A DNA stretch of 64,000 nucleotides, taken from Paraflavitalea pollutisoli (lineage in GTDB: Bacteria > Bacteroidota > Bacteroidia > Chitinophagales > Chitinophagaceae). Both the position numbers and the translations under genes were made by a program. Below, one piece after another: positions 1 to 64,000 of the stretch. Location: positions 372,001 to 436,000 of the forward strand of contig NZ_JARKMX010000008.1 of assembly GCF_029360705.1 (NCBI RefSeq), written 5' to 3'. Under the pieces are notes generated by a model. That model searched no databases, was not told where the DNA came from, and saw only the letters and a list, made by a program, of their open reading frames with translations. Numbering within the stretch: position 1 is the stretch's first letter; each line of letters begins with the position of its first letter.

Positions 1-1
1 G

Positions 2-523
2 GTCATCGATGCCAATGGGTACCTGATCGGCGTCATCTCCTCGGCCTCCGTATATGGTACAACGGGCACCGGCGTATCTGTCGCTATTTCGACGGAATAT
101 CTGCGGGATGTGCTGGATAAAAAAGAGGGGTTGAACAGGCCACGCAAGGATTATGGGGAATTAATCCTGGCTACGGTATTGCAACATGGCGCCCGGGCTG
201 CTATCCGTCAATATCATTCATTGATAAAGGATCCCGGTAACTACTATATCTATAATCTGCGTAGTGCCAATCGAAATGGTTTGCGCGAAACGGGAGAAAA
301 ATTGTTGGAGATGAAACGGTACAAAGATGCTGTGGCCATCCTGGCAGTAAACGTACAGGAAAATCAGGGCTACTATGTCAACTACAATCTGCTGGCAAAG
401 GCATACCTGCTGACCGGTAACAAACAATCAGCGGTAAAAGCCTATGAGGAGTCTGCCCGACGGTTCAATGGAACAGAGAATGAGGCCTTTGAGGCGTTGA
501 AGCAACTCGCGCCAGCGAAATAG
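2..523 (+). CDS. Trypsin-like serine protease with C-terminal TPR repeats (3' part only)
   Basis: The open frame continues leftwards past the window edge, so the ATG at 110 is internal. The first residues read VIDANGYLIGVIS followed by GTGVSVAISTEYL, which matches the strands just after the GNSGGP nucleophile loop of HtrA/trypsin-like (S1C) proteases; the catalytic Ser would lie just outside the window. After about 40 residues comes a helical part with TPR character (GEKLLEMKRYKDAVAIL and AKAYLLTGNKQSAVKAYEE). Bacteroidota have many exported trypsin-TPR proteins of this kind. The gene ends 19 bases before the stop of the convergent gene at 543. Family assignment is from short motifs only; the N-terminus and any signal peptide cannot be seen. 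Confidence 0.7.
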   Translation, partial: VIDANGYLIGVISSASVYGTTGTGVSVAISTEYLRDVLDKKEGLNRPRKDYGELILATVLQHGARAAIRQYHSLIKDPGNYYIYNLRSANRNGLRETGEKLLEMKRYKDAVAILAVNVQENQGYYVNYNLLAKAYLLTGNKQSAVKAYEESARRFNGTENEAFEALKQLAPAK

Positions 524-542
524 GTATTTCAACGGCCCACTT

Positions 543-1022
543 TTAATTCCCCGACAGCGTGTCGATCATATCATCCAGTATGCCACCTCCGAGGCAGTCG
601 TCCCACTGGCCTTGCTCCCTGAGTTGGGTCAGTGCCAGCAACAACTCAGGCCTCGACGGCCATTCTGCAATATGGGCCCGGTCGAAGGACAGGAAATTGT
701 ATTGAAACAAGGGAGAATCCTGGTCGGAGGTCAACAGGCCGGTACAGAAATACCGGTCAAACTGCGGTACCGGTTTGCCCGACACCAGGCATTGCCTGCT
801 GTGCGGATCGGTTTCTTCCAGGTAGGCATTCTTGAGTAGTACGGCGAGGGTACCCTGTGTATGGGTGGGTACACAGGCCTCATGAAAGCCATTGTCGTTG
901 AAAAAGTACAGCGGGTCCTTGTAATTGGAAATGAATGCCGGAAACCCGGTGATCTTATCACCTTCTTTCAGCACCTGCTGACAAATAGGACATTTGGATT
1001 GACCGATGAATATAAGTGCCAT
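543..1022 (-). CDS. Hypothetical Cys-rich protein with putative zinc-binding N-terminus
   Basis: A 159-residue protein that I do not recognise. It starts MALIFIGQSKCPICQQ, with a CxxC pair at residues 11 and 14 and an HEAC (HxxC) pair near residues 48-51, a plausible treble-clef or zinc-ribbon site (C2HC). More Cys occur near residues 77 and 92. There is no signal peptide or membrane segment, so it is probably cytoplasmic. The rest has a helical look with a C-terminal acidic GGGILDDMIDTL stretch. It is convergent with the protease gene and faces away from the CBS-protein gene. Zinc binding is inferred only from Cys/His spacing. Confidence 0.6.
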   Translation of the reverse strand: MALIFIGQSKCPICQQVLKEGDKITGFPAFISNYKDPLYFFNDNGFHEACVPTHTQGTLAVLLKNAYLEETDPHSRQCLVSGKPVPQFDRYFCTGLLTSDQDSPLFQYNFLSFDRAHIAEWPSRPELLLALTQLREQGQWDDCLGGGILDDMIDTLSGN

Positions 1023-1162
1023 AATTGGATGAATTTAACGGAAAACGGACCCGAACTATTGTATAGCAAAATACACGACGCTATGGACAATAAGTATGCC
1101 CCGTTTCCCACCCTTAGCCGGTTGACCAGGATCAAGCAATTATTCATTCGGGTGGATAACTT

Positions 1163-2437
1163 TTATGCTTTCCGCGTGATCAGGATCTTGTCGATGCGCT
1201 GGTTGTCCATGTCGATCACTTCAAATTCAAACTTCTTCCAGCTGACCGTTTCACCTGTTACGGGAATATGCCCCAGTTTCGACAGCAGCAAGCCGGCCAG
1301 TGTATTGTAATCCGTATCCTGGTCATCTTCCGTGAGGTGGAAATAATGCAGGAACTCGAAGAACGGGTATTGGCCATCCGCCAACCAGGACTTTTCATCC
1401 CGCTGCACGATCTCATAGTCTTGCTGATTGTATTCAGATACATCGCCGATCAGTGCGTCGAGGATATCGTCCATGCTCACCATGCCCTGTACTTCTCCAT
1501 ATTCGTCTACCACGAAGCCATAATGGATCTTGTTTTTCCGGAATAGCTCCAGCACTTTATAGGCAGGTGTATGTTCTGTAACAGACAGCGGCTGTTTCAG
1601 GAAGTCGGACAAGGAGAAGGCACGCTGACTGAAATCTTTGGGAAATATATCCTTGACCGACACAATACCGATGAGGTTGTCACGGGACGTTTCAAATACG
1701 GGATAAACGGAATGCAGTTCCTGCTGCGCCCATTCTTTTACCGTAGCCAGGTTATCGTTGATGTTGAAACAAAGCAGGTCGCTGCGGTGGGTCATCAGCT
1801 CGCTTACTTTGCGGTCGCCCAGCGCAAATACGCGGTGTACAATGTTTTGCTCTATCTGTTGGATCTCGCCACCTTTGGCACTCTCCTGCACGATGGCCTT
1901 GATCTCCGCTTCACTGACAATACCCTCTTTCTGCTCTTTCAAACCAAAGATGAACAGTACGAGGTCATTGGTTTTCGTCAGCAACCAGATAAAGGGCTTG
2001 GTGATGATCGAGATAAAGGTCATGGGCCTTGCCACAGCAGCAGCAATCGCTTCAGGAAACATCAATCCGATCCGCTTGGGCAACAGTTCGCCCAATACAA
2101 TCGAGAAAAAGGTAACGATGATGAGGATGGTCACTACGGAGAGGGTATGCGCATAGGGCTTCAGCAGGTCGACCTTTTCAATAACGCCCTGCAATTTGGT
2201 GGCGATGGTATCGCCACTGAAAATACCGGTTAAAATGCCGATCAGGGTGATGCCGATCTGCACGGTGGAGAGAAAGGTATTGGGGTTGTTGGCCAGTTCA
2301 AGGGCCTTGCGGGCGTTCGCATTTCCTTTGCGGGCTGCTGTTTCCAATTTGAATTTACGGGACGATACAAGGGCGATCTCGCTCATGGAGAATATGCCAT
2401 TGAGCAGGATCAGAAAGAGAATGATAAGTATTTCCAT
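1163..2437 (-). CDS. Hemolysin-family CBS membrane protein (CNNM/CorC type)
   Basis: A 424-residue protein with the order DUF21/CNNM transmembrane domain, paired CBS domains and C-terminal CorC_HlyC domain. The N-terminus (MEILIILFLILLNGIFSMSEIALVSSRK) is the classic first helix of the family, with three more hydrophobic helices up to about residue 170. CBS segments follow (residues about 205-330, including ELMTHRSDL and GFVVDEYGEVQGMVSMDD), then the CorC_HlyC part (ADGQYPFFEF, DYNTLAGLLLSKLGHIP). Members are linked to Mg2+/Co2+ efflux; the substrate here is unknown. I chose the ATG at 2437; the frame can be extended to a TTG at 2458, but the membrane helix begins right at the ATG. Monocistronic as far as can be seen. 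Confidence 0.88.
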   Translation of the reverse strand: MEILIILFLILLNGIFSMSEIALVSSRKFKLETAARKGNANARKALELANNPNTFLSTVQIGITLIGILTGIFSGDTIATKLQGVIEKVDLLKPYAHTLSVVTILIIVTFFSIVLGELLPKRIGLMFPEAIAAAVARPMTFISIITKPFIWLLTKTNDLVLFIFGLKEQKEGIVSEAEIKAIVQESAKGGEIQQIEQNIVHRVFALGDRKVSELMTHRSDLLCFNINDNLATVKEWAQQELHSVYPVFETSRDNLIGIVSVKDIFPKDFSQRAFSLSDFLKQPLSVTEHTPAYKVLELFRKNKIHYGFVVDEYGEVQGMVSMDDILDALIGDVSEYNQQDYEIVQRDEKSWLADGQYPFFEFLHYFHLTEDDQDTDYNTLAGLLLSKLGHIPVTGETVSWKKFEFEVIDMDNQRIDKILITRKA

Positions 2438-2582
2438 GTTGGCTGGATTGAAAGGCAAGGCGAGTGTGGCTTGCGATACATCTTTATTAGTGGGCCAATG
2501 CGGCCCGGTTCGAAGTTTATACGTGCGTGTTCAGCCAAACTGATAGAATGGCTGTTACGATCGGTATGGTAGGGGGAAATGG

Positions 2583-2984
2583 TCAGGCCCTGTCTGGCGG
2601 CGGAGTAATGATGGCACGGTATCCTATGCAGGTGATGTGCGCCGATTGCATACCACAGGGCCAGGTAGAGCTGACAAGCTCAGGCGGCAGTTGTTTGTGT
2701 ACGATTGGTGTTGGACGACCCAATTGATCGCTTTCAAGTCGGGTATTTTCGGTATCGAAAGGATTGTCGTGATCGTAGCCCGTGTCTTCAAACAGGTTGT
2801 CGTCACCGGAAAACTGTTCGACGAGTAGTTCGGTGAAAGAGTCGATATCGTCGAAGCCTTCGACATTGGCCGTGCGGAATCCTTGCACCACATAGTCCAC
2901 ATCAATGCTGACGTTTAGGACCTGGAAGGCCGACAGGTAAAGGATCACCCTGAAAAATATCGTTTTAAACCGGTTCAAGCGCAT
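2583..2984 (-). CDS. Small hypothetical protein with N-terminal hydrophobic segment
   Basis: A 133-residue protein of a type common in Bacteroidota but without a function I can name. An uncleaved or poorly cleaved signal-like helix (FKTIFFRVILYLSAFQVLNVSI) is followed by DVDYVVQGF and a very acidic stretch (residues about 35-70, with DDIDSF, SGDDNLFEDTGYDHDNPFDTEN) and a Pro-rich C-terminus. Start is the ATG at 2984; a TTG at 3008 is the only longer choice. The acidic middle and small size resemble short exported proteins that sit next to regulatory or envelope genes. No domain can be assigned. Confidence 0.6.
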   Translation of the reverse strand: MRLNRFKTIFFRVILYLSAFQVLNVSIDVDYVVQGFRTANVEGFDDIDSFTELLVEQFSGDDNLFEDTGYDHDNPFDTENTRLESDQLGRPTPIVHKQLPPELVSSTWPCGMQSAHITCIGYRAIITPPPDRA

Positions 2985-3100
2985 GTGTCGAATGCGCAAT
3001 TTAAGCAATTGAGGCTTAATGCCCTAAGTACCGCATCATTTGTTTTGGTGAAAGGCGTTGCCATTGGAAGTGTTAGCGAATGAGCGGCAGTTGACTTTCC

Positions 3101-3610
3101 CTATTGCCTTACCATAATAAATAGTGAGCTGTCCAGGGTGCCGGTAACGTAGCCACGCACGGTATTGGGCATAGATGTGCAGCCTCCGGTCATGGTAAAA
3201 CTGGCGTCGTCATGACTGAGGCGAACTTTCACTTCTTCTGTCATGGCTTTATTCCGCTTTTGAAGTGCCTGGTAGGCGTACACCCTCATCACCGGGCTTT
3301 TACTGTAAGTGAGCTGAAGCCATGCCGTATCGGATAGCAGTCCGTCGAGCAATTTAAAGGATTCATAGGTAGCGCTGGGAGTTCCGCTGATACCTATCCC
3401 TTCCCCCTGGATCTCTTCACTTGCTTCCAGTCTGGCGGTGAGGATTTTAACGACAGCCTCCCGACGTTTTGCCTCCCGCTGTTGCGCGACGATCTTGGGG
3501 TCAGCCCGGTTGAAGTTACAGGCCGATAGGGCGAAAGCGATCAGTAGAACTTTGTACAAACTGTAATGAACGTGGATTAGCGCAGGCAGACAGACGCGGT
3601 TGGTTGACAT
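3101..3610 (-). CDS. Putative lipoprotein of unknown function
   Basis: A 169-residue protein with a lipoprotein signal: a hydrophobic stretch LYKVLLIAFALSAC ending in an L-S-A-C lipobox at about residue 31, then a charged segment rich in Lys/Arg/Glu (QQREAKRREAVVKILTARLEASEE). The remainder has a helical pattern (PVMRVYAYQALQKRNKAM) that loosely recalls HEAT-like repeats seen in Bacteroidota lipoproteins, and ends with a Cys near residue 148. The N-terminal region before the hydrophobic helix is about 17 residues long, somewhat long for a lipoprotein, so a start further downstream is possible although no closer ATG exists. Function unknown. Confidence 0.65.
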   Translation of the reverse strand: MSTNRVCLPALIHVHYSLYKVLLIAFALSACNFNRADPKIVAQQREAKRREAVVKILTARLEASEEIQGEGIGISGTPSATYESFKLLDGLLSDTAWLQLTYSKSPVMRVYAYQALQKRNKAMTEEVKVRLSHDDASFTMTGGCTSMPNTVRGYVTGTLDSSLFIMVRQ

Positions 3611-3807
3611 ATCAATTGATTATCGTTCAGGGTTACCCAAATATGGCGATAAATTGCAGATCCGGAAAGCCGACCGCTACGTTTTAACAAAATTTCACTT
3701 CTTGCGGCAGATAAATAGTCGAATTACACAAACTGTTGATTGCCAAAGGGATATTCCTGTATGCCGGATTCTCGCCTAAAGCATTGATACTGTATGCCGT
3801 TATAGAG

Positions 3808-3862
3808 GATGCAGCGGTGATACAGCGGAGATGCAGCGGAGATAGAGCGGGGACACAGCGGC
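3808..3862. repeat. 11-bp tandem repeat, five copies
   Basis: Five head-to-tail 11-mers with the shape gatrcagcgga: GATGCAGCGGT, GATACAGCGGA, GATGCAGCGGA, GATAGAGCGGG, GACACAGCGGC. The period is not a multiple of three and no gene covers it, so it is a non-coding minisatellite-like element. The last copy forms the left arm of the hairpin at 3848-3887. Confidence 0.85.
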
Positions 3863-3887
3863 CCTATTTAGAGGCGCTGTATCCCCG
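3848..3887. repeat. Inverted repeat (hairpin) fused to the tandem array
   Basis: The arms CGGGGACACAGCG (3848-3860) and CGCTGTATCCCCG (3875-3887) pair over 13 positions with one mismatch around a 14-base loop. It lies downstream of the permease operon and beyond its terminator. There is no T-run, so it is not a standard terminator; it resembles a REP-like extragenic palindrome. Confidence 0.75.
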
Positions 3888-3963
3888 GTATAAATGGAGT
3901 ATATCTGTGGTAGACGATTGGTACAGGCGACCAGCAGGCGCCCTGTTCGGGTCAGGTAGGCGT

Positions 3964-4001
3964 GCGTTTGGTGCGCGTTAAGTCGGCGTTTGGTACACGT
4001 T
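3964..4001. repeat. 16-bp direct repeat, 22-bp period
   Basis: GCGTTTGGTGCGCGTT and GCGTTTGGTACACGTT, separated by AAGTCG, differ at two positions. Non-coding; it lies just before the terminator of the minus-strand permease operon. Confidence 0.6.
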
Positions 4002-4018
4002 CTTGCCGAATAAGCCCG

Positions 4019-4042
4019 AAAAAAGGCCCCCAAGCGGGAGCC
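4019..4042 (-). terminator. Rho-independent terminator of the two-permease operon
   Basis: Read on the minus strand: GGCTCCC, loop GCTT, GGGGGCC, then six T. The stem is 7 bp with one G-T pair. It begins 27 bp after the stop of the permease gene at 4070. Confidence 0.7.
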
Positions 4043-4069
4043 ATATATGCAATCAACAGAAAAACGAAC

Positions 4070-6436
4070 TTATTCGCTGCGCAGGCTCTTGACCGGGTTC
4101 ATGAGCGCCGCCTTCACCGATTGGAGGCTGATGGTCAGTAAAGCGATCGCGATGGCCAATACACCAGCCACCAGAAACACCCACCACTGAATACTGATCC
4201 GGTAGGAATAACTATTCAGCCACTGCTGCATGGCCCACCAGGCGATCGGGAAGGATATACCGGCCGATAAGATCACCAGCTGCAGAAACTCTTTCGACAG
4301 CAGGTGGGTAATGCCCGTAACACTCGCCCCCAGTACCTTGCGGATTCCAATCTCGCGGGTGCGGCGCTCTGCGGTATAGGCCGTAAGGCCAAACAAACCC
4401 AGGCAGGAAATAATGATCGCCAGGGCCGCAAACACGCGCGACAATTTGCCGATCAGCAATTCACTGTTGATCTTTTCGCGGAACTGGTCGTCCACAAACT
4501 TGTATTCAAACGGATATCCCGGGTTTTGTTGCTTCAATACCGCGCCGATCTTCGCCAGGGCTGGCTCCAGGGCCGTTTTTTCACTGATCCTTACATACAT
4601 CGTGCGGGCGATGTCGTTGTTCAGGAAGAAGACCACCAGGTCGCTCTTCGCATACATGTCGCCATAGATAAAGTCCTTCACCACGCCCACTACCGTCATG
4701 GCTGGTGCATCATCTCCGTAGTGAACTATTTTGCCCACGGCACTTCCCTCTCCCATCAGCTTCGCCATGGTTTCGGTGACGAGAATATTGCTGCTATCCG
4801 CTACGGCATTCAACTGGAAGTCGCGCCCCTCGACAATGTGCATGCCGGCTGTAGCGATGAAATCTTCGCTCACACCACGTGCTGATACCAGTATCGATTT
4901 GGAGGGGTCTTTGCCGGGCCAGGTGAATTCGGAAGTATTGTTGCCGATATTGATCATGTCGTAACTGTTCAGCGCCACATGCGATACGGCGCCCGACTTG
5001 ACCAATTCGTTACGGATACTGTTGAAGTTTTTGGCCAGCTGTCCCCGTGCATCGATGACCAGCAGGTTGTTGCGGTCGTAGCCCATGTCTCTTTGTTGTA
5101 CATGTTGTATTTGCTGGTAGATGATGATGGTGCAGATGATCAGCACGATCGATACGGTAAACTGCGTTACCACCAATCCCTTACGGATAAAGGCCGCACT
5201 GCTGCCTTTGAGGCGGATACCTTTGAAGACGAAAATGGGATTGAAGGAAGACAGGTACAGGGCCGGATAACTACCCGCTACCAGTCCGCAGATCAATGCA
5301 ATGGAAAGCAAGGCACCGATGTGCAAGGGCTTATCGAGCCCGATGGTCAACTGTTTTTCAACCAGTAGATTAAAGGCGGGCAATGCCACCAGGATGATGA
5401 CGACAGCGATGGCTACCGACAGCAGGGCCATGAAGACGGATTCACCGATGAAGCGTACTACCAGGCGTTGCTTACCGGCTCCCAGCACTTTGCGAACACC
5501 CACTTCACGGGCCCGCTTTTCGCTGCGTGCCGTTGCCAGGTTCATAAAGTTGATGCAGGCGATCAGCAAGATGATCCAGGCGATAACCGTAAACAGGCGC
5601 ACATACGCAATGCGCCCTCCGGTTTGCTGGCCGTCTTCAAACTCATCACGCAAACGCCAGTCGTTCATGCTGAACAGGAAGGGTATGGTAGAGGATTCGG
5701 GTAAATGTTTTTTGATCATGCCTCCCAAAACCTGGTTGGCCCGCTGTACATTGGCATTGTCTTCTAATTCCACGAGTGTGCCAATGCTATTGGCGCCCCA
5801 GCTGGCAAATCGTTCTTTATTCTCTTCCTGGTAGATGGCAAAGGGCGCCATCCAATCCATTTGTATCGTTGAATTTTTCGGCAGGTCTTTTACCACACCG
5901 CTGATCAGGTAGTCTTGCTTGTTGTCGAGGCGAAGGGTTTGCCCCACCACATTGGTCGTACGGCCAAAGAACTGGTTGGCCATCTTTTCTGAAATGACGA
6001 TGGAATGCAGTTCCCTGAACGCTTGCTGTGGGTTGCCCGCGGTGAATTGCCAGCTGAGCATCGTCAGGAAAGAGGGGTCGACGAAACCACCCCGCTCGAA
6101 GATCGTTTTGTCGCCCAGGGCAAACAAGGTGGGGCGGCTGCCACTCATGCGGGCTGTATTGGCCACACCGGGTACCTGTGTGCGCACTTCTTCCGATAGC
6201 TGCATCGGCGTAGACCAGAAGGTGCGTTTCTTGCCATCGTAGGTTTGGTGTTCGAGTATGCGGTAGAGCCGGTCTTTCTTCGCCTGGTGTCCATCGAAGT
6301 TGACTTCGTCTTCCATCCAGAGAAAGATCAGGCCGGCACAGGCGATGCCGATCGCCAGCCCGAAGATATTCAGCGCGCTGTAGGTTTTATTGCGCCACAG
6401 GCTGCGTACCGTTGTTTTAATAAAAGAGATGAACAT
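4070..6436 (-). CDS. MacB/FtsX-type ABC transporter permease (788 aa)
   Basis: Inner-membrane permease with the layout seen in Bacteroidota: TM1 at about residues 20-42 (LNIFGLAIGIACAGLIFLWM), a MacB periplasmic core domain up to about 270, a first FtsX core (about 278-420, with FMNLATARSEKRAREVGVRK), a second periplasmic domain, and a C-terminal FtsX core (about 664-780, with REIGIRKVLGAS). It ends with the usual NPVKSLRSE. Such permeases need a separate LolD/MacB-like ATPase, and none is in this window. The gene lies 51 bp downstream of a paralogue on the same strand and ends at a terminator, so the two form an operon. Substrate unknown; macrolide, lipoprotein or peptide export, or mechanotransmission, are all possible for the family. 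Confidence 0.9.
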   Translation of the reverse strand: MFISFIKTTVRSLWRNKTYSALNIFGLAIGIACAGLIFLWMEDEVNFDGHQAKKDRLYRILEHQTYDGKKRTFWSTPMQLSEEVRTQVPGVANTARMSGSRPTLFALGDKTIFERGGFVDPSFLTMLSWQFTAGNPQQAFRELHSIVISEKMANQFFGRTTNVVGQTLRLDNKQDYLISGVVKDLPKNSTIQMDWMAPFAIYQEENKERFASWGANSIGTLVELEDNANVQRANQVLGGMIKKHLPESSTIPFLFSMNDWRLRDEFEDGQQTGGRIAYVRLFTVIAWIILLIACINFMNLATARSEKRAREVGVRKVLGAGKQRLVVRFIGESVFMALLSVAIAVVIILVALPAFNLLVEKQLTIGLDKPLHIGALLSIALICGLVAGSYPALYLSSFNPIFVFKGIRLKGSSAAFIRKGLVVTQFTVSIVLIICTIIIYQQIQHVQQRDMGYDRNNLLVIDARGQLAKNFNSIRNELVKSGAVSHVALNSYDMINIGNNTSEFTWPGKDPSKSILVSARGVSEDFIATAGMHIVEGRDFQLNAVADSSNILVTETMAKLMGEGSAVGKIVHYGDDAPAMTVVGVVKDFIYGDMYAKSDLVVFFLNNDIARTMYVRISEKTALEPALAKIGAVLKQQNPGYPFEYKFVDDQFREKINSELLIGKLSRVFAALAIIISCLGLFGLTAYTAERRTREIGIRKVLGASVTGITHLLSKEFLQLVILSAGISFPIAWWAMQQWLNSYSYRISIQWWVFLVAGVLAIAIALLTISLQSVKAALMNPVKSLRSE

Positions 6437-6487
6437 AGCTATACTGTTGTAGAGTGGTTACTTATTTTGTTGTTCGATGTAAGGGCG

Positions 6488-8878
6488 CTATTCACGGCGC
6501 AAGCTCGTGGATGGATTGGTCAGCGCGGCCCGTACGGACTGATAGCTGACCGTGATAAAGGCGATCAGCAACGCAATCATGCCCGCCAGCGCAAAAAACG
6601 ACCAGTGCAGCGAGATGCGGTAATTGAAATTGAGGAGCCAGGCATTCATCGTCCAGTAAGCCACCGGAAAGGCTACCACGATCGACCACCCTACCAACCG
6701 CACAAAGTCTTTCGACAACATCGCCACGATACTGGCTTCGCTGGCGCCCAATACCTTGCGTACACCAATCTCCCTGATGCGTTTTTGGGTGGCGAAGGTG
6801 GCCAGGCCAAACAACCCCAGGCAGGAAACGACTATCGACAGGATCGAAAACACATTGAAAAGTTTGGCCATCCTTTGTTCTGTGAGATAGAGTTTGGCAA
6901 GGTCCTGGTCGATGAAGCCAAACGAGAATGGCAGATCGCCGAGTGATTGCTGGTATGCTTTTTTCAGGATGGTCAGGTTGTTTTGCAGGTTGGCCGGCGT
7001 GGTCTTGAATACGAAATAGTGTGCATTGATGAAGTAATTGGGGCGAACACCATACTTGAGGATCAGTGGTTCGATCGCCTGCTGGATCGGTTTGAAATTG
7101 AAATCTTTCACGACGCCGATGATCTGGCCCGTGATGGCATTCATGGTGATGCGGGTGCCCACCGCCTGTGCCGCCGTCATATTCATGGTACGCAGACAGG
7201 TTTCATTGATCACATAATTGTTTTCGTCGGTTTGCAGGTCCTTGGAGAAATACCGACCCGCCAGCAGTTTTACGCCAAAGGTCCGCAGGAAATGGGCGTC
7301 TGTCCAAAGCTGGGGGAAGATGATCTGTTGCTTGGGATCTTTGCCGGGCCACTCTACATCGGTAGAGCCTGTTGTCAGGTAGGTTGGCAAATGGCTCAGC
7401 AAGGTGTAGTCGCCGAGGGAGGCCTGGTTACCGAAGGCTGCCTTCATGGCCATGGTATGCTGACCTACATCACCGGCCTGGGGAATGGGTACATACAACA
7501 GGTTTTCCTTATTGAAACCCATATCGCGTTCGCGGATGAACTGGAGTTGTTTGTAGACGACCAGTGTACTCACCATCAGGATGACCGAAATGGAGAATTG
7601 TACGACCACCAGGCCATTGCGGAAAAGGTTTTTCGTACCGTGTAACACTTTCACGCCCTTCAATACTTTCACCGCCTGGAAGGAGCTCAGGAAGAAAGCC
7701 GGGTAGCTACCGGCAATGAGCCCTACGATCAGGGCGATGCCCATCAGTTTGCCCAGCAGGGTAAAGTTGATGAGGTGCAGGCTGATGTTTTTGCCCGCCA
7801 GGGCATTGAACAGGGGCAGTAACAGCGAGGCGATCGCTACGCCAATTACCAGCGCCACAAAGGACACGAGGATCGATTCACAAAGAAACTGTATGATCAG
7901 CTGCCAGCGCAGGGCGCCTACCGTTTTACGCAGTCCCACTTCTTTGGAACGTTGCCCCGACAATGCGGTAGACAGGTTCATGAAATTGATGCAGGCGATC
8001 AGTAAGATGAAGACAGCTACCAGCGTAAAGATGGTCACGTGCTGGAGGTTGCCGGTGCCGTCGATATCGAGCAGCAGGCCCGGGCGCAGGTGGATATCGG
8101 TCACCGGTTGCAGGAAGATCGAACTTTCAGTATGGGTATTGTCGTTTTTGCTGACAACGTCTTTGATCTGTTTTTCGAGTGTGGCAATGCTGGCCGCGTT
8201 GGGTTCAAACCGGGGATCGAGCAACAGGTAGCTGTACACATCATAATTGCCCCAGGAGTATTGGGGATTTTGTGTAGCGTCGTACAATTTGATCGGGGCC
8301 AGTATATCGAATTGAAGGTGGGTGTTGGAGGGCAGGTTCTGCAACACGCCGGTCACAATGAGGTCGGTTCCCGTATTGCCGAGCTGGATGGATTTACCCA
8401 TAGCGTTACCGGCATTGCCGAAATAGCGGATGGCGGTTTGTTCGGTGATCAGGGTGCCATCGGGCCGGGTCAACTGCTGCCCGGCTGTACCCTGTACCAG
8501 GGGAAGGCTAAACAGCTGCAAGAGGTTGCTATCTGCGTAGAAGATGCGGTTCTCTTCAAACTTTTGGTTATTGACCGTTACGATGGTTTGCAGCGCAGCC
8601 AGCCGCGTCACCACTTTTACGACAGGCAGGTCTTTTCGGAGCGCGGCGGCAAGGGGCACCTGGGTAACGGCTGCGTCGATGCCCGAAATACGGGCCGTGA
8701 GGCGATACAAGCTACCTGCCTGGGGATGGTGCTGATCGTAACTACGCTCGTCCTGTACCCACAGGAAGATGAGGATACTGCACGCCATACCGGTAGCCAG
8801 TCCGAAGACATTGAGGCCGGTGAACAGTTTGTGTTTGATCAGGTTGCGGAAAGCTATTTTGAAATAGTTCTTTAGCAT
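6488..8878 (-). CDS. MacB/FtsX-type ABC transporter permease (796 aa)
   Basis: Paralogue of the next gene downstream with the same layout: TM1 at about residues 20-42 (FGLATGMACSILIFLWV), a periplasmic MacB_PCD part, FtsX core 1 containing FMNLSTALSGQRSKEVGLRK, a second periplasmic part, and FtsX core 2 containing IREIGVRKVLGASEAS near the C-terminus. The ATG at 8878 (MLKNYFKIAFRNLIKHK) is the family start; a TTG at 8929 would add 17 unrelated residues. First gene of a two-gene operon. Sequence divergence between the two in the periplasmic domains suggests they could assemble as a heterodimer or handle different ligands; this is inference. Confidence 0.9.
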   Translation of the reverse strand: MLKNYFKIAFRNLIKHKLFTGLNVFGLATGMACSILIFLWVQDERSYDQHHPQAGSLYRLTARISGIDAAVTQVPLAAALRKDLPVVKVVTRLAALQTIVTVNNQKFEENRIFYADSNLLQLFSLPLVQGTAGQQLTRPDGTLITEQTAIRYFGNAGNAMGKSIQLGNTGTDLIVTGVLQNLPSNTHLQFDILAPIKLYDATQNPQYSWGNYDVYSYLLLDPRFEPNAASIATLEKQIKDVVSKNDNTHTESSIFLQPVTDIHLRPGLLLDIDGTGNLQHVTIFTLVAVFILLIACINFMNLSTALSGQRSKEVGLRKTVGALRWQLIIQFLCESILVSFVALVIGVAIASLLLPLFNALAGKNISLHLINFTLLGKLMGIALIVGLIAGSYPAFFLSSFQAVKVLKGVKVLHGTKNLFRNGLVVVQFSISVILMVSTLVVYKQLQFIRERDMGFNKENLLYVPIPQAGDVGQHTMAMKAAFGNQASLGDYTLLSHLPTYLTTGSTDVEWPGKDPKQQIIFPQLWTDAHFLRTFGVKLLAGRYFSKDLQTDENNYVINETCLRTMNMTAAQAVGTRITMNAITGQIIGVVKDFNFKPIQQAIEPLILKYGVRPNYFINAHYFVFKTTPANLQNNLTILKKAYQQSLGDLPFSFGFIDQDLAKLYLTEQRMAKLFNVFSILSIVVSCLGLFGLATFATQKRIREIGVRKVLGASEASIVAMLSKDFVRLVGWSIVVAFPVAYWTMNAWLLNFNYRISLHWSFFALAGMIALLIAFITVSYQSVRAALTNPSTSLRRE

Positions 8879-9005
8879 TCGATCGGCTTGAAGGTGTTTC
8901 GCATATTGATATGCCCCAACCCGACCCAAAAGAATGCCACCTTATTGGCTTGCTGATAATCAGTTGCTTAGATGGCGTATGGCCATGTGAAACTGTTCGG
9001 TTTTG

Positions 9006-9701
9006 TTACACCTGATCGTGCGATTTTATGGGTGCGAACAAGAGTTGGCGCAGGGCGGCCAGGTGTGATAGCAATACTACGGGAACAATGAAGGCGGGCA
9101 ACCACACAAACGGAAGCTGCAACACCCCAATATTCGGCTGTTCGAATCCCCATTGCTGGAAGGGCGTGGGAGCTGATAGTATAGCCCGGATCACAATGTT
9201 GAGTAGTAGTCCCAGGCAGAGCAGGTTCCAGGCAATCAATAGCGCACGTCGCGGACTTCCGCTCCTGAAGGCGAGCCAGGCGATCAACGGAGCCGTCAAT
9301 CCGGACAGGATATCCGGATTGCTGCCTTCAAAAGTCATCAACAAGGGCACCTGGCCGTGCTGGTACAGCCAGAACAATACCAGTTCGACCGGTACGCGTA
9401 CTACATGCAGCCAGGTGAGGCGTTGCAGCTTCCAACTATCCATCCACTGCCTGCCGGGCGGTAGCAGGAATAGCAACAGTATGGTGATCAAAGCGGGAGC
9501 GATCGCCAGGATAAACCTCGGCGGGGTCGTTTCTGTCACAAGGTAAAAGCCAAAGAAGGCCAGTATGCCCTGCAACGCCAGCCAGGTAAGAATGACCATG
9601 ACGGTAGTCCCCGAGGGCTTAGTGGCACGGTAAAATAGGTAGAGCGAGAGTGCCGTGGTTACGGTAAAGATGAGCGAAATGTACCCGGGGATATTGTTCA
9701 T
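9006..9701 (-). CDS. Hypothetical multi-spanning membrane protein
   Basis: A 231-residue very hydrophobic protein with about seven predicted membrane helices (the first, YISLIFTVTTALSLYLFY, begins at residue 7). Conserved-looking features are HVVRVPVELVLFWLYQHGQVP in the middle and a C-terminal tail ending in KSHDQV. No domain is recognised. The ATG at 9701 is preceded by the near-consensus -7 sequence TATCTTTC. It lies 146 bp downstream of a Crp-family regulator on the same strand; pairs of a Crp-type regulator and a small membrane protein are frequent in Bacteroidota, so the regulator may control it. Confidence 0.7.
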   Translation of the reverse strand: MNNIPGYISLIFTVTTALSLYLFYRATKPSGTTVMVILTWLALQGILAFFGFYLVTETTPPRFILAIAPALITILLLFLLPPGRQWMDSWKLQRLTWLHVVRVPVELVLFWLYQHGQVPLLMTFEGSNPDILSGLTAPLIAWLAFRSGSPRRALLIAWNLLCLGLLLNIVIRAILSAPTPFQQWGFEQPNIGVLQLPFVWLPAFIVPVVLLSHLAALRQLLFAPIKSHDQV

Positions 9702-9847
9702 TGTGGAGCGGTTGATGCCACAAAGGAAAGATATGGTCAGGAAGAATGTCTTGTCATTTGGCAAGAAATAGCTGGTCGAGATAATGCTGTAAACAATTTC
9801 ATTAGCCAAGGGTCACGGAAGGCTGGTGGTCTGCCTGCTGCTGTATG

Positions 9848-10432
9848 TTATTTCTTCGAGAGTTCCTTTCTGATCCTGCTCAATGAGGAATCGGTGATGC
9901 CCAGGTAAGAAGCTATCTGTTTGAGGGGGGCGTGTTGAAAGATGGTTGGATTGGTGCGTACCAGTTGCTGATAGCGTTGTTCGCCGGTTTGTGTGATCAT
10001 GGAAAGTGTCCTGTCTTTGAGGCCTGTGAGTACACGAACGAGAATGGAGCGTCCGAATTCGCGGAAAGCCGGATAAGCATGAAATAAATGGTTCAACTGT
10101 TCGAACGTAATAAACCAGCCGGTTGAATTTTCCAGCGCCTGTATGTTTTCCTGGGTGGGTACGCGGTTGAAAAACGAAGAAGGCTCTACCACCACATTGC
10201 CGGGGGCCATGAAGTTGGTGGTCACTTCCCTACCCTCGATATCATGTACATACGCTCGCATAAAACCTGATTCGAGAAAAAGGTATTCATTGGATACCTG
10301 TCCGGCTGTTAACAGCAACTCGTTTTTATCCACGGTCTTTTCGGTAAACAACAGTGCAATATCCAATGCCTGCTGCGCCGGGAAAGGGCCTTGCTGAAAG
10401 AATTGCAATAAGCGGCTGGTGTGGATGTCCAT
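9848..10432 (-). CDS. Crp/Fnr-family transcriptional regulator
   Basis: A 194-residue protein with an N-terminal cyclic-nucleotide-binding-like beta-roll (about 25-115, with NEYLFLESGFMRAYV and EVTTNFMAPGNVVVE) and a C-terminal winged helix (about 150-192) whose recognition segment reads APLKQIASYLGITDSSLSRIRKEL. The ligand pocket lacks the clear RxS motif of cAMP-binding CRP, as usual for Bacteroidota members, so the effector is unknown. It starts 16 bp after the GH95 stop on the same strand, so read-through from the glycosidase operon is likely, but a -7 like element (TATCTTCG) sits inside that 16-bp gap and could drive it separately. Confidence 0.87.
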   Translation of the reverse strand: MDIHTSRLLQFFQQGPFPAQQALDIALLFTEKTVDKNELLLTAGQVSNEYLFLESGFMRAYVHDIEGREVTTNFMAPGNVVVEPSSFFNRVPTQENIQALENSTGWFITFEQLNHLFHAYPAFREFGRSILVRVLTGLKDRTLSMITQTGEQRYQQLVRTNPTIFQHAPLKQIASYLGITDSSLSRIRKELSKK

Positions 10433-10437
10433 TTGGC

Positions 10438-10445
10438 CGAAGATA
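10438..10445 (-). promoter_or_regulatory. Candidate -7 element for the Crp-type regulator
   Basis: Minus-strand TATCTTCG, one base from the Bacteroidota consensus TAnnTTTG, ends 5 bases before the ATG at 10432. If used, the mRNA would have little or no leader. No clear -33 TTTG was seen. Confidence 0.4.
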
Positions 10446-10448
10446 GTA

Positions 10449-13295
10449 TTATTTAAACTGCCCCATATTCACTTCGTACACCTTCCCTTTCACGGTGGTG
10501 ATGGTAATCCGCTTGCCTTTGTATTGCAGGATACAGTCGCCGCCTGCTTTGGAAAGGATAATGACTTTGGTGAGTGCACCCTGTTTCCATGCTATCGTCA
10601 GCTCGAAACTGCCGCGGGCACAGACACCGCGAATATTTCCATTGGGCAAGGCTGTGGGTAAAGCCGGCAACAGGTCGATATAGCCGAGATGGCTTTGTAC
10701 CAGCATCTCAGCCATGCCCGCCGCACCGCCGAAATTGCCATCGATCTGAAAGGGTGGATGAGCATCCAACAAGTTGCGGTATACGCCTCCCCCTTCGCCT
10801 CCTTCTTTGTCTGCCGGCGCCAGCAAGCGCTCGGCCATCAACAGGGTGTGATCGCCGTCTTTAAACCTTGCCCAGAGGTTCACCTTCCAGGCGAGGCTCC
10901 AGCCCGTACCCCCATCGCCCCGGTACAGCAGCGATTGTTTGGCCGCTTTCAGCAGAGAGGCTGTCTGGTCCCCATTGATCTCGGTACCCGGATACACGCC
11001 CCACAAATGTGATACATGGCGGTGTTTGTTGGCCGTATCGTCTTTGTCTTCCAGCCACTCCTGCAGTTGACCATACCGGCCGACCTGGTTAGGCGCCAGC
11101 TGACTGGCTTTCTCCTGCCACACCTTTTGCTGCGCAGCGTCTGTTTGCAACACAGTTGCTGCGGTTATCGTATTGCGGAACATTTCGCGGATGATCTGGT
11201 GGTCCATCGTTGGCCCGGCTACCAGGCCGCCCTGTTCGGGCGAGTTGGAGGGTGTGCTGATCAGCCAGCCTGTCTTGGGATCTTTCACGAGAAAGGACAC
11301 AAAGAAATCGGCTGCCGCCTTCATGGTCGGATAATGTTTCTGCAAAAAAGCAGTGTCCCGCGTAAACAGGTAATGCTCCCACAAATGCTGGCAAAGCCAG
11401 GCGGCTCCGGTCACCCAGATACCGTGGTTGGAAGCGTTGATCGGTGCCGTACCACGCCACAGATCGGTATTGTGGTGCAGTACCCAACCTGGTGCGTTGT
11501 AGTGCTCCCTGGCCGTTTGTTGCCCGGCCACCGCCGTTTCTTCGATCAGCTTGAAAAGCGGTTCTGCACAATCGGATAGGTTCAGCAATTCTGCCGGCCA
11601 GTAATTCATTTCGAGGTTGATGTTGGTGGTGTACTTACTGCCCCAGGGTGGTGTGAGTAAATCATTCCAGATGCCCTGCAGGTTGGCAGGTTGTGTGCCT
11701 GGCCTCGAAGAAGAGATCAACAGGTAGCGGCCGTATTGCATGTACAATGACAATAAGGAAGGGTCTTTTAGCGCACTAAATTGTTCTATGCGTTTATCGG
11801 TGGGCAGATCAGCCAGTTTCGTACGCCCCAGGTCGATCGCGAAGGTCGCATAGTAGCGGTCGTAGTCAAAACTATGTTCGGTGCGCACCGATTGATACGA
11901 CTGTCCTTGCAGGCTGCTCAATGCCTGTTTACAAACGGCTGTCGGATCACCGCTCACATCCTGGTAGTTTTTAAAGCTGGTGCCCGCCATCAGGTACAGG
12001 GTGGCTTCGTCGGCTCCACGCAACACAATGGAACTGTCGGTAACGACGACGGTTCCTGTTGAAACCGCTATATGCAGAAAGCTGGTGCCCTTCAATACGC
12101 CATTGCGTACCTGGAGGTCGAGCGCCAGGGTGCGGTCATCGAGTTTCCGCGTGTGCGACTGCCGGTGGTTGGTTTTGAGCAAGGCTTCCAGGCTGATGCT
12201 CCCCTTTTTGCTGGCAGTGAGGTGGATGGCGATTACGTTGCGGGGGGCACTGGCGAGGTATTCGCGGCGATAGTATACACCGTTCTGCCGATACTGCACC
12301 TGCCCCAGTGCATTGGCAATATCGAGCTGCCGGCGATAGTCGGTGATACGGCCACCGGAGGTATTACCCGGTCCCATCCGTAACCATAGATCGCCAAACG
12401 GCTGGTAGTCGGCCGCGTACCGTGGATAGATAGGTGGGTTATCGTCCTGGATAAAGTATTTCCAGTTGGTAGAGATCGGCTGGCCCTGCTGGGGCGTACT
12501 GCCTTCGGGATAAATAACAAAGGCTGGCTGGCCGCCACGCGCACCGCTGAACCCTCCTTTGTCGTAATAGTTCAACACCTGTACGGCAATCGTATTACGC
12601 CCGGCCCGCAGGGCGCTCGCAGGCACCAGGTAATGCCGGTTGATGGTCAGGGTATCGGTGCTGCCGACGGCAATGCCATTTACATACGTCCTATCGGCAT
12701 CCCGTATACGGCCCAGGTCGAGCCAGATGTTTTTTTCGTTCCAGCTGGCAGGCAGGTCAAAGCTGGTGCGCAGCCATACGGCACCATCCAATCCGTCGAG
12801 CCCCCCGCTTTCCCAGCCGTTGTTGTTGGGTACGGTCATCGATGGCCAGGGGGCATCATTGAATTCGGGGGCGGCATACCGCTTTTCTGCCTGTACTTTT
12901 TGCAGCCAGATGGCCCGTTGCACATCGTATCCTTCCTGCGTGGGAAATTTGACGCCCATGAACTGCTGCTCTGCCAGGGCTTCTGCTTCTTTTTGTTTGC
13001 CTTCGGCCAGTAATTGGCGGATGGGTTGCAGGTATCGATACGCGCCCTTACGCTGGTGGTCATGCGGGCCACCCGACCATAGGGTCTCTTCGTTGAATTG
13101 CAGGTGTTCGTTGTGTGCATCACCATAGATCATGGCGCCCAACCGGCCATTGCCGATCGGTAAGGCCTCTGTCCATTTGGTGGCCGGTTGTTGATACCAC
13201 AACGTAAGCGGTTGCTGAGGAGGTTGTGCAAGCACGACAAAGCTGTTGCCAACCAGTGTGGCAGTCAGACTGAAGCAAAAGGCAAATTTCATCAT
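10449..13295 (-). CDS. GH95 alpha-L-fucosidase (or alpha-L-galactosidase) with inserted jelly-roll domain
   Basis: A 948-residue secreted glycosidase. A signal peptide (FAFCFSLTATLVGNSFVVLAQ) precedes the GH95 N-terminal motif (WTEALPIGNGRLGAMIYGD, LQFNEETLWSGGP). The catalytic (alpha/alpha)6 barrel has the expected segments: NINLEMNYW (558-566), SPE with Glu687 as probable general acid, and QIDGNFGG with Asp852. Canonical GH95 joins the FMG helix almost directly to YQPFGDLWL; here about 190 residues are inserted, containing WLRTSFDLPASW and TYVNGIAVGSTDT, typical of the jelly-roll domains of GH2 and sialate O-acetylesterase proteins. Start chosen at the first ATG of the ATGATG pair at 13295-13290; an ATG at 13340 would add 15 residues. 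Third gene of the esterase/GH78/GH95 operon. Confidence 0.9.
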   Translation of the reverse strand: MMKFAFCFSLTATLVGNSFVVLAQPPQQPLTLWYQQPATKWTEALPIGNGRLGAMIYGDAHNEHLQFNEETLWSGGPHDHQRKGAYRYLQPIRQLLAEGKQKEAEALAEQQFMGVKFPTQEGYDVQRAIWLQKVQAEKRYAAPEFNDAPWPSMTVPNNNGWESGGLDGLDGAVWLRTSFDLPASWNEKNIWLDLGRIRDADRTYVNGIAVGSTDTLTINRHYLVPASALRAGRNTIAVQVLNYYDKGGFSGARGGQPAFVIYPEGSTPQQGQPISTNWKYFIQDDNPPIYPRYAADYQPFGDLWLRMGPGNTSGGRITDYRRQLDIANALGQVQYRQNGVYYRREYLASAPRNVIAIHLTASKKGSISLEALLKTNHRQSHTRKLDDRTLALDLQVRNGVLKGTSFLHIAVSTGTVVVTDSSIVLRGADEATLYLMAGTSFKNYQDVSGDPTAVCKQALSSLQGQSYQSVRTEHSFDYDRYYATFAIDLGRTKLADLPTDKRIEQFSALKDPSLLSLYMQYGRYLLISSSRPGTQPANLQGIWNDLLTPPWGSKYTTNINLEMNYWPAELLNLSDCAEPLFKLIEETAVAGQQTAREHYNAPGWVLHHNTDLWRGTAPINASNHGIWVTGAAWLCQHLWEHYLFTRDTAFLQKHYPTMKAAADFFVSFLVKDPKTGWLISTPSNSPEQGGLVAGPTMDHQIIREMFRNTITAATVLQTDAAQQKVWQEKASQLAPNQVGRYGQLQEWLEDKDDTANKHRHVSHLWGVYPGTEINGDQTASLLKAAKQSLLYRGDGGTGWSLAWKVNLWARFKDGDHTLLMAERLLAPADKEGGEGGGVYRNLLDAHPPFQIDGNFGGAAGMAEMLVQSHLGYIDLLPALPTALPNGNIRGVCARGSFELTIAWKQGALTKVIILSKAGGDCILQYKGKRITITTVKGKVYEVNMGQFK

Positions 13296-13412
13296 CGCTA
13301 TTAATAGTCTTAAATGTAATGTAATAAGACCATATAGCATCCGGCAAGCAAGTTAAATAGCAAGGGCGTTTGTATAGCCCTTTGTTCGCGACAGGCTGTA
13401 TGTGGCCTGTAT

Positions 13413-16166
13413 TTATTGTACCACAAATATATAATCTCCTGAGCCAATTTCCACCACGGCGGCCGTTCCTTCGGTCTTCGCGGGTTTCACCGCGCGACCA
13501 CCTTCTGTGATCTGTTTACCTGCAGCACCAGGTATATAAACCGTTGCTGTGGTATTGGCAGGGATCGAAACTTTCCAGGTAAAGCTGCCAGCTGTTTTTT
13601 TCCATTCACTCCTGATGGTACCATACAGCGACTCATAGCTGCCTTTCACATAGGTGATGTCTCCTACCACCTCTGGTTGTAAGAGGATATGGCGAAAGCC
13701 AACGGACTTGTCCGTTTGCCGGATACCCGCCAGCCCGCCATAAAACCATTCCATGATATGTCCCAGCATCAGGTGGTTATTCGATACCACTTCCAATGCG
13801 GGCCAGGATTCTGTGAGTGCTGTAGCACCCTTGCGCAACTGGTAGCCATAACCCGGTACATCATCGCGCGAGTTCATCTCATACAATAACTGGGAGGCGC
13901 CCCCCTCCTGTAATGCCTGCACCAGGTAGTGAAAACCGACATCCCCCGCCGTTAGTTTTTTGCCATCGGCGCGGATGGAATCCTCCAGATTTTTCAGCAC
14001 CGCAGCCCGGTATGGCTCGTCCACCAATCCCAACGCCAGAGGCATCGCCATGGCTGTTTGGCTGCCGGTGGAATATACCTTTGTGCTTTTGTTGAAGAAC
14101 GTGTCGTTGAAGGTTTGTTTGATCTCACCGGCTAACCGTGCGTAGCGGCTGACCGCGTCCGGTTTGCCCAGCAGTTGGGCCATGTCGCGCAATAAGGTAG
14201 CATCGTAGTAATAGATCGCTGTAGCGGTAAGCCCCATCGGTGTGAGCTGCGCAAACCCCGGCCTGTCGGGCCCCAGGTCGTACCAGTCACCCAGGCCATG
14301 TGATAATATATGGTGCTTTGATGTCGATTCGAGGTAGTCGAGGTAGCTGACCATCATGGGCCAGGCTTTGCGCATGGCCGAGGTGTCGCCATACCATTTG
14401 TACTGCAACCAGGGCAAAATGATGGAGGCACTCCCCCACTCCGGCGAATCACGGAAACCGCCGTCGAACAATACATACTCGGGAGCGATGTCAGGCACCA
14501 GCCCATTGGGCAACTGGGCGTCCATCATATCCTGGATGAGTTTGTTGTACAGGTTGTAGGTTTCAAAATTGTATTTGACCGAGGCACCCATGAGAAAATC
14601 CTGCTCGAGCCAACCCAGCTTTTCCCGGTGCGGACAATCGGTGAGTACACTCTGGAAATTGCCCTTGATGCCCCACAGGATCAACTGGTCGATACGATTG
14701 AACAGGTCATTGGAACTGGTGAACGATCCGTTGGCAGGAGCCGCATTGCGCGTATGTAACAGGGTAAGCCCTTTGATGACAGGTTGTTCATCTTTGTTGG
14801 CCGCTGTATCGGGTACGGCCCCATCTACCTGTACATAGCGGAATCCATAATAGGAGAAAGCAGGCCGCCAGGTTTCTTCTCCATCGCCTTTCAGGGTATA
14901 GCTGAAATAATAGGGACTGCCAGTGGCTTTTTGATTGGCCAGTTGTTGCTCATTGATCAGTTCGGCCGGGGTTAGCTTTATGGTTTGCCCCTTTTTACCG
15001 GTTACCTTGATCTCCACGATGCCCGATGTATTCTGGCCAAAGTCGTATACGTATTGACCCGGGACGGGCTGGCTGACTTTCTTTGCGGTAAACTGCTGCA
15101 TCACCTGCAGCGGGTAATCTGCTTCTGCCTGCAACTGACCTTTGGGCGGTGTTACCAGCAAGGCCTGTTTCCAGTGGTTATCTTTGAAGCTGGGTTGGTT
15201 CCAGCCTTTCTGCTCCAATTGGGCATCGTAATCTTCCCCTCCAAAAATACTGTTGTAGGTGATCGCTGAAGGGGCCGTCTTCCAGCTTTGATCCGATACG
15301 ATGGTCTCAGTGGTGCCATCGGTATAGGTGATGCGCAACTGACAGATCATTTTGGGCATGCCAAATACAGTGACCAGTTTGCGGTACCGCTCCCGGTTGA
15401 TGTGGTGAAAGCCATTGCCGACCACCACGCCCAGCGTATTATCGCCCTGCTTCAGGTGTCGTGTAACATCGTAGGTGTTGTACAGCACTGTTTTGTCGTA
15501 GTAGGTCCAGCCCGGCGCGAGAAAGCGGCCGTCGACTGGTTGACCATTCACACTGAAGGCATATTGTCCCAAGCCGCTCACAAAAGCCAATGCACGCAGT
15601 ATTTTCTTCTTTGCGGTAAACGATCTGCGGAATAAGGGCGTAACGGGTCGTTGTTTGGCCTTTTCGCCCAGCTTGCCGCCACCACCATGTACACCCGGCA
15701 ATACGCGCATCGAATCGTGTGCAAGGTCTTCATAGCCGATCCACCGGGCGTTATGCCAATCTGTTTTTGTGAAGAGGCCGGTCGTGAAGACGGCATTGCT
15801 GGTGGGCAGTGCTTTCTTGTGTTGGTCATATACGATCACACTCCAGCGATACCGGGTAGCTGGCTGGAGGGGAGCGCCCTGGTATTCAATGTGGGTGGAA
15901 TTATCGGAATTAGCGGCCAGTGTCATCATCTTGACGGCACTGTTGCCGTTGGTCAAGGGATCGGGCCATATCAGGATCTTATATCCTGACTGCTTAAAAT
16001 CGCGCTGTTGACTGTTGATCTTCCAGCTGAATACGGGTTGCTGGTGATCTATGCCGAGCGGACTCTGCCGGTGATCTACCCGCAGGTCATAGACCGGTTC
16101 GGGCGTCTGGGCCAGCGAAGGGAATGTAAAGAGTACGATGAATAAACTTAAAAAGATCCGGTTCAT
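13413..16166 (-). CDS. GH78 alpha-L-rhamnosidase
   Basis: A 917-residue secreted enzyme that removes terminal alpha-L-rhamnose. Signal peptide MNRIFLSLFIVLFTFPSLAQ, then an N-terminal fibronectin-like domain (about 25-130, with VDHRQSPLGIDHQQPVFSW), Bac_rhamnosid N and CBM67-like beta domains (about 185-440, with SVNGQPVDGRFLAPGWTYYD), the (alpha/alpha)6 catalytic barrel, and a C-terminal beta domain. Catalytic candidates are Glu521 in DCPHREKLGWLEQD and Glu786 in ATALTESWP, at the usual general acid and base positions. The start at 16166 is fixed by the signal peptide; the frame extends 45 codons upstream without one. 49 bp after the esterase and 117 bp before GH95, so probably co-transcribed. 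Confidence 0.93.
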   Translation of the reverse strand: MNRIFLSLFIVLFTFPSLAQTPEPVYDLRVDHRQSPLGIDHQQPVFSWKINSQQRDFKQSGYKILIWPDPLTNGNSAVKMMTLAANSDNSTHIEYQGAPLQPATRYRWSVIVYDQHKKALPTSNAVFTTGLFTKTDWHNARWIGYEDLAHDSMRVLPGVHGGGGKLGEKAKQRPVTPLFRRSFTAKKKILRALAFVSGLGQYAFSVNGQPVDGRFLAPGWTYYDKTVLYNTYDVTRHLKQGDNTLGVVVGNGFHHINRERYRKLVTVFGMPKMICQLRITYTDGTTETIVSDQSWKTAPSAITYNSIFGGEDYDAQLEQKGWNQPSFKDNHWKQALLVTPPKGQLQAEADYPLQVMQQFTAKKVSQPVPGQYVYDFGQNTSGIVEIKVTGKKGQTIKLTPAELINEQQLANQKATGSPYYFSYTLKGDGEETWRPAFSYYGFRYVQVDGAVPDTAANKDEQPVIKGLTLLHTRNAAPANGSFTSSNDLFNRIDQLILWGIKGNFQSVLTDCPHREKLGWLEQDFLMGASVKYNFETYNLYNKLIQDMMDAQLPNGLVPDIAPEYVLFDGGFRDSPEWGSASIILPWLQYKWYGDTSAMRKAWPMMVSYLDYLESTSKHHILSHGLGDWYDLGPDRPGFAQLTPMGLTATAIYYYDATLLRDMAQLLGKPDAVSRYARLAGEIKQTFNDTFFNKSTKVYSTGSQTAMAMPLALGLVDEPYRAAVLKNLEDSIRADGKKLTAGDVGFHYLVQALQEGGASQLLYEMNSRDDVPGYGYQLRKGATALTESWPALEVVSNNHLMLGHIMEWFYGGLAGIRQTDKSVGFRHILLQPEVVGDITYVKGSYESLYGTIRSEWKKTAGSFTWKVSIPANTTATVYIPGAAGKQITEGGRAVKPAKTEGTAAVVEIGSGDYIFVVQ

Positions 16167-16215
16167 AAGGAAGCCTTTTCGTAAGTCGCGTATGGGGATA
16201 TACAATGAAATAGCT

Positions 16216-17619
16216 TTATTGCCTGGTCTTGTTGAACTGCTGCTGCAATTGTTCAAAATTCCGGATGGCATTAGCTGGCAGCTTTTCGCCGTTGTCACCA
16301 AACGCCTTCAGAGCGTTTTCTGTTTCGATGGTCACTTTACTTTCATCGATCCGGCCATCGGCCGCTTGCAGGGCTTTCGTATCGAGTTTGAAATGTTTGG
16401 CTACAAAGGCATACAGCGGCTGTCTTTTGCTGGGGCCAAAATCATGTCCCTCTTCCGGCAGGTGTACATTCTCCACCTGGTCGGCTTTTCCATAAAAGCC
16501 ATAGATCCTTTGGAGGTAGGGAAATTCTGTTTGGGGCACCTGGTCGGTCCAGTCCTTTCCATCGGAAATCACCAGCTGTGGACGGGGGGCTGCCATGGCG
16601 GCGATCTCCGGATTGGCCGTGCCGCCTCCGCAAAGATGTATGGGCATACCGCTCTCGCAGGGACAACCGCCACTGTGGTAGGAAGATAACATGACCACGG
16701 GTACACTCAGTTTGATGCGTTTGTCCAGCGCAGTGATCAGCATGGTATGACTGCCGCCACCCGATCCGCCGGAAATCGCCACGCGGCTGGTATCGGCCTC
16801 TTTCAGGCTTAACAGGTAATCGAGTATCCGGATGGAGCCCAGGGCTTGTATGGTCATGGCCAATGCGCGGCGATGGTCTTCGGTCTTGAATTGTAACAAG
16901 GATTCGCCCCAGGCAAACAGGTCATAGCTGATGGCCATACAGCCCATGCGTGCCAGGCTGGCACAACGCAGCTGGCAATCGGCCCGGTAGCGGTGCTGTT
17001 GCCAGTGACCATCGGGACAAAGTACCACCGGTATTTTTCCCTTTGGTTTCAGCGGGCGATACAGAGAGCCTGCTATGTACACGCCGGGTAATACTTCAAA
17101 GGCCAGGTTCTCGACCGTATAGCCATCCATGGTTCTTTTGTTGGCACTGATCGGTTTACTGGCGGGTGCCGGCGGTAAAGGCGATAATTGCAGTGCCTGC
17201 CACATACAGGGGATCATCGAATCACGCCGAAGCTCCCAGGTGCGGGTATCACTGTAGCGCGAAGCGAGGAAGTCCAGGCGGGCTTTTCCTTCTTCGGGTG
17301 TCAGGCGATGGTATTCGTAATATTTGAGCTTGTATTTTTTGTCGCCGGTTGGGTTGACCGACATATCCAGCGGAGACAATACATTCGAGAGGGTGGTTAC
17401 TACATCCGGACGGTAACGCCATTGCGCATAGTTGACCCATTTGTCTTTTACCATGTCTTCGTTGTACTGTACTTTGACGCCGTAGCGTACTTCAATATCG
17501 GCCAGTACTTGCTTCAGTGGCATCCGGAACTGGTCGTCGGAGGTTTGGGCCCTGGCCACGGTCAGCAGCGAAATCGTCCATAACCAGCAACACCATAACT
17601 TTTTCAGACAGGCAATCAT
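16216..17619 (-). CDS. Secreted alpha/beta-hydrolase (acetyl xylan esterase-like) with STN-like N-terminal domain
   Basis: A 467-residue exported protein. After the signal peptide (LWCCWLWTISLLTVARAQ) residues about 22-95 look like an STN/secretin-N fold (MPLKQVLADIEVRYGVKVQYNED, VVTTLSNVLSPLDMSVNP), a domain normally found at the N-terminus of SusC/TonB receptors and FecR proteins. The hydrolase part (about 165-440) resembles AXE1/dienelactone-type esterases: substrate strand GVYIAGSLYRP, nucleophile elbow GGSGGG with Ser286, acid region ISDGKDWTD, and His in PEEGHDFG. Likely deacylates plant polysaccharide before the GH78 and GH95 enzymes act. First gene of the operon; ATG at 17619 chosen because the signal peptide starts there. 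Substrate is inferred from context. Confidence 0.8.
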   Translation of the reverse strand: MIACLKKLWCCWLWTISLLTVARAQTSDDQFRMPLKQVLADIEVRYGVKVQYNEDMVKDKWVNYAQWRYRPDVVTTLSNVLSPLDMSVNPTGDKKYKLKYYEYHRLTPEEGKARLDFLASRYSDTRTWELRRDSMIPCMWQALQLSPLPPAPASKPISANKRTMDGYTVENLAFEVLPGVYIAGSLYRPLKPKGKIPVVLCPDGHWQQHRYRADCQLRCASLARMGCMAISYDLFAWGESLLQFKTEDHRRALAMTIQALGSIRILDYLLSLKEADTSRVAISGGSGGGSHTMLITALDKRIKLSVPVVMLSSYHSGGCPCESGMPIHLCGGGTANPEIAAMAAPRPQLVISDGKDWTDQVPQTEFPYLQRIYGFYGKADQVENVHLPEEGHDFGPSKRQPLYAFVAKHFKLDTKALQAADGRIDESKVTIETENALKAFGDNGEKLPANAIRNFEQLQQQFNKTRQ

Positions 17620-17896
17620 CGATTGATCATACGGTTTTAAAACTTGACTAAATAGGACAGGCACAACATATTCCGGAAAATTAACGGTTATTGGCGGGCA
17701 ATCAGCCATTCACCTGTTAAAGAATGATTAGAAGCGTGTGCAGCGGTCGTTGCGGCACAGGCGCTTCTTTTCCCGGTCAGCCGCCGGTAACAGCCATCAG
17801 GCCGTTGTTGTGCGTTGTACATACATCTCCTACGCAATCAGCGGGAAATGCGGGTAAATTTATTACAGATGGACATTTAACCCATCCTTTACCATC

Positions 17897-18403
17897 ATGA
17901 CCAAAATAACTCCTTCTCCGGTAGGGGCGCCTGCTTATAGGCCCGGCATCAACCCACAGGCCTGGCGACTTATCCTGCAGGCCGGTTTGTTGGCCGGGAC
18001 CTGCGATATCGTGGCTGCTTTTGTCAATTATTCGTTGAAAACGGGCAAAAGTCCCTGGCCGATCCTCAATTATATCGCCAGTGGTGTGGTGGGCAAAGAG
18101 GCTGCGTACGAGGATGTGATACCGATGCGGGTGTTGGGCATGGCGTTGCATTTTCTGATCGCCACGATCTTCGCAGCTATCTTTTATGCGGCCTGGCCGA
18201 CCATCAAAAAACTAACCAGCAACTGGGTGCTCGCCGGCCTGGGTTATGGGATAGTAGTTTGGTGTGCGATGAACCTGGTCGTGGTGCCGCTCAGCAATAC
18301 GCCTGCGGGCAAACACACGACTTCGGGCGTCATCATCAATATGTTGATCCTGATGTTTTGTATTGGCTTACCCGTGGCGGGCATTATTGCCCGCAGACGT
18401 TGA
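17897..18403 (+). CDS. Hypothetical membrane protein (YagU-like)
   Basis: A 168-residue protein with four hydrophobic helices (LILQAGLLAGTCDIVAAFV, MALHFLIATIFAAIFYAAW, WVLAGLGYGIVVWCAMNLVV, INMLILMFCIGLPVAGII) and a short basic tail ARRR. The central loop ILNYIASGVVGKEAAYE and the NLVVVPLSNTP turn match small inner-membrane proteins often annotated as YagU family or DUF1440-like; function unknown. The downstream ArsR-type gene starts about 34-50 bp later on the same strand, so the two may be one transcript. Confidence 0.7.
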   Translation: MTKITPSPVGAPAYRPGINPQAWRLILQAGLLAGTCDIVAAFVNYSLKTGKSPWPILNYIASGVVGKEAAYEDVIPMRVLGMALHFLIATIFAAIFYAAWPTIKKLTSNWVLAGLGYGIVVWCAMNLVVVPLSNTPAGKHTTSGVIINMLILMFCIGLPVAGIIARRR

Positions 18404-18452
18404 TGGCTGGCAGCAGCCATCGCCCATACCATGAATAATGAAATGCTATCAC

Positions 18453-18785
18453 ATGAGACGAGATGTATACCAGGCCATTGCCGATCCTACACGCCGCCAG
18501 ATCATCGCCTTGCTGTCGCAACAAACGCTTTCGCTCAATGGCGTGGCGGAGCATTTCTCCGTCAGCCGGCCCGCCATTTCCCGTCATATCAAAATACTGC
18601 GTCAATGCGGGCTTATCCGCATCCGTCAACAGGGCCGGGAACGATACTGCGAGGCCAGTCTCTATCCCTTGCAGCAGGTAGTGGATTGGGCTGGTCAATA
18701 CAACAGCAATAGTGCGGACCAGGTTACTCCGCCTTCAGGCTTTTCACCGGATCTGCCTTTGCTGCTTTTATTGCCTGAAAGCTGA
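18453..18785 (+). CDS. ArsR-family regulator with truncated and replaced C-terminus
   Basis: The first about 85 residues form a normal winged helix of the Bacteroidota ArsR type (VYQAIADPTRRQIIALL, VAEHFSVSRPAISRHIKIL, QQGRERYCEASLYPLQQV). The family normally continues after WAGQY with a helix ending in a FW..RLD..D.YL pattern, and an SRPBCC (AHSA1-like) gene usually follows. Here the frame runs instead into NSNSADQVTPPSG and a Leu-rich tail that is antisense to the last 62 bases of the convergent permease gene, whose stop is at 18724. The DNA-binding half is intact; the dimerisation tail is missing. ATG at 18453 fits the family better than the one at 18438. May be non-functional. Confidence 0.65.
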   Translation: MRRDVYQAIADPTRRQIIALLSQQTLSLNGVAEHFSVSRPAISRHIKILRQCGLIRIRQQGRERYCEASLYPLQQVVDWAGQYNSNSADQVTPPSGFSPDLPLLLLLPES

Positions 18786-21186
18786 TGGTAGTGAGCGCGA
18801 TGCCAATGGCAGCCAGTCCAACCCCCACAAATGGCCACCCGTCGATGGAGATACGATACGTATAGTTTTGCAGCCACTGGTGCCCGTAATACCAGGCAAT
18901 GGGTGTGGCGATCAAAAATGCCAGGATAATCAATACCGTAAATTCTTTGGAGAACAGGTAAAGGATGTTGCCGGCATTGGCTCCCAATACCTTGCGAATG
19001 CCTATTTCTTTTGTTCGCTGCACAGCCATGAACGAGGCCAGCCCGTACAGTCCCAGACAGCTGAGCAATATAGCAATGGCTGAAAAGAACTGGTACATAC
19101 TGGACAATTGCTGCTCCTGTTTGTAAAAGCCCTCAATTTTATCCTCCATCATCCGGTATTCGAACACATAGTCCGGAAAACTATTTTTCCAGGTTTGTTG
19201 AACGGCCTGCAGCGTGGAAGCCATATTGTTCGTAGCCAGTTTAATCGCAATCTGCCTATACATGGTGCCGTTGGTGGTGACGATCAATGGGGCGAGCGCA
19301 TGATGAAAGGACCTGTCCTTGAAATCTTTCAATACGCCGACGATGGGGCATTTTATCCGACCATCCCATATGCTGAGCTCTTTGCTCAATACATCTTCCG
19401 GATTGGTGAAGCCCAGCTTTTTCACCAGCGCTTCATTGACCAGGAATTCCCTGGTCATTCCCGACGGCTGCACATTTCTGCCGGCCACCAATTGTAATTG
19501 GTAGGATGACAGGTAATGATCGTCGGCGAATTTGAGCATAGACTGGAAACCGGAAGCTGACGCGGTCTCACCCAATGTACAGGTAGTCCACAGATCGTTT
19601 CCTGATTCGATGGGCGTGTTGGAACAAAAGCTGACTGACTGCACTCCCGGCAGAGACAGCAGCTGTTGCCGCAGGTAGCTGGTGAGCCGATCACCCGTAT
19701 TGTCGGGACGGAAAGGCACCTGTACCATGGCTGCCGTGTCGAAACCCAGTGGCTGGGTCGTGCAATACTTCATTTGCCTGGCCACCACGAGTGTAGCGAT
19801 GATCAGCGCCTGTGCGATCACAAATTGACCTACCACTAGTCCCCTGCGCAATGACATGCCACTCGTCATGTTTGCGGGGAGTTTGTTCCTGAATGCATAA
19901 ACAGGACGTAGGCGCGACAAGACCACCGCAGGATAGCAGCCAGCCAGGAGGGTGACCAGCAGCATAACAGTGATCACAAACAGGATCAGGGAGGAGGCGT
20001 TCAGGTTACGGAAGGAAATGGAGAGCGCCAATACCCGGTTGACGACAGGAATCCCGATCACCACCAGGGATATTGCCAGTAAGGCTGCCCCGGTCACGAT
20101 CAAAAAGGTCTCAACAATAAATTGCAGCTGCAACTGGTGCGGACGACTACCCAGCACCTTCCTGACGCCCACCTCCTTTGCCCGGTTGATGGCTTGGGCT
20201 GTCGACCCATTGATGAAATTTACACAAGCGATCAGGAGGATGAACGCTGCTATCAGCCACAAGCCATCGATCTCCTGGTGGCTGATCGTTTGGTGGCTGT
20301 AATTGTCAGTTTGGGCATCCTGGTGCACCTCGCTGATGTTTTGTACCAGGTAATTGTCCTTGCTGCCTGTGGGAATCATTTTTTGGCCATAGGCGTTCAG
20401 TTGCCGGGTAAATTGGTCCATGGAGTTTCCGGGTGACAATAACACATAGCAACCGAAATCAGGGGCTGTTTGATGCCAGTCGGGGTTTTGAAATCCGTAC
20501 TGTTCGTCGCCCGTGAAATCTGTTCCATACGACACGACTATTTTCAGCTGGAAATCGGAATTCGCCGGAATGTTTTCCAGAATACCTGCTACTTTCAGCG
20601 TGATCGGTGGGGACTGAAACAGGCCGGCACCGATCCTGTAGGAGCCTGTTAGCCGGATGTTTTTGCCTGTGGCTGTTTTCCAATCGCCGAAATAGGTGGC
20701 GGCGGTCTCTTTGGTCAGCAAGACCTGGTTTGGGGCCTTTAAGGAGGCATAAGTGCCTGCCAGCAATGGGAAATCGAAGATGCTGAAAAACGACGGCGTT
20801 GTATAAAATACCCCGTGCTGCTCTTTGAAACTTTTTTGCGGTACTCCATGGGCATCCAGCAACTGCAACTCGTCGTTTTGACTGGCATAGACGGGGGCTA
20901 CCTGCTCCAGTTGCGGAAAAGCTGTTTTCAATCCTGCGGGCAGGGGAAAAGGAACAGCTGGTGTGCGAGCTATCAGGGTGCCATCCTGTTGGCGTTGTTC
21001 CGTCAAAACGCGGTAGATGCGTGCCCGCTTTGCATGAAAGGTATCGAAGCTGGTTTGGTACTGTATAATGATAAATAGGATCGTACAAACCGCTATCCCG
21101 ATGGCAAGCCCCGCGATGTTGAGGATCGTATAGGTCTTGCTCCTGGCCATTTTTCGGTAGGATGTCTTGATATGGTGCTGTATCAT
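18724..21186 (-). CDS. MacB/FtsX-type ABC transporter permease (820 aa)
   Basis: Same family as the pair at 4070-8878. TM1 is at residues about 20-42 (LNIAGLAIGIAVCTILFIII), then a periplasmic MacB-like domain with GTDFTGDEQYGFQ, FtsX core 1 (FINGSTAQAINRAKEVGVRK), a second periplasmic domain, and FtsX core 2 (MAVQRTKEIGIRKVLGANAG); C-terminus DPVKSLKAE. It starts 13 bp after the stop of an M23 peptidase gene on the same strand, so the two are almost certainly one operon. FtsX-type proteins control periplasmic peptidoglycan hydrolases in other bacteria, which makes the pairing notable. ATG at 21186 chosen; a longer frame to 21252 would overlap the peptidase gene. Its 3' end overlaps the altered tail of the ArsR gene. 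Confidence 0.9.
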   Translation of the reverse strand: MIQHHIKTSYRKMARSKTYTILNIAGLAIGIAVCTILFIIIQYQTSFDTFHAKRARIYRVLTEQRQQDGTLIARTPAVPFPLPAGLKTAFPQLEQVAPVYASQNDELQLLDAHGVPQKSFKEQHGVFYTTPSFFSIFDFPLLAGTYASLKAPNQVLLTKETAATYFGDWKTATGKNIRLTGSYRIGAGLFQSPPITLKVAGILENIPANSDFQLKIVVSYGTDFTGDEQYGFQNPDWHQTAPDFGCYVLLSPGNSMDQFTRQLNAYGQKMIPTGSKDNYLVQNISEVHQDAQTDNYSHQTISHQEIDGLWLIAAFILLIACVNFINGSTAQAINRAKEVGVRKVLGSRPHQLQLQFIVETFLIVTGAALLAISLVVIGIPVVNRVLALSISFRNLNASSLILFVITVMLLVTLLAGCYPAVVLSRLRPVYAFRNKLPANMTSGMSLRRGLVVGQFVIAQALIIATLVVARQMKYCTTQPLGFDTAAMVQVPFRPDNTGDRLTSYLRQQLLSLPGVQSVSFCSNTPIESGNDLWTTCTLGETASASGFQSMLKFADDHYLSSYQLQLVAGRNVQPSGMTREFLVNEALVKKLGFTNPEDVLSKELSIWDGRIKCPIVGVLKDFKDRSFHHALAPLIVTTNGTMYRQIAIKLATNNMASTLQAVQQTWKNSFPDYVFEYRMMEDKIEGFYKQEQQLSSMYQFFSAIAILLSCLGLYGLASFMAVQRTKEIGIRKVLGANAGNILYLFSKEFTVLIILAFLIATPIAWYYGHQWLQNYTYRISIDGWPFVGVGLAAIGIALTTISFQAIKAAKADPVKSLKAE

Positions 21187-21199
21187 GCCTGATTTTTTT

Positions 21200-23023
21200 T
21201 TACCGGTCTTTTCGGAAACTGATCGTCTTCGTCGTGGTATTGCCGGCCACATCGGTAGCCGTTACCACCAGCTGTTGTTTTCCCGCCGGACAATTGGCCG
21301 GGATATATACGACAAAGTCTTTCCCCTTGCTGTCATACAATAACCATTGACCATTACAGGTGGCGCGAAAATCGGCCATGGTGCCCAGGTCGTCCAGGCA
21401 GGTTAGTTTCAAGGCGATGGACTCGTTCTTAAATAACTGACCATCTTCCCAGCCGGCGGGTTCCACCGTCGGTGGGCGCTCATCGCGCAGCAATTGTACG
21501 GTACCGAGTTCATTGAGGGTGGCTACCATCGATGCGCCCTGCCATTGCCCTTTGACGGTATACTTTTTTTTGCCGGTATTGAGTTGCATCACTACCTGTT
21601 GACGGGCTGCCGGACTGAGCGTATGTGAAGCTCGCAGGGTCACTGTATAACGATCATGCACGGGAATGGCCGCGGTATGCAGCCCAATGGCTGCGGAGAC
21701 AGCCTGCGGCGCGGCTGTCTTTTGTTTCAGTACAAAGGCTACCGTATCATAAAAGGTTTTTCCTGAAAATTGGAGGGTTACCGAAGGTCCGGACACAGTA
21801 CGTGCCTTCCCGGGGGTGATGATCACCGCTCCCGGTTCTTTAGCCGGCGGGGTTTCCAGGGCTCCTGCATATTGTACGGAACTTTCGAAACTACTGCTGT
21901 TGCCATTGACGTCATAGAGTTGGATGTGCACTTCGTGCACGCGGCCATCCGACAGGTCGAGCAGCCCGCTGCCCTGCCAGGCGGTCAGGTGATTGCCAGG
22001 CAGGGTGGCCAGGTGCTGTACAAAGGAGCCGGTGCGTGTCCAGCGTGGATAGTCGATGCAGGCGTTGATATACCGGCTGTCTGTGGGGGCGATATCATCG
22101 AGTGTCGCTTCGTGTACCACTTTCCCATCCAGTTTGGTCACGGTGCGGTAAACACCCAGCCGGAACCGGCTGTCGTTGTTCTTATCGCTGGCGCCTATGC
22201 CGAGACTGATGCGTGGCGAACGTACTTTGATCACCGGTTTCGCTGCCCGGTATTTTCCGGCACTGCCGGTGATGGAAATGGGATTGGCTCCCATTCGGTA
22301 GGTGCTGAACTGCCGGTTGTACCAATACAGAGATCCCAGGATAGGTGGCGTGTCGTCGTCCATCTCATAGCCTTTCAGCAGCGGGTTCAGGTTGTGACCG
22401 GTACGCGTGTCACGGATCTCGAAATGCAGGTGAGGCGCTTCCGATCCCCCGGTATTGCCACTGAGGGCGATCTGTTGTCCGCGCGACACGGGAAACTCGC
22501 CGGCGGCGAAGGTTTGGTTGATGGCTTTTTGTTGCCGTTTGCGCTGCATGGTTTCCACCCTGGTTTGTACCGCGTCATAAAACCGGTTGAGGTGTGCGTA
22601 AACGGAGGTGGTGCCATTGGCATGCGTGACAAACAATGCCTTGCCCAACCCATATTCTTCGATCAATACACGACTTATATAGCCATCCCCTACCGCATAC
22701 ACGGGCAGGTCTTCCTTTCCATCGGTGCGCACATCGAGACCCATGTGAAAATGGTGCGGCCGCAGCTCGCCGAAATTGCCTGATAACTGAAAACCGGAAC
22801 TTACGGGTGCCTGCCCTCTGCTACCTGGCCAGGGTATACTGCGATACAGGCCATATAGAATGACTGGTAGCAACAGCCACCCCGGAACGCGCCACCAGCG
22901 AAAGCGACGTTGTTCCCTGGGCACCGGATTGTTCCGGACGGGCTGCACGGGTGCCTGTAATGTACCTGCAGTTGCATGCCCGGGCGGTTTTGTAGGGTGT
23001 GACCAAAATGGGAAATATTCCAT
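21200..23023 (-). CDS. M23-family peptidoglycan DD-metalloendopeptidase, membrane-anchored
   Basis: A 607-residue protein. A cytoplasmic basic N-terminus (PREQRRFRWWRVP) is followed by one membrane helix at about residues 50-62 (GWLLLPVILYGLY). The LytM/M23 domain spans about 75-230: SGNFGELRPHHFHMGLD gives zinc ligands His93 and Asp97, YAHLNRF holds the HxN turn, and HLHFEI (198-203) gives the second His pair. The remaining 370 residues are beta-rich repeats typical of Bacteroidota M23 proteins, with a C-terminal Ig-like domain (VVTATDVAGNTTTKTI). It should cleave peptide cross-links in the periplasm. The ATG at 23023 is chosen because upstream residues look non-coding. Encoded 13 bp before an FtsX-type permease. 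Confidence 0.85.
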   Translation of the reverse strand: MEYFPFWSHPTKPPGHATAGTLQAPVQPVRNNPVPREQRRFRWWRVPGWLLLPVILYGLYRSIPWPGSRGQAPVSSGFQLSGNFGELRPHHFHMGLDVRTDGKEDLPVYAVGDGYISRVLIEEYGLGKALFVTHANGTTSVYAHLNRFYDAVQTRVETMQRKRQQKAINQTFAAGEFPVSRGQQIALSGNTGGSEAPHLHFEIRDTRTGHNLNPLLKGYEMDDDTPPILGSLYWYNRQFSTYRMGANPISITGSAGKYRAAKPVIKVRSPRISLGIGASDKNNDSRFRLGVYRTVTKLDGKVVHEATLDDIAPTDSRYINACIDYPRWTRTGSFVQHLATLPGNHLTAWQGSGLLDLSDGRVHEVHIQLYDVNGNSSSFESSVQYAGALETPPAKEPGAVIITPGKARTVSGPSVTLQFSGKTFYDTVAFVLKQKTAAPQAVSAAIGLHTAAIPVHDRYTVTLRASHTLSPAARQQVVMQLNTGKKKYTVKGQWQGASMVATLNELGTVQLLRDERPPTVEPAGWEDGQLFKNESIALKLTCLDDLGTMADFRATCNGQWLLYDSKGKDFVVYIPANCPAGKQQLVVTATDVAGNTTTKTISFRKDR

Positions 23024-23326
23024 AAAATGAGTTTGTAATAAAACCAGCCGCCGGGTATGTTCCACTTCAATGCTATCTTTTTTCGAACATGCATTGCCTG
23101 CCTGCGACGTTAGGCGGGCAACCGCTTGAGACGAGGTAGAAACCTCGTCCGCAGTACACCCGGCGGCGGTTGATGAATAGTTGGCAGCCACGGGGCTGCG
23201 TTTGATGATGGAAAATTACCTGCGCTGTGAGCGGCTTCCAATCAAAATCGACGTACTGGCTTTGCATCTCTACCAACCGGCAGGCGTGGTAACCCGATAT
23301 CTGGCATTATGGTATACCTTTGACCG
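23024..23326. other. Divergent intergenic region, about 300 bp
   Basis: Separates the minus-strand M23 gene from the plus-strand LytS gene. It holds the perfect -7 element at 23315-23322 for the kinase. The peptidase frame stays open to 23191, but those residues contain no recognisable signal or domain. Nothing else stands out. Confidence 0.5.
23315..23322 (+). promoter_or_regulatory. Bacteroidota -7 promoter element of the LytS kinase gene
   Basis: TACCTTTG is a perfect match to TAnnTTTG. Only 4 bases (ACCG) separate it from the ATG at 23327, so transcription should start at or next to the start codon (leaderless mRNA). No -33 TTTG at the usual distance was found. Confidence 0.55.
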
Positions 23327-24328
23327 ATGCGAAAAAGAATCCCCCTGTTGTTGGGAATTTATGTGGTTTTGTATTTCCTGTTGCACATCGCTTTTAATCT
23401 GCCCAATGTTGTCAATGGCCGCACGAGGGTGTTGGGCACGCCCCACAATTTTCCGGAGCTGATCATGGTGCTCTTTTCCATGGGCCTGTATTTCCTGTTT
23501 GCCCTGCTCCCCTACCTGACGCTGCACCGGTTTTATCCACGCAGGACCTACCTGGCCGTGCTGCTGACCCTGGCGGCTTTTCCGGTAATCTTTTACGGAT
23601 GCTTTTATTTCGAGCCTTTTGGCAGACCACTTCGCCTGCGCACCTTTTTCCTGAATAATATCTCGTATGCCTTTCTATATTCCTTGTATGGCATCGTATT
23701 TTATTTTATTCGTTATGCGCAGTACAAGGAGCTGCAGCAAAAAGACATGGTGATCCAGAACCGCCAGTCGGAATTGTCATTCCTGCGGTCGCAGATCAAT
23801 CCGCATTTCCTGTTCAATAGCCTGCACAATATTTATTCTCTTATGTACCAACACGCGGCGGGCGCCCAGGAGGCCATACTGGGTCTTTCGGACTTGCTGC
23901 GGTATATGTTGTATGATGCCAGCGAAAAGGTATCGCTACAAAAAGAGATCGATTACATCGACCGGTATATCGCCCTGCAGCGCATCCGTTTCGACCATCC
24001 CATTCACACGCCTGTTCATGTGACCGGCGATACAGTATCGATGCAGATCCCTCCGTTGCTGCTGATCCCTTTTGTGGAGAATGCCTTCAAGCATGGCGAT
24101 CTGTCTGAAACCGGAGAAGGGGTATCCATTACCATTCATGCCGGAACAAAAAATATCTATTTTCACTGCGTGAATAGGAAAGGGCATGGTCTGAAGGATG
24201 CTGTGGGCGGCATTGGGTTGCAGAACGTACAGCGCCGGCTGGCCTTGCTGTATCCCGAAAAGCATGTGTTGAAAATCACCACCACCGATACCCATTTCAC
24301 CATCAACCTGGAACTGACCAATGAGTAA
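23327..24328 (+). CDS. LytS-type sensor histidine kinase
   Basis: A 333-residue kinase with four N-terminal membrane helices (residues about 5-130), a short coiled-coil (QYKELQQKDMVIQNRQ), the His_kinase domain with QINPHFLFNSL and phospho-acceptor His160, and an HATPase domain. The N box (PFVENAFKHG) and G box (GGIGLQNVQRRLALLYP) are intact, so it should bind ATP. There is no periplasmic sensor domain; the signal is probably sensed in the membrane. It overlaps the LytTR regulator by 8 bp, so the two are translationally coupled and form a dedicated pair. The ATG at 23327 follows a perfect -7 element by 4 bases. Confidence 0.92.
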   Translation: MRKRIPLLLGIYVVLYFLLHIAFNLPNVVNGRTRVLGTPHNFPELIMVLFSMGLYFLFALLPYLTLHRFYPRRTYLAVLLTLAAFPVIFYGCFYFEPFGRPLRLRTFFLNNISYAFLYSLYGIVFYFIRYAQYKELQQKDMVIQNRQSELSFLRSQINPHFLFNSLHNIYSLMYQHAAGAQEAILGLSDLLRYMLYDASEKVSLQKEIDYIDRYIALQRIRFDHPIHTPVHVTGDTVSMQIPPLLLIPFVENAFKHGDLSETGEGVSITIHAGTKNIYFHCVNRKGHGLKDAVGGIGLQNVQRRLALLYPEKHVLKITTTDTHFTINLELTNE

Positions 24329-25031
24329 TGCTGCAACTATACGGTGTGTGATCGTCGACGATGAGCCGTTGGCCGTTGGCCTGCTGGCGCAGTATGTGGA
24401 GAAAACGCCTGGTCTAGTGGTCGTTTTCAAGACCACCCATGTACTGGAAGCCCTGTCGGTGATCGAGCAGGGCGAAGCCGATCTGCTCTTTTTGGACATT
24501 CATATGCCCGAATTGAGCGGTATGCAATTCATGAAGCTCATCGGCAACCGCTGCAAAGTGGTGCTGACCACCGCCTATCCACAGTATGCACTGGAGGGTT
24601 ACGAGCACGATGTTGTCGATTATCTGCTCAAACCCTTCTCTTTCGATCGCTACATGATGGCTGTTATGAAAGCCAGGGAGCGCCTGGACCATAAGGCGGG
24701 GGCCGCCGAAAAGGATCAGCCCGACCATCTCTTCATCAAAGCCGAATACCGCATCCAAAAGGTCAACCTGGATGCCATCTTTTACATCGAAGCCCTGCGT
24801 GACTATGTCGCCTTTCATACGCCAGGTAGCAAGATCCTTTCGCTCGAAAGCATGAAGAAAATGGAAGCTACCCTTCCACCAGCTACTTTTATCCGCATCC
24901 ACAAATCCTACATCATCAACCGCAATAAGATTGAGTTCCTGGACCGCGGCAAAGTGATCATCAACGGGCAATACCTGCCGGTGGGTGATACCTATCGTGA
25001 CCGGTTCATGGCCCTGCTGGGTATTGGCTAA
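24321..25031 (+). CDS. LytTR-family response regulator
   Basis: A 236-residue regulator. The receiver domain (residues 7-120) has the acidic pair VDDEP, the phospho-acceptor Asp59 in LLFLDIHMPELSG, TTAYPQYALEGYE, and the Lys in YLLKPFSFDRY. The LytTR DNA-binding domain (about 138-232) contains IFYIEALRDYVAFHT and FIRIHKSYIINRNKIEF. It partners the LytS kinase directly upstream with an 8-bp overlap. Targets unknown; LytTR binding sites are direct repeats that I could not pick out in this window. Confidence 0.93.
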   Translation: MSNAATIRCVIVDDEPLAVGLLAQYVEKTPGLVVVFKTTHVLEALSVIEQGEADLLFLDIHMPELSGMQFMKLIGNRCKVVLTTAYPQYALEGYEHDVVDYLLKPFSFDRYMMAVMKARERLDHKAGAAEKDQPDHLFIKAEYRIQKVNLDAIFYIEALRDYVAFHTPGSKILSLESMKKMEATLPPATFIRIHKSYIINRNKIEFLDRGKVIINGQYLPVGDTYRDRFMALLGIG

Positions 25032-25163
25032 TGCAAACGGTCAGTGATCGACCGGTGTCGTGTGAAATGCCGGGTTGATAAGGGTTAACCTGTAAACGCG
25101 CTAAAAAATACCGTTCTGTCTCCAGATCGGATGCTACGGGCTATGTCGTTTCACCAAAGCTGT

Positions 25164-25171
25164 TATATTTG
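25164..25171 (+). promoter_or_regulatory. Candidate -7 element upstream of the AraC-type gene
   Basis: TATATTTG matches TAnnTTTG exactly. It lies 80 bases before the ATG at 25252, giving a leader of about 75 bases, and 132 bases after the LytTR stop, so the AraC-type gene is probably an independent unit. Confidence 0.45.
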
Positions 25172-25251
25172 TATCGACCCTGCGTTTGTGTCGGGTAGGC
25201 AACTTGGTTACTTGTCACCGCGTATGTATAATCCGGGCTTTGCCCCAATAA

Positions 25252-25611
25252 ATGGACATGAGCGGAACTATTATCAAACTTCATCCCTCGGATATTCAAC
25301 AGATCAGGAAAGTTCAGGCTATGTTGCAACAGCCAGCCTGGTCGCACACCACGATCCTGGAGCTGGCTCATGAGGCAGGCATGAACCGCACCAAACTGCA
25401 GTATGGCTTCAGGCAATTGTTTGGTACCAGCATCTATGCGTACCAGGTACAGCTTCGCCTGGAAAGGGCAAAAAAGCTGCTGGAGGAAAGCGACAAGCCG
25501 GTCAAACAGATCGCCCTGCTGGCTGGCTACAATACCATCAATAGCTTCAGTGCTGCTTTTAAAAAGGCGTACCTTCTATCTCCCGCACAATGGCGCGCTC
25601 AACACGGGTGA
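25252..25611 (+). CDS. Stand-alone AraC-type DNA-binding protein
   Basis: A 119-residue protein consisting only of the double helix-turn-helix of AraC regulators: first HTH about residues 34-57 (ILELAHEAGMNRTKLQYGFRQ), second HTH about 83-107 (VKQIALLAGYNTINSFSAAFKK), ending in the usual LSPAQWRAQH. The effector-binding or sensor half of a typical 280-residue AraC protein is absent. Short forms like this occur in Bacteroidota, so this is not proof of truncation. ATG at 25258 would remove two residues. It follows a LytS/LytTR operon and precedes a convergent ECF sigma gene; no target is suggested by position. Confidence 0.85.
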   Translation: MDMSGTIIKLHPSDIQQIRKVQAMLQQPAWSHTTILELAHEAGMNRTKLQYGFRQLFGTSIYAYQVQLRLERAKKLLEESDKPVKQIALLAGYNTINSFSAAFKKAYLLSPAQWRAQHG

Positions 25612-25670
25612 CATCCCCTGGTAGTTACAGGTTTGCCGGTTCCTTGCCAGGCGTGCCCTGTCGTCTTGCT

Positions 25671-26291
25671 CTACATCATGCAGGTGGCTGCCGTCCTCGG
25701 TGACCGGGCAAGCTGTACGCAATTGAGTGCTGCTTCGGGCAAACGTTTTTCGAATAGTGCGATGCGTAATAATTTGAGCGAGCCGCGGCGATAACCACGC
25801 ACAGCTGTTTCTGATAGTTGAAGATCGCGTGCGATCTCAGCGGTCTTCAGTCCTTGCTGATAAGCCAGGCGGAATACCTGGCTATGGTTGTCAGGTAAGG
25901 TGTCTACTGCGTCGACTACTGCCTGGTGACTGGCTGTGGCTTTTTCAGGGGTACCCGGTGCGTAGAAGGATGGCCATTCGTGGATGTCGGCGAGGGTTTC
26001 CTCATCGGGTACACTTCGATGCGAGCTGGCCAGGTAATGATAGCTGGCATTGCGGGCGGTGACATACAGAAAGGCCCTGACATTGGCCAGGTCATCGAAA
26101 TTGCCGTACAGGTGATACAACTTGGCAAATGTTTCTACGGTGATCTGTTCGGCTTGCTCCCTTTGACAGGTAAGACGGTGGGTAAATTGTCGCAGCGAGG
26201 TGAAAAAGCGATTGTAGATGGTATTAAATGCCATCGCCTCCCCCTGCTGAAAACGGATCATGAGATCCTTTTCGGTGGATAGTTTGCTCAT
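25671..26291 (-). CDS. ECF-type RNA polymerase sigma factor
   Basis: A 206-residue sigma-70 family protein. Region 2 spans about residues 10-80 (DLMIRFQQGEAMAFNTIYNRF, VRAFLYVTARNASYHYL) and region 4 about 125-180 (VVDAVDTLPDNHSQVFRLAY, LKTAEIARDLQLSETAVRGY). Bacteroidota ECF factors of this kind are usually followed by a FecR anti-sigma and a SusC/SusD pair; none is present here, so it is an orphan copy. Start chosen at ATG 26291 (MSKLSTEKDLM); the frame continues to 26339 with less typical sequence. A 12-bp palindrome lies 26 bases upstream of the start. Confidence 0.87.
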   Translation of the reverse strand: MSKLSTEKDLMIRFQQGEAMAFNTIYNRFFTSLRQFTHRLTCQREQAEQITVETFAKLYHLYGNFDDLANVRAFLYVTARNASYHYLASSHRSVPDEETLADIHEWPSFYAPGTPEKATASHQAVVDAVDTLPDNHSQVFRLAYQQGLKTAEIARDLQLSETAVRGYRRGSLKLLRIALFEKRLPEAALNCVQLARSPRTAATCMM

Positions 26292-26635
26292 GTGAACATA
26301 AGGGTTTTGGTGCCAGTGGTTGTACAACCGGCTGTTCAATCTGGGTTACAATAAAAACGATACCTGGTAAGTGTTAACTGGTTTTTCGGGCCGTTTAGCC
26401 AAGTTGCCTGTTCAGGTGGTAGCAAAGGAGCACCATAGGGAGGACAGTAAAAGTAACAGGGGCCGACATGCAAAAATGAACGATAGTGGAAAATAGGTAT
26501 TTTTCCTGACAATGTGCGTTCGGGTTAGTCCGGTTGCGGCTTATTTTTTCCAGACTCAAATCACATTACATTTTTTCTATCACCCATGCCTTCCAAAAAA
26601 AACATTGCTTACTTTTATAATATAAATTGAACGGT
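26292..26635. other. Divergent intergenic region, 344 bp
   Basis: Lies between the ECF sigma gene (minus) and the NAD(P)-binding protein gene (plus). It holds the palindrome at 26318-26329 and an AT-rich stretch from about 26540 to 26630 that should contain the plus-strand promoter. No gene or other structure was seen. Confidence 0.5.
26318..26329. promoter_or_regulatory. 12-bp perfect palindrome upstream of the ECF sigma gene
   Basis: GGTTGTACAACC, flanked by CAGT and GGCTG that partly extend the symmetry. It is 26 bases before the sigma factor ATG, a reasonable operator position. No regulator is assigned. Confidence 0.35.
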
Positions 26636-27289
26636 ATGAAGATAGCTTTGATCGGCGCTTCCGGTTTTGTAGGGTCGCATGTGTTGCAGGAAGCATTGCA
26701 ACGCGGCTATTCGGTAACCGCTATTGTGCGCCATCCCGAAAAGATCACGTTGCAGCACGCCGGGTTGGTGGTCAAACAAGGAGACGTACGGCAGGCCGGT
26801 GAAGTGGCCCGCCTGGTGGCCGGTCACGATGCTGTGGTGAGTGCCTACAATCCCGGCTGGCAAAATCCCCATATCTACAACGAATTCCTCGAAGGTGCCC
26901 AGGCCATTGAGCAGGGCACCGCGGCGGCGGGTGTACCGCGGTTGATCGTCGTGGGTGGTGCCGGCAGCCTGGAAATATCTCCCGGTGTACAGTTGATCGA
27001 CACGCCTGGCTTTCCGGCCGAGTTCAAGCCGGGTGCCCTTGGTGCCCGGGATTACCTCGCCATCCTGCGTAGGAACGATACGCTCGACTGGACCTACCTC
27101 AGTCCGGCCATTGTGATGCATCCGGGTGTAAAAACCGGCAGAACCGGTCATTACCGGACCGGCACGGACCAGCCTGTTTTCAATGAAAAGCAGGTAAGCA
27201 CTATTTCCGTTGAAGATCTTGCCGTAGCTTTGCTGGACGAACTGGAGCAGGGCCGATTCATTCGCAAGCGGTTTACTGTCGGTTATTAG
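26636..27289 (+). CDS. NAD(P)-binding oxidoreductase of the atypical SDR / NmrA-like type
   Basis: A 217-residue Rossmann-fold protein. The dinucleotide motif is GASGFVGSH at residues 7-15, followed by VTAIVRHPEKI, where the Arg suggests NADP(H) preference. Typical of this group are VKQGDVRQAGEVARLV, DAVVSAYNPG and RLIVVGGAGSLEI. No SDR Tyr-x3-Lys pair is obvious, as in YwnB/NmrA-like proteins, which act as small reductases or redox sensors. I chose the ATG at 26636 rather than the TTG at 26627, because MKIALIG is the family start. Single gene between divergent and independent neighbours; substrate unknown. Confidence 0.87.
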   Translation: MKIALIGASGFVGSHVLQEALQRGYSVTAIVRHPEKITLQHAGLVVKQGDVRQAGEVARLVAGHDAVVSAYNPGWQNPHIYNEFLEGAQAIEQGTAAAGVPRLIVVGGAGSLEISPGVQLIDTPGFPAEFKPGALGARDYLAILRRNDTLDWTYLSPAIVMHPGVKTGRTGHYRTGTDQPVFNEKQVSTISVEDLAVALLDELEQGRFIRKRFTVGY

Positions 27290-27445
27290 TCTATCATCCA
27301 ACTTCCAATTCCTCCTAATACACTCAGTTCCAAATTCCTATAGCAATATCCAGATCATGCTCCGAAAGCAGGCTGAACCAGATCGCCCAGTCTTGCAGGA
27401 GCCGACTGCTGCCATTATATTGCAGAACAGAATTTATTTAGCCTT

Positions 27446-28633
27446 ATGAACCCCAGTTACAACAGTTTTCGTTTTTTCGCTTTCTTCGCCGTATTCCTGT
27501 TCCATACCAATCTGTTGTATGCAGGCTACCTGGGGGTACAGGCCTTTTTCGTACTTTCTGGCTTTCTCATCACCCCCATCCTGATCGACACCAAAGCGGA
27601 GACCAATTCCTTCGGTGCCTATATCAAAAACTTTCTGGTAAGAAGGACCCTGCGGATCTTCCCGCTGTATTACTTCTACCTCATCGTCATTTTGCTGGCG
27701 ATCACTTTCTTTGGGCTCGCCCGGTTTGAGTACTTCGCTTCGCTGAAAAGTCAGCTGGTATATGGTTTTACGTATACTTATAATATTTTTCATGCCACGA
27801 AGTCATTTGAGCACAATGATTTCATCACGCATTTCTGGAGCCTGGCAGTAGAAGAACAGTTTTATTTACTGTGGCCCCTGCTCATCTATTTTACCCGTAC
27901 CCACCGCATCAAACGGGTTTTGCAATTGATCATCCTGCTTGGCCCCGTCATCCGGTTGCTGACCGGCTATTACGCCGATCATGGTCATGCCAGCTGGTTG
28001 GGTGCCCACAAAGACCTGTTGGTATACCTGTCGACTTTCTCGCACCTCGATGCTTTTGCGATCGGCGGTTACTTTGCCTTGTACCAGACCCGGGTCGTCA
28101 AAAGCCTGGAGGTATTCGCTACCCTGGGAGCCACCTTATTGCTGGGCTATGCCACCAATTATTTCCAATCGGGAGACATACAGATACTCACCCTCGGGTA
28201 TCCGGCATACATGCAAAACAGTTTCAAGTATGTGTGGGGGTACACCGCCCTGAATTATTGTTTTGCCTTGCTGTTGTTCAAGCTGAAAAGTCGGAATTTC
28301 CAGACCTGGATCTTCGAAAACAAACTATTGGCTTCGCTCGGCAAAGTGAGTTATGGACTTTATGTCTATCATTTTGCGATGATCTGGCTGGCACATCAGG
28401 CCGGTAAAGAATTAGGGCTGATGGATCGTTTTGCCACCAGGTTGCTGGTGGACCTGGGCGCCCTGCTCGCCACCATTGGTATCAGTTACCTCTCCTTCAA
28501 TTATTTTGAAAATAGATTTATCGGACTTAAGGACAAGATCGCTCCCAAGAAGCATGTACCACGCGAATCGGTTCCTGCCGATCCGGGAGATGTCGCTGTT
28601 GTTCCCATAGAAATTAAAAGCCCCGCTCCTTAA
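27446..28633 (+). CDS. Acyltransferase 3 family membrane protein (OafA/YrhL-like)
   Basis: A 395-residue protein with about ten membrane helices that transfers acyl groups to extracytoplasmic sugars. The family signature is present: Arg9 and His20 in the R-x10-H arrangement of helix 1 (RFFAFFAVFLFH), GVQAFFVLSGFL, RRTLRIFPLYYFYL, and FWSLAVEEQFYLLWPLL. It lacks a C-terminal SGNH domain and ends with a short Pro-rich cytoplasmic tail (ESVPADPGDVAVVPIE). Possible substrates are lipopolysaccharide O-antigen, exopolysaccharide or a cell-wall sugar; the neighbours do not settle this. The stop codon lies inside the loop of a bidirectional terminator. Confidence 0.92.
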   Translation: MNPSYNSFRFFAFFAVFLFHTNLLYAGYLGVQAFFVLSGFLITPILIDTKAETNSFGAYIKNFLVRRTLRIFPLYYFYLIVILLAITFFGLARFEYFASLKSQLVYGFTYTYNIFHATKSFEHNDFITHFWSLAVEEQFYLLWPLLIYFTRTHRIKRVLQLIILLGPVIRLLTGYYADHGHASWLGAHKDLLVYLSTFSHLDAFAIGGYFALYQTRVVKSLEVFATLGATLLLGYATNYFQSGDIQILTLGYPAYMQNSFKYVWGYTALNYCFALLLFKLKSRNFQTWIFENKLLASLGKVSYGLYVYHFAMIWLAHQAGKELGLMDRFATRLLVDLGALLATIGISYLSFNYFENRFIGLKDKIAPKKHVPRESVPADPGDVAVVPIEIKSPAP

Positions 28634-28647
28634 CGAGCAGGGCTTTT
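28616..28647. terminator. Bidirectional terminator between convergent genes
   Basis: AAAAGCCCCGCTC pairs with GAGCAGGGCTTTT over 13 positions with one mismatch and a 6-base loop (CTTAAC) that includes the acyltransferase stop codon. A-run on one side and T-run on the other let it serve both the acyltransferase gene and the convergent OmpA-domain gene. Confidence 0.85.
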
Positions 28648-28676
28648 GCATTTTATCAGTTGTTTGTGGATGCGAG

Positions 28677-29999
28677 CTACAATTTGATAAACTCTACACG
28701 CCGGTTAAGTGCTTTGCCTTCCTTCGTTTTGTTGTCACCTGCCGGAGCAGTTTCTCCTTTCCCATCTGTTTGCAGCCGGCCTGCTTCGATGCTGAACGAC
28801 TCCTGTAATGCCCTGGCTACGGCTGCAGCGCGTTTTTGCGACAGTTGCAGGTTCTTCTGGTCGTCGCCATCGCTGTCGGTATGACCAATGATCTTTACTT
28901 TGAGATCACCGTTTTCCTTCAGTACAGTAGCGATCGATTTCAATACACCGAATGATTCGGGCCTGATCACGTCCGAATTGACATCGAACAGGATACCCGT
29001 AGTGCTGAACTTACCCTCTTCTACCAGCTTATGACGCATGTCGGGTACGCCTTTCGCCACTTTCAGGTTCGTCAGGAAGTAACCATACTGGTCTTCTTTG
29101 TAACTGGAGCTATGGATCTGGAACATCAATTGGTTCATGATGACACCTGCCGGCATGGCCTTGGGGGCGTCGAAAATCTTCTCCTGGTCGGCCCAGATGC
29201 GCAACCGCTCTTTTTGTACCTGCATGGCAATGTGGATGGGTTTACCGAAGAACTTGCTCAGTGCCGGTACAGTTTGCTGATCACCGGTATAATAGTTCTT
29301 GTTGGCCTGGTAAGTATGGATACCCATGGTACTCCGCTCCCCTTCTGAGGGATAGAATATGGCTTCCAGGCTGGCGTATTTGCGGTAATTGCGCAGGTAG
29401 TCATTGCTGGCAGCCGGTTCTTTATTGGTGCTCAGAAAGCCAAACTCGATATAGGGAAAGAAATGGCCATTGTATTTTACGTTCATGATCAGGTCAAATT
29501 CTACGGTGTAATTCTCTCCAAATTCGGCCTGGTTGCTCGTGAGGTAAAAACTGCGTTGGTGTACCTGGAGCCATTTCCCGGGAAAGTTGTTGAGTGTCAC
29601 CACTTCACCCGTACCGGTAGTGTTCCAGTTGGTGGGCAATTCACCGATGGCCTCCTGGTCAAAATTCTCCGTATACACGATTTGTTCTCCGGGGATGAAA
29701 TCAAAGCGCGTATTGCTTTTTAGTGCGGGTGTTGCAGGTGCCGTAGTAGCAGGTGCTGGGGCCGCTTCCGGGACGGCGGCTGTGTTTGTTGCACCTGGAG
29801 CAGGCTGATCTGCCGGCTTATTGCCCGACTTTCCCGCCTGTTCAGCTTTATCAACACCCTTGTCAATCGTTTTCTCGACCTTCTCTCCTGCTTTTTGTTC
29901 TGCTTTGTTGGTTACTTTTTTTTTCAACCGGTCCATAAATCCCTGCGAAAATACAGTGGCAGGGATCAGGAGCACGGCTATAAAGAGGATCCGTTTCAT
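28677..29999 (-). CDS. OmpA-domain outer membrane/periplasmic protein
   Basis: A 440-residue exported protein. Signal peptide MKRILFIAVLLIPATVFSQ, then a Lys/Glu-rich helical stretch (MDRLKKKVTNKAEQKAGEKV), a Pro/Ala-rich linker (residues about 50-90), a LamG-like beta-sandwich (about 105-315, with GKWLQVHQRSFYLTSN and YTVEFDLIMNVKY) and a C-terminal OmpA peptidoglycan-binding domain (about 330-440, with GHTDSDGDDQKN, LSQKRAAAVARAL and NRRVEF). The OmpA domain should bind diaminopimelate and anchor the protein to the wall. ATG at 29999 preferred over 30008 because it directly precedes the signal peptide. Followed by a shared terminator. Confidence 0.9.
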   Translation of the reverse strand: MKRILFIAVLLIPATVFSQGFMDRLKKKVTNKAEQKAGEKVEKTIDKGVDKAEQAGKSGNKPADQPAPGATNTAAVPEAAPAPATTAPATPALKSNTRFDFIPGEQIVYTENFDQEAIGELPTNWNTTGTGEVVTLNNFPGKWLQVHQRSFYLTSNQAEFGENYTVEFDLIMNVKYNGHFFPYIEFGFLSTNKEPAASNDYLRNYRKYASLEAIFYPSEGERSTMGIHTYQANKNYYTGDQQTVPALSKFFGKPIHIAMQVQKERLRIWADQEKIFDAPKAMPAGVIMNQLMFQIHSSSYKEDQYGYFLTNLKVAKGVPDMRHKLVEEGKFSTTGILFDVNSDVIRPESFGVLKSIATVLKENGDLKVKIIGHTDSDGDDQKNLQLSQKRAAAVARALQESFSIEAGRLQTDGKGETAPAGDNKTKEGKALNRRVEFIKL

Positions 30000-30050
30000 G
30001 TGCGGCATTATTTTGTATGAGCTAATTGCTTTGTCGTGTGTGTGCGATGG

Positions 30051-30893
30051 CTAGGGTAATTCCTGCAGCCATTGACGGGCGAAGGCCTGGGCTGCTACGG
30101 TGACGTCTTTACCGGCGCGGTACGCCTTTTTCCATTCTGCTGATTTGTTTTCGTATTCCTGTTTCACGAAACGCTTCAGTCCATCGCGCTCTACGGTTTG
30201 TGCGGCGAAGTCTACGTCTTTGGTAGCCGCGAGCATGTGTTGCAGCCTGACTTTGATCATGGCTTTTACATTGGCGGGATAATTGGTTTGCCAGTCTTTC
30301 AGCGCCTGCTCGTATTGCTCCTGGCGGCTTTGGAATTGGATCTGCTCACCCTGCACGGCCATCTTGATCATTTCGCTATTGGGATCCTGGTAGTCTTTCA
30401 GAAAGGCTTTTTGTTGAGCAAGCCCTTCTTCCGCTGTTTTCTTCATGGATGCGTCGGCTACCTTTATGAATTTTTCCATGTTCTCGATCCCCTTTTTAGT
30501 ATCATCTATGAACTTCTGGCGGATCACGGCTTCGGTTTTGGCGGGCTCCGGTACTGTAGGCTTCCTGCTCTGGCGCGATTGCTCATACTCCTGGGCAAAG
30601 GCAGGGGTATTGACATATTCTTTGGTATAAGCGAGCAGGTCTTTGGCTACTGCGACCCGGTCGCCTGCCGCCAGGCTACGTACAACCCGTACATTGGGGT
30701 GATAAAAGGATCCATTCAGGAAACTGCTTTTGATGCTGTTGCTGCCTCGTTGTTGGGTGACGCCCAATTGTTCCCAGAAATCGCCAAACAGCTGGCGGGT
30801 GGTGAAGGAGAAAAGGCCGAAAAGGGCCAATCCGGTAATGCCTGCCAGGACCAATCCCTGGACCAGCAGGTGGAGTTTTTTTGTTTTTTGCAT
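30051..30893 (-). CDS. Hypothetical protein with one N-terminal membrane helix and long coiled coil
   Basis: A 280-residue protein I do not recognise. One TM helix at residues about 9-31 (LLVQGLVLAGITGLALFGLF) is followed by an Asn/Ser-rich patch with GSFYHPNVRVVRSLAAGDRVA and a long charged helical region rich in Lys, Gln and Glu (residues about 95-270), probably periplasmic. The segment YHPNVRVVRSLAAGDRVAVAKDLLAYTKEYV is the most family-like part. Start at 30893 chosen since the helix follows directly; a CATCTTTG sequence about 34 bases upstream resembles a -7 element. It precedes the OmpA-domain gene on the same strand by 51 bp, so they may be co-transcribed and work together at the envelope. 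Confidence 0.7.
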   Translation of the reverse strand: MQKTKKLHLLVQGLVLAGITGLALFGLFSFTTRQLFGDFWEQLGVTQQRGSNSIKSSFLNGSFYHPNVRVVRSLAAGDRVAVAKDLLAYTKEYVNTPAFAQEYEQSRQSRKPTVPEPAKTEAVIRQKFIDDTKKGIENMEKFIKVADASMKKTAEEGLAQQKAFLKDYQDPNSEMIKMAVQGEQIQFQSRQEQYEQALKDWQTNYPANVKAMIKVRLQHMLAATKDVDFAAQTVERDGLKRFVKQEYENKSAEWKKAYRAGKDVTVAAQAFARQWLQELP

Positions 30894-31200
30894 GACTATA
30901 ATGGCTATTTGGTAATGATTGCTCCGCAAAGATGGAACCCTTCAGTCCCGCTTAAAAGCAGTTCGTGCATGACCTGCCGATTTTGGGGGATCAAGTGAAA
31001 GAATGGGTGTAGGCGCTGGCGGAGTGTGTAGTTTAGTATGTTCTAACGGCCGATGTTGCCGGCTCAAAGGCATGAGCCTGCCGATGGCTCGTTTTTCCCT
31101 CCAATTCACGCCCCTGAATCCTCAATTCATCCTCCTTCTTCCCCATTCTGACGAAACCCCTTAACTTGCCTGCAACAAATGTTGGTAATTTGTAGTAGTA
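30894..31200. other. Divergent intergenic region, 307 bp
   Basis: Between the one-TM protein gene (minus) and the first LytS kinase of the 31-34 kb island (plus). It holds a -7 like CATCTTTG for the minus gene (30934-30927) and TAATTTG at 31186-31192, a -7 like sequence with one base fewer, 8 bases before the kinase ATG. A short inverted repeat GGCTCA/TGAGCC lies near 31063-31080. No gene. Confidence 0.45.
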
Positions 31201-32292
31201 ATGACAGTAAACACCCATTCCACCCTGCTCAGGTTGTCACTGCCACAATACACCCGTAAGGACCTATGGATCTTTGCGGCTGTGGTGCCTGTCATTGTAT
31301 TGGTGTACAATTCCCTGATCTTTGGCAACCGGTATTTTAGCGAAGGAAGGGTGTTTGTGTGGGCCAGTTTGAGTACCCTGCTGATCATTTCCGGTTTCTG
31401 GTTCCTGTTTACCCGAATTGCCGTTTTGCTGCGCTACCGCTTTCCCCATGATAACGACCTGATGAAGCGGATGGTGATCTCCATCTTCCTGTTCATCCTG
31501 ATCAATGCGCTCATTGTTACCATTCTGTTCTGGGGGTACGACTATTTCCATTTCCTCAATTATGAACTGAACCAGGTCAGGTACCAATGGACACTGTTAT
31601 CGGCCGCTATTTTCAATGTCTTTGTCACCATCCTGCATGAAGGGGTTGATAGTTTCGATAAATGGAAGAAGACGATGCTGGAAACCCAGCAATTGAAAAA
31701 AGAGTACCTGCAGAGCCGGCTACTGGGGCTCAAAAGCCAGATGAATCCGCATTTCCTGTTCAATAGCCTGAACTCCTTATCGAGCCTGATCGGCGAGGAT
31801 ACCCAGGCGGCGGAGAAGTTTCTCGATGAGATGAGTAAGGTGTACCGCTACCTGTTGCGTAGCGACGATAAATTCGTTACCCTCGATACTGAATTACAGT
31901 TCCTGGACAGCTATTCGTTCCTGCTGAAGGTCCGGTATGGTGACGGGATCCACATCAACCGCCATATCACGGCCGCTCAGCGCAAGCTCATGATGCCTCC
32001 CCTGACCCTGCAGCTACTGGTGGAGAATACTTTTACCAACAATACCATCAGCAAGGAAAGCCCCCTGGTCATTACGATCAGTTCATTGGGCGAGCAATGG
32101 ATGCAGATCCAGCACAACGTACAACCCAAGATCCGCATTGGTATACAGGAAGGTGAAGACCTGGGACTGGAAAATGTCGTCAATAAGTACCGGTTGCTGT
32201 CGGGCCAGGCTGTCACGATCAGGCAGACCGAAAAGCAGCGTGTCATTCACATCCCTTTGATCGACGGGGAAGAAACCCTGGCGTATGAGTAG
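31201..32292 (+). CDS. LytS-type sensor histidine kinase, first of a tandem pair
   Basis: A 363-residue kinase with four membrane helices (residues about 22-145), a short linker and the His_kinase motif QMNPHFLFNSL with His184. The HATPase part differs from the active consensus: the N box reads LVENTFTNNT (Asn276 kept, the usual Lys-His replaced by Thr-Asn) and the V-x-N-N strand reads IQHNVQPK, while the G box LGLENVVNKYRLL is recognisable. ATP binding may be weakened. The motif WGYDYFHFLNYEL before the last TM helix is shared almost exactly with the next kinase. It overlaps that gene by 8 bp, so the pair is translationally coupled and may form heterodimers. Confidence 0.9.
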   Translation: MTVNTHSTLLRLSLPQYTRKDLWIFAAVVPVIVLVYNSLIFGNRYFSEGRVFVWASLSTLLIISGFWFLFTRIAVLLRYRFPHDNDLMKRMVISIFLFILINALIVTILFWGYDYFHFLNYELNQVRYQWTLLSAAIFNVFVTILHEGVDSFDKWKKTMLETQQLKKEYLQSRLLGLKSQMNPHFLFNSLNSLSSLIGEDTQAAEKFLDEMSKVYRYLLRSDDKFVTLDTELQFLDSYSFLLKVRYGDGIHINRHITAAQRKLMMPPLTLQLLVENTFTNNTISKESPLVITISSLGEQWMQIQHNVQPKIRIGIQEGEDLGLENVVNKYRLLSGQAVTIRQTEKQRVIHIPLIDGEETLAYE

Positions 32293-33379
32293 AGCATGGA
32301 TGAAACCGACCCGGGTGGAATGGATCACCTTTTTTACGCTGATGCCGGTGCTGAGCGCGTTGCTCAACCACCTGCTGTTTGGCGACCGCCTTTGGCACGA
32401 CCGTTCCGTCTGGTTTTATTCCATTCCCCTGATCTATGTGCAGGGATTTGTATCCTGGTACCTGCATATCGTAAGTATGCACTGGCTGCGTATCCGGCTG
32501 CCGGGGCTCCATGAAACGGTGATGCGGTTGAGTATTCTGGCAGTAACCCATGTATTCCTGACGAGCGCCACGTTTGCCGGTTTGTTTTATGGGTTCGACT
32601 ATTTCCATTTTCTCGGTTATCAGCTGGATATTGCCCAATTCCGTACCTCCCTCCTGCTGGCCGTTGCCCTGACGCTGATCGCCACGACCTCCTGGGAGGC
32701 AGAATATGTGATCATCAAATGGAAAGCGAGCCTGGCCGAGAAAGAAGAAGTGCAGCAACTAGCCATCCAATATGAATTTGAAAGCCTGAAAAACCAGGTC
32801 AACCCGCATTTCCTGTTCAATTGTTTCAATACACTGTCGTCGCTGATATCGGAAGATCCACGGCAGGCCGAAAGTTTTCTGGATGAATTGAGTAAGGTGT
32901 ACCGCTACCTGCTGCGCAACAATGAAGATGGCCTGTCGACCCTGCAAAATGAATTGCGTTTTATACAATCGTATTACAAATTGCTGAAAACCCGGCATGG
33001 CGATGCCATACAGATACAGATGGAGGTCGACAAGCGCTATGACAACTACCTCCTGCCCTCTTTAAGCCTGCAACTGCTGGTAGAGAATGCCGTCAAGCAC
33101 AATGTCGTGTCCAGGCAACAGCCGCTGGTGATCGATATTTTCACCATGGCCGGCAATCAACTGGCTGTGAACAACAACCTGCAGGCTAAAACGATCAAGG
33201 AGTTATCGAATAAGATCGGCCTTGCCAATATCCGCCTGAAATATGAATTGCTCGATCATCCCGGCTTTCAGGTGATGTCCGATACCCGCAATTTCACCGT
33301 GATACTACCGCTGATCTGGGACAGTGGTTATGAAAAGAAGATCAGCGTCGTACAAAAACAAATACATCCTCATTCTTAA
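32285..33379 (+). CDS. LytS-type sensor histidine kinase, second of a tandem pair
   Basis: A 364-residue paralogue of the preceding kinase with the same four-helix N-terminus, including YGFDYFHFLGYQL. His_kinase motif QVNPHFLFNCFNTLSSLI with His175. The HATPase domain is closer to consensus: N box LLVENAVKHNVV, strand LAVNNNLQAK and G box IGLANIRLKYELLD. It is therefore the more likely catalytic partner. 20 bp separate it from the LytTR regulator, so kinase A, kinase B and regulator form one operon. The sensed signal is unknown; there is no extracellular domain, so membrane or protein-partner sensing is likely. Confidence 0.9.
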   Translation: MSRAWMKPTRVEWITFFTLMPVLSALLNHLLFGDRLWHDRSVWFYSIPLIYVQGFVSWYLHIVSMHWLRIRLPGLHETVMRLSILAVTHVFLTSATFAGLFYGFDYFHFLGYQLDIAQFRTSLLLAVALTLIATTSWEAEYVIIKWKASLAEKEEVQQLAIQYEFESLKNQVNPHFLFNCFNTLSSLISEDPRQAESFLDELSKVYRYLLRNNEDGLSTLQNELRFIQSYYKLLKTRHGDAIQIQMEVDKRYDNYLLPSLSLQLLVENAVKHNVVSRQQPLVIDIFTMAGNQLAVNNNLQAKTIKELSNKIGLANIRLKYELLDHPGFQVMSDTRNFTVILPLIWDSGYEKKISVVQKQIHPHS

Positions 33380-33399
33380 AACGCATAAAAGGTTATTAT

Positions 33400-34182
33400 A
33401 TGAAAATTCTAATCGTAGAAGACGAAGAACTGGCCGTGAAGAAGCTGCAGAAAACGCTTGCCGGCGTTGATGCACAGGCCGAAGTGGTCGGTGTTACGGA
33501 TAGCATCAAGAGCACTGTCGACTGGCTGGAAGACAATCCTTCACCCGACCTCATCCTGATGGATATCGAGCTGAGCGATGGGCAAAGTTTTGAGATCTTC
33601 AGCCGTACTGCTGTAAAAAGCGCCGTGGTATTCACCACCTCGTACGATGAATATGCGCTGAAAGCTTTTAAGGTCAACAGCATCGACTACCTGCTGAAGC
33701 CCATTCAGAAGGAGGACCTCGAGACGGCGCTGAACAAATACCGGCAGATGAAAGACCTGTATGCTGCAGGCAGCAGTGCCCACACGGACCTCAATGTAGA
33801 AAGCCTGGTGAAAGAGCTGCGCCAAAAACTGCAACCCAAAGAATTCCGGAAGCGTTTTCTCGTGAAGCATGCACAGAAGCTGGTATCGATTGAAGTGGAA
33901 GAGATTGCCTACTTTTTCAGCGACGGTCGCCTCAACTTCTTCAAGACCTACGATAACCGCAAGTTTGTAGTTGATTATACGATGGATGAACTGGAGGAAA
34001 TGCTCGACCCCGATCGTTACTTCCGCATCAGCCGCGCTTTCTACATCGCCGTTGACAGCGTAGATCAGATCCATGACTATTTTGGCAACCGCTTGCTGTT
34101 GCACCTCAAGCCTGCTGTGGACAAGGAAGCCATCGTGAGCCGCGAAAAGGTCAGCGATTTCAAGAAGTGGATGGGTAAATAG
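33400..34182 (+). CDS. LytTR-family response regulator of the tandem-kinase operon
   Basis: A 260-residue regulator with an intact receiver (VEDEE acidic patch, Asp55 in LILMDIELSDGQSFEIF, TTSYDEYALKAFK, Lys in YLLKPIQKEDL), a linker with a helical region (VESLVKELRQKLQ), and a LytTR DNA-binding domain (about 150-258, with IAYFFSDGRLNFFKT and YFRISRAFYIAVDSV). It is the only regulator for two upstream kinases. Its stop codon is 1 bp from the stop of the convergent propeller sensor gene, so transcripts from the two strands would collide or overlap. Confidence 0.93.
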   Translation: MKILIVEDEELAVKKLQKTLAGVDAQAEVVGVTDSIKSTVDWLEDNPSPDLILMDIELSDGQSFEIFSRTAVKSAVVFTTSYDEYALKAFKVNSIDYLLKPIQKEDLETALNKYRQMKDLYAAGSSAHTDLNVESLVKELRQKLQPKEFRKRFLVKHAQKLVSIEVEEIAYFFSDGRLNFFKTYDNRKFVVDYTMDELEEMLDPDRYFRISRAFYIAVDSVDQIHDYFGNRLLLHLKPAVDKEAIVSREKVSDFKKWMGK

Positions 34183-34183
34183 A

Positions 34184-37100
34184 TCAGTTTACCGGTACCA
34201 GTAATATCACGGAAGCGCCATTCCTGTCGGCCTGTATATCCAGTTCGGCACGAATGGCGCTCGTGCGTTGTGTCAATACATTGAGGGTCGGTGTGGTGAA
34301 CAGGTCGTTTTCGGTGTTGTAGTTGCCGTCGTCCTGTAGTTTGACCGATAGTTTCGACTTTACCAGGTCGATATTGATCAGAATATGGTGTTGGTTCGAT
34401 TCCTGCACCATCGCCCGTAACACTTCTTTGAAGATCAGCAGCATTTCATGACGCGCCTTCATATCCAGCCGCAAGGTGCGTACATGCTCGTCGACCAGGA
34501 TGTCGATATTGGCGCCGTGGCGGTTGATAAGGGCATCTACAAACTCCAGCATCCGCAACAGGGTTTTCTCCATGCTGTCGTTCTGCGGATCGATGCTCCA
34601 CAACATATCATCCATGGCGATGATCATATTGTGGCTTTTTTCACTGATCTGGTCAATGTACTCTTTCGAGCGCGTCAGGTCTTTGTCGGCCTTGATCTTG
34701 GCCATTTCACTGAGCAGGTTGATATTGTTCAGGGTAGTATTGACATCGTTGTGCAGGTTGCCGGCGATCTGTGTTCTCATCGCCTGCAATTCGCGGATGC
34801 GCCGCATACGTTCGCGGTCGATCCGGTACAGGATAACGACAGCCAGCAGCACCAGACTGCCATAGAACCATCCCGTACGCCAGAAGGGAGGTTTTACGCT
34901 GATCCGTAAAGTGGTAATGCCCTTGCTCTCTACCCCATCGGCATTTTCGCTTTTTACTTTAAACACATAGCTGCCCGGACTAAGGTGTGTATAGATGGCC
35001 TGCCGCCGGTCTTCGGCATATACCCAATCTTTGTCTACCCCCATCAACTGGTAATAGTAGTCGATCTTTTCCTGGCGGATAAAATTGAAGCTGCCAAATT
35101 CAATGGCAATGGAGCTTTTATCGTGTTGCAGGTTGATGGCAAATTCCTTGCTCACAGAATCCACAGACAGCGATTGGTTGGCTACCCGGATATCGGTGAT
35201 CTGAGCATCGGCAGGCGGTTCGGTCCTGACCATTTTTTCAGGATCGATTACGACAAAATTATGTTGGCTGGTGAACAGCACACGACCATCGCTCAGGTGA
35301 TGTGCGTCGTCGCCTTCAAAATAGTCGGCAGGCATACCATCCCGCCGGTCATAGCGGGTGAACACTTTTTTGGTGATGTTCATCCGGCATATACCACTCA
35401 TCATGCCTAACCAGATGATGCCATGTTTGTCGCGGGCCAGGCACATCACATTATTGGAAGGCAGGCCATCGTCGGTACTGATATAACTTACCTGCCCGGT
35501 ATTCATGTTTACGAGCGACAGGCCATAGCAGGCCACGAGTAAAGTACTGTCGTCGACCTGTACGATATCGGTGGGGCTATCGTTCCAGAGCCTTTTACCT
35601 TTGGGACCCTTTGCACGGTAGGTTTCGAGCACCTGGTTGGTGTTGGGATTGATCTTTAGCAATCCTCTGCCGACGGTACCCACCCATAAATACCCTTTTT
35701 TGTCGATGAACAATTTATGAATGAGAGCGCCCGCCTTCAATACTTCGGTAAATCCATCCTTATACTCCCGGCCTGGCTGCCAGACCCATTTTACCAGTTT
35801 GCCCTGTTGGGTACCAAACCAAAGATTGCCATTGTTATCCTGTACACATTGCCGGATCGTACGGCGCTCAAAGACATCGAACAGGTATTGTTGTTCGTGC
35901 TGTGTTTTTTGATCGTAGATCGACATGGCGCCGTCCTGCATGCCCATGAACACCAGGCCGCTTTTGCGGTGCCGTTCCATACACCAGATGGCCGCCCCCT
36001 GTTCATAACCCTTCATACTGGCCGGCAGGTTTTTGGGATTAAAGTGCCGGTCATACGCATATAGCCCTACACCCCAGGTGCCGATCCAAATGGTGTTACT
36101 GTCCAGTTCCAACACCGACTTGGTAGGTCCATCCATGACGCCGGTGCCGTTGGGCCGCAGCAGCCGGTAGGCATTGAACTTTTGCGCATCGGGATTGAAG
36201 AGGTACAAGCCGTTGGTAGTAGTTACCCACAGGTTGCCCGAGCGGTCTTCGTACATATAATAGGCCACATCGAATTTAAGGCTCTGTTCGTCTTTGTATT
36301 CATTTTGTAGTCCCTGAAATGGTTGGGCACCTCCCACAAATTCCGCGATGATCGGCAATCCATAAATCCACAATTTTCCATTACGCTGTTGTAAGATCCC
36401 ATTGAGTTCATGGTAGCCACCATCAAAGAGTTCTTCGGCGACGTCGTATGTTTTTCGTTCTCCGGTTTGGCTATTGAAATAATGGACGCGAGGACCACCA
36501 TGCCACTTGGTCCAGGTTACGACCATATGCCGGCCTTGGGCATCGGCGTAAGCATGTAAACCGTTACCAACATTGCCAAAAGCTTCAATGGCTTTGTCTT
36601 TGTCCGGATTATTGCGATAATAGTTGATATGTTTGGTCGCGGGGTCATACATTGCAATACCCGAATCGCTGGTCGACCACTCGCGGCCTGTCAGTGTATC
36701 GAGAAATACGTTGTGGCAATGCCATTTGGACGGGCGTTTGAAATGTTCCCGGTCTATCACCAGTTTATTCGAATCCGGCAGAAATTGAAAGGTTTCGTAG
36801 CCGGGTGTAAAGACCAGCACTTTACCTTGTCGGGTTTCGAGGATCTTTTTGGGGTGGTAGATGGTGGGTTTTTCAATGCCCCATTCCATTTTTACCTCGG
36901 AATAAGTAAATCGTTCCGTATCGAAAATGCCGACCTTGTTGTCGGCAGTAAACACCCATAGACGATCCGATTTGTCGAAATATACCAGGGCGACATTGTC
37001 GTCGGGCATGGTGTGCGGATTACTATGCTGGTGCTTAAAAGTGGTGAATTTGTTGCCATCGAATCGCTGCAGGCCATTGGGGGTCGCCAGCCAGATATAC

Positions 37101-37315
37101 CCTTTACGATCCTGTACCAGGTTATTGATCAGGTTGGCAGCAAGCCCGTTGAAGGTACTAAAGCGGGTGAAGATATATTGCCGGGCATTGGGGGTAGCTG
37201 TGGAGGGGGCTACGAGAAACATGGGATCTTTGCCTTTTTTAGCAATGATCTGCCGCGCCCAAATAGGCTGGCAACCCAATACGAGTGCTACGAGAAGATA
37301 AAAATACCTGTACAA
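34184..37315 (-). CDS. Two-component-type propeller sensor (Reg_prop, Y_Y_Y, TM, degenerate kinase)
   Basis: A 1043-residue sensor. Signal peptide (YRYFYLLVALVLGCQPIWA), then two beta-propellers built from Reg_prop repeats (for example GYIWLATPNGLQRF, GNLWVTTTNGLYLF, GYLWVGTVGRGLLKI, GIIWLGMMSGICRM) to about residue 715, a Y_Y_Y domain (about 760-815, SPGSYVFKVKSENADG), one TM helix (WFYGSLVLLAVVILYRI) and a cytoplasmic part with a HisKA_3-like box IAGNLHNDVN (His near 855). The ATPase-like end (IFKEVLRAMVQESN, DDGNYNTEN) lacks normal N and G boxes and no receiver or AraC domain follows. Start is TTG: an in-frame TGA lies just upstream and no ATG precedes the signal peptide. A perfect -7 element is at 37338-37345. 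Confidence 0.88.
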   Translation of the reverse strand: MYRYFYLLVALVLGCQPIWARQIIAKKGKDPMFLVAPSTATPNARQYIFTRFSTFNGLAANLINNLVQDRKGYIWLATPNGLQRFDGNKFTTFKHQHSNPHTMPDDNVALVYFDKSDRLWVFTADNKVGIFDTERFTYSEVKMEWGIEKPTIYHPKKILETRQGKVLVFTPGYETFQFLPDSNKLVIDREHFKRPSKWHCHNVFLDTLTGREWSTSDSGIAMYDPATKHINYYRNNPDKDKAIEAFGNVGNGLHAYADAQGRHMVVTWTKWHGGPRVHYFNSQTGERKTYDVAEELFDGGYHELNGILQQRNGKLWIYGLPIIAEFVGGAQPFQGLQNEYKDEQSLKFDVAYYMYEDRSGNLWVTTTNGLYLFNPDAQKFNAYRLLRPNGTGVMDGPTKSVLELDSNTIWIGTWGVGLYAYDRHFNPKNLPASMKGYEQGAAIWCMERHRKSGLVFMGMQDGAMSIYDQKTQHEQQYLFDVFERRTIRQCVQDNNGNLWFGTQQGKLVKWVWQPGREYKDGFTEVLKAGALIHKLFIDKKGYLWVGTVGRGLLKINPNTNQVLETYRAKGPKGKRLWNDSPTDIVQVDDSTLLVACYGLSLVNMNTGQVSYISTDDGLPSNNVMCLARDKHGIIWLGMMSGICRMNITKKVFTRYDRRDGMPADYFEGDDAHHLSDGRVLFTSQHNFVVIDPEKMVRTEPPADAQITDIRVANQSLSVDSVSKEFAINLQHDKSSIAIEFGSFNFIRQEKIDYYYQLMGVDKDWVYAEDRRQAIYTHLSPGSYVFKVKSENADGVESKGITTLRISVKPPFWRTGWFYGSLVLLAVVILYRIDRERMRRIRELQAMRTQIAGNLHNDVNTTLNNINLLSEMAKIKADKDLTRSKEYIDQISEKSHNMIIAMDDMLWSIDPQNDSMEKTLLRMLEFVDALINRHGANIDILVDEHVRTLRLDMKARHEMLLIFKEVLRAMVQESNQHHILINIDLVKSKLSVKLQDDGNYNTENDLFTTPTLNVLTQRTSAIRAELDIQADRNGASVILLVPVN

Positions 37316-37337
37316 CGATTGAGGGTTAAATACGGGT

Positions 37338-37345
37338 CAAATATA
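37338..37345 (-). promoter_or_regulatory. -7 promoter element of the propeller sensor gene
   Basis: Minus-strand TATATTTG, a perfect TAnnTTTG, 22 bases before the TTG start at 37315. It supports this start, leaving a leader of about 15 bases. A TTCG about 16 bases further upstream is a weak -33 candidate. Confidence 0.5.
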
Positions 37346-37478
37346 GTCCGTAAAGGCTATACGAAGCGGGGGCCGGCTAAAATAATCAGCAACTCATGTA
37401 CGGCTGTCCTCATTTCATTCGCTCTGCCATTTGCTTAGGAGCGCCAGCGTTGCAGTTTTGTGAAAATTATTTGATCAA

Positions 37479-38228
37479 ATGAAAAAAGTGTTTTTGAGCT
37501 GCCTTGCAGTGGCGGCACTGGCCATGTCTTGCAAAAAAGATAAAGAAGACGACAGCGTTAAAAGAGGAGAAGTTGTACAGTTGTTCAGCGGAAAGGCGTG
37601 GACCTGGGTGCAATTGAAAGCCGATGGAGCTCCAGACAAACTGGCTATCACCATCAATGATGCCGCGCTCAATAGCGCACCGGTCAATTCCCAACATCCG
37701 GACCACAGCAGCCATGTGGTGGTACCGCTGCATCCCCAGCACGGCAGTCCGTTCAACCACGTGATGCTCGATTGGAATTCCGTAGGGCACGAAGGACCGA
37801 TGTACATGCTGCCGCATTTCGATTTTCATTATTATTTCGTGACGCCGCAGGAAGTAGACGCTACCACCGACGAAGCAAAGATGAATAAGTTTCCGGATGC
37901 CGCTTACCTCCCGGCCGGTCATATCGCCCCTGCCCCGGGTGTACCCAAGATGGGCATGCACTGGCTCGACCCTACGTCGCCTGAATTGGGTGGTGGCAAA
38001 ACTTTCACGCAGACCTTCATCTACGGTACCTATGATAGTAAGGTGACTTTTATGGAACCAATGATTACCAAAGCGTTTATCGATACGACTACGAATTTTA
38101 GCCGTGCTATTCCGCAGCCGGTGAAATATGGACGTACGGGTTATTATCCCACGAAGATGCGTGTGAAGCGCCATGACGGGGTGACCGATATCATTCTCGA
38201 AGATTTTGTTCAACGTACGGCATCCTAA
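37479..38228 (+). CDS. DUF5602 (TTHB210-like) lipoprotein
   Basis: A 249-residue lipoprotein: signal MKKVFLSCLAVAALAMSC with lipobox AMSC, then a Lys/Asp-rich tether (KKDKEDD). The body matches my memory of the DUF5602 or TTHB210-like family in Bacteroidota: GKAWTWVQL, FNHVMLDWNSVGHEGP, LPHFDFHYYFVTPQE, KMGMHWLDPTSPE, TFIYGTYDSKVTFMEPMIT and YYPTKMRVKRHDG. The family is His-rich, and the HFDFH and MHW segments could bind metal, but the function is unknown. Single gene, ended by a strong terminator at 38256, and divergent from the propeller sensor gene. Confidence 0.8.
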   Translation: MKKVFLSCLAVAALAMSCKKDKEDDSVKRGEVVQLFSGKAWTWVQLKADGAPDKLAITINDAALNSAPVNSQHPDHSSHVVVPLHPQHGSPFNHVMLDWNSVGHEGPMYMLPHFDFHYYFVTPQEVDATTDEAKMNKFPDAAYLPAGHIAPAPGVPKMGMHWLDPTSPELGGGKTFTQTFIYGTYDSKVTFMEPMITKAFIDTTTNFSRAIPQPVKYGRTGYYPTKMRVKRHDGVTDIILEDFVQRTAS

Positions 38229-38255
38229 GGAAACCGTTGCTTTGATCGTGTGCAG

Positions 38256-38284
38256 ACAGGCCCCGGGAGGGGCCTGTTCTTTTA
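38256..38284 (+). terminator. Rho-independent terminator of the DUF5602 lipoprotein gene
   Basis: ACAGGCCCC, loop GGGA, GGGGCCTGT, then TCTTTTATT. A perfect 9-bp stem beginning 28 bases after the stop codon. Confidence 0.88.
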
Positions 38285-38402
38285 TTGTGTGTCAGGGATA
38301 TTTTGAATCAGATCATGGCCAACCTATTACAATTCATACCATTTGAGATAGCCCCACTGATTAGGTTGTTCGATATTTGAACCAGTAGCAAAACGGTTTA
38401 TA

Positions 38403-39107
38403 TTGGAACGGTATAATATTTTCAATCAGGTGCACAAAGGGTTAAGGGCTTATCTCTATGAAACAGCCCTGGCTGTACAGCAAACGGATTTTCCAAAACA
38501 GGAAGAGGCGGAAAAAATGTTGCATACCATCGCTGAAGTCTTGTATTACTTTGGTCAGCATGCCTTATACGTCGAGCGATTTCTGTTTCCCTTCATCGTA
38601 GACCACAATCCTGGCCTTATCGGTATTTTCAGACAACAATACCAGTCGAACCTGGTGCAGGCGCAACGGCTGCGTGGTGTGATGACAGTATATGGACATG
38701 CCGTCAATGAAGAAGAACGAAGCGCTGCGGGTAAATCCATTGCCCGCGCGTTCACGATCTTCCTGGTCAATCACCTGGATAGCATGAGCAGGGAGGATAA
38801 TTTGCTCAACAGCGTGTTGTGGCGCCTGTATGCCGACACGGAACTACAGGCGCTGGAACGGGAGATTGTCGTGAAGATGACTGCCCGCGACCTGGCCACA
38901 CTCAGCAAATGGGCGATCCGTGGCATGAACAATGCCGAGATCATCGATTGGCTGCGTTTGATTGAAAGGACTTCCGTATCCACCGTTTTTGCCTGTTTTT
39001 TTCACAGTGCAGAAAGAGAATTGCCGGCATATCGGTGGGACAGCATTCAGGAGGTACTGGCGGAGGGCAGTTCGATCGTGGAGGCTGTAGCCGGCGAACC
39101 GCTGTAA
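38403..39107 (+). CDS. Hemerythrin-like helical protein
   Basis: A 234-residue, all-helical cytoplasmic protein. The placement of His and Glu residues resembles hemerythrin-type diiron four-helix bundles: VHKGLR (His11), GQHALYVERFLFPFIVDH (His53, Glu58, His68), and FLVNHLDSMSREDNLLN (His124, Glu131). If real, it would bind oxygen or iron, or take part in nitrosative or oxidative stress responses. The C-terminal about 90 residues are an extra helical part (KMTARDLATLSKW). Start is TTG at 38403, because the next Met (residue 40) would remove His11 and an in-frame TGA lies just upstream. No obvious operon partners. The family call is based on residue spacing only. Confidence 0.6.
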   Translation: MERYNIFNQVHKGLRAYLYETALAVQQTDFPKQEEAEKMLHTIAEVLYYFGQHALYVERFLFPFIVDHNPGLIGIFRQQYQSNLVQAQRLRGVMTVYGHAVNEEERSAAGKSIARAFTIFLVNHLDSMSREDNLLNSVLWRLYADTELQALEREIVVKMTARDLATLSKWAIRGMNNAEIIDWLRLIERTSVSTVFACFFHSAERELPAYRWDSIQEVLAEGSSIVEAVAGEPL

Positions 39108-39150
39108 CAGCTACCATTTATCCGACCATGGTCAAACAGTATCCGTTGGT

Positions 39151-39158
39151 TATCTTTG
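39151..39158 (+). promoter_or_regulatory. -7 promoter element of the VOC-family gene
   Basis: TATCTTTG, a perfect TAnnTTTG, with only CGAC between it and the ATG at 39163. As at 23315, this implies a leaderless transcript. No -33 TTTG at normal spacing was found. Confidence 0.55.
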
Positions 39159-39162
39159 CGAC

Positions 39163-39564
39163 ATGTTATCTCTTCAGCGCATTCACCATATCGCCATCAT
39201 TTGCTCCGATTATGAGCGTTCCAAGCATTTTTATACCCACATACTCGGCTTTACTGTCGAACAGGAAGTGTATCGCGCCGCCCGGCAATCTTATAAACTC
39301 GACCTCAGCCTGAATGGCCAATACACTATTGAGTTGTTTTCCTTTCCTGCTCCCCCACCCCGCCCAAGTCGTCCCGAGTCCTGCGGATTGCGTCACCTGG
39401 CATTTGGGGTAGCCGATATCGGGGCCGCCGTTGCATGGCTGAACAGCCAGCAGGTCGCTACAGAACCCATTCGTGTAGATGAATACACCGGAAGGCAATT
39501 CACATTTTTTGCAGATCCGGATGGACTACCACTCGAATTGTATGAACAGGGCACAATAAATTAA
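39163..39564 (+). CDS. VOC-family (glyoxalase I-like) protein
   Basis: A 133-residue single vicinal-oxygen-chelate domain made of two beta-alpha-beta-beta-beta units. The four expected metal ligands are at His9 (RIHHIAIICSD), Glu57 (TIELFSF), His78 (LRHLAFGVADI) and Glu125 (LPLELYEQ). RSKHFYTHILGF and FFADPDGLPLELYE are typical of GloA2-like (SMU/YaeR-type) proteins rather than classic glyoxalase I. It probably acts on small oxidised or aldehyde substrates; the actual one is unknown. Monocistronic, with a likely leaderless promoter. Confidence 0.9.
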   Translation: MLSLQRIHHIAIICSDYERSKHFYTHILGFTVEQEVYRAARQSYKLDLSLNGQYTIELFSFPAPPPRPSRPESCGLRHLAFGVADIGAAVAWLNSQQVATEPIRVDEYTGRQFTFFADPDGLPLELYEQGTIN

Positions 39565-39629
39565 ACGACAGGTAATACTTGCATCCAAACGTGACGGATT
39601 TTATTTTGGAGTCAATAAATCCGTACACT

Positions 39630-39788
39630 ATGTTACTTACTTTAACCCTCCAGGTTTTTGTTGTCGTATTTTTTATCTCCTTGCTTTGGAGCATTTTTGA
39701 GAAGGCAGGCCAGCCCGGCTGGGCCTCTCTGATCCCTGGTTATAATATCTATCTACTGCTTAAGATCACCGGCCTGCTGAAAAAATAA
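39630..39788 (+). CDS. Short DUF5684-like membrane protein, probably truncated
   Basis: A 52-residue peptide: one TM helix (MLLTLTLQVFVVVFFISLLW) followed by IFEKAGQPGWASLIPGYNIYLLLKITG, the conserved N-terminal signature of DUF5684 or signal-peptidase-like membrane proteins. In the family this motif is followed by a second aromatic-rich TM helix (PWWW...); here the frame stops after GLLKK. The bases after the stop still read PVVFLILVI in the same frame, which looks like the missing helix, so one nonsense or frameshift change may have broken the gene. A short native form cannot be excluded. The frame opens at a TTG at 39579 but ATG at 39630 is the natural start. Confidence 0.55.
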   Translation: MLLTLTLQVFVVVFFISLLWSIFEKAGQPGWASLIPGYNIYLLLKITGLLKK

Positions 39789-40177
39789 CCGGTCGTTTTC
39801 TTGATCCTCGTCATCTGTCGGATAAAAACAACTTCTTCTACGAAGTACAAGTTCAAATAGAACCCCGGGGTCTTTACGGTAGCGGTCACAACTATACGAT
39901 AATCGTTTCAGGTAGTTCTACTGGTAATTTACTCGCCCGCTCAATTCCAGGCTGGTAGAGGGTTTGATCAGGGTCAATAACCTGATGATGTATATGCGAA
40001 ATTTAAAATGGACAAAACGGCTAACCCATTCTGTTACTTGCCGGTAACTCCTTCTCCTGTTACACTTGATGATTATTTTCAACATACCCGGACAATCTGT
40101 TTGGGGTGCCTGCGTTTTAATGACATCCTAATGTAGCCGACCCTCTACGTTACCGGAAACCCTAAATCCCAATTCAC
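39789..40177. other. Gene-free 389-bp stretch
   Basis: Downstream of the short DUF5684-like gene and upstream of the T9SS cargo gene. An open frame without a start codon runs from 39764 to 39958 (65 codons, including FFYEVQVQIEPRGLYGSG). It could be a gene remnant, but this length can occur by chance. No promoter consensus or terminator was clear. Confidence 0.4.
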
Positions 40178-43100
40178 ATGCAAAGAACTCTACCCAGGTG
40201 GAAAAGGCTTGCTTTTCACCTAACCATGCTATGCTGCTTATGTACAACTGTCGGTCAAAGTCAGATAAATTACAGTTTTACGTCTACAACCCGTACGTAC
40301 AATCAGATCAATGGCACCAAGATCGTTGATGAGAATGCAGACAATTCAATGTCCAATGCTACCAATATTGGTTTCGACTTCGAATTCAATTGCGTTACGT
40401 ACACCCAGTTTCGCGCCAGCTCCAACGGCTTTATAAGTCTGGGCAATAGTACTACCAATTCGTTTGCTACCAATGACCTGTCCATTACCGGAAACGGACC
40501 GATCATCGCACCGCTGTGGGATGATCTGCAAACCGGCACCGCTGGCGTCACCTATCTGGTAAGCGGCTCTGCCGGCAGCCGGGTGTTGACGGTGGAATGG
40601 CGGACGTTGAGGTGGAACCGCAACGCAGGCGGTTGGGTTATCTCCTTTCAGGCGAAGTTGTATGAAGGAACGAATGTGATTGAGTTCTGCTACACGCCCA
40701 GCGGTACGAATGTCAATAGCGGTTCTGCTTCCATCGGTATCAGTGGTGATCGTGTAGCCAGCGATTTTTATTCCGTTTCTGGTATCAATGGTACCACCGT
40801 GGCGACCTATGGTACACAGACCAGCAACATCAATACAAAACCTGCTACAAATACCTTGTATCGTTTCACGCCTGCGAATCAGATCTATATCAGCTCTACA
40901 GTGACCCAGGTTACCGGCGATGTGTCGCGGTGCAATACCCAGCAGATCCCGATCATTTGCCTCAAGGTAGATACCAGGGGATGTGAGTCGGCCCGCACTG
41001 TTACAGAGATACGCATGAACATGAGTGGTACCGGCAGCCTGGGCAACATTGCCGATGCGCATATCTATTATACGGGTAATTCTTCCGGGTTCTCTGCGAT
41101 CAATGAGTTTTCCAGTGGCTCTTTAACGGTTTCGAGCAGCACTTTTAGTGTTAGTGGCTCACAGACGCTGGCTTCCGGTAGCAACTATTTCTGGGTTGTG
41201 TACGATCTGATCGGCAATCCGGCTAATGGTGCGCTGGATGCACAGTGCAGCCGTTTTACCCATAGCGGTACCAATACCACGCCTTCAGTGACAAACCCTG
41301 CCGGTTCGCGCAACCTGGTCAATTGTTTTACTGCGCCTGGTGGTATTACGGAGTCCAGTTTTTGGGTAAAAGGCAATGCCGGCACTTCCAGTACTACCAA
41401 TAATACGCGCATCAATTCATGGAACGATCAGTCGGGCAATAGCCGCCATGCGACCAATGGTACAACCGATAACCAACCAATGTATTACGACAATGCGACG
41501 AATAACCTGAACTACAACCCGATCGTCAACTTCAATGCTGCCGGTCAGGACGAAGACGATGCAGACTTCATGGATATCAATACATCCGGTATGTTGTCGC
41601 CCAACAGCAATCCTTATGAAGTATATGCTGTATTACTGCCTGGTTCAGGTAATAGTTCTACCCCGGGTAAATTCCTGTTTTCCGGAGAAGCCGGATCCAA
41701 TAATTTTAATTCTTTTGATATCCGGGCATCCGGTGCTATCAATGACAGCTGGAATATGAATGACCTGATCGTTGCGAATACGTGGCAGGCTAACAAGCCG
41801 CTGATGTTAACCTTCGATTACAACTATCAGATACGGGAATCCTTTAAAGCCGGCACTTCCATCGGAACACGTGCCGGGGCCGAAAGAACCTCCAGTATCG
41901 ATAACAATGCACTGGCTTATCAGCGAACAGGTGGTATTGAATTTTATGATGGAAGCATTGCTGAGATCATTACCTACGCCAATACAGCACACAGTACAAC
42001 CAAACGCCATAAGGTTGAATCTTACCTGGCTACCAAGTACGGCATTACGCTAAGCCACAACTACCTTGCGTCGGAAGGCACAAGGTTTTGGAACATTGCG
42101 CAGGATGCCAATTTCAATAATAACATCATTGGTATTGCGCGGGATAATACCAGTAACCTGATGCAGAAGCAATCCAAAAGCACAACAGGTGCTGCAGACA
42201 TCCTGCGTATACATATCGGCCCTTCGCTCTCTGCCAACCAGGCGAACAATTCAGGGAGCTTTACAGCATCCGATCTATCATTTTTTATGGTGGGCGCCAA
42301 TATTGGTGTTCCGCTTAACCTGGGCAGTTCTGATAAACCGGCTGGTATTTGTTGCAGGCTGGAGCGGGAATGGCTGGTGCAAAGGACCAATTTCACGAAT
42401 ACTACTGTTACCCTCGTATTCGATTTTACAGCCATCACGCCCGGCACCATACCCATGAATGCTGGCGATCTTCGCTTATTGGTAGATGACAACGCCGAAT
42501 TCAGCAATGCCACTATTTTAAATACTCCTACCGTCACCATCACTGCTGCGGCCAGTGTAGCTACCGTGACCGTGCCGGTCTCGGTCTTCAGTACAAGACC
42601 CTATTTTACACTTGCTTCCGTCTCGAATAACACCATATTACCATTGGAGATATTATCCTTTACAGGGGTGTGCCGGGATGAAGAAGCTCAGTTGAAATGG
42701 ACGATCGCCGGCGAGGTTCCAAATGATATTATAGTTGAGCGCAGCGCGGATAGAACTACATTCACCGCGGTAGGTACGGTGCAGAAAAATGTCACCGGAT
42801 CTTATGGCTGGACCGATCGCTCGCCGTTGGCTGGTAATGGCTATTACAGGTTGAAGGCAGTCAATGAGCAGGGAGCTATCCGCTATTCGACCATTGTGGC
42901 AGTTGCAGGTTGCAATTCGAAGGCTGTCCGGTTCTCTACCAATCCAACCACGCGTGAATCATTGCTGACGCTACAATTGCCACAAAGCGGCATGGGTGAG
43001 ATCAGTCTGTATGATATGGTCGGACGGCGTGTCGATGTGCCTGGCCTCACCGGCCATCGTAACTTTGCCAAAGGCGTGCACAACCTGCCCGTCAATGTGC

Positions 43101-43180
43101 CAGGTACCGGTACCGGCTGGTACACCCTGCACGTTGTCATGAACGGTGAAAGATACGCTTTCAGGATGCTTAAAAAATAA
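40178..43180 (+). CDS. Large secreted T9SS type A cargo protein
   Basis: A 1000-residue protein. Signal peptide (RLAFHLTMLCCLCTTVGQSQ). Residues about 30-240 form a beta-rich domain (FDFEFNCVTYTQFRASSNGF, PIIAPLWDDLQTG) like the nidogen/PEP-type N-terminal modules of Bacteroidota surface proteins. About 245-400 is a BNR-type module ending AGSRNLVNC. About 400-640 is a LamG-like domain (INSWNDQSGNSRHATN) ending with the marker KVESYLATKYGITLSH, followed by a beta domain with GICCRLEREWLVQRTN. The end (about 920-1000: ISLYDMVGRRVD, KGVHNLPVNVPG, GWYTLHVVMNGERYAFRMLKK) is a T9SS type A sorting signal, so it is exported across the outer membrane and attached or released. Function is probably adhesion. 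A perfect hairpin follows the gene. Confidence 0.88.
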   Translation: MQRTLPRWKRLAFHLTMLCCLCTTVGQSQINYSFTSTTRTYNQINGTKIVDENADNSMSNATNIGFDFEFNCVTYTQFRASSNGFISLGNSTTNSFATNDLSITGNGPIIAPLWDDLQTGTAGVTYLVSGSAGSRVLTVEWRTLRWNRNAGGWVISFQAKLYEGTNVIEFCYTPSGTNVNSGSASIGISGDRVASDFYSVSGINGTTVATYGTQTSNINTKPATNTLYRFTPANQIYISSTVTQVTGDVSRCNTQQIPIICLKVDTRGCESARTVTEIRMNMSGTGSLGNIADAHIYYTGNSSGFSAINEFSSGSLTVSSSTFSVSGSQTLASGSNYFWVVYDLIGNPANGALDAQCSRFTHSGTNTTPSVTNPAGSRNLVNCFTAPGGITESSFWVKGNAGTSSTTNNTRINSWNDQSGNSRHATNGTTDNQPMYYDNATNNLNYNPIVNFNAAGQDEDDADFMDINTSGMLSPNSNPYEVYAVLLPGSGNSSTPGKFLFSGEAGSNNFNSFDIRASGAINDSWNMNDLIVANTWQANKPLMLTFDYNYQIRESFKAGTSIGTRAGAERTSSIDNNALAYQRTGGIEFYDGSIAEIITYANTAHSTTKRHKVESYLATKYGITLSHNYLASEGTRFWNIAQDANFNNNIIGIARDNTSNLMQKQSKSTTGAADILRIHIGPSLSANQANNSGSFTASDLSFFMVGANIGVPLNLGSSDKPAGICCRLEREWLVQRTNFTNTTVTLVFDFTAITPGTIPMNAGDLRLLVDDNAEFSNATILNTPTVTITAAASVATVTVPVSVFSTRPYFTLASVSNNTILPLEILSFTGVCRDEEAQLKWTIAGEVPNDIIVERSADRTTFTAVGTVQKNVTGSYGWTDRSPLAGNGYYRLKAVNEQGAIRYSTIVAVAGCNSKAVRFSTNPTTRESLLTLQLPQSGMGEISLYDMVGRRVDVPGLTGHRNFAKGVHNLPVNVPGTGTGWYTLHVVMNGERYAFRMLKK

Positions 43181-43217
43181 GGTGTATCGATATAGACGAC
43201 ATCTACTGTAATTTGTA

Positions 43218-43248
43218 CAACCGTTCCGGAATTTCACCGGAACGGTTG
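43218..43248 (+). terminator. Terminator-like hairpin after the T9SS cargo gene
   Basis: CAACCGTTCCGG, loop AATTTCA, CCGGAACGGTTG: a perfect 12-bp stem 37 bases after the stop. It is followed by CCATTTTA, so the T-run is weak. Confidence 0.7.
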
Positions 43249-43269
43249 CCATTTTAGGGCAATCTCCTG

Positions 43270-43277
43270 TACATTCG
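43270..43277 (+). promoter_or_regulatory. Candidate -7 element of the threonine aldolase gene
   Basis: TACATTCG, one base from TAnnTTTG, 17 bases before the ATG at 43295. A TTG at 43246-43248 lies at about the right distance for a -33 element, but it overlaps the preceding hairpin. Confidence 0.35.
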
Positions 43278-43294
43278 CAGGGAACTTACAAGCT

Positions 43295-44317
43295 ATGATA
43301 GTTGATCTCAGATCAGATACGATTACCCGTCCTACGCCTGCCATGCTCGAAGCCATGATGCAGGCGCCCGTGGGCGACGATGTTTTTGGAGAAGACCCTT
43401 CCGTCAACAAGCTGGAATCGATGGCTGCCTCGCTGTTTGGAAAGGAGGCTGCCTTGTATTGCCCTACCGGCACCATGTCGAACCAGATTGCCATCAAAGT
43501 GCACACACAGCCCGGAGATGAAGTGATCTGTGAAAAACTATCGCATGTATACCAGTATGAAGGTGGAGGCATTGCGTTCAATGCCGGTGCCCAGGTGCGG
43601 CTGATCGATGGCGATCGGGGCAGGATCGATGCTGCCCAGGTACTGCAATCTATCAACCCCGACGATGTTCATAAAGCCCGCACCTCACTTGTGAGCCTGG
43701 AAAACACGGCAAATCGTGCCGGTGGTAGCTGCTACGAGCTCGATACCATCCGTGCAATCAGAGAAGTGTGCGACCAGCATCAGTTGGCGTTGCACCTCGA
43801 TGGCGCCCGGCTGTTCAATGCCCTGGTGGCCAAACAACAGCCTGCGACTGCTTTTGGGGAGGTTTTTCACAGTATTTCCATTTGTCTCAATAAAGGATTG
43901 GGCTGTCCGATCGGTAGCATTCTGATAGGACCGGCCGCATTTATCCGGAAGGCCAGGCGCGTAAGAAAGGTATTTGGTGGTGGTATGCGACAAGCCGGTT
44001 TTATGGCGGCAGCAGGCATCTATGCGTTGGAAAATCATATTACCCGGTTGGCGGAAGATCACCAGCATGCACAATCCATCGCCCGGGCACTGTCTGGCGC
44101 ATCATTCGCCGGCCATCTGCTGCCGGTGGAAACCAATATCGTGATCTTTGAAGTAAAGGGGCCCCGTTCCGCTGCGGAAATCGTGGCGGCACTGAAGGAG
44201 CAAGGCATTCTGGCCATTGCCATTTCTGCCACGCAGATCCGCTTTGTATTGCACCTGGATGTATCGGCTGCCATGGCAGCTCATGTTACCCAAGTGATCG
44301 GACAGTTGTCAGCATAA
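43295..44317 (+). CDS. ltaE: Low-specificity L-threonine aldolase (PLP enzyme)
   Basis: A 340-residue fold-type I PLP enzyme that splits L-threonine or allo-threonine into glycine and acetaldehyde. Family motifs are in order: DLRSDTITRPTPAML, GDDVFGEDPSVNKLE, ALYCPTGTMSNQIA (phosphate-binding turn), HVYQYEGGGIAF, LHLDGARLFNA (Asp169 pairing with the PLP ring) and SICLNKGLGCPIGS with the Schiff-base Lys200. Length is normal for LtaE. The substrate range (L-threonine versus phenylserine types) cannot be read from sequence. Cytoplasmic, single gene; start ATG fixed by the conserved N-terminus. Confidence 0.93.
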   Translation: MIVDLRSDTITRPTPAMLEAMMQAPVGDDVFGEDPSVNKLESMAASLFGKEAALYCPTGTMSNQIAIKVHTQPGDEVICEKLSHVYQYEGGGIAFNAGAQVRLIDGDRGRIDAAQVLQSINPDDVHKARTSLVSLENTANRAGGSCYELDTIRAIREVCDQHQLALHLDGARLFNALVAKQQPATAFGEVFHSISICLNKGLGCPIGSILIGPAAFIRKARRVRKVFGGGMRQAGFMAAAGIYALENHITRLAEDHQHAQSIARALSGASFAGHLLPVETNIVIFEVKGPRSAAEIVAALKEQGILAIAISATQIRFVLHLDVSAAMAAHVTQVIGQLSA

Positions 44318-44342
44318 AAAAGGGCGGCCTGTAAGGCCACCC
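44316..44342 (-). terminator. Hairpin with terminator polarity for the minus strand
   Basis: GGGCGGCC, loop TGTAA, GGCCACCC (8-bp stem with one mismatch) preceded on the plus strand by AAAAAA. Read on the minus strand it is a hairpin followed by six T, but no minus-strand gene ends here. It directly follows the threonine aldolase stop. Confidence 0.4.
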
Positions 44343-44600
44343 AATGCTACTAAACATAAAGAGCTTATTATAACAATTACACCTGTAAAAACTTGGTATC
44401 AATAGAAAGTCCCGGTGAAGGGAGCAGGCGAGCCGGAAACCTTTGATAAGATCAGGGCGTACATTGAAGTACGTAATAATAATACTGCCGGACAACAGTT
44501 GACTGGGGTATTTTGTAATAATACGGGTTAGCACTTACCGGGCAGTAAAGACTACTATGGAAGGTCGCTATTAACCAATTTGAAATCAATATAACGAGAT

Positions 44601-46250
44601 ATGTTACCAACTATTAAACCGCATCGTACGAAGGCCTGGGGCAAGCTGGAAGAGCATTACAAGAAAGTTAGCCGTACGCATCTCCGCGAGTTGTTTGCGG
44701 AAGATGAAGAGCGTTTCAATAAGTTTTCCCTGCAACTGGAAGACATTCTGTTCGACTATTCAAAGAACCGCATCACGGAGAAGACCCTGCAGCATTTGCT
44801 GGACCTGGCCGAAGAATGCGAGCTCGACAAAGCCATTACCGCCATGTTTAGTGGCGACGCGATCAACCAAACGGAAGGTCGTGCCGTATTGCATACTGCG
44901 CTCCGCAATTTCTCCGGACAGCCGGTGCTGGTCGATGGTAAAGACGTCATGCCCGACATACAAGCGGTATGGCAGCAAATGCGACAGTTCTGCGAACGTG
45001 TCCATTCCGGCAGCTGGACCGGTTTCTCCGGTAAAAAGATCCGCTATATCGTCAACATCGGTATTGGTGGCAGCGACCTGGGGCCTTTTATGGTCACAGA
45101 AGCGCTCAAGCCTTACTGGGTCGACGGCATGCAGGTATATTTCGTGTCCAATGTAGACGCTACCCATATCGCGGAGACGTTCAAAAAGATCAATGCGGAG
45201 GAAACGTTGTTTCTCATTGCCTCCAAGACCTTTACGACCCAGGAAACCATGACCAATGCCCATACGGCACGTAGCTGGTTCCTGCAGACTGCCCATGACG
45301 AAGCACATGTTGCCAAACATTTTGTGGCACTCTCCACCAATGAAAAAGAAGTAACGAAGTTTGGTATCGATAAGGCCAATATGTTTGGCTTCTGGGATTG
45401 GGTCGGCGGTCGTTATTCCCTGTGGAGCTCCATTGGTCTGTCGATTGCCCTCACGATCGGGTACGATAATTTCGAACAACTCCTGAAGGGAGCGTACGCA
45501 ACAGACAACCATTTCCGTACAACGTCTTTTGACAAGAATATACCGGTCATCATGGCCCTGGTAGGTTTGTGGTATACCAACTTCTTTGGATCCCAGACAG
45601 AAGCCATCCTTCCCTACGACCAATACCTGCATCGCTTTGCGGCGTATTTCCAACAGGGTAATATGGAAAGCAATGGTAAAAGTGTAGACCGCAAGGGGAA
45701 GGCTGTCAGTTATTCCACTGGCCCCGTTATCTGGGGTGAGCCGGGAACCAACGGCCAACACGCTTTTTACCAGTTGATCCACCAGGGCACGGTGCTCATT
45801 CCCTGTGATTTTATAGCGCCCGCCATCAGCCATAACCCGATCGCCGACCATCATCCCAAATTGCTGTCCAACTTCTTCGCCCAAACAGAAGCGTTGATGA
45901 ATGGGAAGACAGAAAAAGAAGTGGAAGCCGAGCTGGAAAAAGCGGGTAAAACGGAGGAGGAAATTGAAGCCCTGTCACCGTTCAAGGCTTTTGAAGGCAA
46001 CAGGCCGACCAACTCCTTCCTGGTGAAGCAGATCACCCCCTACACCCTGGGTCAGCTGACCGCTTTGTACGAACACAAGATATTTGTACAAGGAGTTATC
46101 TGGAATATCTTCAGCTTCGACCAATGGGGCGTAGAGCTGGGTAAGCAACTGGCTAACAAGATTTTACCGGAACTGCAGAACGATGATCCGGTAACAGGGC
46201 ACGATGCTTCTACCAACGGGTTGATCAATGCCTGGAAAAAAATGAAATAA
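44601..46250 (+). CDS. pgi: Glucose-6-phosphate isomerase
   Basis: A 549-residue enzyme interconverting glucose-6-phosphate and fructose-6-phosphate in glycolysis and gluconeogenesis. The length is normal for the long bacterial/eukaryotic type. Signatures: [55 protein letters not shown] (PGI signature 1), [19 protein letters not shown] with the catalytic Glu and His, and [13 protein letters not shown] with the Lys of signature 2. Complete and cytoplasmic. The upstream 280 bp (44318-44600) contain no gene; inverted GC-rich segments there (ACTGCCGG near 44485 and CCGGGCAGT near 44540) could fold in the leader. Confidence 0.97.
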
Positions 46251-46298
46251 GGGTTGTGTAATTACTGCCTTGGGTGCATCCTGCCCTAAAGCTGGTGT

Positions 46299-46709
46299 AT
46301 GAAACCTTGTATCATTTTCTTGTTATCGTTGCCGGTTAGCCTGGTAGTTGCGGCTCAGCAGCAGCCTATGTCGCTGGATCCTAAGCCATTGAAGTCTGGG
46401 AGGCTATATATCCCTTCGCCTCAGTTGGGTACTGTGATGGTTATTCCAAGCCAGGATTCGATAAAAGCCAACCTGTACCGACAACAAGTTGACCGGCGAT
46501 GGAAACAAGGAGGTGTCATGGCCACTTATTCGCATACTACCCCAAGGGGTAAGGTTTATAACCTGACACCGGATAATATGCCCTGCCTGGTGCCTGACCG
46601 GAATTTAGTGGCACCGATGCCGAATAAACGACAGTTGTTTGTGGAAGATCCCAAACGGGCACTCAATGAGCCCATTATTCCGGAAGCGGATAACAAGACT
46701 AAACAGTAA
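46299..46709 (+). CDS. Small secreted protein of unknown function
   Basis: A 136-residue protein with a clear signal peptide (MKPCIIFLLSLPVSLVVAAQ). The mature part is polar and Pro-rich (SLDPKPLKSGRLYIPSPQLGTVMVIPSQDS; YNLTPDNMPCLVPDRNLVAPMPN) with no domain I know. Short secreted proteins with a repeated YNLTPDNMPCLVPD-like motif occur in Chitinophagaceae but are uncharacterised. 48 bp after pgi on the same strand, with no terminator between them, so it may be co-transcribed with pgi; a strong terminator follows. Confidence 0.65.
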   Translation: MKPCIIFLLSLPVSLVVAAQQQPMSLDPKPLKSGRLYIPSPQLGTVMVIPSQDSIKANLYRQQVDRRWKQGGVMATYSHTTPRGKVYNLTPDNMPCLVPDRNLVAPMPNKRQLFVEDPKRALNEPIIPEADNKTKQ

Positions 46710-46730
46710 TTCAACGAGTTAGCAAATACA

Positions 46731-46768
46731 AAAGGATAGACCGGCTATAGACCGGTCTATCCTTTTTT
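46731..46768 (+). terminator. Rho-independent terminator after the small secreted protein gene
   Basis: AAAGGATAGACCGG, loop CTATAGA, CCGGTCTATCCTTT, followed by more T. A perfect 14-bp stem. Confidence 0.92.
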
Positions 46769-46794
46769 GTTGTGTACGGGGTCCGTAGCGGCAT

Positions 46795-46820
46795 AAAAAA
46801 AGCTCCCGTTCAGGAGCTTT
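46795..46820 (-). terminator. Rho-independent terminator of the DUF3276 gene
   Basis: Minus strand: AAAGCTCC, loop TGAACG, GGAGCTTT, then more T. Perfect 8-bp stem, 22 bases after the stop at 46843. Confidence 0.88.
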
Positions 46821-46842
46821 CAAGTATGTTATGATGGGGGAA

Positions 46843-47283
46843 TTACCATTTGTCTACTTCTTCGCCACCGTCGGCTACTGGTGCACTTGCTGCTACCGGA
46901 GCTGGTGTGCTGCTCACTGCAATAATGACTTCTTCTGCAGCTTCTACGCCCTCTGCGTCACCGCCAATGTCTTCACCGCCTTCCAGCTGGTCATGGTTGT
47001 AAGCGTCGAAATCAAAGTTTGGCATCAGGTCGGTCTTTACATAATCCACCGCCTCAGTCAGCGCTTTCAGGAACTTGTTGAAATCTTCCTTGTACAGGAA
47101 GATCTTGTGCCTGTCATAACCGTTCTCGTTGAACTTCTTGCGACTTTCGGTGATGGTGATGTAATAATCGTTACCGCGGGTAGCTCTCACATCGAAGAAA
47201 TAGGTTCTTCTTTTCCCGGCCCTGATGCGTTTGCTATAAACGCTTTCCATTCTTTTGTCATTGTTTTCGTACGCCACAGTCAT
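46843..47283 (-). CDS. DUF3276 (PUR-alpha-like) nucleic-acid-binding protein
   Basis: A 146-residue protein. Residues about 10-90 match the PUR/DUF3276 domain of Bacteroidota (ESVYSKRIRAGKRRTYFFDVR, GNDYYITITESRKKF, RHKIFLYKEDFNKFLKAL), a single-repeat fold that binds ssDNA or RNA, with the Borrelia BpuR protein as a studied relative. The C-terminal 50 residues are an acidic, Ala/Val-rich flexible tail. Usually highly expressed and possibly regulatory. On the same strand and 124 bp downstream of an ABC exporter gene. Target nucleic acids unknown. Confidence 0.9.
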   Translation of the reverse strand: MTVAYENNDKRMESVYSKRIRAGKRRTYFFDVRATRGNDYYITITESRKKFNENGYDRHKIFLYKEDFNKFLKALTEAVDYVKTDLMPNFDFDAYNHDQLEGGEDIGGDAEGVEAAEEVIIAVSSTPAPVAASAPVADGGEEVDKW

Positions 47284-47407
47284 TTTAATTTTGCAGTTTA
47301 ATAATTGGCATTTCTACAAAAAAGGCAGGCACAAATATAATATTGTTTTGGAACCGACAAAATTTCCGGGCGGTTAATTACTAAATGACATGAAATAATT
47401 TGTATGA

Positions 47408-49246
47408 TCAGTCTTCTTCTGTCGTTTCTTCACGTTCCTGCTGTTGTTGCTCGTACAAATATGTATAATATCCATTACGTGATAGTAAATCATTATGTGT
47501 TCCCATCTCTTTGATGGCACCATCCTCTATCACAACGATGAGGTCGAAATCAAATAAGGTAAAAATCCGATGGGTGATGATGATTGCCGTCTTGTCTTTG
47601 AGGAAGAGGCCCAGATTACCGAGTATCTCTTTTTCCGTTTTGGCATCGACGGCACTGAGACAATCGTCGAAGAGTACGATCTGAGGATCTTTCACCAACG
47701 CACGCGCAATAGATATCCGTTGCTTCTGCCCGCCGCTCAGCGTTACGCCACGTTCTCCCACCATGGTAGCATAACCGCCGTGAAAGCCCTGTATCTCTTT
47801 TTCTACGCTGGCAAAACGGGCTGCCTGTTCTACCCGTGCGGGTGGAGGCGTTTCGTTTAAGCCGAAACTGATGTTGTTGGCAATGGTATCACTGAATAGA
47901 AATACATCCTGCGGTACATACGTCATTTGCCGGCGTAATTGCTGGAGGTCCATGGTCGCGAGCCCTACCCCATCGATACTGATCTTTCCGGAAGTGGGAT
48001 CGTACATGCGCAAGAGCAACTGAGCAAGGGTCGTTTTTCCTGAACCGGTATGTCCGATGATCGCTACCTTCTGCCCTTTCGAGATCGTCAGGTTAAACTG
48101 CTTCAGGGCATGGATACCCGTATTGGGATACACGAAGTCGACATGATCGAATACGATATGGCCCTTCAATTCGGTTGCCTGTGGTTGGGCTGGGTTGACG
48201 ATGACGGGCTCGGTATCCAGGAATTCATTGAGCCTTTTTTGGGAGGCCGAAGCCCGCTGGATCATACTGGCCGTCCAGCCAATGGCACTCACGGGGAACG
48301 TGAGCATGTTGATATACATGACAAACTCGGCAATCGTGCTTACATAATTCTCGCCGTGGTTTCCCTTGATGGCATAAATACCGCCGATCAGGATGGTACA
48401 AAGTGTACTGAGACCAATGATGAGTGTCATGGAAGGAAAATAGATCGCCTCCATCTTGGCCAGACCAATCGCGTTTTTCTTATACTCCTCGCTGTTCCTA
48501 TCGAAGAAGCCATACATGGCTTCCTCCTGTACAAACGATTTGATCACCCGAATTCCTGAATAGGATTGCTGTGCATTGGTGGTGAGGTCTGACAGCAGTG
48601 ATTGTATATGTTCACTTCTTTTGTGGATGACGTTGTTGACCATGTATATCGTTATGGCGAGAATGGGCAACGGCGCCAGCACATACAAAGTGAGCTCTCC
48701 ATCTTTTTTGATCATGTAATACAACGCAAGACCTATCAGGGTGATCAGGTTGATGAGGTACATGATGGCCGGACCGGTAAACATGCGCACACGGCTTACA
48801 TCTTCAGAGATACGGCTCATGAGGTCGCCGGTATTGTGCGTCTTGTAAAAGTTTGTATCGAGCTTCAGGTAATGCTGAAACACTTCGTTCTTTTGATCGT
48901 ACTCGATATGCCGGCTCATCACGATGATGGTTTGGCGCATAAAGAACATAAAGATGCCCCGGATCAGGGCGAGTATCAGGATCACAATACCGCAAAGGGC
49001 TACTACCGACATGCCCTGGTATTGCTGCGCAAAACCGATGAACCAGTTTACCAGCCAGTCGTATTCAGGATGATTTTTAGCAGGGCCGGTTTTACCGAGG
49101 TAACGTTGCACGACTTCAAATACGTAGCCCGTAACCTGAGGTGCCAGGATGGCAAAGTAGTTGGATACGATAATGAACACGATTCCCAGGCTCAGTCTCC
49201 ACCTATACTTCCAGAAATATTTATTGATCGCCTTAAGATGCTTCAA
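47408..49246 (-). CDS. ABC exporter, fused permease and ATPase (MsbA/MDR-like)
   Basis: A 612-residue type IV (B-family) half-transporter. Six membrane helices occupy about residues 10-315 (starting NKYFWKYRWRLSLGIVFIIV), and the nucleotide-binding domain about 345-595 has Walker A GHTGSGKTT (Lys404), Q-loop YVPQDVFLF, signature LSGGQKQR, Walker B IVLFDD, D-loop SAVD and switch His in ITHR. It should form a homodimer exporting lipid, drug or peptide. No ATG is available: I chose the TTG at 49246 (MKHLKAINKYF), which matches Bacteroidota homologues. The frame continues to a TTG at 49372 but would overlap the upstream hydrolase gene by 71 bp. Confidence 0.88.
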   Translation of the reverse strand: MKHLKAINKYFWKYRWRLSLGIVFIIVSNYFAILAPQVTGYVFEVVQRYLGKTGPAKNHPEYDWLVNWFIGFAQQYQGMSVVALCGIVILILALIRGIFMFFMRQTIIVMSRHIEYDQKNEVFQHYLKLDTNFYKTHNTGDLMSRISEDVSRVRMFTGPAIMYLINLITLIGLALYYMIKKDGELTLYVLAPLPILAITIYMVNNVIHKRSEHIQSLLSDLTTNAQQSYSGIRVIKSFVQEEAMYGFFDRNSEEYKKNAIGLAKMEAIYFPSMTLIIGLSTLCTILIGGIYAIKGNHGENYVSTIAEFVMYINMLTFPVSAIGWTASMIQRASASQKRLNEFLDTEPVIVNPAQPQATELKGHIVFDHVDFVYPNTGIHALKQFNLTISKGQKVAIIGHTGSGKTTLAQLLLRMYDPTSGKISIDGVGLATMDLQQLRRQMTYVPQDVFLFSDTIANNISFGLNETPPPARVEQAARFASVEKEIQGFHGGYATMVGERGVTLSGGQKQRISIARALVKDPQIVLFDDCLSAVDAKTEKEILGNLGLFLKDKTAIIITHRIFTLFDFDLIVVIEDGAIKEMGTHNDLLSRNGYYTYLYEQQQQEREETTEED

Positions 49247-49301
49247 TGGGATGAGTTTTGTAAAAACGGCCGCTAAGATACGAAGTGATGAGGGTTTACG
49301 C

Positions 49302-50297
49302 TCATCGATCCCACCAGGGATTAATATAGGGTTTACCCGACACCGTGGCAGGTTCGCCGGGCTGTGGCGCAAATAAAGCTATTTGTTTTGCTGCAGCCGT
49401 TTTGAGTAATGTCTGAATGGGTTCTTTCCACGCATGAAGGGCCAGGTTGAAGGTTCCCCAGTGGATCGGCATCATCAACGTACCGCGAAGCGCCAGATGA
49501 GCCTCGGCAGCATGAACCGGCCCCATATGAATATCGGCCCAATAAGGGTTGGAAGCACCGATCTCAAGCATGGTAAGGTCAAATGGACCATAACTGGCCC
49601 CTATTTCCGCAAAACCGGCATACATACCGGAATCGGCACCAAAGTAAATATTATGCGCGCGGCTTCGAATGGCAAACGACGACCACAGGGTGGTGAACCG
49701 GTTAAACAGTCCCCTGCCGGAGAAATGGCGGGCAGGGAGGGCGGTCAGCGTAAAGCCTTCACCCAGGGAAACCTGGTCGGTCCAGTCCATTTCGGTAATG
49801 CGGTTTTCCTGGATACCAAATTCGCGCAAATAACGGCCCACGTTGAGGGAGCAATAAAAGGGCACCTGTTGGCCGGCAAACCACCGGATGGTGGGCGCAT
49901 CGAGGTGATCATAGTGATCGTGCGATATGATCACGGCATCCAGCGACGGCAGGTCGGCCAGGGCAATGGGCGGCGCAAAAAAACGCCTGGGGCCTACAAA
50001 AGCCGAAAAGGAGGCCCGCTTGCTCCAAACCGGGTCGGTCAGTATCCGTTTGCCGTCGATCTCGATCAACAGGCTCGAATGACCAATCCACGTAATGCGG
50101 AGACCCGTTGCCGGCGGTATCCTATATATAGAGGTATCTGTATGGAAAGGTCCGGGTAAGTGCCGGGGAATGACCTCGTTCTTATTGGTCAGGTAGGCAC
50201 CAAATAGGCTGCCCATATTGCCCTGCGACATCACCTGCGTAGGTACCGGGTTCTGAAATTTACCGCCCCGTTTGAGGGCTTTGTGCAGTAAGCTCAT
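49302..50297 (-). CDS. MBL-fold metal-dependent hydrolase (UlaG/NAPE-PLD-like)
   Basis: A 331-residue metallo-beta-lactamase-fold protein. The metal site motif is SHDHYDHLD with His126, His128, Asp130 and His131; further ligands are in ALPARHFSGRG, FGADSGMYAGF and PIHWGTF. IGHSSLLIEIDGKRILTDPVW is the UlaG/NAPE-PLD N-terminal signature. The N-terminus carries KFQNPVPTQ, also typical of NAPE-PLD-like bacterial proteins. Possible substrates are N-acyl ethanolamine phospholipids or other phosphodiesters; there is no direct evidence. The ATG at 50297 is the family start; the open frame extends upstream to 50537 without similarity. 55 bp before the ABC exporter start on the same strand, possibly one operon. 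Confidence 0.88.
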   Translation of the reverse strand: MSLLHKALKRGGKFQNPVPTQVMSQGNMGSLFGAYLTNKNEVIPRHLPGPFHTDTSIYRIPPATGLRITWIGHSSLLIEIDGKRILTDPVWSKRASFSAFVGPRRFFAPPIALADLPSLDAVIISHDHYDHLDAPTIRWFAGQQVPFYCSLNVGRYLREFGIQENRITEMDWTDQVSLGEGFTLTALPARHFSGRGLFNRFTTLWSSFAIRSRAHNIYFGADSGMYAGFAEIGASYGPFDLTMLEIGASNPYWADIHMGPVHAAEAHLALRGTLMMPIHWGTFNLALHAWKEPIQTLLKTAAAKQIALFAPQPGEPATVSGKPYINPWWDR

Positions 50298-50387
50298 GCT
50301 ACAAAGAAAGGATTTGTTACCAGAACAACGCAATACCCCGAAGGTTTGCGGCCGAGCCTGGTCTGTTAGCCGGGAAAAGTGGCCTTT

Positions 50388-50400
50388 ACCCCCCTGGGGT
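50388..50400. repeat. C/G palindrome in the divergent 50.3-50.6 kb region
   Basis: ACCCC-CCT-GGGGT, perfect 5-bp arms, followed by CTTCCCC. It lies between the MBL-fold gene (minus) and the PNPOx-fold gene (plus). It resembles the palindromes at 51122 and 52058. Confidence 0.45.
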
Positions 50401-50580
50401 CTTCCCCAAACGGCTTTTTTTGGAATTCCGGTCCTGAAATGGGAATAGATCAATCGGGTGCCAATTCCTAATTTATTGAAAACCAGTAGTTGGCGTTTTG
50501 GTACGCGCCTTGAATTGATTGGCACGTTCTCAATCACGAGCTTTCAAACATTAACCTGGACAGTTAAAAAGACAAAGGAC

Positions 50581-51045
50581 ATGATGACCACTAAAATTTT
50601 CACACAACCCGAATCACTGGAATCTGCGGAAATGATCAAAGAACAGATTATGACACTAGGATCGGCTTTGTTCTTTACAGAAAATGAATCCTTGCTGAAA
50701 TTGCCTGTACACGTGATCAACAACGTACAGATCGATGAGCAAAATCGTATATGGTTCTTGATTCAGCGGCCAACACAGGAGCTGACTGAGTTTGATCAGG
50801 AATTGCCTGCCAAGCTGGATTTTTTCAAGAAGGGTCAGTCTTTCTATGTAAAAGTAAGGGGCACTGCGATGATCGTTGACAATGCTTCGAAAATAGAAGC
50901 GTTGTCAGGTGCCGGTGAGGATACCAGCAATCTCGTAGCTGTTAGCGTAAAGATCCGTGCGTATGAGGTAACAGGCGGTGTCGCGAAACCATCACAAAGC
51001 TGGTTCAAACAAAGTCGCCAGCAATTGAGCAGTTTCTTCTTATAA
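50581..51045 (+). CDS. PNPOx-fold (general stress protein 26-like) flavin-binding protein
   Basis: A 154-residue protein of the pyridoxamine-5'-phosphate-oxidase-like split-barrel type: MIKEQIMTLGSALFFTEN at the start, then INNVQIDEQNRIWFLIQRPTQ and FFKKGQSFYVKVRGTAMIVDN, as in general stress protein 26 relatives, which bind FMN or F420 and may act as reductases. Not the biosynthetic enzyme PdxH (too short and lacking its C-terminal signature). Two adjacent ATGs (50581, 50584); the open frame reaches 50458 but those residues look unrelated. Followed by a strong terminator, so monocistronic. Confidence 0.8.
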   Translation: MMTTKIFTQPESLESAEMIKEQIMTLGSALFFTENESLLKLPVHVINNVQIDEQNRIWFLIQRPTQELTEFDQELPAKLDFFKKGQSFYVKVRGTAMIVDNASKIEALSGAGEDTSNLVAVSVKIRAYEVTGGVAKPSQSWFKQSRQQLSSFFL

Positions 51046-51067
51046 TAATTGGTTTTCTTTATTGAGC

Positions 51068-51100
51068 AGATCACCGGCCACAGCCGGTGATCTTTTTTTT
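51068..51100 (+). terminator. Rho-independent terminator of the PNPOx-fold gene
   Basis: AGATCACCGGC, loop CACA, GCCGGTGATCT, then T7 or more. Perfect 11-bp stem. Confidence 0.93.
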
Positions 51101-51121
51101 GCCTCCAGGGTCAATCCACAA

Positions 51122-51139
51122 ATCCCCCAATTGGGGGAT
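51122..51139. promoter_or_regulatory. 18-bp perfect palindrome upstream of the collagen-like gene
   Basis: ATCCCCCAATTGGGGGAT, perfectly symmetric with no spacer, 85 bases before the start at 51225 and upstream of the -7 element. A plausible regulator binding site. Confidence 0.5.
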
Positions 51140-51184
51140 GGCCTTTCATCCATTTGAGCGATAGGTTGGACTTTGTAGGCTGGA

Positions 51185-51192
51185 TAGTTTTG
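51185..51192 (+). promoter_or_regulatory. -7 promoter element of the collagen-like lipoprotein gene
   Basis: TAGTTTTG, a perfect TAnnTTTG, 32 bases before the ATG at 51225. A TTGG at 51166 is a possible, slightly close -33 element. Confidence 0.5.
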
Positions 51193-51224
51193 CGGTTTGA
51201 TCACTAACTATTAAACGCAGAACC

Positions 51225-51782
51225 ATGAAACAACGAATCGTTATCCTATTGTCTTCCCTGATGCTCGTGCTGGTGATGACGCAGTGTAAGAAGGGCGATA
51301 CCGGCCCACAAGGTCCCGCAGGTCCACAAGGTCCGCAAGGCCCCGTTGGTACGCCCAATGTGATCTATTCGGAGTGGTTCACAGCTACGCCCTGGATAAA
51401 AGACACGGTGTTTGGCATATGGGGGTTCAAATACAATAAACCAGTGCCAGCGATTACACAACCTGTACTTGATTCCGGGGTGGTACTGGTGTATGGAAAA
51501 CTGCTGGGATATAATCCGGCTGTATGGCCCACCACCCAGGTTGCGCAGCTGCCGATTTTGATCACCTACCTGCAAAGTGGCAAAACCCAGACTGACACCT
51601 GGAGTGGTCTCGCAACGCCCGGTAACCTGCGGATCAGGTTTGTCAACAATACCAACGAATACAATGTCATCGCCACGCAACATCAGTTCCGCTACATTGT
51701 GTTGCCAGGAGGAAAGAAAGATGCCAGGGTTGCGCAGTTGACCTATGCCCAAGTTTGTAAAATGTATCGTATTCCGGAATAG
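51225..51782 (+). CDS. Collagen-like lipoprotein
   Basis: A 185-residue lipoprotein. Signal MKQRIVILLSSLMLVLVMTQC, with the Cys at residue 21 (lipobox MTQC, unusual Gln before Cys), then KK and about six Gly-X-Y triplets (GDTGPQGPAGPQGPQGPVG, residues 24-42). The rest is a beta-rich globular domain (about 45-185: VIYSEWFTATPW, GVVLVYGKLLGYNP, FRYIVLPGGKKDARV). Short collagen-like segments followed by this kind of domain are known in Bacteroidota lipoproteins; the triplet run may trimerise or serve as a stiff spacer lifting the domain from the membrane. Function unknown. Promoter, palindrome and downstream terminator frame it as a single gene. Confidence 0.82.
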   Translation: MKQRIVILLSSLMLVLVMTQCKKGDTGPQGPAGPQGPQGPVGTPNVIYSEWFTATPWIKDTVFGIWGFKYNKPVPAITQPVLDSGVVLVYGKLLGYNPAVWPTTQVAQLPILITYLQSGKTQTDTWSGLATPGNLRIRFVNNTNEYNVIATQHQFRYIVLPGGKKDARVAQLTYAQVCKMYRIPE

Positions 51783-51846
51783 CGTCGCAGCAGGACCATT
51801 ACCGATCGATGATCAGCGGCCTGGTATCATCAGGCAGGATCATTGT

Positions 51847-51904
51847 AAGCCATATCTTACCGCATGCGGAAAACGATCGCATCCTGGTGAGGTGGCTTTT
51901 TTTT
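51847..51904 (+). terminator. Long terminator hairpin after the collagen-like gene
   Basis: AAGCCA pairs with TGGCTT, CTTACC with GGTGAG, and an inner TGCG with CGCA, followed by T8. The stem is broken by small bulges; the T-run supports termination. Confidence 0.6.
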
Positions 51905-52057
51905 ATTTAGCGATAGCACCAAAATGGACCAACAGGCTGACAGGCTGTTTACAATTCATGTGAATTTTTCGTCAATTCATACAGGAATATCCCACACTGG
52001 CAAAGAAACTTCCCATATTGCACGACAAAGTCCGGATGGACGGGTTTCGGCGGCAGG

Positions 52058-52074
52058 CTTCCCCAATGGGGAGG
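52058..52074. repeat. C/G palindrome upstream of the beta-helix gene
   Basis: CTTCCCC-AAT-GGGGAGG, 7-bp arms with one T-G pair. Similar in core (CCCCAAT-GGGG) to the palindrome at 51122-51139. Confidence 0.45.
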
Positions 52075-52383
52075 TTTCCGGTAGATTGGGAGGGAGCCTT
52101 ACAGGTGGTGCCCATAAATGACCGGTTTAGGGAGTTGTACGATAAAAAAATCCCCTAAAAGTAGGATATGAACCCGGCCCTGGTCGACTTATCTTGCAGT
52201 CTGTAGATTTGAGTATTGTGTGCGGGGGAATTGAGTATTTACGACGCTACCCAATTACCCCGATTCTTCAAACGCTGTTTTTTGTTCCCAACCATACGTT
52301 AGAGTCCTCTCCTATTAAAGTACCATTGGTTTAAGCCCAATTTTTTGTAAACACCTTATTATTAACCATCCACTTTTTTCACC

Positions 52384-53457
52384 ATGAAAAGAGCAATTAC
52401 TCTTTTGGCCATTACCTGCTTAGTATTGAATAGCCAAACCTCCTTAGCCAAGATATGGCGGGTGAACAACAATCCAGGCGTAGCCGCTGATTTTAATAGT
52501 GTTCAGGCAGCTCATGACGGAGCGGCCAACGGGGATACCATCCATGTGGAAGGATCTCCTTTCGGATATGGTAACTTGAATGTTGGTAAGAAGCTAACCA
52601 TCCTGGGTGCTGGCTATTTCCTCGACGAGAATACTGGTTTCCAGGCGCTACAACAGTCTTCCAAAATTGGTCATACAAACTGTTACAATGGCGCACAGGG
52701 AACGGTGTTCATGGGCCTCGAATTCCCGGCTACTGGCATTAATATTTACACGGACAATATCATCATCCGCCGCAATAAATTCTCCTCATTTGCAGGAACC
52801 ACTGAAGATTATTATACCGGCTATGTTGCTGCGTATTATCACAATGAGAACAGCAACATTCCCGTCAACAACGTCATTATCTCTCAAAACTATGGCGTTC
52901 GTGTTTCCGTTAACAATCCTTCAACGGGCATTCTGATCACCAACAACGTGATCGGTGACAACGGCTATACAGGCGATGCCTCTACTGGCTTCTGCCTTTT
53001 TGCTCATGCCAATGCGATTATCCTTGTACAGAACAATATCTTCCGTCGTGGTAAGGTCGGTGCCTCCAACAGCAACTTCACCAACAATATCATGATGTTT
53101 GGCCAATTTGAAGGTCCGGGCAATCTCTACTCCAACAACATCGGTAACGATGCGCAGTTTGGTACTGCCAATGGCAACAAGTCAGGCGTAGCTATGTCTA
53201 CGGTATTTGTAGGCGTTGGTACCGGTGTTACCACAGAAGGTCAGTGGAAACTGAAAGCTGGCTCTCCTGCCTTGAACGCGGGCTACGGCAGTACTGCCCA
53301 GAATCCCATCGACTGCGGCATATACAGCGGACAAAATCCATACATCATCGCCGGTATGCCTCCTATGCCTGCTGTATACTCGTTTGAAGTGCAGCCCATC
53401 GGCAGTAACACCGACCCCATCGATGTAAAAGTGAAAGTGAGGTCGGCAGGGAATTAA
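52384..53457 (+). CDS. Secreted right-handed beta-helix protein
   Basis: A 357-residue exported protein with signal peptide MKRAITLLAITCLVLNSQTSLA. The first part (RVNNNPGVAADFNSVQAAHDGAANGDTIHVEG) is the typical entry into pectate-lyase-like parallel beta-helix proteins, followed by many short Asn/Ile-rich coils (NIIIRRNKFSSF, NNVIISQNYG, GILITNNVIGDNGYTG, ILVQNNIF, GNLYSNNIGND). The end (QWKLKAGSPALNAGYG, DCGIYSGQNPY) is a common cap, and PAVYSFEVQPIGSNTDPIDVKVKVRS closes it. No catalytic motif of a lyase was identified, so binding or adhesion is as likely as polysaccharide cleavage. No T9SS signal was recognised. 106 bp before the giant surface protein gene on the same strand, probably co-expressed. 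Confidence 0.82.
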   Translation: MKRAITLLAITCLVLNSQTSLAKIWRVNNNPGVAADFNSVQAAHDGAANGDTIHVEGSPFGYGNLNVGKKLTILGAGYFLDENTGFQALQQSSKIGHTNCYNGAQGTVFMGLEFPATGINIYTDNIIIRRNKFSSFAGTTEDYYTGYVAAYYHNENSNIPVNNVIISQNYGVRVSVNNPSTGILITNNVIGDNGYTGDASTGFCLFAHANAIILVQNNIFRRGKVGASNSNFTNNIMMFGQFEGPGNLYSNNIGNDAQFGTANGNKSGVAMSTVFVGVGTGVTTEGQWKLKAGSPALNAGYGSTAQNPIDCGIYSGQNPYIIAGMPPMPAVYSFEVQPIGSNTDPIDVKVKVRSAGN

Positions 53458-53563
53458 AACATTCCTGCTGCAGATTGAGTAAACGGATGGGGATACCCTG
53501 CGGGTGTTCCTGCCATCTTTTTGACTGCCTGCGCAAGCGGGTGCTTTCCAATCTTCATCTATT

Positions 53564-56500
53564 ATGCGAACCTTTTTACAACAGGCGTATAAATATACCT
53601 TGGCTGTTGTCGTATTGCTACTGTCGGTATGTGCTGACAGTATAGCTCAATCGATCACCAAGGTGGAGTATTTCGTCGATACCGACCCCGGTATTGGCAA
53701 CGGCACCACGGTATCGGTGACCCCGGGTACGGATGTGACGGCCAGTTTTCAGGTCAACCTGACTGCCTTGACCGCGGGATTTCATCGGCTGTACACCAGG
53801 GGATATATACCTCCCTACCAGGTTACTGAAAACGGTAGTCCGGTTACCAAGGGTGGCTGGTCACATACCAGTAGCCGGTCAATTTACAAAGAAGACTTTA
53901 CCACGATCAATAGTCCTGTTTCTAATGTTGTTGCGGGCGAATATTTTGTGGACGCCGATCCTGGCATTGGAAAAGGAACCGGTATTCCGTTAACACCGGG
54001 CCAGGATCTTACCAGTGTCATTTTTGCCTTTAATATCAATAGCTACAGCGCGGGATTTCACCGGCTGTATATTCGTTTTAAGAATGCCGATGGCGTATGG
54101 GGCCACACTAACAGTCGTACTTTTTATAAAGAAGATCTTTCTGCCAGCAACGGTACGGTACCGAATGTGGTGAAAGGTGAATATTATTTCGATACGGACC
54201 CGGGTTTTGGGGCGGGCATCAATATCCCGTTAACCCCGGGAACGGATATCGCCAACATCGCCTTTACGGCCGACGTGACAAGTCTTACAGAGGGCTTCCA
54301 CCGCCTCTACCTTCGTTTTAAAGATGCCAGTGGTCAATGGGCGACCACCAACAACCGCACTTTCTACAAAGACGCCCTGCTTACCGTTAACAACACGCCA
54401 GCCAATGTTGTAAAGCTGGAATATTATATTGACACCGATCCTGGGTTCGGTAACGGTACCAATGTACCCGTAACACCCGGCACCGATCTCAACAACATCA
54501 CCTTTGCCCTGAATATGGACAATGTGTCGATCGGTAATCATACCTTGTATGTAAGGGCCCTCGATGACAAAGGTCGCTGGAGCCTTACCAACCTGGGTGC
54601 CTTCAAAGTCGATCCTCCTTCCGAATTGATCATATCCCTGGGTACGATCAATGGTGTATTGTGTGCAGGTGCACCAGTAACAGTGCCTTTCAGCGTCAAT
54701 GCGCCTTTCGGATCCAACAATATCTTCACGGCTCAGTTATCGGATGGGAATGGCAATTTTGGTAATCCCACCAATATTGGTACGCTCACCGGGCGCGAAT
54801 CGGATACCATCGATGCCACCATACCTGCGCATTTTGGAGCCAGCAGCAACTACCGCATCCGGGTCATCGGCAGCTCGCCCAATGACACGAGTGGTAATAG
54901 TCCTGCTTTGCGAATACTTCGCAAGCCCGAGAACTTCTGGATCACGGGCGCCAATACAACTTGTATCGGCAACCAGACTTACACCGCGACCAACCTGGTC
55001 ATCGGTAACTATAAATTTGAATGGTCCATCGATGGCGGTGGCACCATGGATACAACAGCGGGCACGAACATTATTACCTGGACCGGCGGCGGCCAACACA
55101 TCGTTACCCTGAAAGTGACGAATGATTGTGGCAGTACGACGGTGACCTTCACTGTATTCGTGTATACGCGTGTGCCACAAAAGAAACCAGTGCTGACGGT
55201 CAGTGGCCGCAACCTGAGTATTCCCGGTTATGTGGCAACGGATAGTGCCAATGGTTACCAGTGGTACAAGAACGGTGTCGCCATTTCCGGAGCAACGGGT
55301 TCGAGCTATAGTGCGGTTGGTGATGGTAGCTTTACAGCGGCTTACAAGAATACTTGTGGAGAAGGTCCACAGTCTGATGCGACCACCTTCGTGGGCGATC
55401 GCCAGCCACAAACGATCACTTTCCCGGCTGTACCGGATCAAATCTACGGTGGCGGCGAGGTCAAGCTGGCCGCGACTACTACGTCGGGCCTGCCCATCAC
55501 CTATACCATCCTCAGCGGGCCAGGTCAACTGAGGAATGATACCCTGGTAATACTGGGTGCCGGTACCATCCGCATCCGTGCCTTCCAGGCCGGTAACGAA
55601 ACTTACAATGAGGCCACTACCGAGATCAATGTGGTGGTGAAGCCGATAGCTGGTACGGTAACGCTTAATAACCTGTCGCTGGTGTACAATGGTGCCGGCA
55701 GGGTGCCCACCGTGACAACAGTTCCCGCCGGACTACCGGTCAGCATTACGTACAACGGTACTGCCGCTGTTCCGGTGAATGCAGGAACCTATGAGGTCAT
55801 CGCTACCATCAATACCAGCAACTATACCGGAGCGGATACCGCCAGCTTTACGATACAAAAAGCTGCCCAGACCATCAACCTGGGCGCGATACCCGACAAA
55901 GTAGTCGGCAGCGATCCGTTCAAGGTAACGGTGAATGCCAGCTCTGGCTTGCCGGTAGCGCTTTCACTGGTAACCACACCGGCCGGTATTGCGGTTTTGT
56001 CTACCGATACCATCAGTATCTCCGGTGCCGGTACCGTCGTGGTGAAAGCCAACCAGGCGGGCAACGCCAATTACCTGGCTGCTACCGAGGTGACAGACAC
56101 CTTCCTGGTCGTACAGACGCCCGACTTGACGGTCTCCAACGTTACCGCTCCTGCCACTTCGGTTGGGCCTAATGATGTCGTAACCATTAACTGGCGGGTG
56201 ACCAATATTGGTACAGGGGCAGCCAACGGCGACTGGACGGAACGCCTCTATATGCAGTCTGCTGCCGGTCAAAACCGCACGCTGATCCAAACGGTGACCT
56301 ATTCCAATGCCAGCGCTTTATCGACCAATGGTTTTGTCAATAGATCAGCAACCGTTACCATTCCGGCCTTGTTCGATATTGGTGATCAGGGCGTATTTGT
56401 AGTGGAACTATTGCCTGGTACTACAGTGAAAGAAGCACCCGGTACACAGGCTAATAATACGGGCGTACAGGCTACAGCCTGGTCGGCCAGCAAACTGCTG

Positions 56501-59500
56501 ACCATTGAGCTGGCTGCCACCCAACTCACGGAAGGAGCACCAGCGGTCAATGGCGCCGTGAAAAGAACTGGTTCCTACGCGGCTCCCCTGACGGTGAACC
56601 TGTCGGTATCCAATCCGTCCAGGATCACGGTACCCGTTACCGTGACCATTCCTGCCGGACAGGCCGGTACCACTTTCACCATCGCTGCACCCGATAATGC
56701 AACGCTCGATGCCACCCTGGCAGATAGCGTGATCGCTATTGCTACCGGTTATGGATCGGGTAAAGTAAGGATCCAGGTGCTGGACAATGACCAGGCTTCC
56801 CTGACGATCACCAACCTGCCTGCCGACATAACAGAAGGGGGCTCGGTGAACTTCCGGATCAATACCAACCTGGCATCATCTACGGCCCTCACCGTGTTCC
56901 TCACATCCACCAGCACCACCCGCTTCCCGGTACCGGCATCCGTGACGATCCCGGCGGGCGCGCTGTTCGTGGACGTTCCCGTAACACTGGTGCAGGACAA
57001 TATTCCTCAAATAGCCGTCGCCGTCACCATCAATGCGGGGGCTGCCAATCATAATCCGGCTACGGGCGTTATCAATGTCAACGACGATGATATCCCTGGC
57101 CTCGAATTGGTTTTCGAAACCAACCTGGTTTCCGAAGGCGCGGGTGCCTTTGCTACCAAGGCGACGCTGAAGCGTGCGGCCAACAGCAGCAATGCAGCCT
57201 TTACCGCCAACCTGACGGCAAACCTGCCCAATACACTCATTATTCCAGCTTCCATTTCACTGGCGGCAGGAGAAAATGAAAAGACGTTTAATGTAGGGGT
57301 GGTCGACAACTCCCTGGCCGATGGTCAGCGGGTGGTCAGCCTGACAGCCTCCGTATTCGTCAACGCTTGCGGATGTAGTGCGCCACCGTCAACGGTCGGT
57401 TCGGTAACCGCCAACCTCACCATCACCGACAACGATGGTCAGGCACTGACGATCACAGCGCCTGTACTGACGCTGCCGGAAGGCCTCGCCAATGCAGGTA
57501 CGATCCGCATCACCCGCAACTCGGCCACTACGGCTGGTATGATCGTGACACTTTCGTCTTCCAACACGAATGAAGCCACCCTCCCACCATCTGTTGTGAT
57601 CCCGGCCGGTGCCGCTTATGTCGATGTGCCGGTAACGACCATCAACGACAACGTGGCCGATGGCGACAAGCAGGTCTACTTCCAGGCAACGTCTGCCGGA
57701 TTCTCTACCGGCTCTATCTGGGTGATCGTTTCCGATCGCAACAAGCCCGATCTGCAGGTGCCGCTGGTGAAGCTCAACAGCAACACCATCCAGGCCATGA
57801 GCACCTTCAGCTACCAGGTGACAGTCACCAATACAGGCTTCTCCACAGCGCCAGCCGGTGTAGTGGTAAGAGGTTATTTGTCGAAAGACAATGTATTTGA
57901 CCTGGCTGATTCACTGATCTCATCGGATGTGATCAATACATCGATCCCGGCAGGTCAAAGTGCACAGGTTGTTAATGCCGTGCAGATGCCTAACCTGCCT
58001 GGTCAGTACAACCTGATCTATGAAGTGAATCCCGATCTGACGATGGAAGAATTGCTCACGACGAACAATACTTCCAATCCGCTCAGCATCTTTATCAACC
58101 CTGATTATACCGCCACAGCCATCGTGAATGCCACCTGGTTCCTGAAGGGCGCAGCCATTCCGGTGACAGGTGTTGCCACCAAGTCCAACGGCACCCCTGC
58201 TGCCAATGCGAAAGTGGAGGTATACGTCCTTACCAATGGCTTGCGCCGGGAATTGACCGCGACAACCAACGCCAGTGGACAGTATTCCGTGCAGTTTGAG
58301 CCGTTGGCCAATGAGGCGGGCCACTACACAGTAGGTGCCAGCTTCCCAGGACTCAAGGCGACGGCAGAGCAGGATAATTTCGACATCCTCGGTGTAGTCA
58401 TCAACAACAATACGCCGCTGCAGGCTAAGGTGACGCTCAACCAAACCCTGACGGGTACCATTCCGGTGCAGAATGTCAGCAACAAGAGCCTGGCTCAGTT
58501 CACGCTGAAGCCGGTGGCCTTGCCCAATGGAGCAACCATCAAGTTCGATACCGTGGCCAACCTGGCGGGTAACAGCACGATACAGCTTGGATATAGTATC
58601 AAAGGAACCGTATTGTCTACCGGAAACTTCTTCGAAAGCGTGTCACTGCAGGCACTCGCTACAGAAGGAACTATTCAAACTACGAATATGTTCTACTTCT
58701 GCCAGGCAGAGCGGGCTTACCTCGTATCGGATCTTACAAAGATCGAGGTACGGGCTTCGCAAACGGCAGGCCAGCGCGTGGTAACAGCCATGCTGATCAA
58801 CCGTGGTGCGGGCAATACTGGTAACATTACCGTCACTCTGCCACAGGTTAAATGGCTGAGCAGTGTTACACCGCTCACGCTGGGCGGTATCAATACCGGC
58901 GACACGACCCTCGTGGTGCTCAAGTTTGAAGCACTGGAAGAAGTGCCCTTTAACTATCCGATCAATGGCAGCATCAATATTGCCGCACAGAACGGCAACA
59001 ACTTCAGCATACCGTTCACCTTCGAAAAGAAGGCCGAATCGAATGGTGCCGTGAAAGTGGCGGTGGTCAACCAGTTCACTTATTATTCGGAAGGACAACC
59101 CAAAGTAGCCGGTGCCCATGTGGTGATCAAGAACTACTTTACGGGTGAAGTATATGCAGAAGGCAATACAGATGCTTCTGGCTTCTTCAACGCTACCAAT
59201 ATACCGCAAGGCAAGCACCGTGTGGTGGTGGAAAAAGAAAAACACCTGCCTTACGACGGTACGGTCATGGTGAACCCAGGCGAAACCACCAACATCAGTG
59301 CCTTTATCAACTACCAGGCGATCACGTTCAGCTGGACGGTCGTGCCGACGGCCATACAGGATCAGTATGACATCACCCTGACGACCAAGTTCGAAACGCA
59401 TGTGCCCATGCCGGTGGTGACCATCGACATGCCGAAAGACATGCCGCAGTTATCGGGCTCCGAGACCTTTGCCTTCAATGTGACCCTGACCAACCACGGT

Positions 59501-62500
59501 CTGATCGCAGCTGAAAATGTAGAGCTGAACCTGCCCAAAGAGGATCCGGAATATGAATTCGTGACGAACTATGTATCCGCCAACCTGAACGCCCAATCCA
59601 GCATCCAGGTACCGGTGATCATGCGGCGTCGAACAACACCATTGGCCGGTGGCCGGATGGGCATCTCCCTGGCCAGCCTGTCGCCCGAACTGGCGATGCG
59701 CTCGAGCTCTGGTGGGTATACCTGCCAGGACTACACCTTCGTACTGTATATGTACAAGTGTGAACTGGCAACGGGCCTCTGGCAGAAAGTAGGCACACTC
59801 ATCAATTACAGCGGTCGCTCTTGTGTCGGCGGACCCAGTACCAGCGACGGTATCCTGATTGGTGGTGGCAGCTTCCCATATGGAGGCAATGGCATCTATT
59901 TCAACATACCCTGTGCATTCTGCGTATTGCCGGGTGCAGGTCCCCGCGGTGAAACACCGGCCTACACTGAAGAGAAGAAGAGCTGTATGCAGTGTATCAA
60001 CGACCTCATCGGCGCTGCTTTCGATTGCGGCGTACCGGATGGTGGTGTGGGTGGTACCATACAATGTATCACGGGTGTTAAACTGGATAACGGTAACTGG
60101 GTGGATTACGTCAAGTGTTTCCTTCCCGACTTTACGCCACCATGGATCAAGTGCCCGATGTCAATCATCGATGCGATCAATACCTGTTCCAACACAGCGG
60201 TAGGAAGCTCGGGCCGCATGGCGCAAAACAATGCGAAGACAGCCGCCGGTGAACTGGGCGCTGTATTCCTCCAGCTTCGAGACGATATACAATTTGTACT
60301 GAACGCCTACTCGCTGCATGACAAATGGTCGCGCGAATACATGGGCAATATCATCGACAATGCAGCCTGGAGCGATCTGAAGCCCATGATGGCCACGCAG
60401 CTGTCGAATGTTGATTCGATCAAGCCGGACAAGCAAGCCGCTATACTGGCAGCTATGACGGGGTATGATATTCAACCATCCGTGTTGCAGGCCTTCTTTA
60501 CCCGCTGGAATACATCGGTATATGCCCGCAGTCAGGCGATCTATGCGCCCAATGCACAGTATCCGAATATCATCAACTGGAACAATGTGAAGATGTATTC
60601 CGATTCCATCATCTACTACCACAATACATCGATCGACAGGGGTTATACAGGTCTGAACGATATGTACATGAAGACCCGTAAAGATCTCGATGTGGCGCTC
60701 GAACAACAAAGCCAGCAGGCAGTGTGTGCTTCGGTAACGGTACAGTTCAGTCAAAAGCTGACCATGACCCGTGAAGCATTCGAGGGTACACTGGATATCT
60801 TCAACGGTCACCCCACGGATAAGATGGATAGCTTGTCTGTGACCTTGCAGATCACCGATGAAAATGGTGTGCCGAGCAATGGTCTCTTCGAGATCCAGAC
60901 CAAGAGCCTGACCAATCTCGCCAATGTAACCGGCACAGGTATCATCAATGCCCAGCAAAGGGGTATGGTCAAGTTCCTCTTCATACCGGAAATCGGTGCT
61001 GCACCACAGGTTCCGAAGGTGTACAACTTCAGCGGATTCGTACGGTATTGGGATCCATACGCGAAAGCCATGGTGAACATGCCGCTCTCGAAAGTGCCGT
61101 TGACGGTCAATCCTAGTCCGAACCTGATGTTGCACTACTTCATGCAGCGCAATATCCTGGGTGATGATGCCCTTACCTCTCCGAAGATCGAGCCTTCTGT
61201 GCCTGCCGAACTGGCGGTCATGGTCGAGAACCAGGGTTATGGTCCTGCCGTGAATATGATGATCTCTTCTGCACAGCCGAAGATCATCGAGAACGAGAAA
61301 GGCCTGGCCATCAATTTCAACCTGATCGGTTCCAACCTGCAGGGACAACCCCGGAACCTGGGTGTTACTGATATCAATTTCGGTACGATCCCGGCGCTGA
61401 GCACCCGCATCGGCCAATGGTATTTCACCAGTTCGTTGCTCGGTAAGTTCGTGAGCTACGAAGCGAATGTGGTGCATGCCAACAGCTTCGGTAACCCGGA
61501 CCTCAGTCTCGTGAAGGGTGTTAAACTGCATGAACTGACGAAGAGCATCAAAGCTTATGGAGCGCTGGATGATGGTATTACCGACTTCCTGGTCAATGAT
61601 CTGTTCGATGTGAACGACCAGCCAGATATCATCTATTTCTCACAAGGCAATAAAACGGCAAAGGTCAGTCCTGCTACGGCGGGTAACTTCTCCGGTGCGC
61701 CGACAGCACCAGCCTTTAGTACCACGCTGACGGTAACTCCTTCGGTAGTGGGCTGGAACTATATCAAGCTCACCGATCCGGGCAATAACGAGTTCGAGAT
61801 CGAGAGCGTAACCCGCAGCGATGGTCAGGCAATACCGCTCGACAACGCATGGCTCACCTTCGTGACCCTGCCGGTAAGCCGTCCGCCGGTTTACGAGAAC
61901 AAGTTCCACTTCGTGGATACCTTCTCTACCCAGGCAGCGACCACGTATACGGTAGTCTGGAAAGCGAAACCACAAACGGTGCCGGCCATTGTGAGCATCA
62001 ACGGAGCTCCGACGCAGGTATCGGCCACGCAAGTCAAAGAGCTGACCGTCGTATTCAATAAAGGCATCGACGCGGCTACCTTTACGAAAGAAGACATGAC
62101 GCTGACCTTCCAGGGAGGCGCCAACCTGATCGATAATTCCGTGGTGATCACGCGGATGGACTCGGCCACCTTCAAGGTGGACCTGTCCAACCTCACCACC
62201 GGCAATGGCTTCTACAACTTTACCGTACAGGCTACCGAAGTAGCCGACCTGTTTGGCAACAAGGGAGAGGAAGGTAAGAATGTGACCTGGTCACAATTCC
62301 TGACTATTCCGACGGTCGAAGCTTTCCTGGCTATTCCTGCCAGCAAAACAGCGGTCAACTTCGATACGATCCAGGTATTGTTTAACCTGCCGATCGATCG
62401 CACCACGGTGACGCCAGCTAAGTTCATCATCACCAAAGACGGTGTAACGCAAAGCGGCTCAGTAGTCATCGATTCGGTACGGGCAGATAATAAGTTGTTC

Positions 62501-64000
62501 TACCTGTCGGGTCTGGGCAATATACTGACGACACCGGGTAACTATGTGTTCACCGTAGACCTCCCGACGATCAAAACAACGGGCCAGGTAGCGGGTATGG
62601 CACAACAGTCGGTTACCCTGACGGTCGACAATGCAGGACCAGCGATCGTGAAGCTGGAAACATCGGCCACCGGTGGCCTGGATGCGCAGCATATACCATT
62701 CGTGAAGATCGAGTTTACGGAGCCTGCGGTCGGCTTTAACACCGCCGCGCTCAGTCTCCGGTGGAATGGTCAGGTGGTACCGATCACTTTCGATATGTTG
62801 TCGAATACCGACCTGCAACACTGGACAGCCGGCAACTTCGGTATGCTGACTTATCCCGACGGCGAGTATGTGTTCACGATCGATCTGAGCCTGGTAAAAG
62901 ATGCGCTGGGCAATGCGGGTACAGGTACACAAACGGTTAGCTGGACGGTCAACCGTTCTGCGCTGATCACGATCAGCAACCTGAAGGTGGCGCCCGATGC
63001 CGGTTACAGCGACAACGATAACATCACCAATGGTCAGCACCTGCAGGTACAGTTTAGCCTGAGTGCGGCCGCCACACAAGTGACGGTGTCACAAACCGAC
63101 CTGAGTGGTGAAACGGTGTTGAATACGGTACAAAATGTGGTGGCGGGCAATACGTCGATACCGGTTACCCTCTTCAAAGGTGGTAATACAGGTATCCGGG
63201 TGATGGCTAGCGGCGCCAATGGTGGCATCGATACGGCCGACGTGCAATTGTTCGTGGATGATGCTCCGCTGACAGCCTCCTGGTTGTTGAAGAATGATAC
63301 GAGTATGGCACGGCAGATGGATACGGTGATGCTGAAGTTTGGTGCGAAACTGCTGAGCAATGCCCAGGTGGACACAGCCCTGAAACTGACCCGCAATGGC
63401 GTGGCGGTCACGGTGGCCGGTCTGGCGGTGCGCGCACTCAATGACACGGTATATACGGTGAGTGGTTTGCGCAGCGGAAGTACAGCACCGGGCGCTTACA
63501 AACTGGTCATCAATGCAGCTCCATTTAGTAAATACACGAGTGGTAAACCGGGCGATGGACTGGTAGCCGTCAACTGGACGGTCGTATCTACCAACCGGGC
63601 ACCGGTGGCCAACGCGGGTACGGATGTGGTCGTCAACGAGGGTACGGTGGTCGCGCTGGACGGTTCGGCTTCCTCAGATCCTGATGGAGATGTACTGACC
63701 TATACCTGGGTGGCGCCGGAAGGCATCGAGCTCGATGATTCCACACTGGCTAAGCCTTCCTTTATAGCAACGGCAGCCCACCGCGGTAAAACGTATTCGC
63801 TGCTGCTGGTGGTCAGTGATGGTAACCTGATTTCGACTGATGTGGTGGAGGTGAAGATCGATGGAGCGCCTACGGGCCTGATCGTTTCGGCCAAAGCCTT
63901 CCTGCACGGCCCGTATGTGGCGGCAACCGGCAATATGACGGATAGCTTGCGGAAGAAAGGACTGATCCCCACGATCGATCCTTACCCTGCCCTTGGCTTC
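53564..64000 (+). CDS. Giant secreted multidomain surface protein (3' end outside the window)
   Basis: The frame is open from ATG 53564 to the right edge, 3479 residues without a stop. Signal peptide to about 28, then four tandem about 80-90 residue repeats (33-353; core YF-D-DPG-G-G and GFHRLY-R). Further modules: PKD-like (459-536), Ig-like (540-610), MBG-type (695-770), CARDB (853-970), several Calx-beta-like repeats (980-1386; LTITNLPADITEGGSVNFRI), a second CARDB (1394-1516), a carboxypeptidase-regulatory-like module (1846-1900), a Cys-rich island (2056-2212), a large conserved-looking core (2389-2693; SAQPKIIENEKGLAINF), bacterial Ig-like domains (2806-3340) and a PKD domain (3346-3430). 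The last residues (AKAFLHGPYV, RKKGLIPTIDPYPALGF) are the module that normally precedes a T9SS sorting signal, so export by T9SS is expected. Adhesion is likely. Minus-strand frames here are antisense shadows. Confidence 0.88.
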   Translation, partial: MRTFLQQAYKYTLAVVVLLLSVCADSIAQSITKVEYFVDTDPGIGNGTTVSVTPGTDVTASFQVNLTALTAGFHRLYTRGYIPPYQVTENGSPVTKGGWSHTSSRSIYKEDFTTINSPVSNVVAGEYFVDADPGIGKGTGIPLTPGQDLTSVIFAFNINSYSAGFHRLYIRFKNADGVWGHTNSRTFYKEDLSASNGTVPNVVKGEYYFDTDPGFGAGINIPLTPGTDIANIAFTADVTSLTEGFHRLYLRFKDASGQWATTNNRTFYKDALLTVNNTPANVVKLEYYIDTDPGFGNGTNVPVTPGTDLNNITFALNMDNVSIGNHTLYVRALDDKGRWSLTNLGAFKVDPPSELIISLGTINGVLCAGAPVTVPFSVNAPFGSNNIFTAQLSDGNGNFGNPTNIGTLTGRESDTIDATIPAHFGASSNYRIRVIGSSPNDTSGNSPALRILRKPENFWITGANTTCIGNQTYTATNLVIGNYKFEWSIDGGGTMDTTAGTNIITWTGGGQHIVTLKVTNDCGSTTVTFTVFVYTRVPQKKPVLTVSGRNLSIPGYVATDSANGYQWYKNGVAISGATGSSYSAVGDGSFTAAYKNTCGEGPQSDATTFVGDRQPQTITFPAVPDQIYGGGEVKLAATTTSGLPITYTILSGPGQLRNDTLVILGAGTIRIRAFQAGNETYNEATTEINVVVKPIAGTVTLNNLSLVYNGAGRVPTVTTVPAGLPVSITYNGTAAVPVNAGTYEVIATINTSNYTGADTASFTIQKAAQTINLGAIPDKVVGSDPFKVTVNASSGLPVALSLVTTPAGIAVLSTDTISISGAGTVVVKANQAGNANYLAATEVTDTFLVVQTPDLTVSNVTAPATSVGPNDVVTINWRVTNIGTGAANGDWTERLYMQSAAGQNRTLIQTVTYSNASALSTNGFVNRSATVTIPALFDIGDQGVFVVELLPGTTVKEAPGTQANNTGVQATAWSASKLLTIELAATQLTEGAPAVNGAVKRTGSYAAPLTVNLSVSNPSRITVPVTVTIPAGQAGTTFTIAAPDNATLDATLADSVIAIATGYGSGKVRIQVLDNDQASLTITNLPADITEGGSVNFRINTNLASSTALTVFLTSTSTTRFPVPASVTIPAGALFVDVPVTLVQDNIPQIAVAVTINAGAANHNPATGVINVNDDDIPGLELVFETNLVSEGAGAFATKATLKRAANSSNAAFTANLTANLPNTLIIPASISLAAGENEKTFNVGVVDNSLADGQRVVSLTASVFVNACGCSAPPSTVGSVTANLTITDNDGQALTITAPVLTLPEGLANAGTIRITRNSATTAGMIVTLSSSNTNEATLPPSVVIPAGAAYVDVPVTTINDNVADGDKQVYFQATSAGFSTGSIWVIVSDRNKPDLQVPLVKLNSNTIQAMSTFSYQVTVTNTGFSTAPAGVVVRGYLSKDNVFDLADSLISSDVINTSIPAGQSAQVVNAVQMPNLPGQYNLIYEVNPDLTMEELLTTNNTSNPLSIFINPDYTATAIVNATWFLKGAAIPVTGVATKSNGTPAANAKVEVYVLTNGLRRELTATTNASGQYSVQFEPLANEAGHYTVGASFPGLKATAEQDNFDILGVVINNNTPLQAKVTLNQTLTGTIPVQNVSNKSLAQFTLKPVALPNGATIKFDTVANLAGNSTIQLGYSIKGTVLSTGNFFESVSLQALATEGTIQTTNMFYFCQAERAYLVSDLTKIEVRASQTAGQRVVTAMLINRGAGNTGNITVTLPQVKWLSSVTPLTLGGINTGDTTLVVLKFEALEEVPFNYPINGSINIAAQNGNNFSIPFTFEKKAESNGAVKVAVVNQFTYYSEGQPKVAGAHVVIKNYFTGEVYAEGNTDASGFFNATNIPQGKHRVVVEKEKHLPYDGTVMVNPGETTNISAFINYQAITFSWTVVPTAIQDQYDITLTTKFETHVPMPVVTIDMPKDMPQLSGSETFAFNVTLTNHGLIAAENVELNLPKEDPEYEFVTNYVSANLNAQSSIQVPVIMRRRTTPLAGGRMGISLASLSPELAMRSSSGGYTCQDYTFVLYMYKCELATGLWQKVGTLINYSGRSCVGGPSTSDGILIGGGSFPYGGNGIYFNIPCAFCVLPGAGPRGETPAYTEEKKSCMQCINDLIGAAFDCGVPDGGVGGTIQCITGVKLDNGNWVDYVKCFLPDFTPPWIKCPMSIIDAINTCSNTAVGSSGRMAQNNAKTAAGELGAVFLQLRDDIQFVLNAYSLHDKWSREYMGNIIDNAAWSDLKPMMATQLSNVDSIKPDKQAAILAAMTGYDIQPSVLQAFFTRWNTSVYARSQAIYAPNAQYPNIINWNNVKMYSDSIIYYHNTSIDRGYTGLNDMYMKTRKDLDVALEQQSQQAVCASVTVQFSQKLTMTREAFEGTLDIFNGHPTDKMDSLSVTLQITDENGVPSNGLFEIQTKSLTNLANVTGTGIINAQQRGMVKFLFIPEIGAAPQVPKVYNFSGFVRYWDPYAKAMVNMPLSKVPLTVNPSPNLMLHYFMQRNILGDDALTSPKIEPSVPAELAVMVENQGYGPAVNMMISSAQPKIIENEKGLAINFNLIGSNLQGQPRNLGVTDINFGTIPALSTRIGQWYFTSSLLGKFVSYEANVVHANSFGNPDLSLVKGVKLHELTKSIKAYGALDDGITDFLVNDLFDVNDQPDIIYFSQGNKTAKVSPATAGNFSGAPTAPAFSTTLTVTPSVVGWNYIKLTDPGNNEFEIESVTRSDGQAIPLDNAWLTFVTLPVSRPPVYENKFHFVDTFSTQAATTYTVVWKAKPQTVPAIVSINGAPTQVSATQVKELTVVFNKGIDAATFTKEDMTLTFQGGANLIDNSVVITRMDSATFKVDLSNLTTGNGFYNFTVQATEVADLFGNKGEEGKNVTWSQFLTIPTVEAFLAIPASKTAVNFDTIQVLFNLPIDRTTVTPAKFIITKDGVTQSGSVVIDSVRADNKLFYLSGLGNILTTPGNYVFTVDLPTIKTTGQVAGMAQQSVTLTVDNAGPAIVKLETSATGGLDAQHIPFVKIEFTEPAVGFNTAALSLRWNGQVVPITFDMLSNTDLQHWTAGNFGMLTYPDGEYVFTIDLSLVKDALGNAGTGTQTVSWTVNRSALITISNLKVAPDAGYSDNDNITNGQHLQVQFSLSAAATQVTVSQTDLSGETVLNTVQNVVAGNTSIPVTLFKGGNTGIRVMASGANGGIDTADVQLFVDDAPLTASWLLKNDTSMARQMDTVMLKFGAKLLSNAQVDTALKLTRNGVAVTVAGLAVRALNDTVYTVSGLRSGSTAPGAYKLVINAAPFSKYTSGKPGDGLVAVNWTVVSTNRAPVANAGTDVVVNEGTVVALDGSASSDPDGDVLTYTWVAPEGIELDDSTLAKPSFIATAAHRGKTYSLLLVVSDGNLISTDVVEVKIDGAPTGLIVSAKAFLHGPYVAATGNMTDSLRKKGLIPTIDPYPALGF
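53663..54620 (+). repeat. Four tandem about 240-bp coding repeats at the start of the giant gene
   Basis: Units begin near 53663, 53936, 54176 and 54416. Each encodes a strand EYF/YxDxDPGxGxG, IPLTPGTD, and GFHRLYxRxKD..G.W followed by R.FYK. The first unit carries about 10 extra residues (YIPPYQVTEN region). Similarity at DNA level is moderate, so the expansion is not very recent. Confidence 0.8.

Follow-up and report, generated by a model that had tools for sequence, protein, structure and literature searches.

Cohesin–dockerin anchoring is known from cellulosomes. Like the cohesin–dockerin pairs and anchoring scaffoldins of clostridial cellulosomes, the locus of Paraflavitalea pollutisoli analysed here combines a client that ends in a duplicated calcium-loop tail with a second secreted protein that carries the predicted receptor domain, and one of its relatives (in genome G327) has nine tandem receptor domains. 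Unlike in the cellulosome, no enzyme domain was found by Pfam in the visible part of the giant client, and the locus is not classed as a cellulosome. Furthermore, its partner protein has only one receptor domain and is encoded next to its client, the surface anchor is a T9SS CTD, and the pair itself combines 16-residue calcium loops with a receptor class that lacks a family match. A second comparable complex has been inferred from genomes of 'Ca. Stygibacter' (Cloacimonadota), in which a CTD-bearing cohesin scaffold is accompanied by clients with C-terminal dockerins (PMC8542988). There, too, the cohesins reside on a CTD protein for surface attachment, but the phylum is another one and the scaffold is a 3,755-aa protein with CBMs serving enzyme clients, rather than a small dedicated partner; extended loops and gene pairs are not mentioned in section 7 of that account (PMC8542988). 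A review of T9SS effectors sorts CTDs into types A, B and C; its main text contains neither the word 'dockerin' nor the word 'cohesin' (PMC10202324). T9SS type B substrates with their PorP/SprF proteins, as presented in the same review, likewise pair a surface protein with a helper of its own, the genes being usually clustered; there, however, the CTD is on the substrate and the helper is a beta-barrel, whereas here the client is CTD-less and the helper bears the CTD (PMC10202324). For cellulolytic Bacteroidetes, two papers report no dockerins in the genomes treated (PMC5831590, PMC6247017). We found no account of a tail–partner pair in Bacteroidota in the open-access PMC literature.

The window, i.e. 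the whole stretch of 64,000 nt that was analysed, breaks off within the gene of the giant client, which follows a smaller gene at the distance given by the sequence-only reading (Table 1). Reading onward in the same contig, we found the giant's frame open, without frameshift, up to a stop at window-equivalent position 64618, which confirms a complete multidomain protein, now of 3684 aa (390 kDa, pI 5.0). Its start is signal-peptide-like by eye, and its body is a mosaic of PKD-like, MBG, CARDB, carboxypeptidase-regulatory and Ig-like domains according to Pfam. No tandem DNA repeats were found. A Cys-rich stretch at about 59723-60187 (residues 2054-2208), with 12 of 21 Cys, has no Pfam match. 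Two candidate relationships were dropped: the NCBIfam model ECF_sub_HI1622 scores 26.8 bits against a cut-off of 100, and for the TANFOR polymorphic toxins (PMC7073777) there is no NCBIfam match of that name on the giant. Upstream of the cassette, a 185-aa lipoprotein-like ORF (51225-51782) contains a short collagen-like Gly-x-y stretch, and a relative of this ORF lies near the cassette in L104.

Table 1. Features of the locus; positions are those of the window, continued in the same numbering beyond its edge where stated.
Feature	Position	Strand	Remarks
Window	G000:C15:372001-436000		64,000 nt; assembly 8.76 Mb
Beta-helix gene (probable)	52384..53457	+	357 aa, ATG start; secreted; 106 bp before giant gene
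Giant gene, visible part	53564..64000	+	ORF call, 3479 aa visible, 3' end open at edge
N-terminal module, four DTDPG/DADPG repeats	53651..54613	+	residues 30-350; motifs at 39, 130, 210, 290
MBG_3 domain	55655..55864	+	residues 698-767, Pfam
PKD domain near C-terminus	63593..63856	+	residues 3344-3431, Pfam PKD_4 and K319L-like_PKD
Start of HRNHLGVMT module	63875..64000	+	from residue about 3438; window edge cuts module
Dockerin-like tail	window-equivalent 64346-64615	+	residues about 3595-3684; beyond window
Partner gene	window-equivalent 64636-65694 (L002:13637-14695)	+	352 aa; 17 bp after giant's stop; beyond window

The last ~250 residues of the giant comprise the HRNHLGVMT module and a ~95-aa tail with two dockerin-type calcium-loop repeats. 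The sequence-only reading had taken the last visible segment for a C-terminal module leading to a T9SS sorting signal, and had named the absence of that signal as evidence against itself. The segment is indeed a recognisable C-terminal module, but it leads to the dockerin-like tail instead: the last 340 aa have no match to TIGR04183, TIGR04131, PF18962 or PF13585 at E<=1. TIGR04183 has 109 matches in the same genome, 108 of them above the cut-off; one is on the gene after the giant and none is in the giant.

A search with the last 253 aa of the giant found one match in its own genome; across the class, 50 of 395 genomes contained matches, about six of which were listed per genome. A shorter tail profile yielded a second, weak match in the own genome (E 2e-4). 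The best tail match was fetched for 45 of the 50 tail genomes (missing were G156, G235, G284, G295 and G337, of which G284 was fetched afterwards for its partner domain). From the fetched loci, 69 tails were cut, L081 being excluded because of extra sequence after its tail. Taken singly, 26 of the 69 match Pfam Dockerin_1 at E<=0.5, with a best value of 2.6e-10. Searched against the PDB, the joint tail profile places two chains named 'Serine protease' on top (6e-12), which carry the same kind of repeat, and next cellulosomal dockerins (2b59_B 5.6e-7, 2vn5_B 9e-7 and many more). The Asp at the loop end is present in loop 1 of 69/69 tails and in loop 2 of 67/69, the other two having Glu. Profile comparison thereby establishes that the tail family is homologous to dockerins. 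The loops are mainly 12 or 16 residues long (21 versus 31 tails for loop 1, 34 versus 31 for loop 2). The window's own tail has two loops of the form D-x-N-x-D-G...N-D and ends in ITQQLP; both loops have 16 residues and are thus extended relative to the canonical 12. Alone, this tail matches EF-hand models only, and weakly (0.014). The case for counting it as a dockerin comes chiefly from the alignment of the whole family, because the profile of 24 extended tails, whose best PDB match is a dockerin, reaches it at an E of only 0.067.

The gene following the giant encodes a protein in which an N-domain is followed by a region that looks FN3-like by eye and by a T9SS type A CTD. The N-domain has no family match, is beta-rich by eye and occurs in a single copy. 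The CTD scores 35.8 bits with Pfam (cut-off 27) and 27.2 bits with TIGR04183 (cut-off 23), which makes the partner a T9SS type A substrate by CTD match. A scan for regulatory sites found four promoter-like sites around the giant–partner junction against 1.8 expected and one terminator-like site against 2.0, and no site of either kind at the junction itself. AlphaFold models of the partner and of the giant's C-terminus, built on two-sequence alignments, were too poor for use (pLDDT 48 and 40). L064, considered as a paralogue of the partner in the same genome, turned out to be merely an FN3-plus-CTD protein.

The cassette recurs in related genomes. Over the parts compared, the giant and the downstream protein are 76% and 69% identical in Paraflavitalea sp. 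CAU 1676 (L085) and 74% and 68% identical in a Niastella sp. MAG (L086); L104 and L105 stem from the same genomes as L085 and L086, and L065 and L103 are one place. Of the five same-genus genomes listed, four retain beta-helix, giant and partner in this order, which supports the sequence-only reading in that the beta-helix gene is a conserved neighbour; the fifth is G602. Moreover, the partner follows the tail independently of the protein body. The HRNHLGVMT module and tail are found on a 994-aa protein in G467 (module 53% identical, partner 52%), on a 597-aa protein that is the second copy in G475 (53% and 42%), on a 3573-aa protein in G293, which belongs to another family (44% and 38%), and on a 3801-aa protein in G602, where the module is 35% identical and a 396-aa CTD-bearing protein is encoded 27 bp on. 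The first three proteins have no match to other parts of the giant at E<=0.01, and the G602 protein has no body match at E<=1 and an N-module match no better than 0.27. All four of these body-swapped proteins have a CTD-bearing partner 10-27 bp downstream, the CTD being recognised by homology or Pfam.

We grouped partner N-domains into two profiles, A7 (11 rows) and A8 (9 rows); the window's partner belongs to class A8. The 91 loci scanned contain 93 tails, 34 of which have an A7 or A8 ORF on the same strand within 1.2 kb (29 downstream, 5 upstream); these counts are not rates, since the loci were picked for tails or for partner domains. The remaining 59 tails have no such neighbour, and many of them are in family f10 (genus g21); at some of the 59 the next gene has the same layout and is beyond the reach of the profiles (L066, L067, L068, L071, L078 and others; partly by eye). 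In L126 and L077, the tail gene was found in the scan of the 91 loci and had been missed by the greedy ORF caller. The f10 genomes of genus g21 are rich in tails: G154 has 15 matches and G211 has 18, and almost all of these run into a stop codon. Among the matches listed, one A8 gene is present in 6 of the 15 tail genomes of f10: two of these six genes are beside a tail gene, one is two genes away and three have no tail in the fetched 8 kb. We also collected 30 neighbours by eye; L074 (two genes away), L106 and L107 lie upstream of their tail genes, and L113 lacks a CTD. TIGR04183 matches 25 of the 30 at E<=0.01, Pfam Por_Secre_tail 25 at E<=0.5 and CHU_C two. In the same set, NCBIfam recognises two members as PorQ-type (best 2e-98) and one as PorZ-type (2.5e-15); the PorQ-type members are presumably L106:5298-6359 and L107:10568-11626, immediately before tail genes, and the PorZ-type member is presumably the propeller protein L122:3488-4795.

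Both profiles were run over the same 395 genomes, and the best nine or ten matches were scored. Among the matches listed, the A8 domain is found in 10 genomes, all 10 of which have a tail, and the A7 domain in 25, of which 18 do. Taken together, 27 of the 34 genomes with A7 or A8 also have a tail (Fisher 8e-22); this raw figure includes 13 seed genomes, which are circular evidence because the profile rows came from genes beside tails. After their removal, 14 of 21 A7/A8 genomes have a tail compared with 37 of 382 overall (Fisher 4e-11, phylogeny ignored), with A8 contributing 6/6, all of one genus, and A7 9/16. Counted by family, again without seed genomes, the figure is 8/12 (p 4e-6 if there are 76 families; the family tables were compiled by hand from listings, and 76 or more families are assumed). 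For three of the seven A7 genomes without a tail match in this comparison (G177, G205, G325), the tail profile does reveal a tail gene beside the A7 gene.

Tail class matches partner class. The second loop is long in 12 of 12 A8 pairs (16 residues, once 17) and short in 21 of 22 A7 pairs (under 15, nearly all 12), an association with p 2e-8, or p 0.001 by family (5 against 11), phylogeny being ignored and one A8 locus being counted twice, with some A7 genes serving several tails. The scaffoldin-like relative in G327 is a 2354-aa protein (L180:4128-11192) with nine tandem A7 domains, encoded directly downstream of a tail gene; its CTD match is below threshold (20.9 bits, cut-off 27). Another scaffoldin-like protein, L182:3780-6305, has three A7 domains, and at L189:2450-6360 and L190:3946-7981 three single-domain A7 proteins stand in a row, with ends that resemble CTDs (one confirmed by Pfam); no tail match was obtained in the fetched stretches of the latter two loci.

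Are the N-domains related to cohesins? A profile of five N-domains found just two matches at E<10 among 177,635 PDB sequences, 1g1k and 2vn5_A (0.0074), both named 'scaffolding protein', which we take to be cohesin modules. With 26 N-domains, the same two chains headed the list (0.05), ahead of Hcp1 in third place (0.21) and a named cohesin in fourth (1.1); with the 11-sequence A7 profile, Hcp1 (0.0022) and a lectin (0.009) ranked above cohesins (0.085). Pfam Cohesin matches 3 of the 26 N-domains, at best with 0.003; the two inspected matches span most of the model and are below the curated cut-off. At E<=1, Pfam Cohesin did not match the full-length protein with nine A7 domains. The A7 class appears weakly cohesin-like. 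For A8, the window's own class, PDB profiles revealed no cohesin and hhalign aligned it to the A7 set with a probability of 0.6%; by these comparisons, it is without a sequence link to cohesins. A8 occupies the same position as A7 relative to tails. The A8/extended-loop class is the least explained part of the system.

Overall, we consider it probable that the locus encodes a dockerin/cohesin-like, T9SS-sorted anchoring cassette, in which the tail of the CTD-less giant docks into the CTD-bearing partner; binding, anchoring, calcium dependence and export route are what we infer. The dockerin-like calcium plug at the giant's end would dock non-covalently into the partner's N-domain, and the partner's CTD would bring the pair to the outer surface and fix it there. 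Being a T9SS substrate with a type A CTD, the partner would direct the giant to its place on the outside of the cell and keep it there; the giant itself might pass the outer membrane in company with the partner, or might get across by a different route and be captured afterwards. A bolder version, which we find possible yet doubtful, is that T9SS exports CTD-less giants as passengers: tails would dock on a small CTD-bearing carrier in the periplasm, both would cross together, and a few carriers would serve many clients through two co-evolved plug/receptor classes, one of which, the 16-residue loops with the A8 domain, would have a receptor that cannot be recognised as a cohesin. The carrier-to-client ratio bears on this version, G154 and G211 having one A8 match each against the numbers of tail matches given above, and diverged carriers do exist (e.g. 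L074:3417-4232).

It is unlikely, in our judgement, that the tail is itself a further sorting signal, a fourth type of T9SS CTD, with the partner as an accessory or processing factor. As expected of a sorting signal, tails sit C-terminally on sets of proteins, as in G154 and G211, and 36 of 69 end in Q-[LIVY]-P; two PorQ-like genes, presumably those in L106 and L107, also lie beside tail genes. On the other hand, Q-x-P is missing from the other 33 of 69 tails, proteins with ordinary CTDs adjoin the tails, and CTDs analysed structurally are beta-sandwiches according to the abstract of one paper (PMC11285876), whereas the tail family is homologous to dockerins by profile. A gliding or adhesion filament, put forward by the sequence-only reading and taken here as one of SprB type, would suit the giant's size and its mosaic of Ig-like, PKD and CARDB domains. 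We hold it to be very improbable, since neither an SprB repeat nor a type B CTD was matched on the giant and no SprF-type match was found among the neighbouring genes scanned; adhesion as such may be a role of the giant. Calcium-loop repeats have structural roles in other proteins, and a tail that binds calcium, as predicted here, might just stiffen the protein's end, with the giant released or otherwise held and the partner merely a co-regulated surface protein. That account, too, seems improbable to us, though less so than the filament, as the partner stays with the tail where the protein body is an unrelated one, and the class of its domain corresponds to that of the loops.

The anchoring cassette that we favour concerns the C-terminal end of the giant; a second, independent neighbour rule holds for its other end. 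The 357-aa protein encoded upstream is probably a right-handed beta-helix. In the window's own protein this character was recognised by eye, with no Pfam match of note and no PDB sequence match, whereas a paralogue 31% identical to it matches Pfam Beta_helix PF13229 above the cut-off (one of six paralogues scanned). In all eight loci with paralogous beta-helix genes, from three genomes, the next protein has the giant's N-terminal module (32-51% identity), in keeping with the proposal of the sequence-only reading that the small protein is a partner of the giant, here of its N-terminal repeats. No CTD was found on the 357-aa protein, and from gene order alone it would attach at the giant's DTDPG repeats. 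Six of the eight DTDPG proteins end in a type A CTD of their own, and in two none was found; there is no A7, A8 or tail match in the fetched stretches of these loci, including all 185 ORFs of at least 100 aa. In L201:2716-16000 and L202:3186-16000, the DTDPG protein without a CTD match is followed by a large gene, which in L201 has 21 RHS repeat stretches and a polymorphic-toxin-like layout.

Docking to a tagged neighbour would be a concrete, testable explanation for the sorting of large surface proteins of Bacteroidota that lack a T9SS signal, and it would link cellulosome-type plugs to T9SS in a major phylum. The last 95 residues of many proteins would then indicate where these proteins end up, and natural plug/receptor pairs with two apparent specificities would be at hand.
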